42,773 nt of DNA, from positions 1 to 42,773 of the forward strand of contig JAFRCG010000006.1 of the NCBI GenBank assembly GCA_017404515.1. Reading direction: 5' to 3'. The notes under the pieces were generated by a model that was given only the letters and a program-made list of their open reading frames with translations, was not told where the DNA came from and did not search any database. The translations under genes and the position numbers were made by a program. The number at the start of each line of letters is the position of its first letter. Position 1 is the stretch's first letter. Positions 1 through 42,773 of the stretch are shown here, piece after piece. This stretch comes from Candidatus Saccharimonadota bacterium. Its GTDB lineage: Bacteria; Patescibacteriota; Saccharimonadia; Saccharimonadales; Saccharimonadaceae.

Positions 1-116
1 ATAGCAGTAAATCTTACTTATTTCATACATCAAACGCTGTCTTATATTCTCAAACTGATCATCTAAAAGATCAGGGTTTCACTCTCCGGTGGTATTTCCT
101 CCTACTCCACCAAATG

Positions 117-317
117 CCCGTCGGTATCCGCTTTCGTATGTAATCTCAGGCCGCTACGACTGGAGCAATGGTAACCTGTACTACCAGGACTCCGTCGGGA
201 ACTGGTGGTCTACCACGGCTTACAGTGGTAGTAACGCGTACAACCTGTACATGAATAGTAGCAGTCTCGGCCCCCAGAGTAATAATACTAAGGCCCACGG
301 GTTTCCTCTCCGCTCCA
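117..317 (+). pseudogene. Cassette 1, lectin-like domain fragment
   Basis: Translates from RRYPLSYV through NWWSTTAYS to GFPLRS, about 66 residues, covering only the last part of a lectin-like domain. The frame is open from a GTG at 89, but that GTG has no ribosome binding site. Beyond GFPLRS the frame runs into the next cassette in a different frame. Asn, Tyr, Ser and Gly at variable positions are nearly all NNY codons. Confidence 0.6.
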
Positions 318-324
318 CCAAATA

Positions 325-526
325 CCCGTCGGTATCCGCTTTCGTATGTACCGTCTGGAGCTTATCGCTGGGCCAGTAGTGGCTTCCTCGGCTGGCAGAA
401 TTCATTTGGCGGTTACTGGTCTACTACAGCTATTAGTAATGATGAAACATACTTCCTAGATATAGGCGACGGCATTTCTAATCCTCGAAATAACGCCCCT
501 AAGTACGACGGACGAACTCTCCGCTG
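325..526 (+). pseudogene. Cassette 2, lectin-like domain fragment
   Basis: Reads RRYPLSYV, then a variable stretch with YWSTTAIS, and ends RTLRCI. It is more diverged from cassette 1 than cassette 3 is. It is out of frame with both neighbours, so the three plus-strand cassettes cannot be read as one protein. Confidence 0.55.
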
Positions 527-547
527 CATCTCCTACTCCACCAAATA

Positions 548-747
548 CCCGTCGGTATCCGCTTTCGTATGTATTGTCAGGCTTCTACGGCTGGGGCGGT
601 GGTAACCTACTCAGCCAGGACTCCGACGGGTTCTGGTGGTCTACCGCAGCCTACAGTGATAGTCGCGCGTACCGCCTGCATGTGAGTAGTGGCGGTCTCG
701 ACCCCCAGAATAACAGTAGTAAGGCCAACGGGTTTGCTCTCCGCTGA
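548..747 (+). pseudogene. Cassette 3, lectin-like domain fragment ending in TGA
   Basis: Reads RRYPLSYV, FWWSTAAYS and GFALR, followed directly by TGA at 745-747 in the loop of the central palindrome. It is the closest relative of cassette 1. Of 27 differing codons between them, 20 keep the same third base (C or T) and change only bases 1 and 2. Confidence 0.6.
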
Positions 748-754
748 CGGAGAG
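737..754. repeat. Central palindrome of the cassette array
   Basis: CTCTCCG (737-743), loop CTGA (744-747), CGGAGAG (748-754): a 7-bp stem with a 4-nt loop at the tail-to-tail junction of cassettes 3 and 4. Its centre at 745.5 is also the symmetry centre of the six core repeats. It could be just the junction of two similar cassette ends, or a cruciform used in target recognition. Confidence 0.75.
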
Positions 755-943
755 GGAAGCCATAGTTTTTGTGATTGCTATTCTGAGGAAGGAGAGAGCT
801 ACTATTCGTAGATAGGCCATAAGCATTGTCATTATCTATTGCGGTAGAGGATCGCCAAATACTATATGCTCCTTGTCCATCTAGAGTACCGCCACTAAGC
901 CAATAGACCCCAGCAAATACATACGAAAGTGGATACCGACGGG
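748..943 (-). pseudogene. Cassette 4, lectin-like domain fragment
   Basis: On the minus strand it reads TRRYPLSYV, IWRSSTAI and GFPLRQ, then runs on antisense to cassette 3. It has one mismatch in the core repeat and more T-ending codons than cassettes 1 and 3, so it is an older or differently derived copy. It is in frame with cassettes 5 and 6. Confidence 0.55.
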
Positions 944-950
944 TAGATAT

Positions 951-1163
951 GGAGCGGAGAGGAAAACCGGCAGCTTTGCCATCTTCGCGCGCTACAAGAC
1001 CACCGTTAATCCCCATTGAATATGCACCAGTTGCGCTGATTGGAGCACTTGTCCACCAAAATCCATAAGTTCCCTGAAAGTCCAACTTGTCATAGCCTCC
1101 ACCCGCTGTAGTATTCCAAAAATACCTACCAGACAATACATACGAAAGCGGATACCGACGGGC
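951..1163 (-). pseudogene. Cassette 5, lectin-like domain fragment
   Basis: Reads ARRYPLSYV, FWWTSAPIS and GFPLRS, in frame with cassettes 4 and 6. It carries a short insertion after the first Tyr-x-Trp compared with the others. Confidence 0.55.
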
Positions 1164-1175
1164 TTGGGTGGAGAC

Positions 1176-1376
1176 GCAGCAGAGAGGTAGACTATAAGTC
1201 TTACTATCGTTACCCTGGGGGACGAGACCACCGCTATGTACACTCAGAAAGTACGCACCTCTGTCACTTTGGGCAGTGGTAGACATACCATACCCAACAG
1301 AACCCTGATTATACAAGTCACCAACACCCCAACTATATGTACCCGAGTATACATACGAAAGCGGATACCGACGGGC
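1176..1376 (-). pseudogene. Cassette 6, lectin-like domain fragment
   Basis: Reads ARRYPLSYV, YGMSTTAQS and LPLCC; the usual WW pair is replaced by GM and the GFPLR end is degraded. Its upstream side runs straight into the MITE-like element, which supplies the open frame before it but no credible start. Confidence 0.55.
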
Positions 1377-1394
1377 ACCGGTGGAATAGAAGGA

Positions 1395-1535
1395 GGGGGC
1401 CGATAAAACAGGGCTACTAGAGTTTGTAATGAGATTTAGACCAGATTTTGGATTTGTGATTTTTACAATTATCGTTGTAAAAATGAGCAAATCCAAAGTC
1501 CCAAACTCTAGTAGCCTGTTTTATACAAGGCCCCC
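1395..1535. mobile_element. MITE-like palindromic element, copy 1
   Basis: About 141 bp bounded by GGGGGCC and GGCCCCC. Imperfect terminal inverted repeats of about 30 bp contain the arm CTACTAGAGTTTG. Nested inner arms (GGATTTG/CAAATCC and TTTTTACAA/TTGTAAAAA) let the whole element fold into one long hairpin. It is nearly identical (five small differences by eye) to the inverted copy at 30260-30402. It encodes no protein. It could be a non-autonomous transposon or a dispersed bidirectional terminator. Confidence 0.7.
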
Positions 1536-1561
1536 GCTGCATTATGCTAGGATCCGCTTTA

Positions 1562-3271
1562 TTAAATTATGCCTTCAGCAGGTGGGAAATCGTCTTTTTT
1601 GTCGGTATCCTCAGTTTTCACCTCTGGATTCTCAGGAGCAGGATTGGAGCTTTCCGGCATAGATTGTTCAGGCTGCTCAGGCATTGTAGTTTCGTTGGTT
1701 GTATCGGAATTGTCAGGCGTGCTAGGCGTTTCTGATACCTCTGGTACTTCTGATGTAGCAGGTGTAGTAGACAAGTCAACTGGGCTTTCTGGTGTAGGAG
1801 CAGATGAAGCTGGTTGTGCTGACTGTGTCAGTGTAGGCCCACCTTTCTTGTGTTTCATCTTGACGATAGCAAGTATTATTAGAGCTACGACAATGATTAT
1901 GCCACCACCAATCGCAAAATATCCCCAGACAGGAAATGTGGATTGTGCCGCAGTGGTATCTTCTACTACTGGCTGGATACAATTAGTGCCAGTAGAACCA
2001 ATACAATTTGTCTTTTGGCTATCTGCTAAGAATGATACAGGTGCTTCAGACTGGTTGATAGAAACTTCTTCGCCGCTGACATAAAGTTTGTAGCCATTAG
2101 CGTAAATATTGAGATTATTAGCGTCTCCATTGCTAAGAGAAGTGATATTGCTGTCTTCAGTCAATACTACAATGGAATCTTCTGACAGATTTAAATTTAC
2201 TGTACCATTCCCAGTAAAAGCACCCTTTAGATACGAATGTTTTAGGTCAAGGGTAACAGTAGATATGTTATCGGTCACGATATCGCCAATAATGTTTTGA
2301 TCTTCTGCGTTTAGATTAACTACACCACCATTTGCGCCGGCATTACCCCAGTATCCAGCCTGCGCTCTGAGGAACGCTCCGTTTTTATCATTTTGAACGA
2401 ATTTATTCCCAATCAAATTTATCTCTGCTGTGGTATTCGTAACAAAGAAATGGTCACCAGAGTTAGTGGTAATGATGGAATCTTCAGCTGTGAAAGTTCC
2501 CATTCCTTCCGTTGCGTCCCCACTCATAGATTGATAAATAAAGATGCTCTTGAATGTCTCTGAATGCCCATTATTTTGATTGTTAGTGACGGTCATATTT
2601 ACAGAATCAAGAGAAACTGAATTCATGCCTTCTATCACTACGCCCTCAGAAGTGGTAGAGCTCAATGTAGACTCAGTGACTTTAATATCAGCAGTGGAAT
2701 AAATTGCTGGGCTTCCTACGCCATGGGTGATATAGGTTCCACCAGTAACACTGATTTCTCCGCCCCCTCTGTCACTACGAATCGCTGCAGCAGAATTCCC
2801 AGAGGTTTCTACTGTCAAAGCATCAGCACTGATGGTGCCTCCACCGGCAACCATAATGCCACCAGAATTATTAGAAGAAGTTTCTATAGTAGTGCCAGAG
2901 ATATTTACCACCCCTGTACCATAGGCAAAAACTGCATTTGCGTGTCCGCCATTGGTCTGTACTGTACCGCCATTCATATTAAGCGTTGCACCATTGTAGA
3001 CCAAAATTGCGGCATTTGTACCATAGAAATCTGACTCATCGCCACCATTATCATCGCCAGATTTTACTACCGTAGCATTAACAAGGTCGATTACTCCGCC
3101 CGAGACAAGTAGCGCATTTTGTGCACCAGTAGTGCTCTCGTAAGAAGTACCACTATACTCTCCATCTTCAGAAAAAGTTGTTGCCCCAGAGTAGTTTATA
3201 GATGTTATGGGATTACCCATTGTTGGGGCTCCACCAGGTGCGCCCGATGGCCCAGTTGTTCTTTGTTCCAT
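1562..3271 (-). CDS. Beta-helix repeat surface protein with C-terminal membrane anchor
   Basis: A 569-residue protein. Residues 20-400 are Gly/Asn/Thr/Val-rich strand repeats with motifs such as DFYGTNAAILV, NAVFAYGTG, SDRGGG and GSPAIYSTADI, recognisable as a right-handed beta-helix family common in Firmicutes surface proteins. Two cysteines (423, 431) precede one membrane segment (about 448-470), followed by KMKHKK and a roughly 95-residue Pro/Ser/Thr/Glu tail. By the positive-inside rule the long N-terminus would be outside, yet no N-terminal signal peptide is present. The start is well supported by AGGAGG seven bases ahead of ATG, and an extended -10 (TGTTATACT) lies upstream. Horizontal acquisition with an added anchor is an inference. 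Confidence 0.75.
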   Translation of the reverse strand: MEQRTTGPSGAPGGAPTMGNPITSINYSGATTFSEDGEYSGTSYESTTGAQNALLVSGGVIDLVNATVVKSGDDNGGDESDFYGTNAAILVYNGATLNMNGGTVQTNGGHANAVFAYGTGVVNISGTTIETSSNNSGGIMVAGGGTISADALTVETSGNSAAAIRSDRGGGEISVTGGTYITHGVGSPAIYSTADIKVTESTLSSTTSEGVVIEGMNSVSLDSVNMTVTNNQNNGHSETFKSIFIYQSMSGDATEGMGTFTAEDSIITTNSGDHFFVTNTTAEINLIGNKFVQNDKNGAFLRAQAGYWGNAGANGGVVNLNAEDQNIIGDIVTDNISTVTLDLKHSYLKGAFTGNGTVNLNLSEDSIVVLTEDSNITSLSNGDANNLNIYANGYKLYVSGEEVSINQSEAPVSFLADSQKTNCIGSTGTNCIQPVVEDTTAAQSTFPVWGYFAIGGGIIIVVALIILAIVKMKHKKGGPTLTQSAQPASSAPTPESPVDLSTTPATSEVPEVSETPSTPDNSDTTNETTMPEQPEQSMPESSNPAPENPEVKTEDTDKKDDFPPAEGII

Positions 3272-3318
3272 TTGCCTCCTACTTTATTAACATAAGTATA
3301 ACAGATTTTACTAAATAT

Positions 3319-3348
3319 TTGGCAAAAAACTTTATTCTGTGCTATTAT
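3319..3348 (+). promoter_or_regulatory. Promoter of secY unit
   Basis: TTGGCA (3319-3324), 18-bp spacer, TATTAT (3343-3348) with TGC just upstream, an extended -10. The leader to the secY ATG is under 20 nt. Confidence 0.6.
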
Positions 3349-3371
3349 AGATAAAGTAATTCAGGTTATAT

Positions 3372-4787
3372 ATGCATTTCAAGACAATTTTCAAATCATT
3401 TTTGAACAAAGACATGCGCAAACGCATCCTCATTGTTTTTGGAATTATTATAGCCTATCGTCTGATTGCGCACATCCCAGTACCACTAGGAGATGCTAAT
3501 ACTTTCAAAGAATCTATCGAGAACCTAATCTCCAAGTCAGATTTTGGTAATTTCCTTAACCTTATCTCTGGTGGCGGACTAACTTCTTTCTCAATCATTT
3601 TGGTAGGCTTGTCACCTTTCATTACTTCATCCATCGTAGTTCAGCTCATCACCAAGGCCGTGCCTAAACTAGAAGAGCTTTCCCAAGACGGCGAAACTGG
3701 GCGCCGTAAAATCAACCAGTGGACCAGGATCATCACCATCCCTCTAGCCATTGTCCAGTCTTTTGCCTATATCTTTATCCTAAAAGAATCAGCCTTAGCT
3801 AATACCGCATCTACTATTGAGATGTCCACCTCGCAGTGGATACTTGCCATCACCGCTATGACCGCTGGTTCCATCATCTTGATGTGGCTAGGAGAATTAA
3901 TCACAGAACAAGGCATTGGTAATGGTATCTCTATGATTATCTTTGCCTCAATCATTTCTCAGCTACCTACTACCTTAGCTTCACTTTGGTCTTCACTCTT
4001 TGATGTCTCTGAAGGATCACTTTCTCTCTGGGGATGGTTCAACCTACCAGTTAATCCGACGGTTTTCTGGGTCATACTGGGCTTTGCTATAGCACTGATA
4101 GTTGTTATCTACTTCTTGGTTAAAATCAACGAGGCTCAGCGCATCATTACAATCAACTACGCCAAGCGCGTGCACGGTAATAGTGCCTACGGCGGCATCA
4201 AATCTATTCTCCCGATCAAGCTAATTGCAGCCGGCGTCATCCCTGTTATCTTTGCTACTTCATTCCTGGCTTTACCAGCACTTGTTGGGCAGATGGTCCA
4301 AGCTGTTGATCCCGGGAACGAATTTGGTGCTAACTTGGTCTCTATCTTTACTGCACCTTCCGCCTCTAATTTTGCTACTGAATATCCAGAAGGTATCACT
4401 ATCAAGTGGTTCCTTTACCCAGCAATGTACTTTGTCTTGGTAGTTGCCTTCACCTATTTCTATACCTCTATTATTTTCAACACCAAAGAAATTGCTGATA
4501 ACCTCCAAAAACAAGGTGGCTTCATCGAAAGCGTCCGCCCTGGCAACACCACCGCCACATATTTAGGCAAAGTAGTTAATCGCCTTAATCTCTTTGGCGC
4601 CCTAGCCCTTGGCCTAATTGCCATGTTGCCGTTTATCACAGACTACATCTTTATTATTACGCTAGGCTATCCAATTGGCCTCTCTATCTCTGGTACAGGT
4701 CTTCTTATCGTAGTGACGGTGGCACTCGAAAATCTCCGTCAGCTAGATTCACGCGCGCTGATGATAACTTACGACGAATATAAATAA
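3372..4787 (+). CDS. secY: Protein translocase subunit SecY
   Basis: The central channel of the SecYEG translocon in the cytoplasmic membrane. At 471 residues it is slightly long for the family (about 430-440), with an insert in the first periplasmic loop. Hydrophobic segments match the ten-helix SecY pattern. The family stretches IPVPLGD near residue 40, GISPF-like LVGLSPF and GNGISMIIF are visible, and the C-terminal cytoplasmic loop has GGFIESVRPG. The start is the first ATG after a promoter with a very short leader and only a weak ribosome site. It opens the spc/alpha-type ribosomal run; the next gene begins 1 nt after its stop. secE lies separately at 14763. Confidence 0.97.
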   Translation: MHFKTIFKSFLNKDMRKRILIVFGIIIAYRLIAHIPVPLGDANTFKESIENLISKSDFGNFLNLISGGGLTSFSIILVGLSPFITSSIVVQLITKAVPKLEELSQDGETGRRKINQWTRIITIPLAIVQSFAYIFILKESALANTASTIEMSTSQWILAITAMTAGSIILMWLGELITEQGIGNGISMIIFASIISQLPTTLASLWSSLFDVSEGSLSLWGWFNLPVNPTVFWVILGFAIALIVVIYFLVKINEAQRIITINYAKRVHGNSAYGGIKSILPIKLIAAGVIPVIFATSFLALPALVGQMVQAVDPGNEFGANLVSIFTAPSASNFATEYPEGITIKWFLYPAMYFVLVVAFTYFYTSIIFNTKEIADNLQKQGGFIESVRPGNTTATYLGKVVNRLNLFGALALGLIAMLPFITDYIFIITLGYPIGLSISGTGLLIVVTVALENLRQLDSRALMITYDEYK

Positions 4788-4788
4788 T

Positions 4789-5574
4789 ATGGCACTAAAA
4801 TTTAACTGGAAGAAGAATCTTCCAAAAATCTGTTGGGGAGCCTTAATCCTTATCTTTATTGCCTGTATGCTACGGGTGATTATCTGGGAACACAACTATT
4901 ACAGCGAAAAAGAGGGCAGCTCCAGGGCCACCCCTATCAATAATACTATTGCCCCAGAAGACGCAGAGAGCGTAGACGAGACAGATATTACTAATGATGA
5001 CAAAAATAATTACAAGGTTGCCGCCAATAAGCCTCGTTTTCTATCCATTTCCAAGCTTGGTATCGATCGCGCAAGAGTAGTAGAAGTCGGTCTAACCAAC
5101 ATCGGCCGCTTGCAAACCCCAGTTAGCATCTACGATGTAGGTTGGTATCGCTCCTCCGGAAAACCTGGTGCTGGTGGCACGATGCTATTAGATGGGCACA
5201 ATGGCGGCCCTACCAAAGAGGGTGTTTTTAAACACCTGCCAGAGCTCGCAATTGGTGATATTATCACTATCGAACGCGGAGATGGCAAATTCTTTCGTTA
5301 TTCCGTAGTAGAGAGCGAAGAAGTCCCGCTATCAGAGGCGGACGCCAAAATGTCCAAAATGCTAGGATCTCCAGAGCAGGGCAAGGAATCACTTTCTATT
5401 ATTACCTGTACCGGCGTTTGGTCGCAGCTCCAGCAAACTTACCTCTCTAGACAATTTGTACGAGCTGTCTTAGTAACAGATAATCTCATCCATACTGACA
5501 CTGGCGCTGAACGCGCTAACGACGGCTCCGTCCCTAAAACTGAAGACGAAGACAAGAAAGACAACCAAAATTAA
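4789..5574 (+). CDS. Sortase family cysteine transpeptidase
   Basis: A 261-residue protein with an N-terminal membrane helix (about 12-32) and an acidic linker. A sortase domain from about residue 82 has the catalytic His in LLDGHNGG (H137), the Cys in SIITCTG (C207, the TLxTC-like motif) and the likely Arg R221. Sortases cut a C-terminal sorting signal and attach proteins to cell-envelope acceptors. The motif spacing suggests a class D/E/F-type rather than class A enzyme. It sits between secY and infA, where adk and map usually lie, and is almost certainly co-transcribed with secY. No protein in this window ends in a recognisable LPxTG signal, so its substrates are elsewhere. Confidence 0.9.
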   Translation: MALKFNWKKNLPKICWGALILIFIACMLRVIIWEHNYYSEKEGSSRATPINNTIAPEDAESVDETDITNDDKNNYKVAANKPRFLSISKLGIDRARVVEVGLTNIGRLQTPVSIYDVGWYRSSGKPGAGGTMLLDGHNGGPTKEGVFKHLPELAIGDIITIERGDGKFFRYSVVESEEVPLSEADAKMSKMLGSPEQGKESLSIITCTGVWSQLQQTYLSRQFVRAVLVTDNLIHTDTGAERANDGSVPKTEDEDKKDNQN

Positions 5575-5604
5575 GCAAAAATCCAAAATTCTACAAAAAT
5601 CTAC

Positions 5605-5633
5605 TTTACTTTTGATAAAAAATTTGATAAAAT
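5605..5633 (+). promoter_or_regulatory. Promoter of infA
   Basis: TTTACT (5605-5610), exactly 17 bp, TAAAAT (5628-5633) preceded by TGA, giving an extended -10. The infA ATG is 14 nt beyond the -10 box, so the leader is at most a few nucleotides. Confidence 0.65.
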
Positions 5634-5647
5634 ATGAGATGTAATTT

Positions 5648-5872
5648 ATGGCTAGTCAAAAGGAAGTGATTGAACTCACCGGCAAAGTCGTTGAGGCTCT
5701 GCCTAATACCCAGTTTCGGGTTGAACTCGAGAATGGTCATATTATCATCGCGCATATGAGCGGAAAAATGCGTAAAAACTATATTCGCTTGGTGCCTGGT
5801 GATCGGGTAAAAGTTGAACTCACCCCTTACGATCTTACTAAGGGGCGTATCAGTTTTCGCCTGAAAGATTAA
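5648..5872 (+). CDS. infA: Translation initiation factor IF-1
   Basis: A 74-residue single OB-fold protein that binds the ribosomal A site during initiation. Typical IF-1 stretches are present: a lysine-rich start with [18 protein letters not shown], then [19 protein letters not shown] and [19 protein letters not shown]. Length is normal. It has its own promoter and almost no leader, then a 132-nt structured gap before rpmJ. Confidence 0.97.
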
Positions 5873-5910
5873 TAGAAAACACCGTCTAAACGGCAATTTT
5901 CGAAGCAATT

Positions 5911-5954
5911 CTCATAACAGAGGCAAGAATAGTCGAATCTTGCGAAAATATGAG
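5911..5954 (+). promoter_or_regulatory. Two-tier stem-loop between infA and rpmJ
   Basis: Outer stem CTCATA (5911-5916)/TATGAG (5949-5954) encloses an inner stem GCAAGA (5923-5928)/TCTTGC (5938-5943). It lies in the leader of the rpmJ-rpsM-rpsK-rpsD-rpoA unit, where ribosomal-protein autoregulation sites occur in other bacteria. That role is inferred from position only. Confidence 0.4.
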
Positions 5955-6004
5955 TAGAAAATGAAAGTTTAGTCTGTGTCTAATACGGAAAGGTTTTTTA
6001 ACTA

Positions 6005-6121
6005 ATGAAAGTTCGTGCAAGTGTTAAAAAAATCTCCCCAGATGACATTATCGTACGCAGAAAAGGTGTACTTCGTGTCATCAACAAGAAAAAACCTAAG
6101 AATAAGCAAAGGCAGGGTTAA
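6005..6121 (+). CDS. rpmJ: Large ribosomal subunit protein bL36, zinc-free type
   Basis: A 38-residue protein beginning [10 protein letters not shown] and ending KNKQRQG, the standard L36 ends. The zinc-ribbon cysteines and histidine of the usual form are all absent: ISPDDI replaces the first Cys pair, and Asn-Lys residues stand where the third Cys and the His would be. It is therefore a C-minus L36. It lies 2 nt before rpsM, in the usual alpha-operon order. Confidence 0.95.
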
Positions 6122-6123
6122 GC

Positions 6124-6510
6124 ATGGCAAGAATTGCAAGCGTTGTCATTCCTTCCGAAAAACAAGTATGGATTGCTCTTACTTATGTTTACGGAATTGG
6201 CAGGACAACCTCTAAAGCCATCCTTGCGGAGGCCAAAATTGAGCCTACCACTCGGGTGAAAGATCTCACCGAGGCTGAGGAACAAAAAATCAACGATATT
6301 ATCGCCAAAAACTATAATGTCGAAGGTGATCTCAGACGCTTGGTGACCAACAATATCAAACGTATCAAGGATATCAATTCTTACAAAGGTATCCGTCATA
6401 AGGCAGGTTTGCCAGTCAACGGTCAGCGTACTCGTACCAACGCACGTACTCGTAAGGGTAAAGCTATCGCAGTTGGTGGCACACAACCAAAGGCCGCAAG
6501 TAAGACTTAG
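6124..6510 (+). CDS. rpsM: Small ribosomal subunit protein uS13
   Basis: A 128-residue head protein of the 30S subunit contacting the P-site tRNA and the B1 bridges. The N-terminal [10 protein letters not shown] and the C-terminal [25 protein letters not shown] are the hallmark uS13 sequences. Start ATG is 2 nt after the rpmJ stop. Length is normal. Confidence 0.98.
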
Positions 6511-6525
6511 AAAGGAGAATAGAAT

Positions 6526-6975
6526 ATGGCTGAAGAAGAAATTAAGCAAACTGAAGCTAAAGCTACTCCTACGGAGTCTACTGAAGCTTCCAAGACTACC
6601 AAAAAAGCTAAAAAAGGCAAACGCATTGTCACCTCTGGTGAAATGCATATCCAAGCAACATTTAATAACACCATCATCAGCTTTTCTGACAAAAAAGGCG
6701 AGATTCTTTCTAGCTCATCCGCTGGAGCTAACGGCTTCCGTGGTAGCAAGAAAGGTACAGCGTATGCTGCTCAGATTGCTGCTGAAAAAGCCGGTGAAAT
6801 CGCTAAGAAAGAACATGGCATGAATAGTGTAGATGTCTATGTCAAAGGCATTGGCCTTGGCCGTGATAGTGCTATTCGCGCCGTTTCCAGTATTGGTATG
6901 AAGATTGACAGTATCACTGATATGACCCCTATTGCGCACGGTGGTGTGCGTCCTAAGGGAGAAAGGAAACCATAA
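6526..6975 (+). CDS. rpsK: Small ribosomal subunit protein uS11
   Basis: A 149-residue platform protein. An N-terminal Lys/Glu/Thr extension of about 30 residues precedes the conserved core: GEMHIQATFNNTIISFSD, SSAGANGFRGSKKGT and GLGRDSAIRAV. The C-terminus ends PIAHGGVRPKGERKP, a variant of the usual PHNGCRPPKKRRV. AAAGGAG lies ahead of the ATG. Its stop overlaps the rpsD start (TAATG), so translation is coupled. Confidence 0.97.
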   Translation: MAEEEIKQTEAKATPTESTEASKTTKKAKKGKRIVTSGEMHIQATFNNTIISFSDKKGEILSSSSAGANGFRGSKKGTAYAAQIAAEKAGEIAKKEHGMNSVDVYVKGIGLGRDSAIRAVSSIGMKIDSITDMTPIAHGGVRPKGERKP

Positions 6976-7592
6976 TGGCACGCGATAATTCACCTATTGT
7001 AAAGCAAAGTAGGCGTGAAGGTTATGCTCTCGCTCCTAAAGCCCATAAAGTCATGGCTAAAAAGACCGGTATTCCAGGTCAACATGGCGATATGCGCATG
7101 CGTGGTGGCAGTCTTTACCTCACTCAACTTCGTGAAAAACAGAAAGTTCGCCGTTTGTATGGCCTACTTGAAAAACAATTTGCTAAATTAATGAAAGAAG
7201 CTACTCGTGCAGAGGGACTAACTGGTGAAAACCTCTTACAATTCCTCGAGAGAAGAGCAGATAACACAGTTTATCGTGCAGGGTTTGCCACTACTAGGCG
7301 CCAAGCACGCCAGCTAGTTACTCATGGCCATTTCTTGCTAAATGGCCGTCGCATTGATATTCCATCAATCCGCCTCAATCCAGGCGATGTTCTAGAAGTA
7401 CGCCCAAGATCCAAAAAATCTGAGTATTTCAAGAACCTTGATAACATCATCGGTGCAGCTGGTCAGAATAGCCTTTCATGGATGAAAGCAGATGGCAAGA
7501 AAATGAAAATCGAAGTAACCGGTTTGCCAAAGCGCGAAGAAGCAGAGGCGGGCATTAACGAACAATTAATCGTTGAGTACTACTCACGCTAA
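6975..7592 (+). CDS. rpsD: Small ribosomal subunit protein uS4, zinc-free type
   Basis: A 205-residue primary 16S rRNA binder and 30S assembly initiator. GIPGQHGDMRMRGGSLY and the S4 RNA-binding domain (RRADNTVYRAGFATTRRQARQLVTHGHFLLNGRRIDIPS) are clear. The four N-terminal zinc cysteines of some S4 proteins are absent. The start overlaps the rpsK stop by one base. Confidence 0.98.
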   Translation: MARDNSPIVKQSRREGYALAPKAHKVMAKKTGIPGQHGDMRMRGGSLYLTQLREKQKVRRLYGLLEKQFAKLMKEATRAEGLTGENLLQFLERRADNTVYRAGFATTRRQARQLVTHGHFLLNGRRIDIPSIRLNPGDVLEVRPRSKKSEYFKNLDNIIGAAGQNSLSWMKADGKKMKIEVTGLPKREEAEAGINEQLIVEYYSR

Positions 7593-7606
7593 GGAGAAAG
7601 AGATTT

Positions 7607-8557
7607 ATGACAACAAAAGTTATTCATGAAGCAAAGCTAGAAGAAGTAAACGATCTCGGTGAAAATTCCGCGGAATTTATTGTCAGACCACTATACTATG
7701 GCTATGGCAATACTTTAGGCAACTCTCTCCGCCGCGTGCTCCTATCTAGTATCAAGGGTGCAGCTATCACTGCTTTTAGCATCGAAGGCTCTACTCATGA
7801 ATTCACTGCCATCCCTGGCATTCGTGAAGATGTAGTAGACATCATGCTAAACCTCAAAAATATTCGTGTTAAATCTCATTCTGATGCTCCAGTAGAACTA
7901 TACCTAGAGATTAAAGGCTCTGAGCAGTCAGAAAAAGATGGCGACAAGCGCGTAGTTGCTGGCGATATTAAACTTCCAGCCGAAGTAGAAATCGCCAACC
8001 CTAACCAAACTATCTGCCACATTGACGATCCAAAATATGTCCTCAAGATGCATTTTATCGTTGATACTGGCCGTGGTTACCTTACTATTGAAAAATCCGG
8101 CGCTGAACGCGTCCATACTGATATGATTGCTCTAGATGCAGTCTTTTCACCAGTACTTCGCGTCCGCTACAAAGCCGAAAATACCCGTGTTGGCCAAGAC
8201 ACCAACTTACAACAGCTAAGCCTTACTATCGATACTGATGGTACTATCACCCCGCGTGAAGCTTTTGAGGAAGCTGCTGCTATTTTAGTCAACCAATATT
8301 CCGCCCTTGCTGGCAGCACCACTGTCGAAAGTGCCCCAGCACCAGGCAATAATACAGAAGAAGACGATTCAGGCTTAATGCTACCTATCGAAGAACTTGG
8401 TCTTTCAGCTCGTACCGCTAACGCTCTTACTAACAACGACATCAAAACTGTCCGCGATCTAGTAATGCTTTCCGATTCCGACCTCAAAGATCTCAAAGGC
8501 TTCGGCGCTAAAGCTCTTGATGAAGTCAAAGAAAAGATAACGGAGTTAAATATTTAA
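7607..8557 (+). CDS. rpoA: DNA-directed RNA polymerase subunit alpha
   Basis: A 316-residue alpha subunit that dimerises to nucleate RNA polymerase assembly. The N-terminal domain has RPLYYGYGNTLGNSLRRVLLSS. A linker of about 30 residues ends in an acidic Glu/Asp run. The C-terminal DNA- and activator-binding domain spans about 255-316 (LSARTANALTNNDIKTVRDL). AAGGAG precedes the ATG. rplQ starts at the very next base after the stop. Confidence 0.98.
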   Translation: MTTKVIHEAKLEEVNDLGENSAEFIVRPLYYGYGNTLGNSLRRVLLSSIKGAAITAFSIEGSTHEFTAIPGIREDVVDIMLNLKNIRVKSHSDAPVELYLEIKGSEQSEKDGDKRVVAGDIKLPAEVEIANPNQTICHIDDPKYVLKMHFIVDTGRGYLTIEKSGAERVHTDMIALDAVFSPVLRVRYKAENTRVGQDTNLQQLSLTIDTDGTITPREAFEEAAAILVNQYSALAGSTTVESAPAPGNNTEEDDSGLMLPIEELGLSARTANALTNNDIKTVRDLVMLSDSDLKDLKGFGAKALDEVKEKITELNI

Positions 8558-8935
8558 ATGCATCGCCATGGTATTAAAGGCCGTAAGTTTGGCCGTGAAA
8601 CCGATCAGAGACGCGCACTTACCCGCGGGCTGATGTGCTCTCTTATCGAACATCAATCAATCACTACTAGCTTAGCCAAAGCTAAAGAAATTAGACGCAG
8701 CACTGAAAAAATGATTACCTTAGCCAAAAAAGGTACTCTTGCTAGTCGCAGGCTGCTAATCGCCCGCTTAGGAAATATAGAAGTTGCAGATCTTCTTGTA
8801 GATCAAATTGTTCCTCAGATCAAACGCGATTCTGGCTACCTCAAAATTGAGCGCGCCGGACTCCGTAGAGGAGACAACACAGAGCTTGCTACAATTTCCT
8901 TTGTCGATGATATCGAACTAAAGGAGGACAAGTAA
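8558..8935 (+). CDS. rplQ: Large ribosomal subunit protein bL17
   Basis: A 125-residue protein of the peptide-exit-tunnel region. It starts MHRHGIKGRKFGRETDQRRAL, the L17 signature, and continues LIEHQSITTSLAKAKEIR. It abuts the rpoA stop with no gap and overlaps rplM by one base (TAATG). Confidence 0.97.
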   Translation: MHRHGIKGRKFGRETDQRRALTRGLMCSLIEHQSITTSLAKAKEIRRSTEKMITLAKKGTLASRRLLIARLGNIEVADLLVDQIVPQIKRDSGYLKIERAGLRRGDNTELATISFVDDIELKEDK

Positions 8936-9360
8936 TGAAAACTTATTCTCAAAAATCATCTGAAATCAATCGCGAATGGTATGTTATTGACGCTAAGACC
9001 TTACCACTTGGTAAACTAGCTGTCGTAATCGCCGATAAGCTCATGGGGAAGTCCAAAGTTACCTACACTCCACATACTGATAATGGGGACTATGTCATCG
9101 TAATTAATGCCAAAGATCTCAAAGTCACCGGCAACAAATTAAATGACAAATCCTACTATCGCCACAGTGGTTTCCCAGGCGGTATCAAAGAGTTGAGCCT
9201 AGCAGAAATCATCGAAAAAGACCCAAGCTATGCCATCAAGGAAGCTGTTAAAGGAATGCTTCCTAAAAACAAACTCGCCGCTGATAGATTAGGTAGACTC
9301 CGCATCTTTGAAGGTGCTGAACATACCCACGCAGCACAAAATCCAAAGGAGATTAAATAA
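8935..9360 (+). CDS. rplM: Large ribosomal subunit protein uL13
   Basis: A 141-residue early assembly protein of the 50S subunit. It shows REWYVIDAKTLPLGKLAV, NGDYVIVINA, YYRHSGFPGGIK and AVKGMLPKNKL. The uL13-uS9 pair is conserved across bacteria and here is joined directly to the alpha operon. It overlaps rpsI by one base. Confidence 0.98.
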   Translation: MKTYSQKSSEINREWYVIDAKTLPLGKLAVVIADKLMGKSKVTYTPHTDNGDYVIVINAKDLKVTGNKLNDKSYYRHSGFPGGIKELSLAEIIEKDPSYAIKEAVKGMLPKNKLAADRLGRLRIFEGAEHTHAAQNPKEIK

Positions 9361-9761
9361 TGGCTACAAAAGATACTTACATCTATGGCCTCGGACGCCG
9401 CAAAGCTGCTACAGCTCGTGCTCGTCTCTATAAAGGCAAAGGCAACATCACCATCAATGGTAAAGATGCTCTAGAGTATCTCTCCGGTGACAAGTCCAAA
9501 CTTGCCGAAATCACCGATCCACTAGCTCTAGCTCAAAAGCAAAAAGACTACGATATCACTATCCGCGTCTCTGGTGGCGGCCTAGCCGGACAAGTTGATG
9601 CTATTAAACTTGCTATTTCTAAAGCTATCACTGCAGAAGCCCCAGATCTTCGCCCAGTTCTCAAGAAGGCAGGATTTGTCAAACGCGATCCTCGCGAAAA
9701 GGAACGCAAAAAATATGGTCTTCGCTCTGCTCGTAAGAAAGAACAGTTTAGTAAGCGTTAA
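9360..9761 (+). CDS. rpsI: Small ribosomal subunit protein uS9
   Basis: A 133-residue head protein whose basic tail reaches the P site. YGLGRRKAATARARLYKGKG, VSGGGLAGQVDAIKLAISKA and the C-terminal GLRSARKKEQFSKR are diagnostic. It is the last gene of the unit; a strong hairpin terminator follows within 12 nt. Confidence 0.98.
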   Translation: MATKDTYIYGLGRRKAATARARLYKGKGNITINGKDALEYLSGDKSKLAEITDPLALAQKQKDYDITIRVSGGGLAGQVDAIKLAISKAITAEAPDLRPVLKKAGFVKRDPREKERKKYGLRSARKKEQFSKR

Positions 9762-9772
9762 ACTCACTATAG

Positions 9773-9802
9773 AAAATCACCCCATTATCGGGGTGATTTT
9801 TT
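9773..9802. terminator. Bidirectional terminator between rpsI and the convergent gene
   Basis: AAAATCACCCC (9773-9783), a 6-nt loop and GGGGTGATTTT (9790-9800), followed by T residues. The A-run on the left gives a U-tail on the minus strand, so it can serve both convergent genes. The stop of the minus-strand gene lies in its loop. Confidence 0.9.
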
Positions 9803-10687
9803 GTGCCGATCTGGACGAATTACATAATAAGTCATATCGTATTCTTCGCCGGATTTGTTCCTAAAGGCTATTTCCTCTAAAAATTCCTCCACGTCCTCTT
9901 CTGACATGCCTATTTCTGCCAAATCCGCAGCGGTTACCTCTCTGAAGACATAGTCAGAAATTTCTCCTCTGCGATAGAGTTGTTCTGCCTCTTCCAAGAT
10001 GTCGTATTTATCCCCGATCAGCCTAGTTGCGATTGCACCGTCATCAACATTGGCCATATCTACACAGCCAAAGTTTTCCATTACCTCATCGATGAAGTCT
10101 GGGTCTTCAGGTATAAATATTTTGTCCTCTTCGTCTCTGCCTCTGTAAAATTCTCTTGCAAAGGCTTCCTGTTTTGACCCGGCTATATAGAACTCCGGCT
10201 GTCTTGGCGGAAACGGCATATCTCTGGGGTAGACCTTTGTCACTTTAAAGCTGTCTTCTGTGATCTCAATTTCGCAAGGCGCCAAGCTCAGCTCTTTCTT
10301 GATCTTATCTGTCATATACATATCTACCAGTTCTTCGAATCGGCCATTCTGCCACCTAAAGAAGCAAATATTAAATGTCCCGATTGGTGTCACTACAGAC
10401 CAGAAAAATTCTTCTTGAGTAGACGCCTTTACCGCACAAATAACCACAACCTCCTTATAAACTTCGCCAAAATCTATTTCTCCCATACTATCTGTGCCAA
10501 ACGACAAACATACCTGACACCCAGTATTATCTTCCAATATCTCCACCATCTTTTGAATCTGGGGATATTTTTTAGATAAATTGAGCTTCGGAAACAGCGT
10601 TTTGGCACTTGTTCGAAAGAGGATTTCCGGCAATTCGTCAGGGTATAAGCCACCCAATACAGTAAGAAACATTCTCTTTTCGTCCAT
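9785..10687 (-). CDS. Hypothetical acidic protein
   Basis: A 300-residue soluble protein with no signal peptide or membrane helix, rich in Asp/Glu, which I do not recognise. A middle segment is Tyr/Phe/Pro-rich (VYPRDMPFPPRQPEFY) and a helical acidic stretch lies near 240-280 (EEAEQLYRRGEISDYVF, MSEEDVEEFLEEI). The start is firm: AGGAGGTGAT lies 4 nt ahead of ATG, with an extended -10 (TGGTATAAT) further up. Its leader shares the GTAC(A/C)TT...GAGGTGA arrangement with three other minus-strand genes (starts 14604, 18458, 20677). It converges on the S9 terminator. Confidence 0.75.
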   Translation of the reverse strand: MDEKRMFLTVLGGLYPDELPEILFRTSAKTLFPKLNLSKKYPQIQKMVEILEDNTGCQVCLSFGTDSMGEIDFGEVYKEVVVICAVKASTQEEFFWSVVTPIGTFNICFFRWQNGRFEELVDMYMTDKIKKELSLAPCEIEITEDSFKVTKVYPRDMPFPPRQPEFYIAGSKQEAFAREFYRGRDEEDKIFIPEDPDFIDEVMENFGCVDMANVDDGAIATRLIGDKYDILEEAEQLYRRGEISDYVFREVTAADLAEIGMSEEDVEEFLEEIAFRNKSGEEYDMTYYVIRPDRHKKSPR

Positions 10688-10817
10688 CTTATCACCTCCT
10701 AATGTACCATTGTGCCAAACGGCAGTATCTGTCTATAATTATACCATAAAAACACAAAATAATAAAGTACCGCATCTCTGGGAATTTGTCTCAATCTGTA
10801 GTATAATTGTGAGAAAT

Positions 10818-10893
10818 GGGGACGTAGCTCACCTGGTAGAGCGCAGCATTCGCATTGCTGAGGTAGTGAGTTCGAGTCTCATCGTCTCCACCA
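10818..10893 (+). tRNA. tRNA-Ala (anticodon CGC)
   Basis: 76 nt with a GGGGACG/CGTCTCC acceptor stem (one G-T pair), D-arm GCTC...GAGC, anticodon stem CAGCA/TGCTG with loop TTCGCAT, T-loop TTCGAGT, and an encoded ACCA end. A TATAAT at 10802-10807 lies about 10 nt upstream. Confidence 0.95.
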
Positions 10894-10905
10894 ATTTATT
10901 AGAAT

Positions 10906-12282
10906 CTATTTTCTCTCTGTTGGCAAAGGAAATTTCAGTGCCAACTTTTTTACTTCTGTATGAATCTTGTCAAATTCTGGCTGGTATTTCTTGTCTTCCA
11001 ATTTTTCTTCTTCGCCAATCTTTACGCAGATATCAACTACTTGCTTCATCCATTCTGCTATTTTATCCATCTCTTTTACGCCCATGCCTCTGGTAGTAAT
11101 TGCTGGCGTACCCAATCTCACCCCTGATGGACGAAATGCCGCCGCTTTGTCCTCCGGCAGGGCATTAGCATTTAGTGTTAAGCCTACTAGATCTAGAGCT
11201 TTTTCAAACATTTTACCGCTCACCCCAAAGCTTTTCTTTACATTTACTAATACTAGGTGATTTTCCGTACCACCACCTTGCAGGATAAATCCACGACTCA
11301 TCAAGCCATCTGCTAGAGCTTTAGCGTTCTTCACAATATTTTTAGCATAAGTTTGAAACTCTGGCTGCAACGCCTCTCCAAAGGCCACCGCCTTAGCCGC
11401 AATTACATGCTCCAGTGGCCCACCCTGGGTACCAGGGAACACCGCTCTATCTATCAAAATTGGGATATTCTCTAGGGTTTTCTCAGGTTTTTTAAGTGGT
11501 GAAGCTACATTTCCCTTAGAGAGAATCAGGCCGCCCCTTGGGCCACGCAAAGTTTTATGTGTAGTGGTAGTCATTACTTGGAAACCATGATCTAGTGGAT
11601 TTGGGTGTACACCACCAGCAATTAGCCCCGCTACATGTGCCATGTCAGCCATGAGTAATGCACCAATCTTCTTGCCAATTTTGGCTACTCTATCAAAATC
11701 TGGCACCTTCATAAAAGCAGAGTATCCTACCAAGATAATCTTTGGCTTTTCAGAGAGTGCTAGGCGCTCTAACTCATCATAGTCAATATCTCCTTCAGGG
11801 GTAGTGCCATAAGCAATAAAATTATAGATTTTGGCGCTTCTAGTCACTGGCGAGCCATGCGTTAGATGCCCACCATGAGCCAAATTCATCGCCAAAATCT
11901 TGTCTCCTGGTTCACACCAGGCAAAATAAACCGCCTCATTAGCATTAGCGCCACTATGCGGCTGTACATTTGCGTGATCAGCGTGAAATAGCCTCATAGC
12001 CCTAGAAATAGCTAATCTCTCAATTCTATCTACATTTACCTGACCACCATAATAGCGAAAATTTGTTAATTTTTCCTCAGAAATCTTGTCTTCATCCCAA
12101 AAATCATCGGTAGTTATACCTCTAAAACTTGGGTAACCCTCAGAATATTTATTGGTCAAAACTGAGCCCATTGCCCTTAGTACCCCTGTAGAAACATAGT
12201 TCTCGCTAGGTATTAGTTCTAAGCCCTCCCTCTGTCGCTCATTTTCTTGATTAATTAAGTCAAAAACGGGATCGTTTTTCAT
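10906..12282 (-). CDS. glyA: Serine hydroxymethyltransferase
   Basis: A 458-residue PLP enzyme that interconverts serine and glycine and makes 5,10-methylene-tetrahydrofolate, the one-carbon donor for ThyA. LIPSENYVS, NVQPHSGANANEAVYFA, MADMAHVAGLIAGGVHPNP and the PLP lysine in TTTTHKTLRGPRGG (K243) are present. Between YPSFR and RYYGG there is an insert of about 22 residues (54-75, acidic, DDFWDEDKISEEKL) where most bacterial enzymes join these motifs directly. It is the last gene of a thyA-folA-glyA set. AAGGAG precedes the ATG, and folA ends only 9 nt upstream. Confidence 0.97.
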   Translation of the reverse strand: MKNDPVFDLINQENERQREGLELIPSENYVSTGVLRAMGSVLTNKYSEGYPSFRGITTDDFWDEDKISEEKLTNFRYYGGQVNVDRIERLAISRAMRLFHADHANVQPHSGANANEAVYFAWCEPGDKILAMNLAHGGHLTHGSPVTRSAKIYNFIAYGTTPEGDIDYDELERLALSEKPKIILVGYSAFMKVPDFDRVAKIGKKIGALLMADMAHVAGLIAGGVHPNPLDHGFQVMTTTTHKTLRGPRGGLILSKGNVASPLKKPEKTLENIPILIDRAVFPGTQGGPLEHVIAAKAVAFGEALQPEFQTYAKNIVKNAKALADGLMSRGFILQGGGTENHLVLVNVKKSFGVSGKMFEKALDLVGLTLNANALPEDKAAAFRPSGVRLGTPAITTRGMGVKEMDKIAEWMKQVVDICVKIGEEEKLEDKKYQPEFDKIHTEVKKLALKFPLPTERK

Positions 12283-12291
12283 AATTTCTCC

Positions 12292-12804
12292 TTATTTTAG
12301 CTTAGTATACTGGACAAAAGCGTAGTCTATACCATTGTCTTGGCCCTTTCCTAAAATTTTTCTTTCATACTTGGTTCTATCAAATTCCGGGAAAAATGTA
12401 TCAGCCGTGTCGTCAGTCTCATCTACCTCCGTCAAATAGAGTATTCTAGAGTATTTCAGTAGCTCCCAATACACCATTCCGCCACCTATCACAAAAATCT
12501 CCTCGTCAGAATCCTTGTGCTCTTCCGCAAATCGTTTTAGATCACTCACTAGCACCAAATTGCCATCCGGACTACTAATCTGATCTTCAAACCCCTCCAG
12601 GGTATCTCTTCTGGTAATCACATAATGTTTTCTCCCCGGCAACATCCCTGGCAAGCTCTCAAAAGTCTTCCTGCCCATCAAAATTGGATGTCCGGTAGTA
12701 GTTTTTCGGAAAAATTCCATATCCCCAGGGAGTCGCCACAAAAGTTTACCGTCTTTTCCCAGCTCTCTGTTTTTACCAATCGCTGCTATAATCGAAAAAC
12801 TCAA
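12292..12804 (-). CDS. folA: Dihydrofolate reductase
   Basis: A 170-residue NADPH-dependent enzyme regenerating tetrahydrofolate consumed by ThyA. IIAAIGKNRELGKDGKLLWRLPGDMEFFRKTT contains the substrate-binding acidic residue in the LPGDM segment. HPILMGRKTFESLP and IFVIGGGMVYWELL (the NADPH-binding Gly motif) are clear. The start is TTG (TTGAGTTTTTCG), supported by AAGGAG just upstream. It lies between thyA and glyA on the same strand. Confidence 0.96.
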   Translation of the reverse strand: MSFSIIAAIGKNRELGKDGKLLWRLPGDMEFFRKTTTGHPILMGRKTFESLPGMLPGRKHYVITRRDTLEGFEDQISSPDGNLVLVSDLKRFAEEHKDSDEEIFVIGGGMVYWELLKYSRILYLTEVDETDDTADTFFPEFDRTKYERKILGKGQDNGIDYAFVQYTKLK

Positions 12805-12813
12805 AACTACTCC

Positions 12814-13755
12814 TTAGGCTGTTACTGGCATGCTAATCTTGCCCATGTGCTTATAATCAATTAGTTTTATGTCTTTTAACTCTTTGGAATTATCAAACTT
12901 AAAGAAATCTTTCACCTCTGGATTAATCCAAAGTTGAGGCGCAGGATAGGTTTTACCTTCTTTTTTTACAACTTCATCTCTTCGCTTTAGCTGCTCTTTA
13001 ATTCCATCTATCTGATTTTCATAGATATGTGCATCGTTAGAGACAAAAGTCATTTTTCCAGGTTTTGCCCCGATTGTCCTAGCTATCAGATGACAAAGCA
13101 CCGCATACTGCGCAATATTAAACGGCAAACCTAGCGGAATATCTGTAGACCTAGAGTTTACTAAGACATTTAGCCTGCCACTAGTGATATTCCACTCTGA
13201 ATTCCATACGCAGCTAGGCAGCGCTGCAGTCTCCAAAAACTCATTTTGCCAGAGAGACATCACCATTCTGCGGTTATGCGGGTCGTTTTTTAGCGTCTCA
13301 ATCAGGCTCTGAGTCAATTTGTATCTGTTAACAATCCAGCCATAAGCCGTGCCAATGGTATGCGCAAATTCTTTAGGGTCCCAAGTCCTCCCCATGTATT
13401 TGCCATCTTCTGGAATCTCCCACTCATCCCAGATATGTACACCACGCTCGTGCAACCATCGTACATCATTGCTCTGTGCCTGATAAATCCACAAAATCTC
13501 TAGTACTGCCGTCTTGAATCCCACAAATTTGGTCGTCAAAATCGGAAATTCCTCTTCTAGGTCAAATTCTAGTATCTGGTGTGGCAATCTAATCGTAGTA
13601 ATCGGCTTCACTGTTTGAGCATAGTGATTAGGCATATTTGTCCCAGTAGCCTTGGTAGTTTTTTTCTTCAGAACGGACGGATCATTGCTCACCCTTTCTC
13701 CATCTCTTAGCACTCTCTCGCAAAGGTCAAGATATTGATCGTCAAATTTGCTCAT
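12814..13755 (-). CDS. thyA: Thymidylate synthase ThyA
   Basis: A 313-residue enzyme that methylates dUMP to dTMP using methylene-tetrahydrofolate. I start at MSKFDDQY because CAGGAGG lies 5 nt ahead of that ATG; an upstream in-frame extension has no ribosome site. The catalytic Cys is in ALPSCVWNSEW (C182), where most ThyA proteins have PCH, so the residue after the Cys is Val. The phosphate-binding SRSTDIPLGLPFNIAQYA and the C-terminal region ISMPVTA (usually ending PVAV/I) are present. It heads the thyA-folA-glyA thymidylate-cycle cluster. Confidence 0.95.
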   Translation of the reverse strand: MSKFDDQYLDLCERVLRDGERVSNDPSVLKKKTTKATGTNMPNHYAQTVKPITTIRLPHQILEFDLEEEFPILTTKFVGFKTAVLEILWIYQAQSNDVRWLHERGVHIWDEWEIPEDGKYMGRTWDPKEFAHTIGTAYGWIVNRYKLTQSLIETLKNDPHNRRMVMSLWQNEFLETAALPSCVWNSEWNITSGRLNVLVNSRSTDIPLGLPFNIAQYAVLCHLIARTIGAKPGKMTFVSNDAHIYENQIDGIKEQLKRRDEVVKKEGKTYPAPQLWINPEVKDFFKFDNSKELKDIKLIDYKHMGKISMPVTA

Positions 13756-13828
13756 GTTTGCCTCCTGTATTAGCTTAATTATATCACAGAAAACCAAGTT
13801 TAGGCCCTTGACAAAGGTGGTTTTACAT

Positions 13829-13853
13829 GAAAAAGGCCCCACTAGGGGGCCTT
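13829..13853 (-). terminator. Terminator of the HD-domain gene
   Basis: On the minus strand AAGGCCCC, a short loop and GGGGCCTT form a GC-rich 8-bp stem followed by a T-run. It lies between the HD gene stop and the thyA leader, separating the two units. Confidence 0.8.
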
Positions 13854-13869
13854 AGGTTGGTGAGGCTTA

Positions 13870-14604
13870 CTACTGCCACCAAGAGAAAAATGGCTTCCCG
13901 ATGGACTGTAGTCCAACAGTTAAAAAATCCTTGGCAACGCCAACTACCTGTGGACGGAAATCATACTTATCAAACAGGTTTTGCATATGCCTAGCCCAGA
14001 CATCTGTACAATTTCCAGTACCAACATCCTCAGCAAACTTGACATCCTGCTCTGACGGCGGATTTTTATAGTAGACATCCCCATAGAGACCACGCTTCTC
14101 GTAAAGAATCAGGCGCCCTATAGCATCCAGCTTGTCCACCATCTTGATCGTCTGTCCCAGCAAAGTGCTACAATCTTCAAACTGGCGATGATAATCCAGC
14201 ATCGTATCCCGAATCTTAGTCGGCAAGTTCTCATAAAAATCCTTCACCGCACGCCATTCTGCATCAGCCTTGAGATCATGTGCTCTGTTTCCATCGTCGC
14301 ACACATCGCCAACTTTTACTTCTCCAACATCATGATTCAGCGCTGTCTTCATTGCCAAAAAAGTATCTACACCTGAGAAATACATTGGATACCATACCAT
14401 TACCTCTGACAATAGATTAGCCACTCTGGCCGAATGTTCTGCTGTAGACTCTTGCCTCAGGAGTAAATCAGGGCTCACATGGACCTCTTTTGCGTCCTCT
14501 TTGTCCCGAACATATACTCCGCAAACTTCGTAACCTTTACGCATCACATAAGTCAGATCGGTCATGGTTTCAAAATTTTTCCAAAGTTTTTTTGCTGCAC
14601 CCAC
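13870..14604 (-). CDS. HD-domain hydrolase, YfbR/HDDC2-like
   Basis: About 244 residues. Metal-binding HD-family positions are visible: H in TAEHSARVANLL, the HD pair in ALNHDVGEVKVGDV, and the late D in KMVDKLDAIGRL. This pattern matches the HD_3 group, which includes dNMP 5'-nucleotidases; the substrate here is not shown. I choose the GTG at 14604 because GAGGTGA lies 5-6 nt ahead of it; a TTG at 14625 would add seven residues. The leader carries the GTACATT...GAGGTGA arrangement seen at three other genes. It is upstream of thyA but separated by a terminator, so a link to dNTP metabolism is only suggestive. Confidence 0.75.
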   Translation of the reverse strand: MGAAKKLWKNFETMTDLTYVMRKGYEVCGVYVRDKEDAKEVHVSPDLLLRQESTAEHSARVANLLSEVMVWYPMYFSGVDTFLAMKTALNHDVGEVKVGDVCDDGNRAHDLKADAEWRAVKDFYENLPTKIRDTMLDYHRQFEDCSTLLGQTIKMVDKLDAIGRLILYEKRGLYGDVYYKNPPSEQDVKFAEDVGTGNCTDVWARHMQNLFDKYDFRPQVVGVAKDFLTVGLQSIGKPFFSWWQ

Positions 14605-14680
14605 CAAAATCACCTCACTTTGCAATGTACTCCCACCAACTTACCCCTAGTATAACTTAGGCTACCAGAAATAAAAAGTC

Positions 14681-14709
14681 TTTACTTTCGAGATTTTTTC
14701 TGATATACT
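14681..14709 (+). promoter_or_regulatory. Promoter of secE-nusG
   Basis: TTTACT (14681-14686), 17-bp spacer, TATACT (14704-14709) preceded by TGA. The leader of about 45 nt ends in GAGAAAGGA before secE. Confidence 0.7.
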
Positions 14710-14762
14710 TGACTTGACAAAGCCCGATAGGGTTATTTTTATAGGAGCGGAGAAAGGATTAT

Positions 14763-15167
14763 ATGGCAAAAATCACCAGAATAAAGGCTAAAGACCCTGG
14801 AAATTCTGCTAAAGATGTAGATACCTCAGCAGAAAATACCCACAAGACCATCGTCAAAGCCTCAGGAAAAGCTAATCAGAAAAAAGCGGACACTGTGCCT
14901 ACTTCAACTGAAAAAGCCGTTAAAAAGCCTAAAAAGGTCGAAAAAACCGAAAAAACATCTAAACCATTTATCCTCATTCGCCCATTTGTCGCCTTTGGTA
15001 GATACCTCCATGCCTCATGGCTGGAAATCCGCCAAGTCCGCTGGCCATCTAGGAAAGCCACTTGGAAAATGGTAGCCGCCATTTTTGTCTACACTGGCCT
15101 CTTTATCGCTATCATTATGCTCCTAGATGCCTTATTTACATGGCTATTTGGATTAATATTAGGATAA
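14763..15167 (+). CDS. secE: Protein translocase subunit SecE
   Basis: A 134-residue protein. About 65 N-terminal residues are Lys/Ala/Thr-rich and probably disordered. The SecE core follows: amphipathic ASWLEIRQVRWPSRKATWK and one membrane helix (about 103-133). Minimal SecE proteins are about 60 residues, so the basic extension is notable. secE-nusG is the usual pair; nusG begins 13 nt after the stop with AAAGGA ahead of it. Confidence 0.95.
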   Translation: MAKITRIKAKDPGNSAKDVDTSAENTHKTIVKASGKANQKKADTVPTSTEKAVKKPKKVEKTEKTSKPFILIRPFVAFGRYLHASWLEIRQVRWPSRKATWKMVAAIFVYTGLFIAIIMLLDALFTWLFGLILG

Positions 15168-15180
15168 AAGAAAGGATCGC

Positions 15181-15726
15181 ATGGCAGTAAACAGATATGA
15201 TGACACTAGAGCTTGGTACGCTATTTCTACCTACTCTGGCTACGAAGATAAGGTAGCAGAATCCATCAAACAGCGTGTTGGTGGTATCGAGATGAAAGGC
15301 AAAATTTTTGATGCCTTGGTACCAAAGGAAAAACAGATTGAAATCAAAAACGGTAAACGTAAAGTAGTAGACCGCAAGATTTTCCAAGGTTATGTCCTAG
15401 TAGAGATGAAACTCTCTGATGAAACTTGGTACATTGTTAGAAACACCCCTGGCGTCACTGGATTTATTGGCACCGGCACTCAGCCTACTCCTGTCTCTGA
15501 AAAGGAAATCGCCAAAATCAAAAAGCGCATGGGCGTAGAAGATCCTAAATTCTCGGTTAATTACGCCATCAATGAGGTTGTCTCTATCACTGACGGCCCA
15601 TTCAAGGGCTTTGATGGCACCATCTCTGAAATCGACTCCGAAAAAGGCAAACTCAAAGTAATGGTCTCTATGTTTGGCCGCGAAACTCCAGTAGAGCTAG
15701 ATGCTCTCCAGGTCAAAAAGATTTAA
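15181..15726 (+). CDS. nusG: Transcription termination/antitermination factor NusG
   Basis: A 181-residue elongation factor that binds the RNA polymerase clamp. The NGN domain (AWYAISTYSGYEDKVAESI, FQGYVLVEM, TPGVTGFIG) is followed by a C-terminal KOW domain (VSITDGPFKGFDGTISEID). Length is normal. It is the last gene of its unit; a 13-bp hairpin terminator starts 20 nt downstream. Confidence 0.98.
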   Translation: MAVNRYDDTRAWYAISTYSGYEDKVAESIKQRVGGIEMKGKIFDALVPKEKQIEIKNGKRKVVDRKIFQGYVLVEMKLSDETWYIVRNTPGVTGFIGTGTQPTPVSEKEIAKIKKRMGVEDPKFSVNYAINEVVSITDGPFKGFDGTISEIDSEKGKLKVMVSMFGRETPVELDALQVKKI

Positions 15727-15745
15727 GTTTTACCTAATACAAGTA

Positions 15746-15775
15746 AAATCCCCGTAAGCTTCCTTACGGGGATTT
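15746..15775. terminator. Bidirectional terminator after nusG
   Basis: AAATCCCCGTAAG (15746-15758), loop CTTC and CTTACGGGGATTT (15763-15775): a perfect 13-bp stem shared by nusG and the convergent gene whose stop is at 15779. Confidence 0.9.
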
Positions 15776-15778
15776 GTG

Positions 15779-16222
15779 TTAATCTTTGGGAGGATAAAAC
15801 CTCTGGCGAAGAAGTGAAAGAGCATTAGAAATACCTATTAGTTGCTTCTGCCAGCCATTCTTTTCTATCATCATCTCGTCTCCGTCTTCATCTCGGCAGC
15901 AATACACTAACTCGCCGTCATTATCGGCGTCGCCAGGTGTCACCTGGATTGCCGTAACAATTCTTCTGACTCCACCTTCCGGAGTATCCTTATAGCCAAC
16001 TAAGATTTTCATAAACTCATCCTCATAAGAGATGAATTTTATCCTCGGCTGACCTAAGTTAACATGCCTTTCCCAGACACTCCTCAGGTAACTAGTCACG
16101 GGTTCCCCCTTTTTGATAAGTTCCTTTTCTTCCTCTGGGCTACGAAGGTGCATTTTTATAGAGTCAAATTTCAGACAAGTATACAATGCATTAACACCCA
16201 CCATCGCGCTATCAAGTTCCAT
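15779..16222 (-). CDS. Hypothetical protein
   Basis: A 147-residue soluble protein of unknown family. It starts MELDSAMVGVNALYTCL; the middle contains YLRSVWERHVNLGQPRIKFISYEDEFMKILVGY, and an acidic DGELVYCCRDEDGDEMMIEKNGW lies near the end. AGGAGG lies 8 nt ahead of the ATG, and a strong promoter sits about 55 nt further up, so it is a real expressed gene. It sits alone between the NusG terminator and the divergent rplK promoter. Confidence 0.7.
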   Translation of the reverse strand: MELDSAMVGVNALYTCLKFDSIKMHLRSPEEEKELIKKGEPVTSYLRSVWERHVNLGQPRIKFISYEDEFMKILVGYKDTPEGGVRRIVTAIQVTPGDADNDGELVYCCRDEDGDEMMIEKNGWQKQLIGISNALSLLRQRFYPPKD

Positions 16223-16278
16223 GTTCTAGTCCTCCTCTCTTCTAAAGTTGCTGAGCCACAAAATAGCTCCATCTCTTC

Positions 16279-16307
16279 ATTATATCACACATAAGCGTTT
16301 TGGTCAA
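16279..16307 (-). promoter_or_regulatory. Promoter of the 15779-16222 gene
   Basis: On the minus strand TTGACC (16302-16307), 17-bp spacer, TATAAT (16279-16284) preceded by TGA. It stands back-to-back with the rplK promoter; the two -35 boxes are 9 bp apart. Confidence 0.75.
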
Positions 16308-16316
16308 GTAGACCAC

Positions 16317-16345
16317 TTTACAATTATCTCCTTTTTTGCTATAAT
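16317..16345 (+). promoter_or_regulatory. Promoter of rplK
   Basis: TTTACA (16317-16322), 17-bp spacer, TATAAT (16340-16345) with TGC before it. The leader holds a small hairpin GTTGCA (16366-16371)/TGCAAC (16383-16388). Confidence 0.75.
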
Positions 16346-16407
16346 CAGAGAGTTACGCACGATTTGTTGCAAGCTTCTTTTATGCAACATCAATCGAAAG
16401 GAAAACT

Positions 16408-16839
16408 ATGGCAGAAGCCAAAAAATGTATCGGTAATCTAAAACTCCGCATCCCAGGCGGCAAGGCTACAGCTGGCCCTCCAGTTGGTAGCACCCTTGGT
16501 CAATGGGGTCTCAATATGATGGATTTTATTAATCCATTCAACGAAGCCACCAAAGATTTCATGGGCAAAAATGTTATTGTCCACATCAAAGTCTACGAAG
16601 ATCGCACTTTTGATTGGACCTGTCTTGGTCAGCCAGTAGATGACCTCATCCGTGAGGCTATCAAAATCCAAAAAGGGTCTGGCAAGCCAAATCTAGAAAA
16701 AGTCGGCAAAATCACTCGTGCTCAGCTCGAAGAAATTGCCAAAAAGAAGATGGACCAGCTCAATGCTGTCGATCTAGACGGCGCAGTCAAAGTCGTTGCT
16801 GGCACCGCTCGTTCTATGGGTGTAGAAGTTACAGACTAA
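16408..16839 (+). CDS. rplK: Large ribosomal subunit protein uL11
   Basis: A 143-residue protein of the GTPase-associated centre. LRIPGGKATAGPPVGSTLGQWGLNMMDFINPFNEAT is the L11 N-domain signature. The C-terminal rRNA-binding domain includes GKITRAQLEEIAKKKM and VVAGTARSMGVEV. GAAAGGA precedes the ATG. Unlike most bacteria, L11 is followed by its own terminator and L1 has a separate promoter. Confidence 0.98.
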   Translation: MAEAKKCIGNLKLRIPGGKATAGPPVGSTLGQWGLNMMDFINPFNEATKDFMGKNVIVHIKVYEDRTFDWTCLGQPVDDLIREAIKIQKGSGKPNLEKVGKITRAQLEEIAKKKMDQLNAVDLDGAVKVVAGTARSMGVEVTD

Positions 16840-16858
16840 TTACATTCAAAATACTTGG

Positions 16859-16885
16859 AAAAGCACCTGAAAAAAGGTGCTTTTT
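16859..16885 (+). terminator. Terminator of rplK
   Basis: AAAAGCACCT (16859-16868), 6-nt loop and AGGTGCTTTT (16875-16884) followed by T. It overlaps the start of the rplA promoter region. Confidence 0.85.
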
Positions 16886-16886
16886 C

Positions 16887-16915
16887 TTGACAATACTCTC
16901 TAAATTAAGTATAAT
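16887..16915 (+). promoter_or_regulatory. Consensus promoter of rplA
   Basis: A perfect sigma-70-type promoter: TTGACA (16887-16892), 17 bp, TATAAT (16910-16915). It starts 2 nt after the rplK terminator, uncoupling L1 from L11. Confidence 0.9.
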
Positions 16916-16933
16916 GATTTTATTAATATAATT

Positions 16934-16968
16934 TGTTGGGAGACTATTAAAGTCGCTATCACCACAGA
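16934..16968 (+). promoter_or_regulatory. Probable L1 autoregulatory site
   Basis: The rplA leader contains TGTTGGGAG, a small GACT/AGTC hairpin and CTATCACCACA. TGG/CCA and TG/CA can pair around one bulged T. This resembles the L1-binding mRNA structure found upstream of rplK/rplA in other bacteria. The match is by eye. Confidence 0.45.
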
Positions 16969-16977
16969 AAGGAATTT

Positions 16978-17967
16978 ATGGCTAAGAAATCAGCCGAAAA
17001 TCTTGAAAATGCTGCCCTAGAGGCCGCCGCAGCTGCCGAAAGCACAGAAGCAGCCGTCAAAAACGATGCTCCAGAAGCAGAGAAAGAGGACGCAAAAGTA
17101 GCAGAATCTACCGCCGAAACTAAGCAAAAATTTGCTAAATCCGGCAAAAAATCCAAAAAGCATATAGAAGAAGTCAAAGCCGAAGCCGAGCGCCAAGAGA
17201 GAAAGCTAGAGCGCGCCGAAGAAGAAGCCGAAGCCGCCAAAAAACCAAAAGGTGCCGCACCAAAAGTTCGCCCTTTGATTGAGCGCCGTGGCAAAAAATA
17301 CCAAGAAGCTTACAAACTAGTCGAAAAAGGCAAGATTTACTCCTTAAAAGATGCTATTGCACTTGCCACCAAGACTAGTACCGTCAAATTTGACGCCACC
17401 TTGGAAGCTCACATTCGCCTAGGCGTAGATCCACGCCAGGCCGACCAAAATATCCGTGCCACCATCGTTCTACCTAATGGCAACGGCAAAACTGTCCGCG
17501 TAGCCGTCTTTGCTCCTCTAGATGAGGCCAAAAAGGCCAAAGCCGCTGGCGCCGACATCGCCGAAGACGAAGAATTCTTGAAACAGCTAGAAAAGGGAAC
17601 TATCAACTTTGATGTCCTAATTTCCACCCCTCAGTATATGCCAAAACTTGGTAAATTTGCCCGTCTCTTGGGTCCAAAGGGCTTAATGCCAAATCCAAAA
17701 GCTGGCACCGTTACTACTGATGTCGAAAAAGCCGTCAAAGAAGCTAAGGCCGGCAAGGTAGAATACCGCGTAGACAAACAATCTATCGTCCATATTGGCC
17801 TAGGCAAACTTTCTTTTGGTGAAGCCAAACTCCTAGAAAACGCCGAAGCTTTCTTTAGCTCCCTCAAGAGTCAGAAACCAGCTTCTATCAAAGGCCAGTT
17901 CGTCAAATCTATCTATTTGACTACCACCATGGGACCTTCTATCGCTGTAGAAAACCTCTACAACTAA
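16978..17967 (+). CDS. rplA: Large ribosomal subunit protein uL1 with long N-terminal extension
   Basis: A 329-residue protein; L1 is usually about 230. The first 100 or so residues are Ala/Glu/Lys-rich, strongly helical and charged (repeats of [14 protein letters not shown]). The L1 fold begins near [28 protein letters not shown]. Core motifs are [48 protein letters not shown] and [15 protein letters not shown]. The start ATG has GAAAGGA and the extension is in the same frame, so it is probably real. Confidence 0.95.
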
Positions 17968-17984
17968 ACCAAAAAACACCACAT

Positions 17985-18016
17985 AAAAAGAGCCGCAAGT
18001 TTAGCGGCTCTTTTTT
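17985..18016. terminator. Terminator after rplA
   Basis: AAAAAGAGCCGC (17985-17996), 7-nt loop and GCGGCTCTTTTT (18004-18015) with a further T: a 12-bp stem usable on both strands between convergent genes. Confidence 0.9.
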
Positions 18017-18036
18017 GAGGTGATAAAAGTAGTGGC

Positions 18037-18402
18037 TTATGCGGCATCTTCGATGACTTCATAGATTTCGCCATCTTCTGTGCCACCCAAAAAGACCAAG
18101 TCCTCTTTGAACAAACTGAGATCATCGTCCATATAGATACCGGGCTGATCTGGCAATAAAAACCAAGATCCTTCCAGTCCCACCGCCGTCAACTGTAAAT
18201 TTGGCGCCCCGTAATAGCGCCCGGGGTCAAAAAACCGCAAGAATATCCTGTCTTTCGGCACGCCACCCATCATTGCAGACTCTTTCTCGGAAAATCCTCT
18301 GGAAAACTGGCCCAGAGTGTCTGCAAATAGCTTATTAGCTATATCTTCATAACCCCCATTTGCAACCATCAGAATCTCATTAAATTTATCTGCTGTCTTC
18401 AT
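18037..18402 (-). CDS. Hypothetical acidic protein
   Basis: A 121-residue soluble protein I do not recognise. It starts MKTADKFNEILMVANGGYEDIANKLF; the middle has RIFLRFFDPGRYYGAPNLQLTAVGLEGSWFLL, and the end is acidic (GGTEDGEIYEVIEDAA). GGGGGTGA lies just ahead of the ATG. A short upstream frame (18399-18458) overlaps its start as ATGA, which would couple translation. It converges on the L1 terminator. Confidence 0.7.
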   Translation of the reverse strand: MKTADKFNEILMVANGGYEDIANKLFADTLGQFSRGFSEKESAMMGGVPKDRIFLRFFDPGRYYGAPNLQLTAVGLEGSWFLLPDQPGIYMDDDLSLFKEDLVFLGGTEDGEIYEVIEDAA

Positions 18403-18458
18403 GACTCACCCCCTTTAGGTAATTTTGACGCCTCCAACATTCCTTTCAGAAAAATCAC
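18399..18458 (-). CDS. Possible leader peptide upstream of the 18037-18402 gene
   Basis: A GTG-started frame of 19 codons ends in TGA overlapping the next ATG. GAGGTGA lies 5 nt before the GTG, and the leader motif GTACCTT is at 18476-18482, the same layout used by the gene starting at 20677. Against it: every confident gene in the window ends in TAA or TAG, whereas this frame ends in TGA. Confidence 0.35.
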   Translation of the reverse strand: MIFLKGMLEASKLPKGGES

Positions 18459-18552
18459 AATTTCACCTCGCTTTCAAGGTACAAACTTCATTAGTTCCTT
18501 GCCCCAGTATAGCAAAATCAATCAAAAAAACAAAATATTTAGCCCAAATTCA

Positions 18553-18984
18553 CTAGGCGTGGTGGTATTTTCCACCCCTGGAAATCTCTTGAGCGCGATA
18601 AATTTGCTCGGCCAGAATAATCCGCATTAGTTCGTGTGGAAAGACCATTTTAGAGATAGAAAGCACCAGATCTGCCCGTTCTCTCACCTCTGTTGGCACC
18701 CCATAAGCATCCCCAATAATCATCACCACCTTTTTTCCAGATATAAATTGCTTTTCTAGCCTCTGCGACAATTCAGGCGAGCTCAAAATCTCTCCCCGCT
18801 CATCTAGCAAGATCACATACTCATCCGCCCCAAACGGCCAATTACGGGCTAAATTCGCAAATTTCGCATCCTCCAGGTACTCAAAATGGGAGTCAAATGG
18901 CTTTTTGAGACGCTTTTCATACTCTGTTTGCCCATCCAAAACCCAATTTTTGGACTTTTTCCCGCCGGCAATTATTCTAATCAT
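18553..18984 (-). CDS. rlmH: 23S rRNA (pseudouridine-1915-N3)-methyltransferase RlmH
   Basis: A 143-residue SPOUT-class enzyme that methylates pseudouridine 1915 of 23S rRNA. It shows IRIIAGGKKS, EYVILLDERGEILSSPELSQRLE, a knotted SAM-binding region KVVMIIGDAYGVPTEVRERADLVLSISKMVFPHELMRIILAEQIYRA, and the C-terminal KYHH. I start at the ATG at 18984; a TTG two codons earlier lies within 1 nt of the -10 box. The ATG is only 6 nt after TATAAT, so the transcript should be leaderless. Confidence 0.95.
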   Translation of the reverse strand: MIRIIAGGKKSKNWVLDGQTEYEKRLKKPFDSHFEYLEDAKFANLARNWPFGADEYVILLDERGEILSSPELSQRLEKQFISGKKVVMIIGDAYGVPTEVRERADLVLSISKMVFPHELMRIILAEQIYRAQEISRGGKYHHA

Positions 18985-18990
18985 AATCAA

Positions 18991-19019
18991 ATTATACCAA
19001 AAGACTCTCTATTTGACAA
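18991..19019 (-). promoter_or_regulatory. Leaderless promoter of rlmH
   Basis: On the minus strand TTGTCA (19014-19019), 17-bp spacer, TATAAT (18991-18996), then 6 nt and the ATG. Normal -10 to start-site distance puts transcription initiation at or next to the ATG. Confidence 0.75.
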
Positions 19020-19060
19020 TGCGCAAAATAATGGTAAAATACAAAAATCAGCTGTTTTGC

Positions 19061-19089
19061 TTGCAAAATATTGGAAACCTTGCTATAAT
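19061..19089 (+). promoter_or_regulatory. Promoter of rplJ-rplL
   Basis: TTGCAA (19061-19066), 17-bp spacer, TATAAT (19084-19089) preceded by TGC. Confidence 0.75.
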
Positions 19090-19096
19090 ACTATCA

Positions 19097-19194
19097 GTTA
19101 CCAAAGACAGCGACGGGAGTTTTCCTTAATCATGTCGCCGAGGCAGTTTTACCAGGGTTTTTCACCTAGTAAACATCTTATATAGATTGGTAAC
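19097..19194 (+). ncRNA. L10 ribosomal-protein leader (rplJL autoregulatory RNA)
   Basis: GTTACCAA (19097-19104) pairs perfectly with TTGGTAAC (19187-19194) to close the structure. Inside are CCAAAGACAG, a CGAC(GGG)/GTCG hairpin, CCTTAATC and GCCGAGG, the conserved kink-turn/L10-binding sequence of the L10 leader family. L10-(L12)n binding here represses its own operon in other bacteria. It begins about 8 nt after the -10 box and ends 80 nt before rplJ. Confidence 0.85.
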
Positions 19195-19274
19195 GGAGTT
19201 TAACAATTCGGCCAATCAAAAATTATGTAATCAAAGGAAAGGTTAAAAGGGAATTATCTCTTTTTTAAATCATT

Positions 19275-19796
19275 ATGGCAATTACAAAAGACAAGAAGAA
19301 AACTTTGGTTGCTGATTTGACTAGCCTGCTAGAGAATTCCAAAATGACCGTTTTTGCCCATTACCAGGGGCTCACCGTCGCAGAACTTCAAGATTTGCGC
19401 AAAGCCGCCCGTGAAAATGGTGTCAAAATCAAGGTTGTCAAAAATCGTCTAGTTCGCGTTGCTATGGGCGAAATCGCTGTCTACAAAGACACCGATACCA
19501 CCGGACTCACTGGCCAACTTCTCTATGCTATCTCTGATAGTGATGAAGTCGCCCCAGCTAAAGTCCTTGCTAATTTCGCCAAAGAGCATGAAGCACTCCA
19601 AATCGCTGGCGGCTTTAATGATCTTGGCGCTAATCTCGCTGAGGATGAAATCAAGAGCCTTGCTGCTCTCCCATCCAAAAACGAGCTTATCGCACAGGTG
19701 GTCGCTCAACTTCTTTCCCCAGTTACCGATTCCATCTCCGGTCTATCCGGTAGTCTATCTGGTATCGTTTCTGGCCTAGAAGCCAAAGCATCCTAA
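19275..19796 (+). CDS. rplJ: Large ribosomal subunit protein uL10
   Basis: A 173-residue base of the L12 stalk. It starts MAITKDKKKTLVADLTSLLENSKMTVFAHYQGLTVAELQDLRKAARENGVKIKVVKNRL, the L10 rRNA-binding domain. The C-terminal helix for L12 dimers (about 130-170) is followed by Ser/Gly-rich repeats. It is first of the rplJ-rplL operon, behind an L10 leader. Confidence 0.97.
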   Translation: MAITKDKKKTLVADLTSLLENSKMTVFAHYQGLTVAELQDLRKAARENGVKIKVVKNRLVRVAMGEIAVYKDTDTTGLTGQLLYAISDSDEVAPAKVLANFAKEHEALQIAGGFNDLGANLAEDEIKSLAALPSKNELIAQVVAQLLSPVTDSISGLSGSLSGIVSGLEAKAS

Positions 19797-19844
19797 TCAA
19801 ATCACCAACTATCTCAATTTAAAATATCAACGAAAGGAATTATT

Positions 19845-20231
19845 ATGGCTACAGATATCAAAAAATTAGCCGAGGAATTGGTAAAACTTACCGTTCTCGA
19901 AGTTAACGAACTTAAAAATGTACTAAAAGATGAATATGGCATTGAGCCAGCTGCCGCTGCTGTTGCAGTTGCTGGTCCTGCCGCTGGTGCTGCTGATGGT
20001 GGCGCTGCTGCTGAAGAAAAATCCGAATACGATGTCGTCTTGAAAGACGCTGGCGCTCAGAAGATCGCAGTTATCAAAGCTGTCAAAGAAGCTACTGGTC
20101 TTGGTCTTGGCGAAGCCAAAGCTATTGTCGATGGCGCTCCTGCCACCGTCAAAGAAAAAGTCGCCAAAGACGAAGCCGAAGCTATGAAAAAAGCTCTCGA
20201 AGAAGCTGGCGCTACTGTCGAATTAGCTTAA
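19845..20231 (+). CDS. rplL: Large ribosomal subunit protein bL12 (L7/L12)
   Basis: A 128-residue stalk protein that recruits translation GTPases. The N-terminal dimerisation helix has [25 protein letters not shown]. An Ala/Gly hinge follows, then the C-terminal domain [46 protein letters not shown] precedes the ATG. Terminator 30 nt downstream. Confidence 0.98.
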
Positions 20232-20261
20232 TTTATCAGATTGGTCGAATTTTACTTCATG

Positions 20262-20291
20262 AAAAAGCCACCCATACCAGGGTGGCTTTTT
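20262..20291. terminator. Terminator after rplL
   Basis: AAAAAGCCACCC (20262-20273), 6-nt loop and GGGTGGCTTTTT (20280-20291): a 12-bp stem shared with the convergent gene at 20321. Confidence 0.9.
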
Positions 20292-20320
20292 GTTAGACTA
20301 AATGAGAAAAGTGTTGTTAA

Positions 20321-20677
20321 TTAGAAATTACTGTCATGGAATTTACCGATGCTGTCCGGCCCTACAATAATCTTTTTCGGCTCAGCGTCAGTAGTAGATC
20401 CCGTAATGAGCTGCTTTTCTACGGTGTCATTGCCGTGGCCTTTGACCACAGACTTCAGTGACCTTTCGGTAGCCGCCTCTGCCGTATCTGTAAAGCCAAG
20501 TTTTACCACGCTTTGCGCAGCGGTGTATCTAATACTGCCACCAGAAAAACTTGCACAGCAGATGCTGACTCCGCCATCCGGCACCCAGCCTTTGTCAATG
20601 GCCTCTGCCACTTCTTCTTCCAGTGATGATAGCGCTATGCTATCATCTGCACCAGAACATGACAAAATTTTGTACAT
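20321..20677 (-). CDS. DUF1737-like small protein
   Basis: A 118-residue protein. The start MYKILSCSG...SLEEEVAEAIDKGWVPDGGVSI matches the DUF1737 pattern (YKIV...LE..V...I..GW.P.GGV), a small domain of unknown function often found in phage- and bacterium-encoded proteins; that assignment is by memory of the motif. The C-terminal half (about 60-118) is not recognised. I use the ATG at 20677 because AGGAGGTGA lies 4 nt ahead of it. The leader shares GTACCTT with three other minus-strand genes. Confidence 0.75.
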   Translation of the reverse strand: MYKILSCSGADDSIALSSLEEEVAEAIDKGWVPDGGVSICCASFSGGSIRYTAAQSVVKLGFTDTAEAATERSLKSVVKGHGNDTVEKQLITGSTTDAEPKKIIVGPDSIGKFHDSNF

Positions 20678-20914
20678 CGTTTCACCTCCTCTTAAGGTAC
20701 AACCAATAGTGTATAAGCTTATTTTACCACATTTTACCCAAAAAGTCCACACCGTCACACATTAACTGCAAATATTTCAAAGTCAATTTAACAACACTTT
20801 TCCATTTTTCTCTGATTTTTCCGTGGAAAACTTTATTAGAAAAAACATTGACATGAAATTAATACTGATGTAATATAATATTAATACTATATATTTAACA
20901 GACTGGATGCGAGG

Positions 20915-21433
20915 ATGTCTGAATTACCAGAAAAACAAATAAAAAGATTACGAAGTCTTATTCAAGATGCCGAAACTAATCTTGCTGCCGCTAAAGAGCT
21001 TCTTATTTCCATCTTGGGAGATGGCGAAGATATTACTGCCCCTCGCGATGTAGTAGTTTCCGCTCCAGAGGGTAAAGTTATAGAAGGTGTCTTTGATGGC
21101 CAAATCATGATTGACCAAGATGGCAAAAATTACCCAGTTCCAGCCAATTATGCTTCCAAGTCCAAGCTAGTAGAGGGTGACATCATGAAACTCACCATTA
21201 CTCCAGAGGGTAGATTCTTATACAAGCAGATCGGCCCAGTAGAGAGAAAGACCGTTATCGGCACCCTTACCCACCACGATGATAAATACTTCGTAGAGGT
21301 CTCTGGCCGCGAATACGAGATTCTCTATGCTTCAGTCACCTATTTCCGCCTCAAAGAGGGTCAACAGGTCTCTGTTATCATTCCAGCCAACAACGATGGC
21401 GCCAATTGGGCTGCCGTAGAAGCCGCAATCTAG
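20915..21433 (+). CDS. Conserved-looking hypothetical protein with N-terminal coiled coil
   Basis: A 172-residue soluble protein I cannot assign. Residues 1-35 (PEKQIKRLRSLIQDAETNLAAAKELL) form a likely coiled coil. Residues 55-172 are strand-rich, with two related halves (VIEGVFDGQIMIDQDGKNYPVP and TVIGTLTHHDDKYFVEVSGREYEI) suggesting tandem small beta-barrels. Promoter TTGACA (20848-20853), 17 bp, TAATAT (20871-20876). The start ATG is weakly supported (GCGAGG). It ends 53 nt before dnaX, with a weak terminator between. Its composition matches the core genes, unlike the minus-strand hypotheticals. Confidence 0.75.
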   Translation: MSELPEKQIKRLRSLIQDAETNLAAAKELLISILGDGEDITAPRDVVVSAPEGKVIEGVFDGQIMIDQDGKNYPVPANYASKSKLVEGDIMKLTITPEGRFLYKQIGPVERKTVIGTLTHHDDKYFVEVSGREYEILYASVTYFRLKEGQQVSVIIPANNDGANWAAVEAAI

Positions 21434-21449
21434 GTCTTCAGTCTCTTTA

Positions 21450-21471
21450 CCTGCATTTTAGCGGGTTTTTT
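21450..21471 (+). terminator. Short terminator before dnaX
   Basis: CCTGC (21450-21454), loop ATTTTA and GCGGG (21461-21465) followed by six T. Weak stem with a T-G pair. The T-run leads directly into the dnaX extended -10. Confidence 0.55.
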
Positions 21472-21479
21472 GTTATAAT
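21471..21479 (+). promoter_or_regulatory. Leaderless extended -10 promoter of dnaX
   Basis: TGTTATAAT with TATAAT at 21474-21479; the ATG follows after exactly 6 nt. No -35 consensus. Confidence 0.65.
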
Positions 21480-21485
21480 AGCCAT

Positions 21486-22862
21486 ATGAAGGCCTTATAT
21501 CGTAAATACCGTCCTGCCAAGCTCTCAGAGGTTGTAGGGCAAGATCAGGTAGTAAAACCACTAGAAAATGCCCTAAAATCCGGCAAAGTTTCCCATGCCT
21601 ACCTCTTTATTGGGCCTCGTGGCTGCGGCAAGACCTCTGTTGCCCGTATTTTTGCCCACGAAATCAACAAATTTGACTACCAGCTAGAGGATTCTTATAC
21701 AGATATTATCGAAATCGACGCTGCCTCTAATACTGGCGTAGACAATATCAGAGAACTGCGTGAAAAAGCCACCGTTGCTCCTAGCTCTGGCAAATTCAAA
21801 ATCTACATCATTGACGAAGTCCACATGCTCTCAAAATCTGCCTTTAACGCCCTTCTGAAGACTTTGGAAGAGCCACCAAAGCATGTTATTTTCATCATGG
21901 CTACCACTGATGCCTACAAGGTCCCAGCCACCATCATTTCTAGAGCTCAGGTCTTTAATTTCAACCTAGCCACCCCAGATGTCATGAAGGCCCATCTAGA
22001 AAAAATCGCTGAGGCCGAGGATATCTCTATTGACAGCGACGCCCTAGATCTAGTAATTGAACGTGGCGGCGGCAGTTTTCGTGATTCAATCTCGCTGCTA
22101 GATCAAATCTCCACTCTTAGCGATACCAAAATTACGCGCGATTTAGTTATAAACACCCTAGGTCTCCCTGATAGTAAAATCACAGATAGCCTACTTTCAG
22201 CCTACCAAACAGGGGATGTTGCCTCAATCAATTCCGCCCTCAAAACCGCTCTTAACTCTGGAGTAAAGCCAGAGACTCTAGCCGAATCGCTGATCAAAAA
22301 AATCATGGAAAACCCCAATCCAGCCACTCTATCACTACTAGCCAAGCTTCCAGAGGTCGCCTATCCTTTTCCAGAGGCTAAATTACTCCTAGCTTTCCTC
22401 GGAAATACCGCCACTACACCTGTTGTATCTGTTCCAGACCCTGCTACTAAGAGCCAAATTTCACCTACTAAAAACCCGACTCCTTCACAAAAAGATCCAG
22501 TCTCACCTCCGCCAGCCGCCACCCATGATTCTACACCAGTCTCCGCTGCTACCACCCTTGATTGGGAAAAATATCTTGATTCTGTTAGATCTAGCAGCCC
22601 TATTGTTGCTTCCACTCTAGGACGCACCAAACACAAATTTGAAAACGGAAAGCTCTATCTGTTATGTACCAAGAGTTACGACCAAAAAATTCTCCAGTCG
22701 CCTCGTAATTTTGATGTTTTAACCACCTCTACCCAAGGTGTCACTGTGGAAATCACCGAAGACGAAAATTTATTCAAAAAAGACCCTAAAGTCAGTAAAA
22801 TGTCTGCTATAATGGGTGGAGAAGTACAGGAGGTCGGTTCTAATGGTATCCCAGAATTCTAA
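21486..22862 (+). CDS. dnaX: DNA polymerase III subunit tau/gamma, zinc-module lost
   Basis: A 458-residue clamp-loader ATPase. It shows YRKYRPAKLSEVVGQDQVV, Walker A GPRGCGKTS, IIEIDAASNTGVDNIRELRE, Walker B IYIIDEVHMLS, and FNALLKTLEEPPKHVIFIMATT. The four-Cys zinc module that normally lies between the Walker A helix and IEIDAAS is absent, replaced by HEINKFDYQLEDSYTD. The sensor SRC is SRA. A Pro/Thr-rich linker (about 310-355) precedes a C-terminal domain. It overlaps the start of dnaB by 20 nt. Confidence 0.96.
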   Translation: MKALYRKYRPAKLSEVVGQDQVVKPLENALKSGKVSHAYLFIGPRGCGKTSVARIFAHEINKFDYQLEDSYTDIIEIDAASNTGVDNIRELREKATVAPSSGKFKIYIIDEVHMLSKSAFNALLKTLEEPPKHVIFIMATTDAYKVPATIISRAQVFNFNLATPDVMKAHLEKIAEAEDISIDSDALDLVIERGGGSFRDSISLLDQISTLSDTKITRDLVINTLGLPDSKITDSLLSAYQTGDVASINSALKTALNSGVKPETLAESLIKKIMENPNPATLSLLAKLPEVAYPFPEAKLLLAFLGNTATTPVVSVPDPATKSQISPTKNPTPSQKDPVSPPPAATHDSTPVSAATTLDWEKYLDSVRSSSPIVASTLGRTKHKFENGKLYLLCTKSYDQKILQSPRNFDVLTTSTQGVTVEITEDENLFKKDPKVSKMSAIMGGEVQEVGSNGIPEF

Positions 22863-24222
22863 TTCGGACTCTACAGAAGTAGCCCCAGGTGGAAAGCTCC
22901 CACCTCAGAATCTTGATGCCGAAAAATCCTTGCTTGGTGCCATATTAATCTCCGATTCTAGTTTTCCAGATATCTTAGAGCGAGTCAAAGAGCGTGATTT
23001 CTATGACCAAAACCACAGTCTCATCTACAAAGCCATGGCTACACTCTACAGTAGCCATCGCCCAATCGATATTTTAACACTTACTTCAGAGCTCCGCGCC
23101 GAGAAGACCTTCAAAAAAGTCGGTGGTGGCTCCTATCTTACAGAGCTTACCAATTTTGTCCCTACCGCCGCCAATGCCAGCGCCTACGCCGATATTATTG
23201 CAGATTGCGCCACTCGTCGTCGCCTCATCGATACCGGCATCAAAATCACCGAAAAAGCCTATGACTCCAGCAATTCTACTATCGAGCTCATCGGCGATGC
23301 TGAAAAAATCCTTTATTCCGTATCTGACACCACCACCAAAACTAGCTACATCTCTCTAGAAAAGCTCTCTATTGAGACCTACGAACGCCTAGAAGCTCTC
23401 AAAAACAGCAAGGAGAAAATCACCGGCCTCAAGACTGGCTTCAAAGATCTAGATACCATCACTGCTGGTCTGCAAAAAGGTGATCTGGTTATTATCGGTG
23501 CTCGTCCTGCCATGGGTAAAACTACTCTCGCTCAAAATATCGCTTATAATGCTGCTACCATCAATCATACCGGTGTATTATTCTTCTCTATGGAGATGGC
23601 CGCCAACGAAATTTCAGACCGCATTGTTTCTGATATTGCCGAAATCGACAACTGGAGCATACGCTCTGGCAATCTTGCCGAGGACGATTATGTCAAAATC
23701 GACGAAGCCCTCAGTGAAATGAGTGAAGTCCCACTCTACATTGACGATACCTCTATGATGAATGTTTTGGAGCTCTGCAACAAGGCCCGCCGCGCCGCCC
23801 ACGAACACGATATTGGCCTAGTCATCATCGACTACTTGCAGCTCATATCTGGTACAGACCGCTATTCTGGCAACCGCGTCCTAGAAATTGCCGAAATCTC
23901 CAAAGGTTTGAAGCAACTCGCTAGGGAATTAAGTATCCCAGTCATTGCTCTGTCGCAGCTTTCTCGTGGCGTTACTGGCAGAGACGATCCACGCCCGGCA
24001 CTATCCGACCTCCGCGATTCCGGTTCTATCGAGCAAGACGCCGACCTGGTCATGATGCTTCATCGCCCAGATTATTACCACCAAAACGAAGAAGATTATG
24101 TACCAACCAATATCACCGAACTGCTCATCCAGAAACACCGTCATGGCGATGTTGGCAAAATCGAACTCTTCTTCCAGGGCAAATATTCTCGCTTTATGTC
24201 ACTAGACAAAACCCGCAAATAA
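22843..24222 (+). CDS. dnaB: Replicative DNA helicase DnaB
   Basis: A 459-residue hexameric fork helicase. The N-terminal domain has LPPQNLDAEKSLLGAIL and DFYDQNHSLIYKAM. The RecA-like domain has GLQKGDLVIIGARPAMGKTTLAQN (Walker A), FFSMEM, VIIDYLQLISG (Walker B) and LSQLSRGVTGRDDPRPALSDLRDSGSIEQDADLVMMLHR. I start at MVSQNSNS because AGGAGGT lies 8 nt ahead; an upstream GTG at 22816 lacks a site. An extended -10 (TGCTATAAT, 22805-22813) inside dnaX can drive it alone. Confidence 0.97.
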   Translation: MVSQNSNSDSTEVAPGGKLPPQNLDAEKSLLGAILISDSSFPDILERVKERDFYDQNHSLIYKAMATLYSSHRPIDILTLTSELRAEKTFKKVGGGSYLTELTNFVPTAANASAYADIIADCATRRRLIDTGIKITEKAYDSSNSTIELIGDAEKILYSVSDTTTKTSYISLEKLSIETYERLEALKNSKEKITGLKTGFKDLDTITAGLQKGDLVIIGARPAMGKTTLAQNIAYNAATINHTGVLFFSMEMAANEISDRIVSDIAEIDNWSIRSGNLAEDDYVKIDEALSEMSEVPLYIDDTSMMNVLELCNKARRAAHEHDIGLVIIDYLQLISGTDRYSGNRVLEIAEISKGLKQLARELSIPVIALSQLSRGVTGRDDPRPALSDLRDSGSIEQDADLVMMLHRPDYYHQNEEDYVPTNITELLIQKHRHGDVGKIELFFQGKYSRFMSLDKTRK

Positions 24223-24223
24223 C

Positions 24224-24232
24224 TGCTATAAT
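24224..24232 (+). promoter_or_regulatory. Leaderless extended -10 promoter of the GT-C-type gene
   Basis: TGCTATAAT with TATAAT at 24227-24232, 6 nt before the GTG start codon. Confidence 0.6.
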
Positions 24233-24238
24233 GTTTAT

Positions 24239-25699
24239 GTGAAGAAACCTACCATTTCCAAACTTTTTTTGTATAAACGTCGCTTTGTGATTGGTTATAT
24301 TTTACTAGCAATTTTGCTAGTAATCTTGCTTTTTGGAATGCCGCTCATCTCTCCTGCCGGTCTTTCTACTTCGGAAATGGAATCCGCTGTCACTTCTCAT
24401 GATGTTTCCGCTGAGACCATCCTAAACGGAGAGATCGTGGATCTTCCTTATCATTTCCTCCAAAAAGTATCTATTGCTATTTTTGGGCTTTCCGCTTATT
24501 CTATCAAGCTCCCTAGTATGCTCATTGGCGTCTTTCTAGGAATTCTATTAATTTTACTCTTAAACCGCTGGTTCAAAAACAATGTTGCTATCATCGCCTC
24601 TGTTCTTACTGTCCTTTCCGCCCCATTTCTCTTTATTGCTGGCTCTGGTACCCCGCTTATCATGTTGGTTTTCTGGCCTACACTCTTACTTTGGCTAGGG
24701 TCCAAAATCGAGGGTAAAACCCTTCCCAAAACCATCTATTCCTTTGTTTTTGGTTTTTGTCTCTTACTTTCCATCTTCACGCCTTATCTTATCTATTTTG
24801 CAGGTTTTGTTGTGCTTTACGCGCTTATTCACCCTCATCTTCGCTTTACTATCAAATCTCTTCCTAAGATTCCGTTTATTCTTACCTCCCTCGTCATTTT
24901 AGCCTGTATTGGGGCTCTAGGCTACGAAGTATTCCGTTTTCCAGAGACCGCCAAGACACTCTTCTTTATGGATAATTTCTCCTGGGGCGCTTTCTTTGCC
25001 AACATCAAAGACGCCTTCCTCCCATTCTTCTCTTGGAGTGGTAATATTCAATCCGTCTTTATTGCACCTATGATTGGTCTAGCCTCTCTAGCTCTAGCCT
25101 TTACTGGCCTCATTTCTACCACCAAAGGCTTTTTTGCCTCCAGAAACTCCATCGCCTCTATTTTTATAGTCTTCACCATTCTCTTGTCCGGATTTAATCC
25201 ATTCTGCGTCATACTCATCATCATACCATTTGCCATTCTCACTGCTCATGGCGTACGCTACATCCTAGAAAAATGGTATGGTCTTTTCCCAGAAAATCCT
25301 TACGCTCGCATCTTTGGACTCATTCCTATCAGTGCCATCCTTGGCATCATGATCATTTCTAGTCTTACTCATTACCTCTTTGGCTATCGCTATAACCCAG
25401 TTGTAGCCGACGAATTCCAAAACGACCTCAGCCTCATCTACGAAAAAGTAGAGCCTGGCACCACTATCTTGGTCCAGGGCGGCACCCTCAACTATGATTT
25501 TTATAGAATCCTAGAAGACAAAACTGATTACATCATCACTACTACCGCATCAAATATCTATGCCGATTCAAACTCTTCACGCGTAGCTACGCTTGGAAAA
25601 TGGCCATCCAAGCTCCCATATGGCTTGTCTCGTATAATCTGCTCGCCAAAATCCACAAATTCTGATAGAATATACATATACGAAGGAAAGAGTAATTAG
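24239..25699 (+). CDS. Multi-pass membrane protein, GT-C glycosyltransferase-like
   Basis: A 486-residue protein with about ten hydrophobic segments between residues 15 and 385 and a soluble C-terminal part of about 100 residues. GLSAYSIKLPSMLIGVFLGILLILLLNRW and ASVLTVLSAPFLFIAGSGTP match the loop-helix pattern of the PMT/ArnT-like (GT39/GT83) family, which transfers sugars from lipid carriers outside the membrane. An acidic residue pair in the first outer loop (about 45-65, with SEMESAV) fits the catalytic loop. The start is GTG, leaderless. It lies between dnaB and ybaB, splitting the usual dnaX-ybaB-recR group. Confidence 0.75.
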   Translation: MKKPTISKLFLYKRRFVIGYILLAILLVILLFGMPLISPAGLSTSEMESAVTSHDVSAETILNGEIVDLPYHFLQKVSIAIFGLSAYSIKLPSMLIGVFLGILLILLLNRWFKNNVAIIASVLTVLSAPFLFIAGSGTPLIMLVFWPTLLLWLGSKIEGKTLPKTIYSFVFGFCLLLSIFTPYLIYFAGFVVLYALIHPHLRFTIKSLPKIPFILTSLVILACIGALGYEVFRFPETAKTLFFMDNFSWGAFFANIKDAFLPFFSWSGNIQSVFIAPMIGLASLALAFTGLISTTKGFFASRNSIASIFIVFTILLSGFNPFCVILIIIPFAILTAHGVRYILEKWYGLFPENPYARIFGLIPISAILGIMIISSLTHYLFGYRYNPVVADEFQNDLSLIYEKVEPGTTILVQGGTLNYDFYRILEDKTDYIITTTASNIYADSNSSRVATLGKWPSKLPYGLSRIICSPKSTNSDRIYIYEGKSN

Positions 25700-25708
25700 G
25701 AGATTGCT

Positions 25709-26005
25709 ATGGGTCAAACAATGGACCAAATGAAAATGCTAAATCAGCTCAGAAAAGCTCAAAAAGAGCTCAAGAATGAGGTTGTAGAAGTAGAAGCTGG
25801 CGATGGCGCCGTAGTCGTTCAAATCAACGGCGAACTCAAAGTCAAAAAAGTCACTCTCGATCCAGAAAAAATCGATTTTGACGATATTCACGAATTGGAA
25901 CGCTGGATTGAAAACTGCTTCCGTGATGGCTACGCCAAGGCTCAAGAAATCGCTACTGACAAAATGAAACCTCTGATGGGTGCCTTAGGCAACCTAGGCA
26001 TGTAA
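25709..26005 (+). CDS. ybaB: YbaB/EbfC family nucleoid-associated protein
   Basis: A 98-residue dimeric DNA-binding protein. MDQMKMLNQLRKAQKELKNE is the N-terminal helix; GDGAVVVQINGELKVKKVTLDPE is the conserved sheet; the tail is Met/Gly-rich. It commonly pairs with recR, as here (3-nt gap). Confidence 0.93.
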   Translation: MGQTMDQMKMLNQLRKAQKELKNEVVEVEAGDGAVVVQINGELKVKKVTLDPEKIDFDDIHELERWIENCFRDGYAKAQEIATDKMKPLMGALGNLGM

Positions 26006-26008
26006 TCC

Positions 26009-26614
26009 ATGCTACCACAGGCGTTGCAAAATGCTATTGATGCGCTAGGCGCACTTCCAGGCGTTGGACCACGCACCGCAGAGCGCTATGCTTACTATCT
26101 TTTTCGCGCCAACAAAAATCTCAGCAAATCTATCTCTGATGCGCTAGACAATTTACATTCTGGCGTCAAGCTGTGCCCCAAAACTTTTGCTCTCATTAGT
26201 AAAAACGAAGAAGCATCGCCCCTCTATACCGACTCCACAAGAGACAAAACCACTGTTCTAGTGGTAGAAGAGCCACTAGATATTTACGCAATAGAGCAGA
26301 CCAAAGGTTATCACGGCACCTATCATGTTCTCGGTGGCGCAATTTCCCCAATTGATGGCATTACTCCAGATCAGCTCCACATCAAAGAACTCATCTCTAG
26401 GATCAAAGCTGACTCCGTTACAGAGGTAATTATTGCTACCAATCCTTCCATCGAGGGAGAATCCACTGCTCTCTTACTCCAAAAAGTCCTCTCCGAAAAT
26501 TATCCAGATCTCAAGGTTACTCGCTTAGCCCGCGGCTTGCCTCTAGGGGTGGATCTATCTTACGCTGATCAAATCACCCTTAGCGCTGCCCTGGAAAACC
26601 GCACCAAACTCTAG
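26009..26614 (+). CDS. recR: Recombination protein RecR, zinc finger degenerate
   Basis: A 201-residue ring protein of the RecFOR gap-repair pathway. The helix-hairpin-helix ALGALPGVGPRTAERYAYYL and the Toprim core VLVVEEPLDIYAIEQTKGYHGTYHVLGGAISPIDGITPDQLHI are intact. The four-Cys zinc finger between them is reduced to a single Cys (KLCPKTFALIS). Walker-like C-terminal GLPLGVDLSYADQITLSAALENR is present. It ends adjacent to the convergent rmuC stop. Confidence 0.96.
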   Translation: MLPQALQNAIDALGALPGVGPRTAERYAYYLFRANKNLSKSISDALDNLHSGVKLCPKTFALISKNEEASPLYTDSTRDKTTVLVVEEPLDIYAIEQTKGYHGTYHVLGGAISPIDGITPDQLHIKELISRIKADSVTEVIIATNPSIEGESTALLLQKVLSENYPDLKVTRLARGLPLGVDLSYADQITLSAALENRTKL

Positions 26615-27808
26615 TTAATCTTGCCCAAGATCACCAATCATTTTGACGGATTCTTTTTCCGGCAAAGCTTCTACATCTTTTAGTTTTCGTTCTATCACGC
26701 GGGAAGTAGTAGCTGCCGATTCAATCTTGTTAGCACTTTCCATCAATTTCTTATGTGTAGCGTCCAAGAGATCACCAAACTTACCAAATTGCGACTTTAC
26801 CGCCCCTAGCACTTGCCACACTTCACTAGAACGCTTTTCTATTGCTACCGACTTAAAGCCCATCAAAAGTCCATTTAACGCTACTGGCAAAGTAGATGGC
26901 GAGGTAATTGAAACATGATACTTTTGCCTAATTTCATCAGAAAGCCCTGGAATTCGTAGAATTTCCGCATAAAGGCTCTCTGTTGGCACAAACATCATCC
27001 CAAAATCCGTAGTTGCCGGCGGGTCCAGATATTTGCCAGAAATCTTTTTAGCTTGCTCCTTGACATCCGTTGCCAAGGCTTTAGAAAACTTATCTATCTC
27101 CTCTTTATTGCCAGTATCATAGGCCGCAATCAGTCTAGAATAATTTTCTACTGGGAATTTCGAATCAATCGGCAAATATACTGTAGAATCTTCGTCTTTG
27201 CCAGACATTTTTATTGCAAATTCCACCCTATCCGCCGTCCCCGCTTTGGTTACGATATTTTCTGCGTACTGCGCTGGGCTTAGAATATCAGAGATAATAG
27301 AGCCCAGTTGCACTTCACCATAAATCCCCCTCGTTTTTACTCCTTCCATTACCTTTTTGAGGTCACCTACCCCAGTAGCCAAGTTTTTCATTTCACCTAA
27401 TCCTCTATACACCTCTGTTAGCTGGCCCGAAATCGTCTTGAAGCTCTCATTAAACCGCTTTTCTACCGAGGCCTTCAATTTTTCGTCTACCGTTTCGCGC
27501 ATTTCTTCCAATTTTTTGGTGTTTTCATCTTGCAAAGTCTTCACTCTGGTATCTACTGTCTTCTGGATGGTATACAAATTTTCTGCAATTTCTTTACGAT
27601 TTTCCCTAAACTCACCTGAAATTTTTGGTGTCAATTTGTCAACTTCTGTTTCAATTCTAATCATTCTCTCATCTAGTATTTTTGTGTATTTGGCCATTTC
27701 TGCTAGATATTTTTCAGTTTCCGTACTACTACCCCTAGTCCTTCTAAAAATCAGGACTACGAGCAAGACTATGTTTACCACCCCCATTACCGCTAATGCT
27801 ATTTCCAT
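26615..27808 (-). CDS. rmuC: DNA recombination protein RmuC homologue
   Basis: A 397-residue protein with an N-terminal membrane helix (about 3-22) and a long coiled coil (about 35-140). The RmuC nuclease-like domain follows: GLGEMKNLATGVGDLKKVMEGVKTRGIYGEVQL, LPIDSKFPVENYSRL, GMMFVPTESLYAEIL and SPSTLPVALNGLL. RmuC limits DNA rearrangement in E. coli. The start ATG is 6 nt from its -10 (leaderless) and it diverges from the DHH gene across a perfect inverted repeat. Confidence 0.93.
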   Translation of the reverse strand: MEIALAVMGVVNIVLLVVLIFRRTRGSSTETEKYLAEMAKYTKILDERMIRIETEVDKLTPKISGEFRENRKEIAENLYTIQKTVDTRVKTLQDENTKKLEEMRETVDEKLKASVEKRFNESFKTISGQLTEVYRGLGEMKNLATGVGDLKKVMEGVKTRGIYGEVQLGSIISDILSPAQYAENIVTKAGTADRVEFAIKMSGKDEDSTVYLPIDSKFPVENYSRLIAAYDTGNKEEIDKFSKALATDVKEQAKKISGKYLDPPATTDFGMMFVPTESLYAEILRIPGLSDEIRQKYHVSITSPSTLPVALNGLLMGFKSVAIEKRSSEVWQVLGAVKSQFGKFGDLLDATHKKLMESANKIESAATTSRVIERKLKDVEALPEKESVKMIGDLGQD

Positions 27809-27814
27809 ACAGAT

Positions 27815-27845
27815 ATTATAACATTTTCTCGTAAAATGTTATAAT
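27815..27845. promoter_or_regulatory. Symmetric divergent leaderless promoters of rmuC and the DHH gene
   Basis: A 12-bp perfect inverted repeat, TTATAACATTTT (27816-27827) and AAAATGTTATAA (27833-27844), with a 5-bp spacer. Each arm contains an extended -10 (TGTTATAAT), one per strand, and each -10 is followed by 6 nt and an ATG (27808 minus, 27852 plus). Confidence 0.75.
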
Positions 27846-27851
27846 AGACCT

Positions 27852-28889
27852 ATGTACGACACATTTTCTGAATTTTTGAAAGGCAAAAAATCCCTCTGCA
27901 TCATCCAAGCAGAAAACCCTGATGGCGATTCACTTGGCTCCGCCTTGGCTCTAGATTACCTCTTAAAAGATTACGAAATCTCCCTGTACTGCCCTGTAGA
28001 AATCCCTAAATATCTCCGCTATTTCAAAGACTGGTCCAGAGTCTCTCTAGATTTTGACTATAATGCTGATGGCTATATCATTGTCGATACCGCCGCAGAA
28101 GTACTGCTTTCCAAAATCCTAGACAACCCTGCTGCCAGAGACCGTCTCTATACTGCACCGGTCTTTGTCTTAGACCACCACGAAACAGACGATGACTTAG
28201 ATTTCCCACACCAAGGTCTTATTCAGACGCTACCTTCTTGTTGCAACCTGATCTACAAAATTTGTTTGGAGCAAGGCTTTTTGTCTCCATCTCCGCTAAA
28301 AGAAGGGGCAGAAAACTACGAAACCGAAAAAACCGCTGCCGAATACCTCTATTACGGCATCCTTTCAGATACTTTGGGACTTACTTCTCCATCTGTTACA
28401 GCTGATACTTTTACTACCATCGCTGATTTAGTTTCTCGTGGCCTCAAAGTAGCAGAGTTAGATGAGCACCGCCGTAATTTTGCCAAAAAATCCCCACGCA
28501 TCCTAGAATACAAAGCTGATTTAATCCATCGTTTGGAATACTTCCTAGACAATACTCTAGTCACCGTACACATCCCTTGGGACGACATCTCCAAATATTC
28601 CGATGAATACAATCCCAATGTCCTAATTTTAGAAGAGCTTCGCATGGTAGAAGGCGTAGAGGTAGCCGTAGCTATCAAGACTTATCCAGATGGCAAATTA
28701 ACCGGCAAAATCCGCACCACCGAAAGCGCTCCTTATGCCGACAAGATTGCTGGTTATTTTGGTGGCGGTGGTCACCCTTATGCCGCTGGTTTCCGCACGC
28801 ACGATATTTCTTACGAAGATGCCGTTCGCGAACTTATTACCGCTATCGATACAATCAAAAAATCAGGGTTAGAAAATGAGACTATATAA
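27852..28889 (+). CDS. DHH/DHHA1 phosphoesterase, NrnA-like
   Basis: A 345-residue protein of the family that degrades nanoRNA, pAp or cyclic dinucleotides. Motif I reads QAENPDGDSLGS, motif II IIVDTA, motif III the namesake VLDHHETDD, and the DHHA1 motif GGGGHPYAAGF closes the protein. In motif I the usual metal-binding His (HxxPDGD) is Ala. An HD-GYP gene lies 8 kb away, but a shared cyclic-dinucleotide role is only speculation. Leaderless start. The end overlaps cysS by 14 nt. Confidence 0.85.
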   Translation: MYDTFSEFLKGKKSLCIIQAENPDGDSLGSALALDYLLKDYEISLYCPVEIPKYLRYFKDWSRVSLDFDYNADGYIIVDTAAEVLLSKILDNPAARDRLYTAPVFVLDHHETDDDLDFPHQGLIQTLPSCCNLIYKICLEQGFLSPSPLKEGAENYETEKTAAEYLYYGILSDTLGLTSPSVTADTFTTIADLVSRGLKVAELDEHRRNFAKKSPRILEYKADLIHRLEYFLDNTLVTVHIPWDDISKYSDEYNPNVLILEELRMVEGVEVAVAIKTYPDGKLTGKIRTTESAPYADKIAGYFGGGGHPYAAGFRTHDISYEDAVRELITAIDTIKKSGLENETI

Positions 28890-30228
28890 TCAAATTACCA
28901 AATCCATCGAGACTTTCAAGCCTCTAGATCCTCAAAATGTCAAAATCTACACCTGTGGCCCTACAGTTTACAATTTCGCTCATATTGGCAATCTTACCTC
29001 TTATATCTACTGGGACTTTCTCATCCGCACTCTAGAAAGAAACGGCTTCAAAGTCAATCGCGTGCTCAATCTCACTGATGTCGGTCATCTTGCTTCCGAT
29101 GCCGACGAAGGCGAGGATAAGCTCGAAAAGGGTGCCAAAAGGGAAGGGAAAACCGTCTGGGAAATCGCTGATTTTTATAGCAAAGCCTTCCTCAAAGATT
29201 TTCACTCTCTTAATCTCATCGAACCTCAAAAAATTGCTCGCGCCACCGACTACATCAAAGAAGATATCGCCCTAGTAGACAAGCTCACCGAAAAAGGCTA
29301 CACTTATGAAACTTCCGACGGCATCTATTTTGACACCAGTAAATTCAGCACCTATGCAGACTTTGCCAGGCTAGATCTAGAAAAAATGCGCGCCGGCGCC
29401 AGAGTAGAATTTAACCAAGAAAAGAAAAACACCGCCGATTTTGCCGTCTGGAAATTCATAAAAGACGGGGAAGATCATGCTATGAAATGGGAATACCTTG
29501 GACGCCCAGGCTATCCTGGCTGGCATCTAGAATGCTCCACTATCATCAAGGCAGAGCTTGGTATACCTATAGATATTCATACTGGCGGCATTGATCATAT
29601 TCCAGTCCACCACACCAATGAAATTGCCCAAACCGAGGCTGCCTTCGATACCAAACTCAGCCGTTTCTGGCTACACTGTAACTTCATCACTATAGATGAA
29701 CAAAAAATCTCCAAGTCCCTAGGCAACACCTATACTTTGTCCGATTTAGCAGAAAAGGGCTTCTCCCCACTAGATTTCAAACTTTGGGTGCTCCAAGGCC
29801 ACTATCAGGGCGAGAGGAACTTCAGTTTCACTGATCTTACTGCCGCCAAAAATCGCCGTCTAAACTGGCGAAATCGCATCGCTGCCACCTATCAAGACAT
29901 TGCTCTAGAGCAAAATCCACCATTTGAGGCCTCCAAAGCTCTAGAATTTGCCTCCAACAACCTCAATTCTTCAGAAATTCTAGCTTACATCGACAACACC
30001 ACTCTCACTCTAGACGATTGGAAATATATAGACAACCTACTAGGACTAGATTTAGTACCATCCACTCCTAACCAAACTCCAAATTTAATAGATAAAATTA
30101 GCCAAAGAGAAGCCGCCAGAGCTAAGAAAGATTACGCTACCGCCGATGACATCCGTGATGAGCTCGCCAAACAAAGTATCACCATTCTAGATACCGATAA
30201 AGGCCCAATTTGGCAACTTTTGGCATAA
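28876..30228 (+). CDS. cysS: Cysteine--tRNA ligase
   Basis: A 450-residue class I synthetase. The HIGH motif region reads IYTCGPTVYNFAHIGN; zinc ligands are kept (C in YTCGPT, C in GWHLECS, HH...E in HTGGIDHIPVHHTNEIAQTEA). KMSKS is KISKS. The C-terminal part has ISQREAARAKKDYATADDIRDELAKQSI. The start overlaps the DHH gene, so translation is coupled. No terminator follows except the palindromic element at 30260. Confidence 0.97.
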   Translation: MRLYNQITKSIETFKPLDPQNVKIYTCGPTVYNFAHIGNLTSYIYWDFLIRTLERNGFKVNRVLNLTDVGHLASDADEGEDKLEKGAKREGKTVWEIADFYSKAFLKDFHSLNLIEPQKIARATDYIKEDIALVDKLTEKGYTYETSDGIYFDTSKFSTYADFARLDLEKMRAGARVEFNQEKKNTADFAVWKFIKDGEDHAMKWEYLGRPGYPGWHLECSTIIKAELGIPIDIHTGGIDHIPVHHTNEIAQTEAAFDTKLSRFWLHCNFITIDEQKISKSLGNTYTLSDLAEKGFSPLDFKLWVLQGHYQGERNFSFTDLTAAKNRRLNWRNRIAATYQDIALEQNPPFEASKALEFASNNLNSSEILAYIDNTTLTLDDWKYIDNLLGLDLVPSTPNQTPNLIDKISQREAARAKKDYATADDIRDELAKQSITILDTDKGPIWQLLA

Positions 30229-30259
30229 CATAGCACGAAGCGGGTCCTGGCATAGGCAC

Positions 30260-30402
30260 GGGGGTCTTGCATAAAACAGACTACTAGAGTTTGGGACTTT
30301 GGATTTGCTCATTTTTACAACGATAGTTGTAAAAATTACAAATCCAAAATCTGGTCTAAATCTCATTACAAACTCTAGTAGCCCTGTTTTATGCAGGCCC
30401 CC
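30260..30402. mobile_element. MITE-like palindromic element, copy 2
   Basis: 143 bp from GGGGG (30260) to CCCCC (30402), with the same terminal arms (CTACTAGAGTTTG/CAAACTCTAGTAG) and nested inner palindromes as copy 1, in the opposite orientation. It lies between the convergent cysS and AI-2E genes, 32 nt after one stop and 10 nt before the other. Here it may also act as a bidirectional terminator. Confidence 0.7.
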
Positions 30403-30412
30403 GTTTTACTAG

Positions 30413-31519
30413 CTATTGATTCTCAGTAACGCTACTTCTAATTGCTTTTATATTTGGAAATTCACTTACCAAGACTTTGGTGCATCCCGCAATCGGAATA
30501 GAAATAATGGCACCTATCAAGCCAAACATATACATACCAATCACTACTGCTATCAAAATGATAAGTGGTGGCAAATCCATAGAATTTCCTTGCACCCTTG
30601 GGGAAACAACATTGTTCTCAACTTGTTCAAATATGATGTAGAAAATTAGGAAAGACAACCCTGCAAATGGAGCAGAGAAGAATAGTAATGTAGAAACTAC
30701 TATTGCGGTGATAATTGGCCCAAACATCGGAATTAGATAGAAAATCATTGCTATCATTCCCATTGGGAAAGCTAGACCAGAAGAGAATCCAAAAATCAGA
30801 GAGAGCACAAATACTGCTAGACCAGCCACTACACCATCAATTATGGCAACAAAGACTTGCCCAGTTACATATCTTGAAATTACCGTAGCTAGTTTTCCAG
30901 AAATTCTACGATATTCTGACAAATTTTTACTATCTCTAGAGCCCACTTTTTGCCAGAAAGATTCTAACAGCATCGGCCCTTGTGTGAGAAACAGCACCGT
31001 CAATACTACCACAATTATTAATCCGGTCAAAACATTGGCTACCGTACCAATACTAGCAAACAATGTCTGTGGAAAAGACGCTAAAAAATCGCTGGACATC
31101 TGTTTTAGTGCGCTCACAATTTGTTCCTTGGTATTGTCCATGCCAAAAATCCTACCAAAAGAATTAATTCCATCCCAGCCAGAAATAGTCTTTTGTATCT
31201 GATCTGGAGCGGTTGAGACGAACTTAGAAGTCTCTGTTACCACCACTGGGCCTATCACCATCAAAGCAAATGCCAGCACAATGACTACGCCACCCACTAC
31301 TGCTCCTACAGAAATTCCCAAATGGTCTTTCTTTTTTCCAAGAGTTTTATTTAGTTTTTTAACTAGTGGCCAAATGGCTATAGCCAAGAAAAGTGCTGCA
31401 CTTACTAGCAAAAGCCCCGTCAGTGCGCACCCAATAAAGAAGATCGCCAAAAATAAAGCCAGCAAAATCACCCAAAATCTCACAAGTGTCTTGGTATCAA
31501 TCTGAATATTTTTTGACAT
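30413..31519 (-). CDS. AI-2E family transporter (PF01594-type membrane protein)
   Basis: A 368-residue protein with about eight membrane helices in the family layout: two N-terminal helix pairs, a soluble segment (about 110-200) and a C-terminal bundle with FGFSSGLAFPMGMIAMIFYLIPMFGPIITAIV and EQVENNVVSPRVQGNSMDLPPLIILIAVVIG. The family includes AI-2 exporters, Na+/H+ antiporters and many uncharacterised members, so the substrate is unknown. AGGAGG precedes the ATG, and TATAAT lies within the end of tgt. Confidence 0.88.
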   Translation of the reverse strand: MSKNIQIDTKTLVRFWVILLALFLAIFFIGCALTGLLLVSAALFLAIAIWPLVKKLNKTLGKKKDHLGISVGAVVGGVVIVLAFALMVIGPVVVTETSKFVSTAPDQIQKTISGWDGINSFGRIFGMDNTKEQIVSALKQMSSDFLASFPQTLFASIGTVANVLTGLIIVVVLTVLFLTQGPMLLESFWQKVGSRDSKNLSEYRRISGKLATVISRYVTGQVFVAIIDGVVAGLAVFVLSLIFGFSSGLAFPMGMIAMIFYLIPMFGPIITAIVVSTLLFFSAPFAGLSFLIFYIIFEQVENNVVSPRVQGNSMDLPPLIILIAVVIGMYMFGLIGAIISIPIAGCTKVLVSEFPNIKAIRSSVTENQ

Positions 31520-31546
31520 GAACCTCCTATTTAGCTACATTATAGC

Positions 31547-32752
31547 CTAACCGTAATAATTCTTCAAGAACTCATCTCTAAAATCATAAAAATTATGCTT
31601 TGTGATGCTCTCTCTAGTCTGTTCCATTAATCGCACAATGAACCTTACATTATGAATTGATGCCAAATTGTAATATTTTCTCTTTAATTCTATGTCGCCA
31701 GACTTCCAAAGCGCACGCAAATCTCCTCTGGTATATCCAGCTTTGCAAGTTGCACAGTCGCAATTAGCATCAAGTAGCTCTTTAGAACCAGCATATTTTC
31801 TCAAATTTATGTTTCCAGTCATAGTATAGATCTTACCGTGCCTGGCCTCTCTAGTTGGCGCCACACAATCAAAGGTGTCTGCTCCGTTTTCTACTCCTAC
31901 AAAAATATCATCTGGATGCGAAAGTCCCAAAAGATGTCTTGGTTTATTCTCTGGAAGTTCTTCATTGCACCATTTCAAAATTTTACCCAAATCTTCTTTC
32001 AAAAAAGCTCCACCCAGTCCAAATCCATCAAACTGTGCGCCACTCACCTGCATTTTTGCCAAAGTTTTAGCCGTAGCGCGTCGGAGATCTTCCCATCTAC
32101 CACCCTGCAATACGCCATAAAGCGCCTGATAATACCCCAAGTCATTACAATGCTTTAGGTGTTCTTTTAGGCTCCTTTTAGCCCAAGCTTCCGTCCGTTT
32201 CAAAGCCTCTACATTGTAGTCATAATCATCTGCCAAGCTAGTTAGTTCATCAAACGCCATATGAATATCTGCGCCAATCTGACACTGAATTTGCATTGAT
32301 TCCTCTGGCCCAATAAAATCTGGCTGCCCTGTAAATGGGTCTGCAAAATCTACGCCTTTATCTGTTACATGTGCCAATCTATCCTTGTGTGCAGTATTAG
32401 TTACTGCCTTCTCTCGTTCCATTGAAACTACTTTTCCTAGCCCAGAGCCCAGAGACATCACTTGGAATCCACCACTATCCGTCAAAGTTGGCGCTCCCCA
32501 ACCAGAATATTCTGCCAGTCCACCTTTATCTGCAATTTCGGCAGCTTTTCCACGCAAATGATAGCCATTAGAAAGCATTGCTTGCGCCCCTAAGCCGTGC
32601 AAATCGTCGTTACTCAAAAATTTAACCTGCCCATGCGTACCTACCACCATAAAAGCTGGTGTTTTGATATCACCATGCTCGGTATGGATTACTCCAGCTC
32701 TACCCAAAGCCCCATCAATCTTCGTAGTTATATCAAAGGAAAAAGAAGACAT
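31547..32752 (-). CDS. tgt: tRNA-guanine(34) transglycosylase
   Basis: A 401-residue enzyme inserting a queuine precursor at G34 of GUN-anticodon tRNAs. TLTDSGGFQVMSLG holds the general-acid Asp, FDCVAPTREARHGKIYT the nucleophilic Asp, and the zinc site is CDCATC with H in ASIHNVRFI. There is a short insert after SLGSGLGK compared with the common 375-residue form. It begins 4 nt after trpS with no separate ribosome site, so it is co-transcribed with trpS. Confidence 0.96.
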   Translation of the reverse strand: MSSFSFDITTKIDGALGRAGVIHTEHGDIKTPAFMVVGTHGQVKFLSNDDLHGLGAQAMLSNGYHLRGKAAEIADKGGLAEYSGWGAPTLTDSGGFQVMSLGSGLGKVVSMEREKAVTNTAHKDRLAHVTDKGVDFADPFTGQPDFIGPEESMQIQCQIGADIHMAFDELTSLADDYDYNVEALKRTEAWAKRSLKEHLKHCNDLGYYQALYGVLQGGRWEDLRRATAKTLAKMQVSGAQFDGFGLGGAFLKEDLGKILKWCNEELPENKPRHLLGLSHPDDIFVGVENGADTFDCVAPTREARHGKIYTMTGNINLRKYAGSKELLDANCDCATCKAGYTRGDLRALWKSGDIELKRKYYNLASIHNVRFIVRLMEQTRESITKHNFYDFRDEFLKNYYG

Positions 32753-32756
32753 CTGG

Positions 32757-33770
32757 CTACCTTAGTTTAAACGCTTTCTGTACCTCCAAAAGTTTTTTAT
32801 CAGCAACATCGTTGGCGTAAGCCTCACCCGTCTCAAATAATTCTAGCACCATCTCATCTGGAATTGCTGCCATATTCTCCTGAAAGCTCTCTAGGAATGT
32901 AGAAATCGAATGTGCCACTTTTTTCTTTAGATCACCATAGTGGGTCTCACCTTGCCAGGTAGAAATTACATCCTGCAAAGGAATATTATTCACCAGTGCT
33001 TCTATTTGCAAAAGATTAGAAATTCCCGGTTGGTTAAACATATCGTATTTAATTTTCCCCACAGAATCCGTAGTTGCCGACATAATTTTCTTGGCGGCTC
33101 GCTCTGGTGCATCCGAAAGCAGGATCTTACTGTTATCAGAATCGGTAGATTTACTCATTTTCTTCTCTGGATGGACCAAATCTCTAATCCTAATGCCTTC
33201 TCCTGTACCCATAAATTTCATCTGTGTCTCTGTGTTTTCTGGCACCGTCAAAATCTCACCATATTTATGATTAAACCGTATTGCTAGATTCCGAGTTAGC
33301 TCTAGGTGTTGGAACTGGTCTTCGCCCACCGGTATATACGATGCCGAATGTAGCAAAATATCCGCCGCCATCAGCACTGGGTAGTCAAAAATTCCCACAT
33401 TAACCGATTCTTTACCTTGGCCTTTGTCTTTGTACTGAGTCATTCGGCCAAGCTCACCCATTGATGCTACGCAGTTCAAAATCCAACACATTTCACTATG
33501 AGCCGGCACATAGCTTTGGCGATAAACATGCACATTTTCATTGATTTTTAGGCCCGCCGCAATGTAATACTTGATTGAGCGCAAAATATTTTCCTGAAAA
33601 TCGCCTTCCACCTCTGAAATAATAGAATGCAAATCTGGAATAAAAATATTGATATTATATTCCAAGCTATGTGCATTTGCTAGGCGCACCATTGGCAAAA
33701 TTGCACCCAAAAAATTTCCAAGTGTTGGCTCACTATTTACCCTAATACCGGTTAAGATTGTCTTTTTCAT
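32757..33770 (-). CDS. trpS: Tryptophan--tRNA ligase
   Basis: A 337-residue class I synthetase. It starts KKTILTGIRVNSEPTLGNFLGA, a variant of the usual GIQPTGxLHLGNYLGA. KMSKS is intact in PEKKMSKSTDSDNSK. YPVLMAADILLHSASYIPVGEDQFQHLELTRNLA is typical. A TAGACT box lies 6 nt before the ATG, so it may be another leaderless start. It heads a trpS-tgt pair. Confidence 0.96.
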   Translation of the reverse strand: MKKTILTGIRVNSEPTLGNFLGAILPMVRLANAHSLEYNINIFIPDLHSIISEVEGDFQENILRSIKYYIAAGLKINENVHVYRQSYVPAHSEMCWILNCVASMGELGRMTQYKDKGQGKESVNVGIFDYPVLMAADILLHSASYIPVGEDQFQHLELTRNLAIRFNHKYGEILTVPENTETQMKFMGTGEGIRIRDLVHPEKKMSKSTDSDNSKILLSDAPERAAKKIMSATTDSVGKIKYDMFNQPGISNLLQIEALVNNIPLQDVISTWQGETHYGDLKKKVAHSISTFLESFQENMAAIPDEMVLELFETGEAYANDVADKKLLEVQKAFKLR

Positions 33771-33828
33771 ATCTTTAGTCTACCACAGATTGACTTTTTT
33801 GCCTATAAATGCTAAACTTTAATTACTT

Positions 33829-33904
33829 GGGGCATTAGCTCATTTGGTAGAGCGCTTCCATGGCATGGAAGAGGTGAGGAGTTCGAATCTCCTATGCTCC
33901 ACCA
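33829..33904 (+). tRNA. tRNA-Ala (anticodon GGC)
   Basis: 76 nt with GGGGCAT/ATGCTCC acceptor, anticodon stem CTTCC/GGAAG, loop ATGGCAT, T-loop TTCGAAT, and encoded ACCA. A hairpin terminator follows 15 nt downstream. Confidence 0.95.
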
Positions 33905-33918
33905 GGAAACTAGAGAAC

Positions 33919-33944
33919 AAAATGAGACTTTGGTCTCATTTTTT
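33919..33944 (+). terminator. Terminator of tRNA-Ala(GGC)
   Basis: AAAATGAGAC (33919-33928), loop TTTG, GTCTCATTTT (33933-33942), then T. Confidence 0.85.
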
Positions 33945-34013
33945 CGATAGTTTGCTGGGGGAGCAGCCGGAGAGGTCGAAGACTTCTCCAACTCCACCAG
34001 GAAACTAGAGAGC

Positions 34014-34040
34014 AAAATGAGACTTTGGTCTCATTTTTTT
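34014..34040 (+). terminator. Duplicate terminator
   Basis: Same stem, AAAATGAGAC (34014-34023)/GTCTCATTTT (34028-34037), followed by T residues, 29 nt before the next ATG. Confidence 0.8.
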
Positions 34041-34053
34041 AATCGCCATTTTA

Positions 34054-34062
34054 TGTTATAAT
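34054..34062 (+). promoter_or_regulatory. Leaderless extended -10 promoter of the pseudouridine synthase
   Basis: TGTTATAAT with TATAAT at 34057-34062; ATG follows after 6 nt. Confidence 0.65.
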
Positions 34063-34068
34063 AAAACC

Positions 34069-34998
34069 ATGATTATCACCGGTAAAAAATTCAGCAAACC
34101 TGCTATGTCTCGCGTCAAAAACGGAGATGTGATTTTGTCAAAAAACATACCGGACGAGAGAAAACGCCTAGATCTGCTCCTAGTCGAAAAATACCCTGAG
34201 TGGAATCGTGGCACACTTCAAAATTTTATCAAATCTGGCTATGTTACCGTTGACGGCAAAATCATCAAAAAGCCTAATGCCGAAATTATCATCAAAAAGT
34301 TTGAAAACGGCGAACTTATAGATCAGGATATCCAAATCGAGCTCAATATTCCTCAGAGAAAAGCCCCAGCAGACCTTGCCAAAATCAAACTCTACGAAGA
34401 CGATAATGTCTTGGTTATCAATAAGCCTGCCGGCCTACTTTCTATGGCTAAAGGGGAATTTACTCTGGAATCTACTCTAGAGGATTACGGCCTGCTTGTT
34501 CACCGCTTAGATCGCGACACTTCCGGCGTCGTAATTTTGGCCAAAAACGAAGCCACCAGAAGCTTCTTGCGCAGGGAGTTTCAAGAGAGAAAAGCTCACA
34601 AAACTTATTATGCCATCGTCTGCGGACATCCCAAACTCGACGCAGCCAAAATCGATCTCCCTATCGCCAGGAATCTCAAAAAACCCACTACTTTCCTTGT
34701 TGATCCAAAGGGGAAACCTGCCGAAACTTTCTATAAAGTCCTAAAAACCAGGGAAAATCCCAAACTTTCACTCCTAGAGTTAAAACCTACCACTGGTCGC
34801 ACACACCAACTTCGCGTCCACCTTAGTTATATCGGCTGTCCTATCTTGGGTGACCGCGTTTATAATCCCAAAAATCCTGCCGCGCGGCTTTTTCTTCATG
34901 CCAAAGAGCTAGAAATTACCATCCCAGGAGAAAATGGCGGAGTGCGCCAAACCTTTACTGCACCTTTACCTCCAGAATTTGAGCAGGAAATCGCCTAA
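34069..34998 (+). CDS. RluA/RluD family rRNA pseudouridine synthase
   Basis: A 309-residue protein. An S4 RNA-binding domain (about 32-80, RLDLLLVEKYPEWNRGTLQNFIKSGYVTVDGK) precedes the catalytic domain. The nucleophilic Asp is in LVHRLDRDTSGV; VINKPAGLLS and TTGRTHQLRVHLSYIGCPILGDRVY are the other family motifs. The family modifies 23S rRNA, RluD at helix 69; the exact target is not shown. It overlaps the next gene by one base (TAATG). Confidence 0.93.
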   Translation: MIITGKKFSKPAMSRVKNGDVILSKNIPDERKRLDLLLVEKYPEWNRGTLQNFIKSGYVTVDGKIIKKPNAEIIIKKFENGELIDQDIQIELNIPQRKAPADLAKIKLYEDDNVLVINKPAGLLSMAKGEFTLESTLEDYGLLVHRLDRDTSGVVILAKNEATRSFLRREFQERKAHKTYYAIVCGHPKLDAAKIDLPIARNLKKPTTFLVDPKGKPAETFYKVLKTRENPKLSLLELKPTTGRTHQLRVHLSYIGCPILGDRVYNPKNPAARLFLHAKELEITIPGENGGVRQTFTAPLPPEFEQEIA

Positions 34999-35693
34999 TG
35001 TTTTTTGAAGATACCGCTAGCATCCCCTCTCTAGCTGCAAAATCTGGTTTCACTATTTTTGTACTCGATTCTGCCGATTTTGAAACTCTAGATTCTGCTT
35101 TTTCACCCAAAAATTCGCGTTCCTTTGCCCCGGATCCCAAGGGTAAAATCACCGTCGACACCGTCCGCGAAATCATTGACTTCTGCAAAGTCAAACAAAC
35201 CAAAGATTTTTTCATCGTCATTGAGTCCGCTGAAGCCCTTAACGAACAGGCCCAGAATGCTCTTCTAAAGCTTCTAGAGGAGCCAGCCAAAAATTATCAT
35301 TTTGTTTTGCAGGTTAGAAATATTACCACACTTCTTCCTACTATTTTGTCTCGCGGACGGCTCTACATCAAAAAAATCGAAAATTCTCTAAAAAGCCCGG
35401 TCAAATCCAGTGAACTCGTCAAAAACTATGCCAAAAAACTTATCGCTGCAGACAGCCATACTCTGCCTTCCGTAATCAAAGAAATCACCTCTGATAAAAA
35501 TTTTACCAAAAAAGACACTTCCAGAATCTTTACTTTAGAAATCGTTGGTACCGCCATTGAAATCCTCTATAAATCATATTTTGCCACCGAAAACCCCAAA
35601 TTCCTCAAAAAACTTCCCAAATTACTAACGCTCTACGATAACCTCAAGCAAAATGGCCACATAAAGCTTCACCTCACTGCCGATTTATGCTAA
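34998..35693 (+). CDS. holB: DNA polymerase III delta'-like subunit
   Basis: A 231-residue, short clamp-loader subunit. FFIVIESAEALNEQAQNALLKLLEEPAKNYHFVLQVRNITTLLPTILSRG is the delta'/gamma core, with the SRG in place of SRC. Walker A is absent, as expected of delta'. The N-terminal ATPase half is shortened to about 60 residues, and TVDTVREIIDFC matches the segment before Walker B. It starts within the stop of the previous gene. Confidence 0.8.
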   Translation: MFFEDTASIPSLAAKSGFTIFVLDSADFETLDSAFSPKNSRSFAPDPKGKITVDTVREIIDFCKVKQTKDFFIVIESAEALNEQAQNALLKLLEEPAKNYHFVLQVRNITTLLPTILSRGRLYIKKIENSLKSPVKSSELVKNYAKKLIAADSHTLPSVIKEITSDKNFTKKDTSRIFTLEIVGTAIEILYKSYFATENPKFLKKLPKLLTLYDNLKQNGHIKLHLTADLC

Positions 35694-35696
35694 AAT
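35688..35696 (+). promoter_or_regulatory. Near-leaderless extended -10 promoter of the TPR gene
   Basis: TGCTAAAAT, TAAAAT at 35691-35696, overlapping the holB stop; ATG follows after 7 nt. Confidence 0.5.
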
Positions 35697-35703
35697 AAAA
35701 CAT

Positions 35704-36561
35704 ATGCTAGGTGTATTTGCTATTCTTTTACTTGGGCTATACATGGTTTTTCTGTTCCCAATTTTCAAAAAAGCACCGCAAAAATCTGAAACCGACACCA
35801 AAACCGCTACTCAGGTCAACAAACTCTGGAATATTGCTCAGGTCTCTATGCGCGAAAAGAAAACTACTCGCGCCGAAAAGGCCCTACTTGCCATCCTCAA
35901 AGTAGACGAAAAAAATGCCGCCGCCTACAACCGTCTTGGCATTCTCTACGCTAAAGGCCAAAAATTTGACGAGGCAATTGAATGTTTTGAAATCGCTCAA
36001 TCGCTAGATAGCAACGCTTCATCTCTGCACAATGTTGGCCTTATCTATCTAGAAACTGGCGAATACGAAAAAGCCGCTATGGCCTTTGAGCAAGCTATCG
36101 AGCTAGAAAATGATTTACCAGCTAGGCACATTGCCCTTGCTAAGGCCCACGAAAAAATGGGGAATCGCAAAGCTGCTCTGGAGGCCCTAGAAGCCGCCTA
36201 TGCCCTAGAGCCTAGTGTTAATACTTTGAGACAAATTCTAGCCATTCACGAATCTGCCGGTGACGCCGAGGCTATTGCTGCTACTACTGCTCGTATCGAG
36301 GCTAAAATCGCCGAAGATGCCAAAAACAGCGCCAGGAAGCCTCGCCCTCGTCACAATGCTTATCTTAGACGCGCCGTCTCTATGCCAAAAAGGCCAATAG
36401 CAGAAAGGCCAACATCGAGACCCGCTTCCAAAGCGTTACGATCCAAAGTCACCTCTAGCTCCGCTCCCAAGATGCGCCAAGCCGCACCTAATACTGCATC
36501 CAGAGCGCGCGCTGGCAAAGCCATGAGGCCCAAAAACACCATTCGTCGCAAGATTCAATAA
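35704..36561 (+). CDS. Membrane-anchored TPR protein with basic tail
   Basis: A 285-residue protein. A single N-terminal hydrophobic segment (about 2-21) is followed by tetratricopeptide repeats between about 40 and 200 (AAYNRLGILYAKGQKFDEAIECFEIAQSL; ASSLHNVGLIYLETGEYEKAAMAFEQAIEL). The last 75 residues are Arg/Lys/Pro/Ala-rich and probably disordered, able to bind nucleic acid or acidic surfaces. TPRs mediate protein contacts; partners are unknown. The next features are tRNAs on the other strand. Confidence 0.85.
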   Translation: MLGVFAILLLGLYMVFLFPIFKKAPQKSETDTKTATQVNKLWNIAQVSMREKKTTRAEKALLAILKVDEKNAAAYNRLGILYAKGQKFDEAIECFEIAQSLDSNASSLHNVGLIYLETGEYEKAAMAFEQAIELENDLPARHIALAKAHEKMGNRKAALEALEAAYALEPSVNTLRQILAIHESAGDAEAIAATTARIEAKIAEDAKNSARKPRPRHNAYLRRAVSMPKRPIAERPTSRPASKALRSKVTSSSAPKMRQAAPNTASRARAGKAMRPKNTIRRKIQ

Positions 36562-36578
36562 TTTATTATACACAAAAA

Positions 36579-36654
36579 TGGAGCCGCGAGTCGGACTTGA
36601 ACCGACGACCTGCCGCTTACAAGGCGGCTGCTCTACCAACTGAGCTATCACGGC
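36579..36654 (-). tRNA. tRNA-Thr (anticodon TGT)
   Basis: 76 nt on the minus strand: GCCGTGA/TCGCGGC acceptor (one T-G pair), D-arm GCTC...GAGC, anticodon stem GCCGC/GCGGC with loop CTTGTAA, discriminator T and encoded CCA. It is 20 nt from the tRNA-Tyr gene upstream on the same strand. Confidence 0.95.
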
Positions 36655-36674
36655 TTATATTTGTCAATAAAATA

Positions 36675-36759
36675 TGGTGCTGGAGGTAGGACTCGAACCT
36701 ACGAAGGCCGAAGCCGAGAGATTTACAGTCTCTTGTCATTGCCACTAGACGACTCCAGC
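36675..36759 (-). tRNA. tRNA-Tyr (anticodon GTA)
   Basis: 85 nt, class II: GCTGGAG/CTCCAGC acceptor, anticodon stem AGAGA/TCTCT with loop CTGTAAA, a long variable arm CGGCTTCGGCC, T-loop TTCGAGT, ACCA encoded. Confidence 0.95.
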
Positions 36760-36811
36760 AACCTTTACCCATTATAACAAAAGAAATCCTTTTAGTAAAG
36801 CTCTTCTTACA

Positions 36812-36840
36812 TTGACTATTTATAGATTTTATTGTAAAAT
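36812..36840 (+). promoter_or_regulatory. Promoter of the HD-GYP gene
   Basis: TTGACT (36812-36817), 17-bp spacer, TAAAAT (36835-36840). The leader of about 40 nt ends in GGGAGGAAG. Confidence 0.7.
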
Positions 36841-36883
36841 ATGGATATCACACAGTTCATTAAAAATATAGGGAGGAAGAGTT

Positions 36884-38167
36884 ATGCAGGAACATATTAT
36901 TTTTGCTCTGATTGGAATTTGTTTCATCTTGATGGTATTTTTACCTATCACGGATTCCATATCAAAAAAGAGGCGGTGTCTGCTATTTTTTATGACGCTT
37001 GCCACAATGATACTTATTGTCTCTAGCTGGCTCTCTGCTCTCTATAACGGAGATACTAGCACAGCTGGAACCTACATCACAAGAATAAGTAGATTCTTTA
37101 AATACGGCATGAACCCTCTTATCATTTATGTTTTTGGTCTGTATTTAGAGAATTTCTTAACCGTTGAAGGCGGACTAGAAAAGCGGCCAAACGGCCTAAA
37201 AATCGCCAATTACATCTTGACAACTGGCGGTTTTATGTTATTTTTGTCTCAATTTACTAATCTTTACTACTATTTTGACGAAAACAACATCTATCATAGG
37301 GCAAGTTGGAACTTCGTTTCTTACATTTTTCCAATCGCCGCGATTGTTGTCCTGCTTGTCACCTTGATCCAACATCGGCAAAACCTCAAGAAGCGGCTAT
37401 TATTACCGCTACTACTCTTCACTATCATGCCGCCTATTTCGTCAATTTTCTACCTGTTTTCAAAAGGGGCGTCGTCACTAACCTACATTTTTATCGTGGG
37501 AATGATGGTTCTACTCTATTGTTTTTCAATACTAGACGCCAACAAGGTGATAAAAACAGCCCACCAAAAAGAGGTGGATTTGGTTAGGCAGACCACACTT
37601 GCTCTAGTAGAGGCTATTGACGCCAAAGATAGCTACACCAATGGTCATTCTAGAAGAGTAGCTGATTTCTCGGTGGCTATAGCAGAAAAAGCAGGGAAAA
37701 GCAGGGAAGAATGCGAAAAGATCCACTTGATTGCTCTCTTGCACGATGTGGGCAAGATTGGCATCCCTGATGCTATCATCAACAAGGAGGGAAAACTTAC
37801 CGACGAGGAATACGCCATCATCAAAACCCACCCCAGGGTGGGAAGGGAAATCCTCTCCAAAATCAGCGCTTCACCAGAGCTTGCCATCGGTGCAAGTTTC
37901 CATCATGAACGCTATGACGGCAAAGGCTACCCCTTTGGCTTGAAGGGTGAGGAAATCCCGGAAATGGCCCGCATCATCGCCATCGCTGATACATACGACG
38001 CCATGGCTTCCAAGAGAAGCTACCGTGATGTACTTCCCGAAAGCAAGATCAAAAGCGAGATCGAAAGGGGTATCGGAACCCAATTCGACCCCCAATTCGC
38101 CAAAATCATGCTGGAGCTAATCATCTCTGGCGAAATCTACCAGCTGGAAAAACAGAGCTCTCCATAG
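36884..38167 (+). CDS. Membrane HD-GYP domain phosphodiesterase
   Basis: A 427-residue protein. Seven or so membrane helices (residues 4-215) form an N-terminal sensor-like region, followed by a cytoplasmic HD-GYP domain (about 230-420). Metal/catalytic residues are complete: GHSRRVA (H255), LHDVGKIGIPD (H287, D288), H316 in KTHPRVG, and SFHHERYDGKGYP (H340, H341, GYP 348-350). The family hydrolyses cyclic-di-GMP or related dinucleotides. GGGAGG precedes the ATG. The catalytic half uses codons (AAG, GGG, CCC) richer in G/C than the core genes, suggesting transfer from a Firmicutes-like donor. No GGDEF protein is in the window. Confidence 0.9.
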   Translation: MQEHIIFALIGICFILMVFLPITDSISKKRRCLLFFMTLATMILIVSSWLSALYNGDTSTAGTYITRISRFFKYGMNPLIIYVFGLYLENFLTVEGGLEKRPNGLKIANYILTTGGFMLFLSQFTNLYYYFDENNIYHRASWNFVSYIFPIAAIVVLLVTLIQHRQNLKKRLLLPLLLFTIMPPISSIFYLFSKGASSLTYIFIVGMMVLLYCFSILDANKVIKTAHQKEVDLVRQTTLALVEAIDAKDSYTNGHSRRVADFSVAIAEKAGKSREECEKIHLIALLHDVGKIGIPDAIINKEGKLTDEEYAIIKTHPRVGREILSKISASPELAIGASFHHERYDGKGYPFGLKGEEIPEMARIIAIADTYDAMASKRSYRDVLPESKIKSEIERGIGTQFDPQFAKIMLELIISGEIYQLEKQSSP

Positions 38168-38189
38168 CTCTAGTTCTCCGCCAAACATC

Positions 38190-38215
38190 AAGACCACCCT
38201 AAGGGGTGGTCTTTT
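38190..38215 (+). terminator. Terminator of the HD-GYP gene
   Basis: AAGACCACCC (38190-38199), loop TAAG, GGGTGGTCTT (38204-38213), then T. Confidence 0.9.
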
Positions 38216-38440
38216 CACTGCCAAATTTGAAGGTGGAAAAAGACACCCTAATTTACCAAGACATATATAGATTCAGTCAAAGCCCTTTCTCTGCATACTT
38301 TATTGCAAATATCGATGAGACCGAAGAACAAAATAGCAAGTGGACCAAAGAGCCTCTAAAATTACTATAGCTCTATGGCTTTAAATTTTATAGTTTTATA
38401 GCACTACAATTCTAGCGCTCTAATATCCTAACATGAGAAA

Positions 38441-38466
38441 ACCCCCGGGCTCGAAAGCTCGGGGGT
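38441..38466 (-). terminator. Terminator of the secreted Pro/Glu-rich protein gene
   Basis: ACCCCCGGGCT (38441-38451), loop CGAA, AGCTCGGGGGT (38456-38466), with one G-T pair. On the minus strand a TTTTCTC tail follows. Confidence 0.9.
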
Positions 38467-38491
38467 AATCCGTAAAAGAGAAGAAGTTTTG

Positions 38492-40057
38492 TTAAAAATT
38501 GTAATCCATTGACTTTGCAGTCAATAGATCGATTGTCATTGATCCGGCGAAGTTATTTACGCCCGTCACTGTAACCTTGCCAGCCGCATAGCTGGCTATA
38601 TACGCTCCAGTTCTGGGATTTTTGGTGCCTCTTGGTGACACCTTCCGAGTAACTCCATCGAGTTTTACGGTCGGTGTACCTAAGGTTACCTTTTCGCCGC
38701 TTACACGGACCTTCTTGGCCGAGAAATTGGCCTTAGCGATGTCTACCGGTAAGATGCTAAAAGTAAACTTGTTTTTAGCAAGCACCTTCGCATCTTTCGC
38801 ATAGCCTTTACCCTTCAGCGTCACGGTAAAGTAGGGCTTAACGCCTTCCTTCCCATAGCCGTCTACATTTAGATTATTCGCATATTTCAACGAATAATTC
38901 TTCTTGCTGACAGCCACACCATTACGGTAAATATTAATGGCAAGGTCCGGTGACTGCGACTTTGTAGCCTTGTTGCCAGACGCCACATGCCTTTTTCCGG
39001 TATACGACACTGACTTTATCACTCTAATATCATAGGTGTTATCACCAATGGTGATAACAGTCTGATTCTGCGAGCCGTCCGGCGTTGGTGCCGGGGTTAC
39101 AGGATCTTCACTACCCTCACCAGCATACACCAGCTTGCCGTTAGCATCCCTTGTAAGGGGAACATTTGCCAGCGGCCGCCAATCATACACCATTTTGTTG
39201 TATTCTTCTTCTGTGATAGTCGGAATCTTGGATTCGTCTATCCCAGAAGTTTTGGTGTTGTCTTTTCTCGTCGCTGCTTTCTGAACAGGTACATACTTCC
39301 CGTTCTTCAGCTCGGTCTGAGAAAAGAATTCTTTTGCCGCATACTCCTCGTAGTCATACATCAACCACTCGGAGCCGTCAGTTACGAAAAACGTCCTATA
39401 AGCGTATTCACCTTTGGAATTGGTGATATATACGCTCACAGCATCATAGCCGCTGTTCGTATAAAACGCCGGCTGACTATAATGCTTGACCGAGGAGATA
39501 CTTGCTGTTGCGAAATTTACAGAATCCGCAATTTCCAAAGCTTCTTTATAGCTTGCGGGGAGCCCGCTTGCTACCGGAGCTTCAGAATTTGCTTCCTCTG
39601 TCGCGTTCTCTGATATTGCAGTATTTTCCGATGTCGCAGCTGCAACATCTTCCGACACTGTTTCAAGAACGGTCGCTTCCGATACCGTTTCAGGCACTTC
39701 TGCTACAGGGGCCTCTACCGGCATCTCTACCACAGGTGTTTCTGCGGGTGCTTCCGCTGCAGGTATCTCTACTACAGGTGCTTCCGTAGGTGTTTCCACC
39801 GCAGGTGCCTCTGTTGCAGGTACTTCTGCTTCGGGTGTCTCCGTAGGTATTTCCGCTACCGGCATCTCTACCACAGGTGTTTCAGGCTGCTGAGTAACTT
39901 CAGGTTCTACTATTTCCGCTGCACCTTCCGGCACTGCAGACATAGTTTCTTCCAAAACCTCATCAGCTGAAACTTCGTCGGCCATAACGCCTGTCGGCAT
40001 CATGGTCAAAGCCAAAATTGCACTCAATACTACCACAAAAAACTTTTTATTCATCAT
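38492..40057 (-). CDS. Secreted Pro/Glu/Val-rich surface protein
   Basis: A 521-residue protein. A classical signal peptide (MMNKKFFVVVLSAILALTMMPTGVMA, cleavage after ADE-type site) is followed by a 110-residue low-complexity stalk of PVVEMPVAEIP/EAPAETP units. A central domain (about 170-300, GYDAVSVYITNSKGEYAYRTFFV, EEYNKMVYDWRPL) precedes two C-terminal Ig-like modules (SYTGKRHV, NYSLKYANNLNVDGYG, PYFTVTLKGKGYAKD) typical of Lachnospiraceae surface proteins. There is no membrane anchor or LPxTG, so it is probably released or non-covalently bound. GAAAGGAG precedes the ATG. Composition and family point to horizontal origin. Confidence 0.8.
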   Translation of the reverse strand: MMNKKFFVVVLSAILALTMMPTGVMADEVSADEVLEETMSAVPEGAAEIVEPEVTQQPETPVVEMPVAEIPTETPEAEVPATEAPAVETPTEAPVVEIPAAEAPAETPVVEMPVEAPVAEVPETVSEATVLETVSEDVAAATSENTAISENATEEANSEAPVASGLPASYKEALEIADSVNFATASISSVKHYSQPAFYTNSGYDAVSVYITNSKGEYAYRTFFVTDGSEWLMYDYEEYAAKEFFSQTELKNGKYVPVQKAATRKDNTKTSGIDESKIPTITEEEYNKMVYDWRPLANVPLTRDANGKLVYAGEGSEDPVTPAPTPDGSQNQTVITIGDNTYDIRVIKSVSYTGKRHVASGNKATKSQSPDLAINIYRNGVAVSKKNYSLKYANNLNVDGYGKEGVKPYFTVTLKGKGYAKDAKVLAKNKFTFSILPVDIAKANFSAKKVRVSGEKVTLGTPTVKLDGVTRKVSPRGTKNPRTGAYIASYAAGKVTVTGVNNFAGSMTIDLLTAKSMDYNF

Positions 40058-40077
40058 CTTTTTTCTCCTTTCACAGA

Positions 40078-40158
40078 GTCACCCCCAAAGGTGACAAACA
40101 ATTGGTATGATTTCTTCTTCTCTTTTTTAATCTACAGAGGTGATTAATTTCTCACCTC
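40078..40158 (-). promoter_or_regulatory. Structured leader of the secreted-protein gene
   Basis: On the minus strand the 100-nt leader has GAGGTGA/TCACCTC (40137-40143 with 40152-40158) and GTCACC/GGTGAC (40078-40083 with 40090-40095). The TCACC and GGTGA arms could re-pair between the two hairpins, permitting a switch. Inference from sequence only. Confidence 0.35.
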
Positions 40159-40167
40159 AATACCCTC

Positions 40168-40196
40168 ATTATAGCACAAAACGCCAAAAAAGTCAA
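40168..40196 (-). promoter_or_regulatory. Promoter of the secreted-protein gene
   Basis: On the minus strand TTGACT (40191-40196), 17-bp spacer, TATAAT (40168-40173) preceded by TGC. Confidence 0.8.
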
Positions 40197-40279
40197 TATA
40201 CGCTTAAGGTTTTTTGCGGTTTGTAAAGGGGTAAATCATCCTAAAATTCAGCTAAATCTTTACTATTTTGGCCCCTTTA

Positions 40280-40288
40280 TGCTATAAT
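40280..40288 (+). promoter_or_regulatory. Extended -10 promoter of the broken tRNA-Thr-like gene
   Basis: TGCTATAAT, TATAAT at 40283-40288, 10 nt before the tRNA-like 5' end, the same spacing as for tRNA-Ala(CGC). Confidence 0.6.
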
Positions 40289-40298
40289 ACCTCATAAT

Positions 40299-40449
40299 GC
40301 CTCGATAGCTCAGTCGGTAGAGCGCATCCATGGTTATCATCGACTCCTCGATAAAACATAATAAGGTTTAAACACTTAACCCTAAGAACCGCAATTGATT
40401 TCTTAGTTATTAAGTGACAGGTCACGAGCTCAAACGAGTCGCGGCTTCC
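40299..40449 (+). pseudogene. Interrupted tRNA-Thr(GGT)-like gene
   Basis: 40299-40334 is a good tRNA 5' half: acceptor GCCTCGA, TA, D-arm GCTC...GAGC, then CATCC and ATGGT, with GGT in the anticodon position. Instead of the expected GGATG, about 75 nt follow, including a two-tier hairpin CACTTAA/TTAAGTG (40373-40379, 40410-40416) with CTAAGAA/TTCTTAG inside. A degraded 3' half (GGTCACGAGCTCAAA, TCGCGGC) ends near 40449 without CCA. The T-arm and anticodon stem cannot form. It looks like a tRNA gene broken in the anticodon loop, with the recombinase 1.4 kb downstream. Confidence 0.6.
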
Positions 40450-40521
40450 TATACCCTATTATAACATAAAAATCAAAAATAGTGCGAATCTCGCCGAAAA
40501 CGACAAAAATCCGCACTATTT

Positions 40522-41652
40522 TTAGCGATCTACTCTGATTGGGAGTAATCCGGCAAGATCCATTTGCTCTAAAGTAACGCGAGTTAGTTCGCTATTCTCG
40601 AAGCTAATTTCATATTCGCGGCCACCTTCACGAGTCGGTTTGATAAGGTTACGATCACGGAGTTTCTTGAGCTGCTGAGCGATAGCAACAGAAGTGACTT
40701 CGCGTCCCCAAAGATCTTTGATATCGTTCGCTTTAATCGTGCTCAAACGAACGGCACGACTGAGAATATTACTTTCTAGCCGAGAAATAATACCAGCCTT
40801 TTCCATACGATCCACGGACGGAAGTAGAATCTTCTTATTTACGAACTCCGCGTCGGCAAGAGATTCAGATTTCTTAATCTCATCACGGACGCCGGAAAGG
40901 AAGTATTCGCACCACTCCAAAATATGCTCATCTTTATAATCATCGGCGAGGGCCAGCATATCATAATACTTATTACGATCGCCGGCGAAAACAGCCGTAG
41001 GGTTAAACAGACGCATTTTATTTGGTACGATATAACCCTTCTTACAAAGAAGTGCGTAGGTCATAAGCCTGTCGGTACGACCATTGCCGTTACCGAATGG
41101 GTGGATCCAGACAAAACGATGGTTGGCGATCGCGATTTTAAGTAGATCATACTGCTCGCCATCGTCACTATTAATATAATCTATCAGTTCACGCATAAGA
41201 TCCGGAACATCGTATGGCTCTGGTGGCTGGTGCTTCGCATTTGCGATAAAGCGAGGCTCATCGCGCCAGGCACCGGCACGCTTATCACCCTCATGAGTCA
41301 GACCACCTACTACAACCCGATGGAGCTCTTTGATGAAATCGGCCGAAATAGGCTCGTCCATTACATACTTGTCGATAAAATCTAGGCCAGAAATCAAGTT
41401 GGAGATCTCTACAATCTGCTCGTCATTCTTGTAGCTTTTATCATCACGCTTCTCGATATAAGAAGCAATCGTGGTATGGTTACCCTCAATGCGCGCAGAA
41501 GCAACAGCTTCCACTGCGTGGAGTAGGCTCTTAAGCTGCAAAAAGACGCTCTCGCTCGTGGTATTTTTGAGTGGACGATTTTTGAGATGCTCTAGCTCAA
41601 GAATGATATTTGTGAGGCCAGAGTCAAATTTAGGGGTAGGTGTATTAATCAT
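40522..41652 (-). CDS. Fic/DOC domain AMP-transferase-like protein
   Basis: A 376-residue protein. The Fic motif HPFGNGNGRTDR (184-195) is complete, so AMPylation or a related NMP transfer is expected. The auto-inhibitory motif SARIEG (52-57, [ST]xxxE[GN]) lies in an N-terminal helix, making it a class II Fic. An N-terminal Fic_N-like region and a C-terminal winged helix (about 280-365, VTSVAIAQQLKKLRDRNLIKPTREGG) complete the common bacterial Fic-wHTH layout. GGAGA precedes the ATG. Four 12-bp repeats lie directly upstream, which the winged helix could bind. Codon use differs from the core genes. Confidence 0.93.
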   Translation of the reverse strand: MINTPTPKFDSGLTNIILELEHLKNRPLKNTTSESVFLQLKSLLHAVEAVASARIEGNHTTIASYIEKRDDKSYKNDEQIVEISNLISGLDFIDKYVMDEPISADFIKELHRVVVGGLTHEGDKRAGAWRDEPRFIANAKHQPPEPYDVPDLMRELIDYINSDDGEQYDLLKIAIANHRFVWIHPFGNGNGRTDRLMTYALLCKKGYIVPNKMRLFNPTAVFAGDRNKYYDMLALADDYKDEHILEWCEYFLSGVRDEIKKSESLADAEFVNKKILLPSVDRMEKAGIISRLESNILSRAVRLSTIKANDIKDLWGREVTSVAIAQQLKKLRDRNLIKPTREGGREYEISFENSELTRVTLEQMDLAGLLPIRVDR

Positions 41653-41689
41653 AATAATTCTCCTATAATTATTCTACCATAAAAGGCAA

Positions 41690-41783
41690 ATTATTTAAAG
41701 TTAAGATTTGTAATTATTTAAAGTTGAGATACTACTATAACAGGGGTAATTATTTAAAGTAGCGATTTGGCATTATTTAAAGT
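41690..41783. repeat. Four 12-bp direct repeats upstream of fic
   Basis: ATTATTTAAAGT at 41690-41701, 41713-41724, 41749-41760 and 41772-41783. Start-to-start distances are 23, 36 and 23, so they form two pairs with a shared GATTTG in each spacer. They lie between the recombinase stop and the fic start. They may be operator sites for the fic promoter or arm-type sites of the recombinase. Confidence 0.85.
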
Positions 41784-41785
41784 TG

Positions 41786-42691
41786 CTATGCGTGAATGAC
41801 AGTATGCTTCAGACGATGAATTTGGTGTAGATCCTCATCTACGACGTGAGTATAAGTCATCGTAACTTGAATACTGGCATGGCCGAGAAGCTCTTTCACG
41901 TAAACGATATTGGCGTTGTTCCGAAGCAAATCGGTAGCAAATGAGTGACGAAGCGTATGCGGATGAATATTCTTATCTAAACCAGCCTTGATAGCCGCAT
42001 TTTTAACTACCATTTGTACGACGCCGGGGTTAATTTTCTCACGACCTTTTAGTTGTTCCGAAACGAATAGAGCCGGGTACGGATCATCGCGGAGCGCAAG
42101 GTATTCGTCGATATACTTATGCGTGACAGGATCAATAAAGCAAACGCGAGGCTTATTACCTTTTCCGATGACCGTAAAGCTGTCCACTCCATCTTTGATT
42201 TGTGTACGTTCCATATTACATAGCTCTCCATTGCGAAGACCGGCACTAAACATTAAGGCAATCATAGCTCGATTTCGATAACGCTTAAACCGAGAATATC
42301 CCGGTCCTTTTTGAAACACGGCGTGGAGCATAGCTTCCACCTCTGAAACTTCTAGATAGTCGACTACGCGCGAGTCGCGTTTGGGGATGCCGACAGCTTC
42401 GGCATCTAATACCTCATAACCACGTGCCTTGAGATGCTTCAAAACGACACGAAGTTTCAAGATATAGCCACGAACCGTATTGGAAGTGCGCGTTTTTCTG
42501 AGGTCGGTTGTCCACTTACGGACTTGATCGAACTCTAATTCGGCAACCGGAATGTCGCCAAGAAACGCAACGATAGACTTCATTGCGCATTGGTTCATCT
42601 CCTCAGTTTTGGCTGATTGATTTTTGTAGACAATAACGTCCTTACGATAAAGCTCAAAAGCTTCCGAGAGAGTTAAACTTGGGGTTTTCAT
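41786..42691 (-). CDS. Tyrosine recombinase/integrase (XerC/D-like)
   Basis: A 301-residue protein. An N-terminal SAM-like core-binding domain (about 8-90) precedes the catalytic domain with the full active-site set: R153 in SAGLRNGEL, K177 in VIGKGNK, H245 and R248 in HPHTLRHSFAT, H271 in LLGHASIQVT, and the nucleophile Y280 in MTYTHV. Size fits Xer or a small integrase. AGAAAGGA precedes the ATG. With the broken tRNA gene and fic next door, an integrase of a mobile element is favoured, but a chromosomal Xer role cannot be excluded. Confidence 0.92.
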   Translation of the reverse strand: MKTPSLTLSEAFELYRKDVIVYKNQSAKTEEMNQCAMKSIVAFLGDIPVAELEFDQVRKWTTDLRKTRTSNTVRGYILKLRVVLKHLKARGYEVLDAEAVGIPKRDSRVVDYLEVSEVEAMLHAVFQKGPGYSRFKRYRNRAMIALMFSAGLRNGELCNMERTQIKDGVDSFTVIGKGNKPRVCFIDPVTHKYIDEYLALRDDPYPALFVSEQLKGREKINPGVVQMVVKNAAIKAGLDKNIHPHTLRHSFATDLLRNNANIVYVKELLGHASIQVTMTYTHVVDEDLHQIHRLKHTVIHA

Positions 42692-42773
42692 AAACTTTCC
42701 TTTCTGGTAGCCAAAGCCAGTTTAATCAGGAACTAACCTCAGCTAGCTCTTCTTATTTCGTTGGAAAGTAGCC
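42692..42773. other. End of window upstream of the recombinase
   Basis: 82 nt containing the recombinase ribosome site and a weakly AT-rich leader. I see no further gene or repeat. Confidence 0.4.

Follow-up and report, generated by a model that had tools for sequence, protein, structure and literature searches.

The locus at the start of the window (the whole stretch of 42,773 nucleotides analysed here, which is the entire contig C25 of the genome assembly) raises the question of what purpose an array of gene ends without genes may serve. Within its first 1.4 kb there are three plus-strand and three minus-strand units, each starting with the core CCCGTCGGTATCCGCTTTCGTATGT, for which shuffled controls (20 shuffles of the first 3 kb) gave no match at ≤6 mismatches. 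The sequence-only reading had described these units as six silent cassettes sharing a 20-bp core and arranged as mirror images around position 745.5. All six cores were recovered and their midpoints (746, 743.5 and 745.5) proved right, as did the statement that the plus-strand copies are mutually out of frame; the conserved length of the core is 25 bp, not 20, and the contig end cuts the array inside a seventh, partial plus-strand cassette. The mirror point is the loop of a 7-bp hairpin, CTCTCCG(CTGA)CGGAGAG, formed by two cassettes standing tail to tail, and the minus-strand cassettes are mutually in frame, giving one 281-aa ORF (Table 1). A gene adjoining the array (window 1562-3271, minus strand) encodes a repetitive, surface-type protein of 569 aa that has a membrane segment at its C-terminus.

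Table 1 Features of the array at the start of the window (positions in nucleotides; mismatch is given relative to the C29 template).
Feature	Position	Strand	Remark
Seventh cassette, end only (...SSKSYLFHTSNAVLYSQTDHLKDQGFTLR; ...KDQGFTLR)	1-88	+	Cut by contig end
Cassette 1, core 117-141	117-314	+	From C29 DGR template; mismatch 6% non-A, 31% A
Cassette 2, core 325-349	325-527	+	Diverged from template; core and reading phase kept
Cassette 3, core 548-572	548-745	+	From C29 DGR template; mismatch 3% non-A, 45% A
Tail-to-tail junction, inverted repeat CTCTCCG / CGGAGAG, loop 744-747	737-754		Centre of mirror symmetry
Cassette 4, core 919-943 (one mismatch)	744-943	-	Diverged type
Cassette 5, core 1138-1162	957-1162	-	Near-identical to cassette at C1:712
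Cassette 6, core 1351-1375	1170-1375	-	Diverged type
Palindromic repeat F1, array border	1395-1560	-	Also beside several other arrays

The core was searched for across the genome (763,366 bases in 29 contigs, 98% complete, with a listed contamination of 1.4%), the assembly being of the short-read metagenome type, with 141-mers shared at contig ends. This analysis, based on stretches that together include all 86 cores and almost every contig end, revealed 86 copies of the core (44 on the plus and 42 on the minus strand; 78 match exactly over 23 nt) and none of the reversed control. Contamination cannot account for 86 copies over 20 contigs. They form 27 clusters, whose orders (e.g. +----, +--, ++++- and +++++++) do not repeat the three-plus-three pattern of the window; since the window array is itself cut inside its seventh cassette, that symmetry is accidental and not a design. 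In 18 of the 27 clusters the orientation changes from plus to minus at exactly one point, where CTCTCCGC...GCGGAGAG stands in nearly all of them. The arrays are intergenic and without start signals, and their neighbours include tRNA-Ser and tRNA-Glu genes, terminator-like hairpins and the palindromic repeats F1-F3; some lie beside the stop codons of genes that we take, from flanks read by eye, to be of the rpoC and groL types. No preference for sites between convergent genes was seen among the arrays. Many contigs terminate inside arrays, and exact shared 141-mers branch at or near the core (C1/C9 and C12/C29). These branching ends were considered as proof of inversion in the population and set aside, because shared flanks are equally explained as repeats. 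Outside this genome, the exact core gave no hit in IMG/VR and a single contig among GTDB r220 species, from the goat-duodenum genome RGIG2326, which is 99.8% identical to C6; the C6 array, the one array seen in two assemblies, shows no differences between them.

The cassettes translate as RRYPLSYV..SG.Y.W....L..Q....G.WWST.A.S...AY.L...S..L.PQ....KA.GF.LR. A direct scan of the window cassettes with Pfam and NCBIfam gave no useful match, and the family was assigned via a whole-genome family search and the gene on contig C13 described below. Five units match, weakly, the last third of the Pfam family Fib_succ_major, and the cassettes match the FISUMP profile weakly at positions 125-186 of 187 only. 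They are thus probably C-terminal ends of a FISUMP (lectin-type) domain, the lectin-type fold being predicted from the family. The core is a DNA-level feature: bases -2 to +22 are nearly all invariant across the 86 copies, third codon positions included, whereas the glycine codon from +30, just past the core, is spelled GGC 36, GGT 25, GGA 13 and GGG 10 times. Of 84 cassettes, 66 have the 3' motif CTCTCCGC without any change. Except for read-through from one cassette to another, no long coding frame runs from upstream into any assembled core.

The origin of the variation was traced through its codon pattern. Many cassettes vary at NNC/NNT codons, and a template was predicted by writing A at all such sites. 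The best match of this predicted template in the genome, 99% identical, is C29:14085-14258, beside an RT gene (14484-15203; a 379-aa frame with PF00078 above cut-off, about 0.2 kb from the template repeat, TR). On one strand of C29 follow the end of a target gene with the core and a VR, a 313-aa ORF (in the place of the accessory protein, Avd, and without a family match) and the RT gene, while the template lies on the opposite strand. The target VR carries the core and the 3' end of the cassettes and is in frame to the stop codon, and the gene is incomplete in the assembly, as the contig stops 82 nt upstream of the core. Between this VR and the TR, 2% of non-A and 44% of A positions mismatch. 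An RT gene next to the template and a TR-VR pair differing at template adenines identify a diversity-generating retroelement (DGR), which may be active. The same bias extends to the silent copies: across 31 VRs, mismatch to the C29 template affects 39.9% of A and only 3.9% of C, 7.4% of G and 3.4% of T. An end-to-end alignment to the template took in 29 units, and about 30 cassettes derive from the TR of the C29 DGR, while some 55 are diverged. Two of the window cassettes belong to the former (Table 1); the other four show 30-46% non-A mismatch to the template, with the core kept. The variant store proposed in the sequence-only reading is supported; that reading missed both its genome-wide extent and its DGR source, the template being on another contig.

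A second DGR, on C13 (L048 942-5070), is complete-looking, with a 608-aa FISUMP target, a small accessory ORF and an RT gene, and with the TR on the opposite strand. Its target spans the whole FISUMP domain (TIGR02145 E 1.7e-9, just under cut-off, and above the Pfam cut-off in the genome search), and no relative of solved structure was found for it by sequence. The only close match of the C13 template is its own gene; it has no silent copies.

Exchange between the cassettes was examined at 42 hypervariable adenine sites with 30 column shuffles. Three cassette pairs share runs of 26, 20 and 14 sites, exceeding all 30 shuffles, and the cassette at C19:8822 is a two-parent mosaic that joins the 5' part of C16:48771 to the 3' part of C16:4743. 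Its breakpoint is within the cassette and not at the core, a position that favours homologous exchange. With 86 promoterless partial copies, 83 of 84 in one phase, and with mosaics formed between silent cassettes, the arrays have two of the features of a silent-cassette system. The expressed VR on C29 shows no detectable mosaicism from the known silent cassettes, so conversion into the expressed gene is what we infer rather than what we see.

Taken as a whole, the cassettes are best read as a dispersed library of FISUMP-type 3' ends, fed by the C29 DGR and serving as silent donors for segmental gene conversion, a reading to which we give a probability of roughly 0.57. In the first step, the DGR would rewrite the expressed VR at template adenines, as the A-biased VRs and the DGR anatomy suggest. 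In the second, copies of the 3' end of the gene, which are observed in intergenic spots singly, head to tail and in tail-to-tail pairs, would have been placed there from the gene. In the third, the 5' core and the 3' end CTCTCCGC, both common to the cassettes, would act as homology arms (the core has 25 nt in this genome and about 52 nt in relatives), through which the cassettes recombine with one another, as the mosaics document, and presumably also with the expressed gene. Whole or partial variant ends could thereby be swapped in by segmental gene conversion, as in Anaplasma msp2 and Borrelia vls. Silent-looking copies that stay in frame are consistent with donors that pass through an expressed gene. 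Several points count against such donors: a 25-nt arm is short for homologous recombination, the full expressed gene is not in the assembly, its VR is not a detectable mosaic, the C6 array is unchanged in two assemblies, and one relative, G030, has arrays and no RT in its assembly. It is possible, if somewhat doubtful, that the library works as a heritable archive, in which variants made by the DGR are copied from the expressed gene to silent in-frame cassettes and later redeployed by recombination.

The silent copies might instead be landing pads outside genes, mutagenic retrohoming writing into any stretch that has the 3' motif and a 5' anchor, so that they are rediversified in place and never serve as donors. 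Many silent copies are as fresh as the target VR, with 0-5% non-A and about 40% A mismatch, the TR itself holds TATCCGCTTTCGTATGT of the core, and tail-to-tail copies form a GC-rich hairpin at their 3' end, a structure of the kind that DGR target sites require (as the 3' hairpin of the Bordetella phage DGR target; PMC3240598). We nevertheless regard this as unlikely. Absent from the TR are CCCGTCGG and the gene-specific 5' and 3' flanks that are present on some copies, with 24 and 19 nt of target-gene flank upstream (C16:10442 and C16:4743, respectively) and CCCTCTAATTAGCAA downstream (C16:10222 and C5:557). Moreover, over half of the cassettes are not TR-like and still keep the core and the frame, and the copies at hairpin junctions are no fresher than the rest (by eye). 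The tail-to-tail hairpins had also been considered as marks of fresher DGR targets, and this was dropped, as junction cassettes are by eye no closer to the template. A further copy, at C12:37, has a 141-base contig end in common with C29, including the 82 nt upstream of the core; little weight was given to this sharing, because a recent copy and an assembly join could both produce it.

Comparison within the genus bears on whether the donor library is a peculiarity of one genome. None of 59 other genomes of the genus has the core, but the cassette protein is matched in 112 of 118. Short-frame copies are numerous in the stretches examined from G022, G062, G030 and G008, and every family has a constant 5' segment of its own (three families in G062, with a mostly exact segment of about 52 nt, and four in G030). 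The adenine bias recurs in G062 (37.5% of A vs 2-5.5% of other bases, 16 copies) and in G022 (41.5% of A vs 5-8% of other bases, 32 copies). The DGR locus of G062 has the same order of target, accessory ORF, RT and TR as that on C29 and contains the constant segment of its silent family; as on C29, its target VR stands at a contig end and the N-terminal part of the gene is missing. G031, G034 and G090 showed a simple pair, made up of a VR within a long gene and a single template-like copy. The arrays of G030 (L156-L163) mix its four families, with tail-to-tail alternating with head-to-head orientation and about 50-80 nt between heads.

It is hard to reconcile these observations with a relic or a spreading repeat, in which the 3'-end copies would be useless, passive intergenic debris beside palindromic repeats. 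Such debris would account for the intergenic position of the arrays, their want of start signals, their frequent borders of F1-F3 and an assembly without a complete expressed gene, and yet we consider it very improbable. Although core and end motif stand at ten different distances from each other, 83 of 84 cassettes are in one phase, and frame 0 is open in 82 of 84 (the other five frames are open in 18, 0, 0, 6 and 1), despite a median pairwise cassette identity near 48%. The core is invariant amid variable surroundings, and the same design is present in several species with different cores. The phase, the FISUMP family and the visible recombination between cassettes support the earlier proposal that the array stores alternative C-terminal ends for one variable domain of lectin type.

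Least probable of all is the shufflon-like inversion that had also been suggested for the window, in which a tyrosine recombinase would invert or move segments at the core and thus join alternative ends to one expressed gene: the core is invariant at the DNA level, inverted cores flank tail-to-tail ends in 18 clusters (a layout that stays convergent under inversion between opposed cores) and the window holds a second recombinase gene (about 41450-42400, minus strand, for a 301-aa Xer-like tyrosine recombinase distinct from the genus-wide Xer), but none of the assembled cores has a constant gene part beside it, exchange breakpoints fall within cassettes, the constant segments of relatives are about 52 nt long and unrelated in sequence, and the array-rich G022, G062, G011 and G013 have a single Xer-type gene, the one widespread in the genus (in nearly all of 22 genomes checked), with no counterpart of the second. 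Of the two comparisons offered by the sequence-only reading, that with vls/pilin systems is the better one. An integron was also considered and rejected, as both tyrosine recombinases fit Xer models much better than those of integron integrases and no IntI was found. The second Xer-like gene lies directly upstream of a Fic-type gene (376 aa).

Several known systems resemble parts of the proposed donor library. Borrelia vls and Neisseria pilS consist of promoterless cassettes with shared ends and generate mosaics by segmental exchange. The cassettes described here are alike in all three respects, their mosaics being between silent cassettes only; vls and pil have one or few arrays, whereas here there are 27 chromosome-wide clusters, tail-to-tail pairs and a retroelement source. 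In R64-type shufflons, alternative C-terminal coding ends stand tail to tail between inverted conserved sites. Tail-to-tail alternative ends and inverted, nucleotide-conserved sites are shared with our arrays, which differ in having no adjoining constant gene, no dedicated recombinase that tracks the arrays, and exchanges within cassettes. The functional pseudogenes of Anaplasma msp2 (A. phagocytophilum, PMC2789410) likewise belong to the small genome of a host-dependent bacterium; there, variation is only stored, while here much of it bears the DGR signature, the expression site is outside the assembly and the copies are single cassettes of about 200 bp. The multi-target DGRs of Treponema denticola have 2-7 VRs, each in a complete gene (PMC4891356), and share with the C29 system one RT and one TR for many VRs, adenine-directed differences and, by prediction, a lectin-type C-terminal domain; in our case, about 30 TR-derived VRs without genes stand among some 55 diverged ones.

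Individual elements of this arrangement have precedents. DGRs with several VRs have been described (PMC4891356, PMC6642488), CPR DGRs are known and a lectin-type fold is reported for DGR targets (PMC8144416), and Fib_succ_major DGR targets are likewise known (PMC4159848). The 'hundreds of VR copies' of PMC6642488 were considered as a precedent and rejected, as the examples given are adhesin repeats with changes at few A positions. In the open-licence literature no paper was found in which DGRs are linked to arrays of silent cassettes, and no system of this kind in Saccharibacteria, and the combination of a DGR with a genome-wide store of silent variants seems to be without an earlier description there.

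DGRs and gene conversion from silent cassettes are usually treated as separate routes for the diversification of surface proteins. That signs of both meet on one protein, in a genome of 763 kb with some 85 ends in store, suggests that the output of the DGR can be kept and reused, not overwritten. If this is true, a 0.76-Mb genome would combine targeted random mutation with a store of earlier variants, and the design appears to recur across several species of the genus, each species having its own core and a genome carrying as many as four gene families. This would offer a testable answer to the question of what Saccharibacteria DGRs are for, namely to adhere to hosts that change or to evade hosts or phages. 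The contig breaks at these loci in genomes of this genus may be explained in this way too, in which case short-read surveys would have missed the expressed genes.

Some minor features of the array edges deserve mention. Bases -8 to -3 of the 86 cores fall into recurring types (CCGGTG 15, CCTTTT 15, CAAATA 8 and CATCTG 7), and these pre-core types of 5-6 nt do not follow the cassette on either side, upstream or downstream. One intact copy of F1 stands alone, without cassettes, at window 30238-30402 (minus strand; 165 nt, -78.4 kcal/mol as RNA, z -11), and the F1 copies at arrays have an altered end, with TTTTATCGGCCCCC in place of TTTTATGCAGGCCCCC. Two more families of long palindromic repeats, F2 and F3, recur at array edges (L035, L038, L041, L050 and L051), and the start AAGCGGGTCCTGGCATG is common to F1 and F3.
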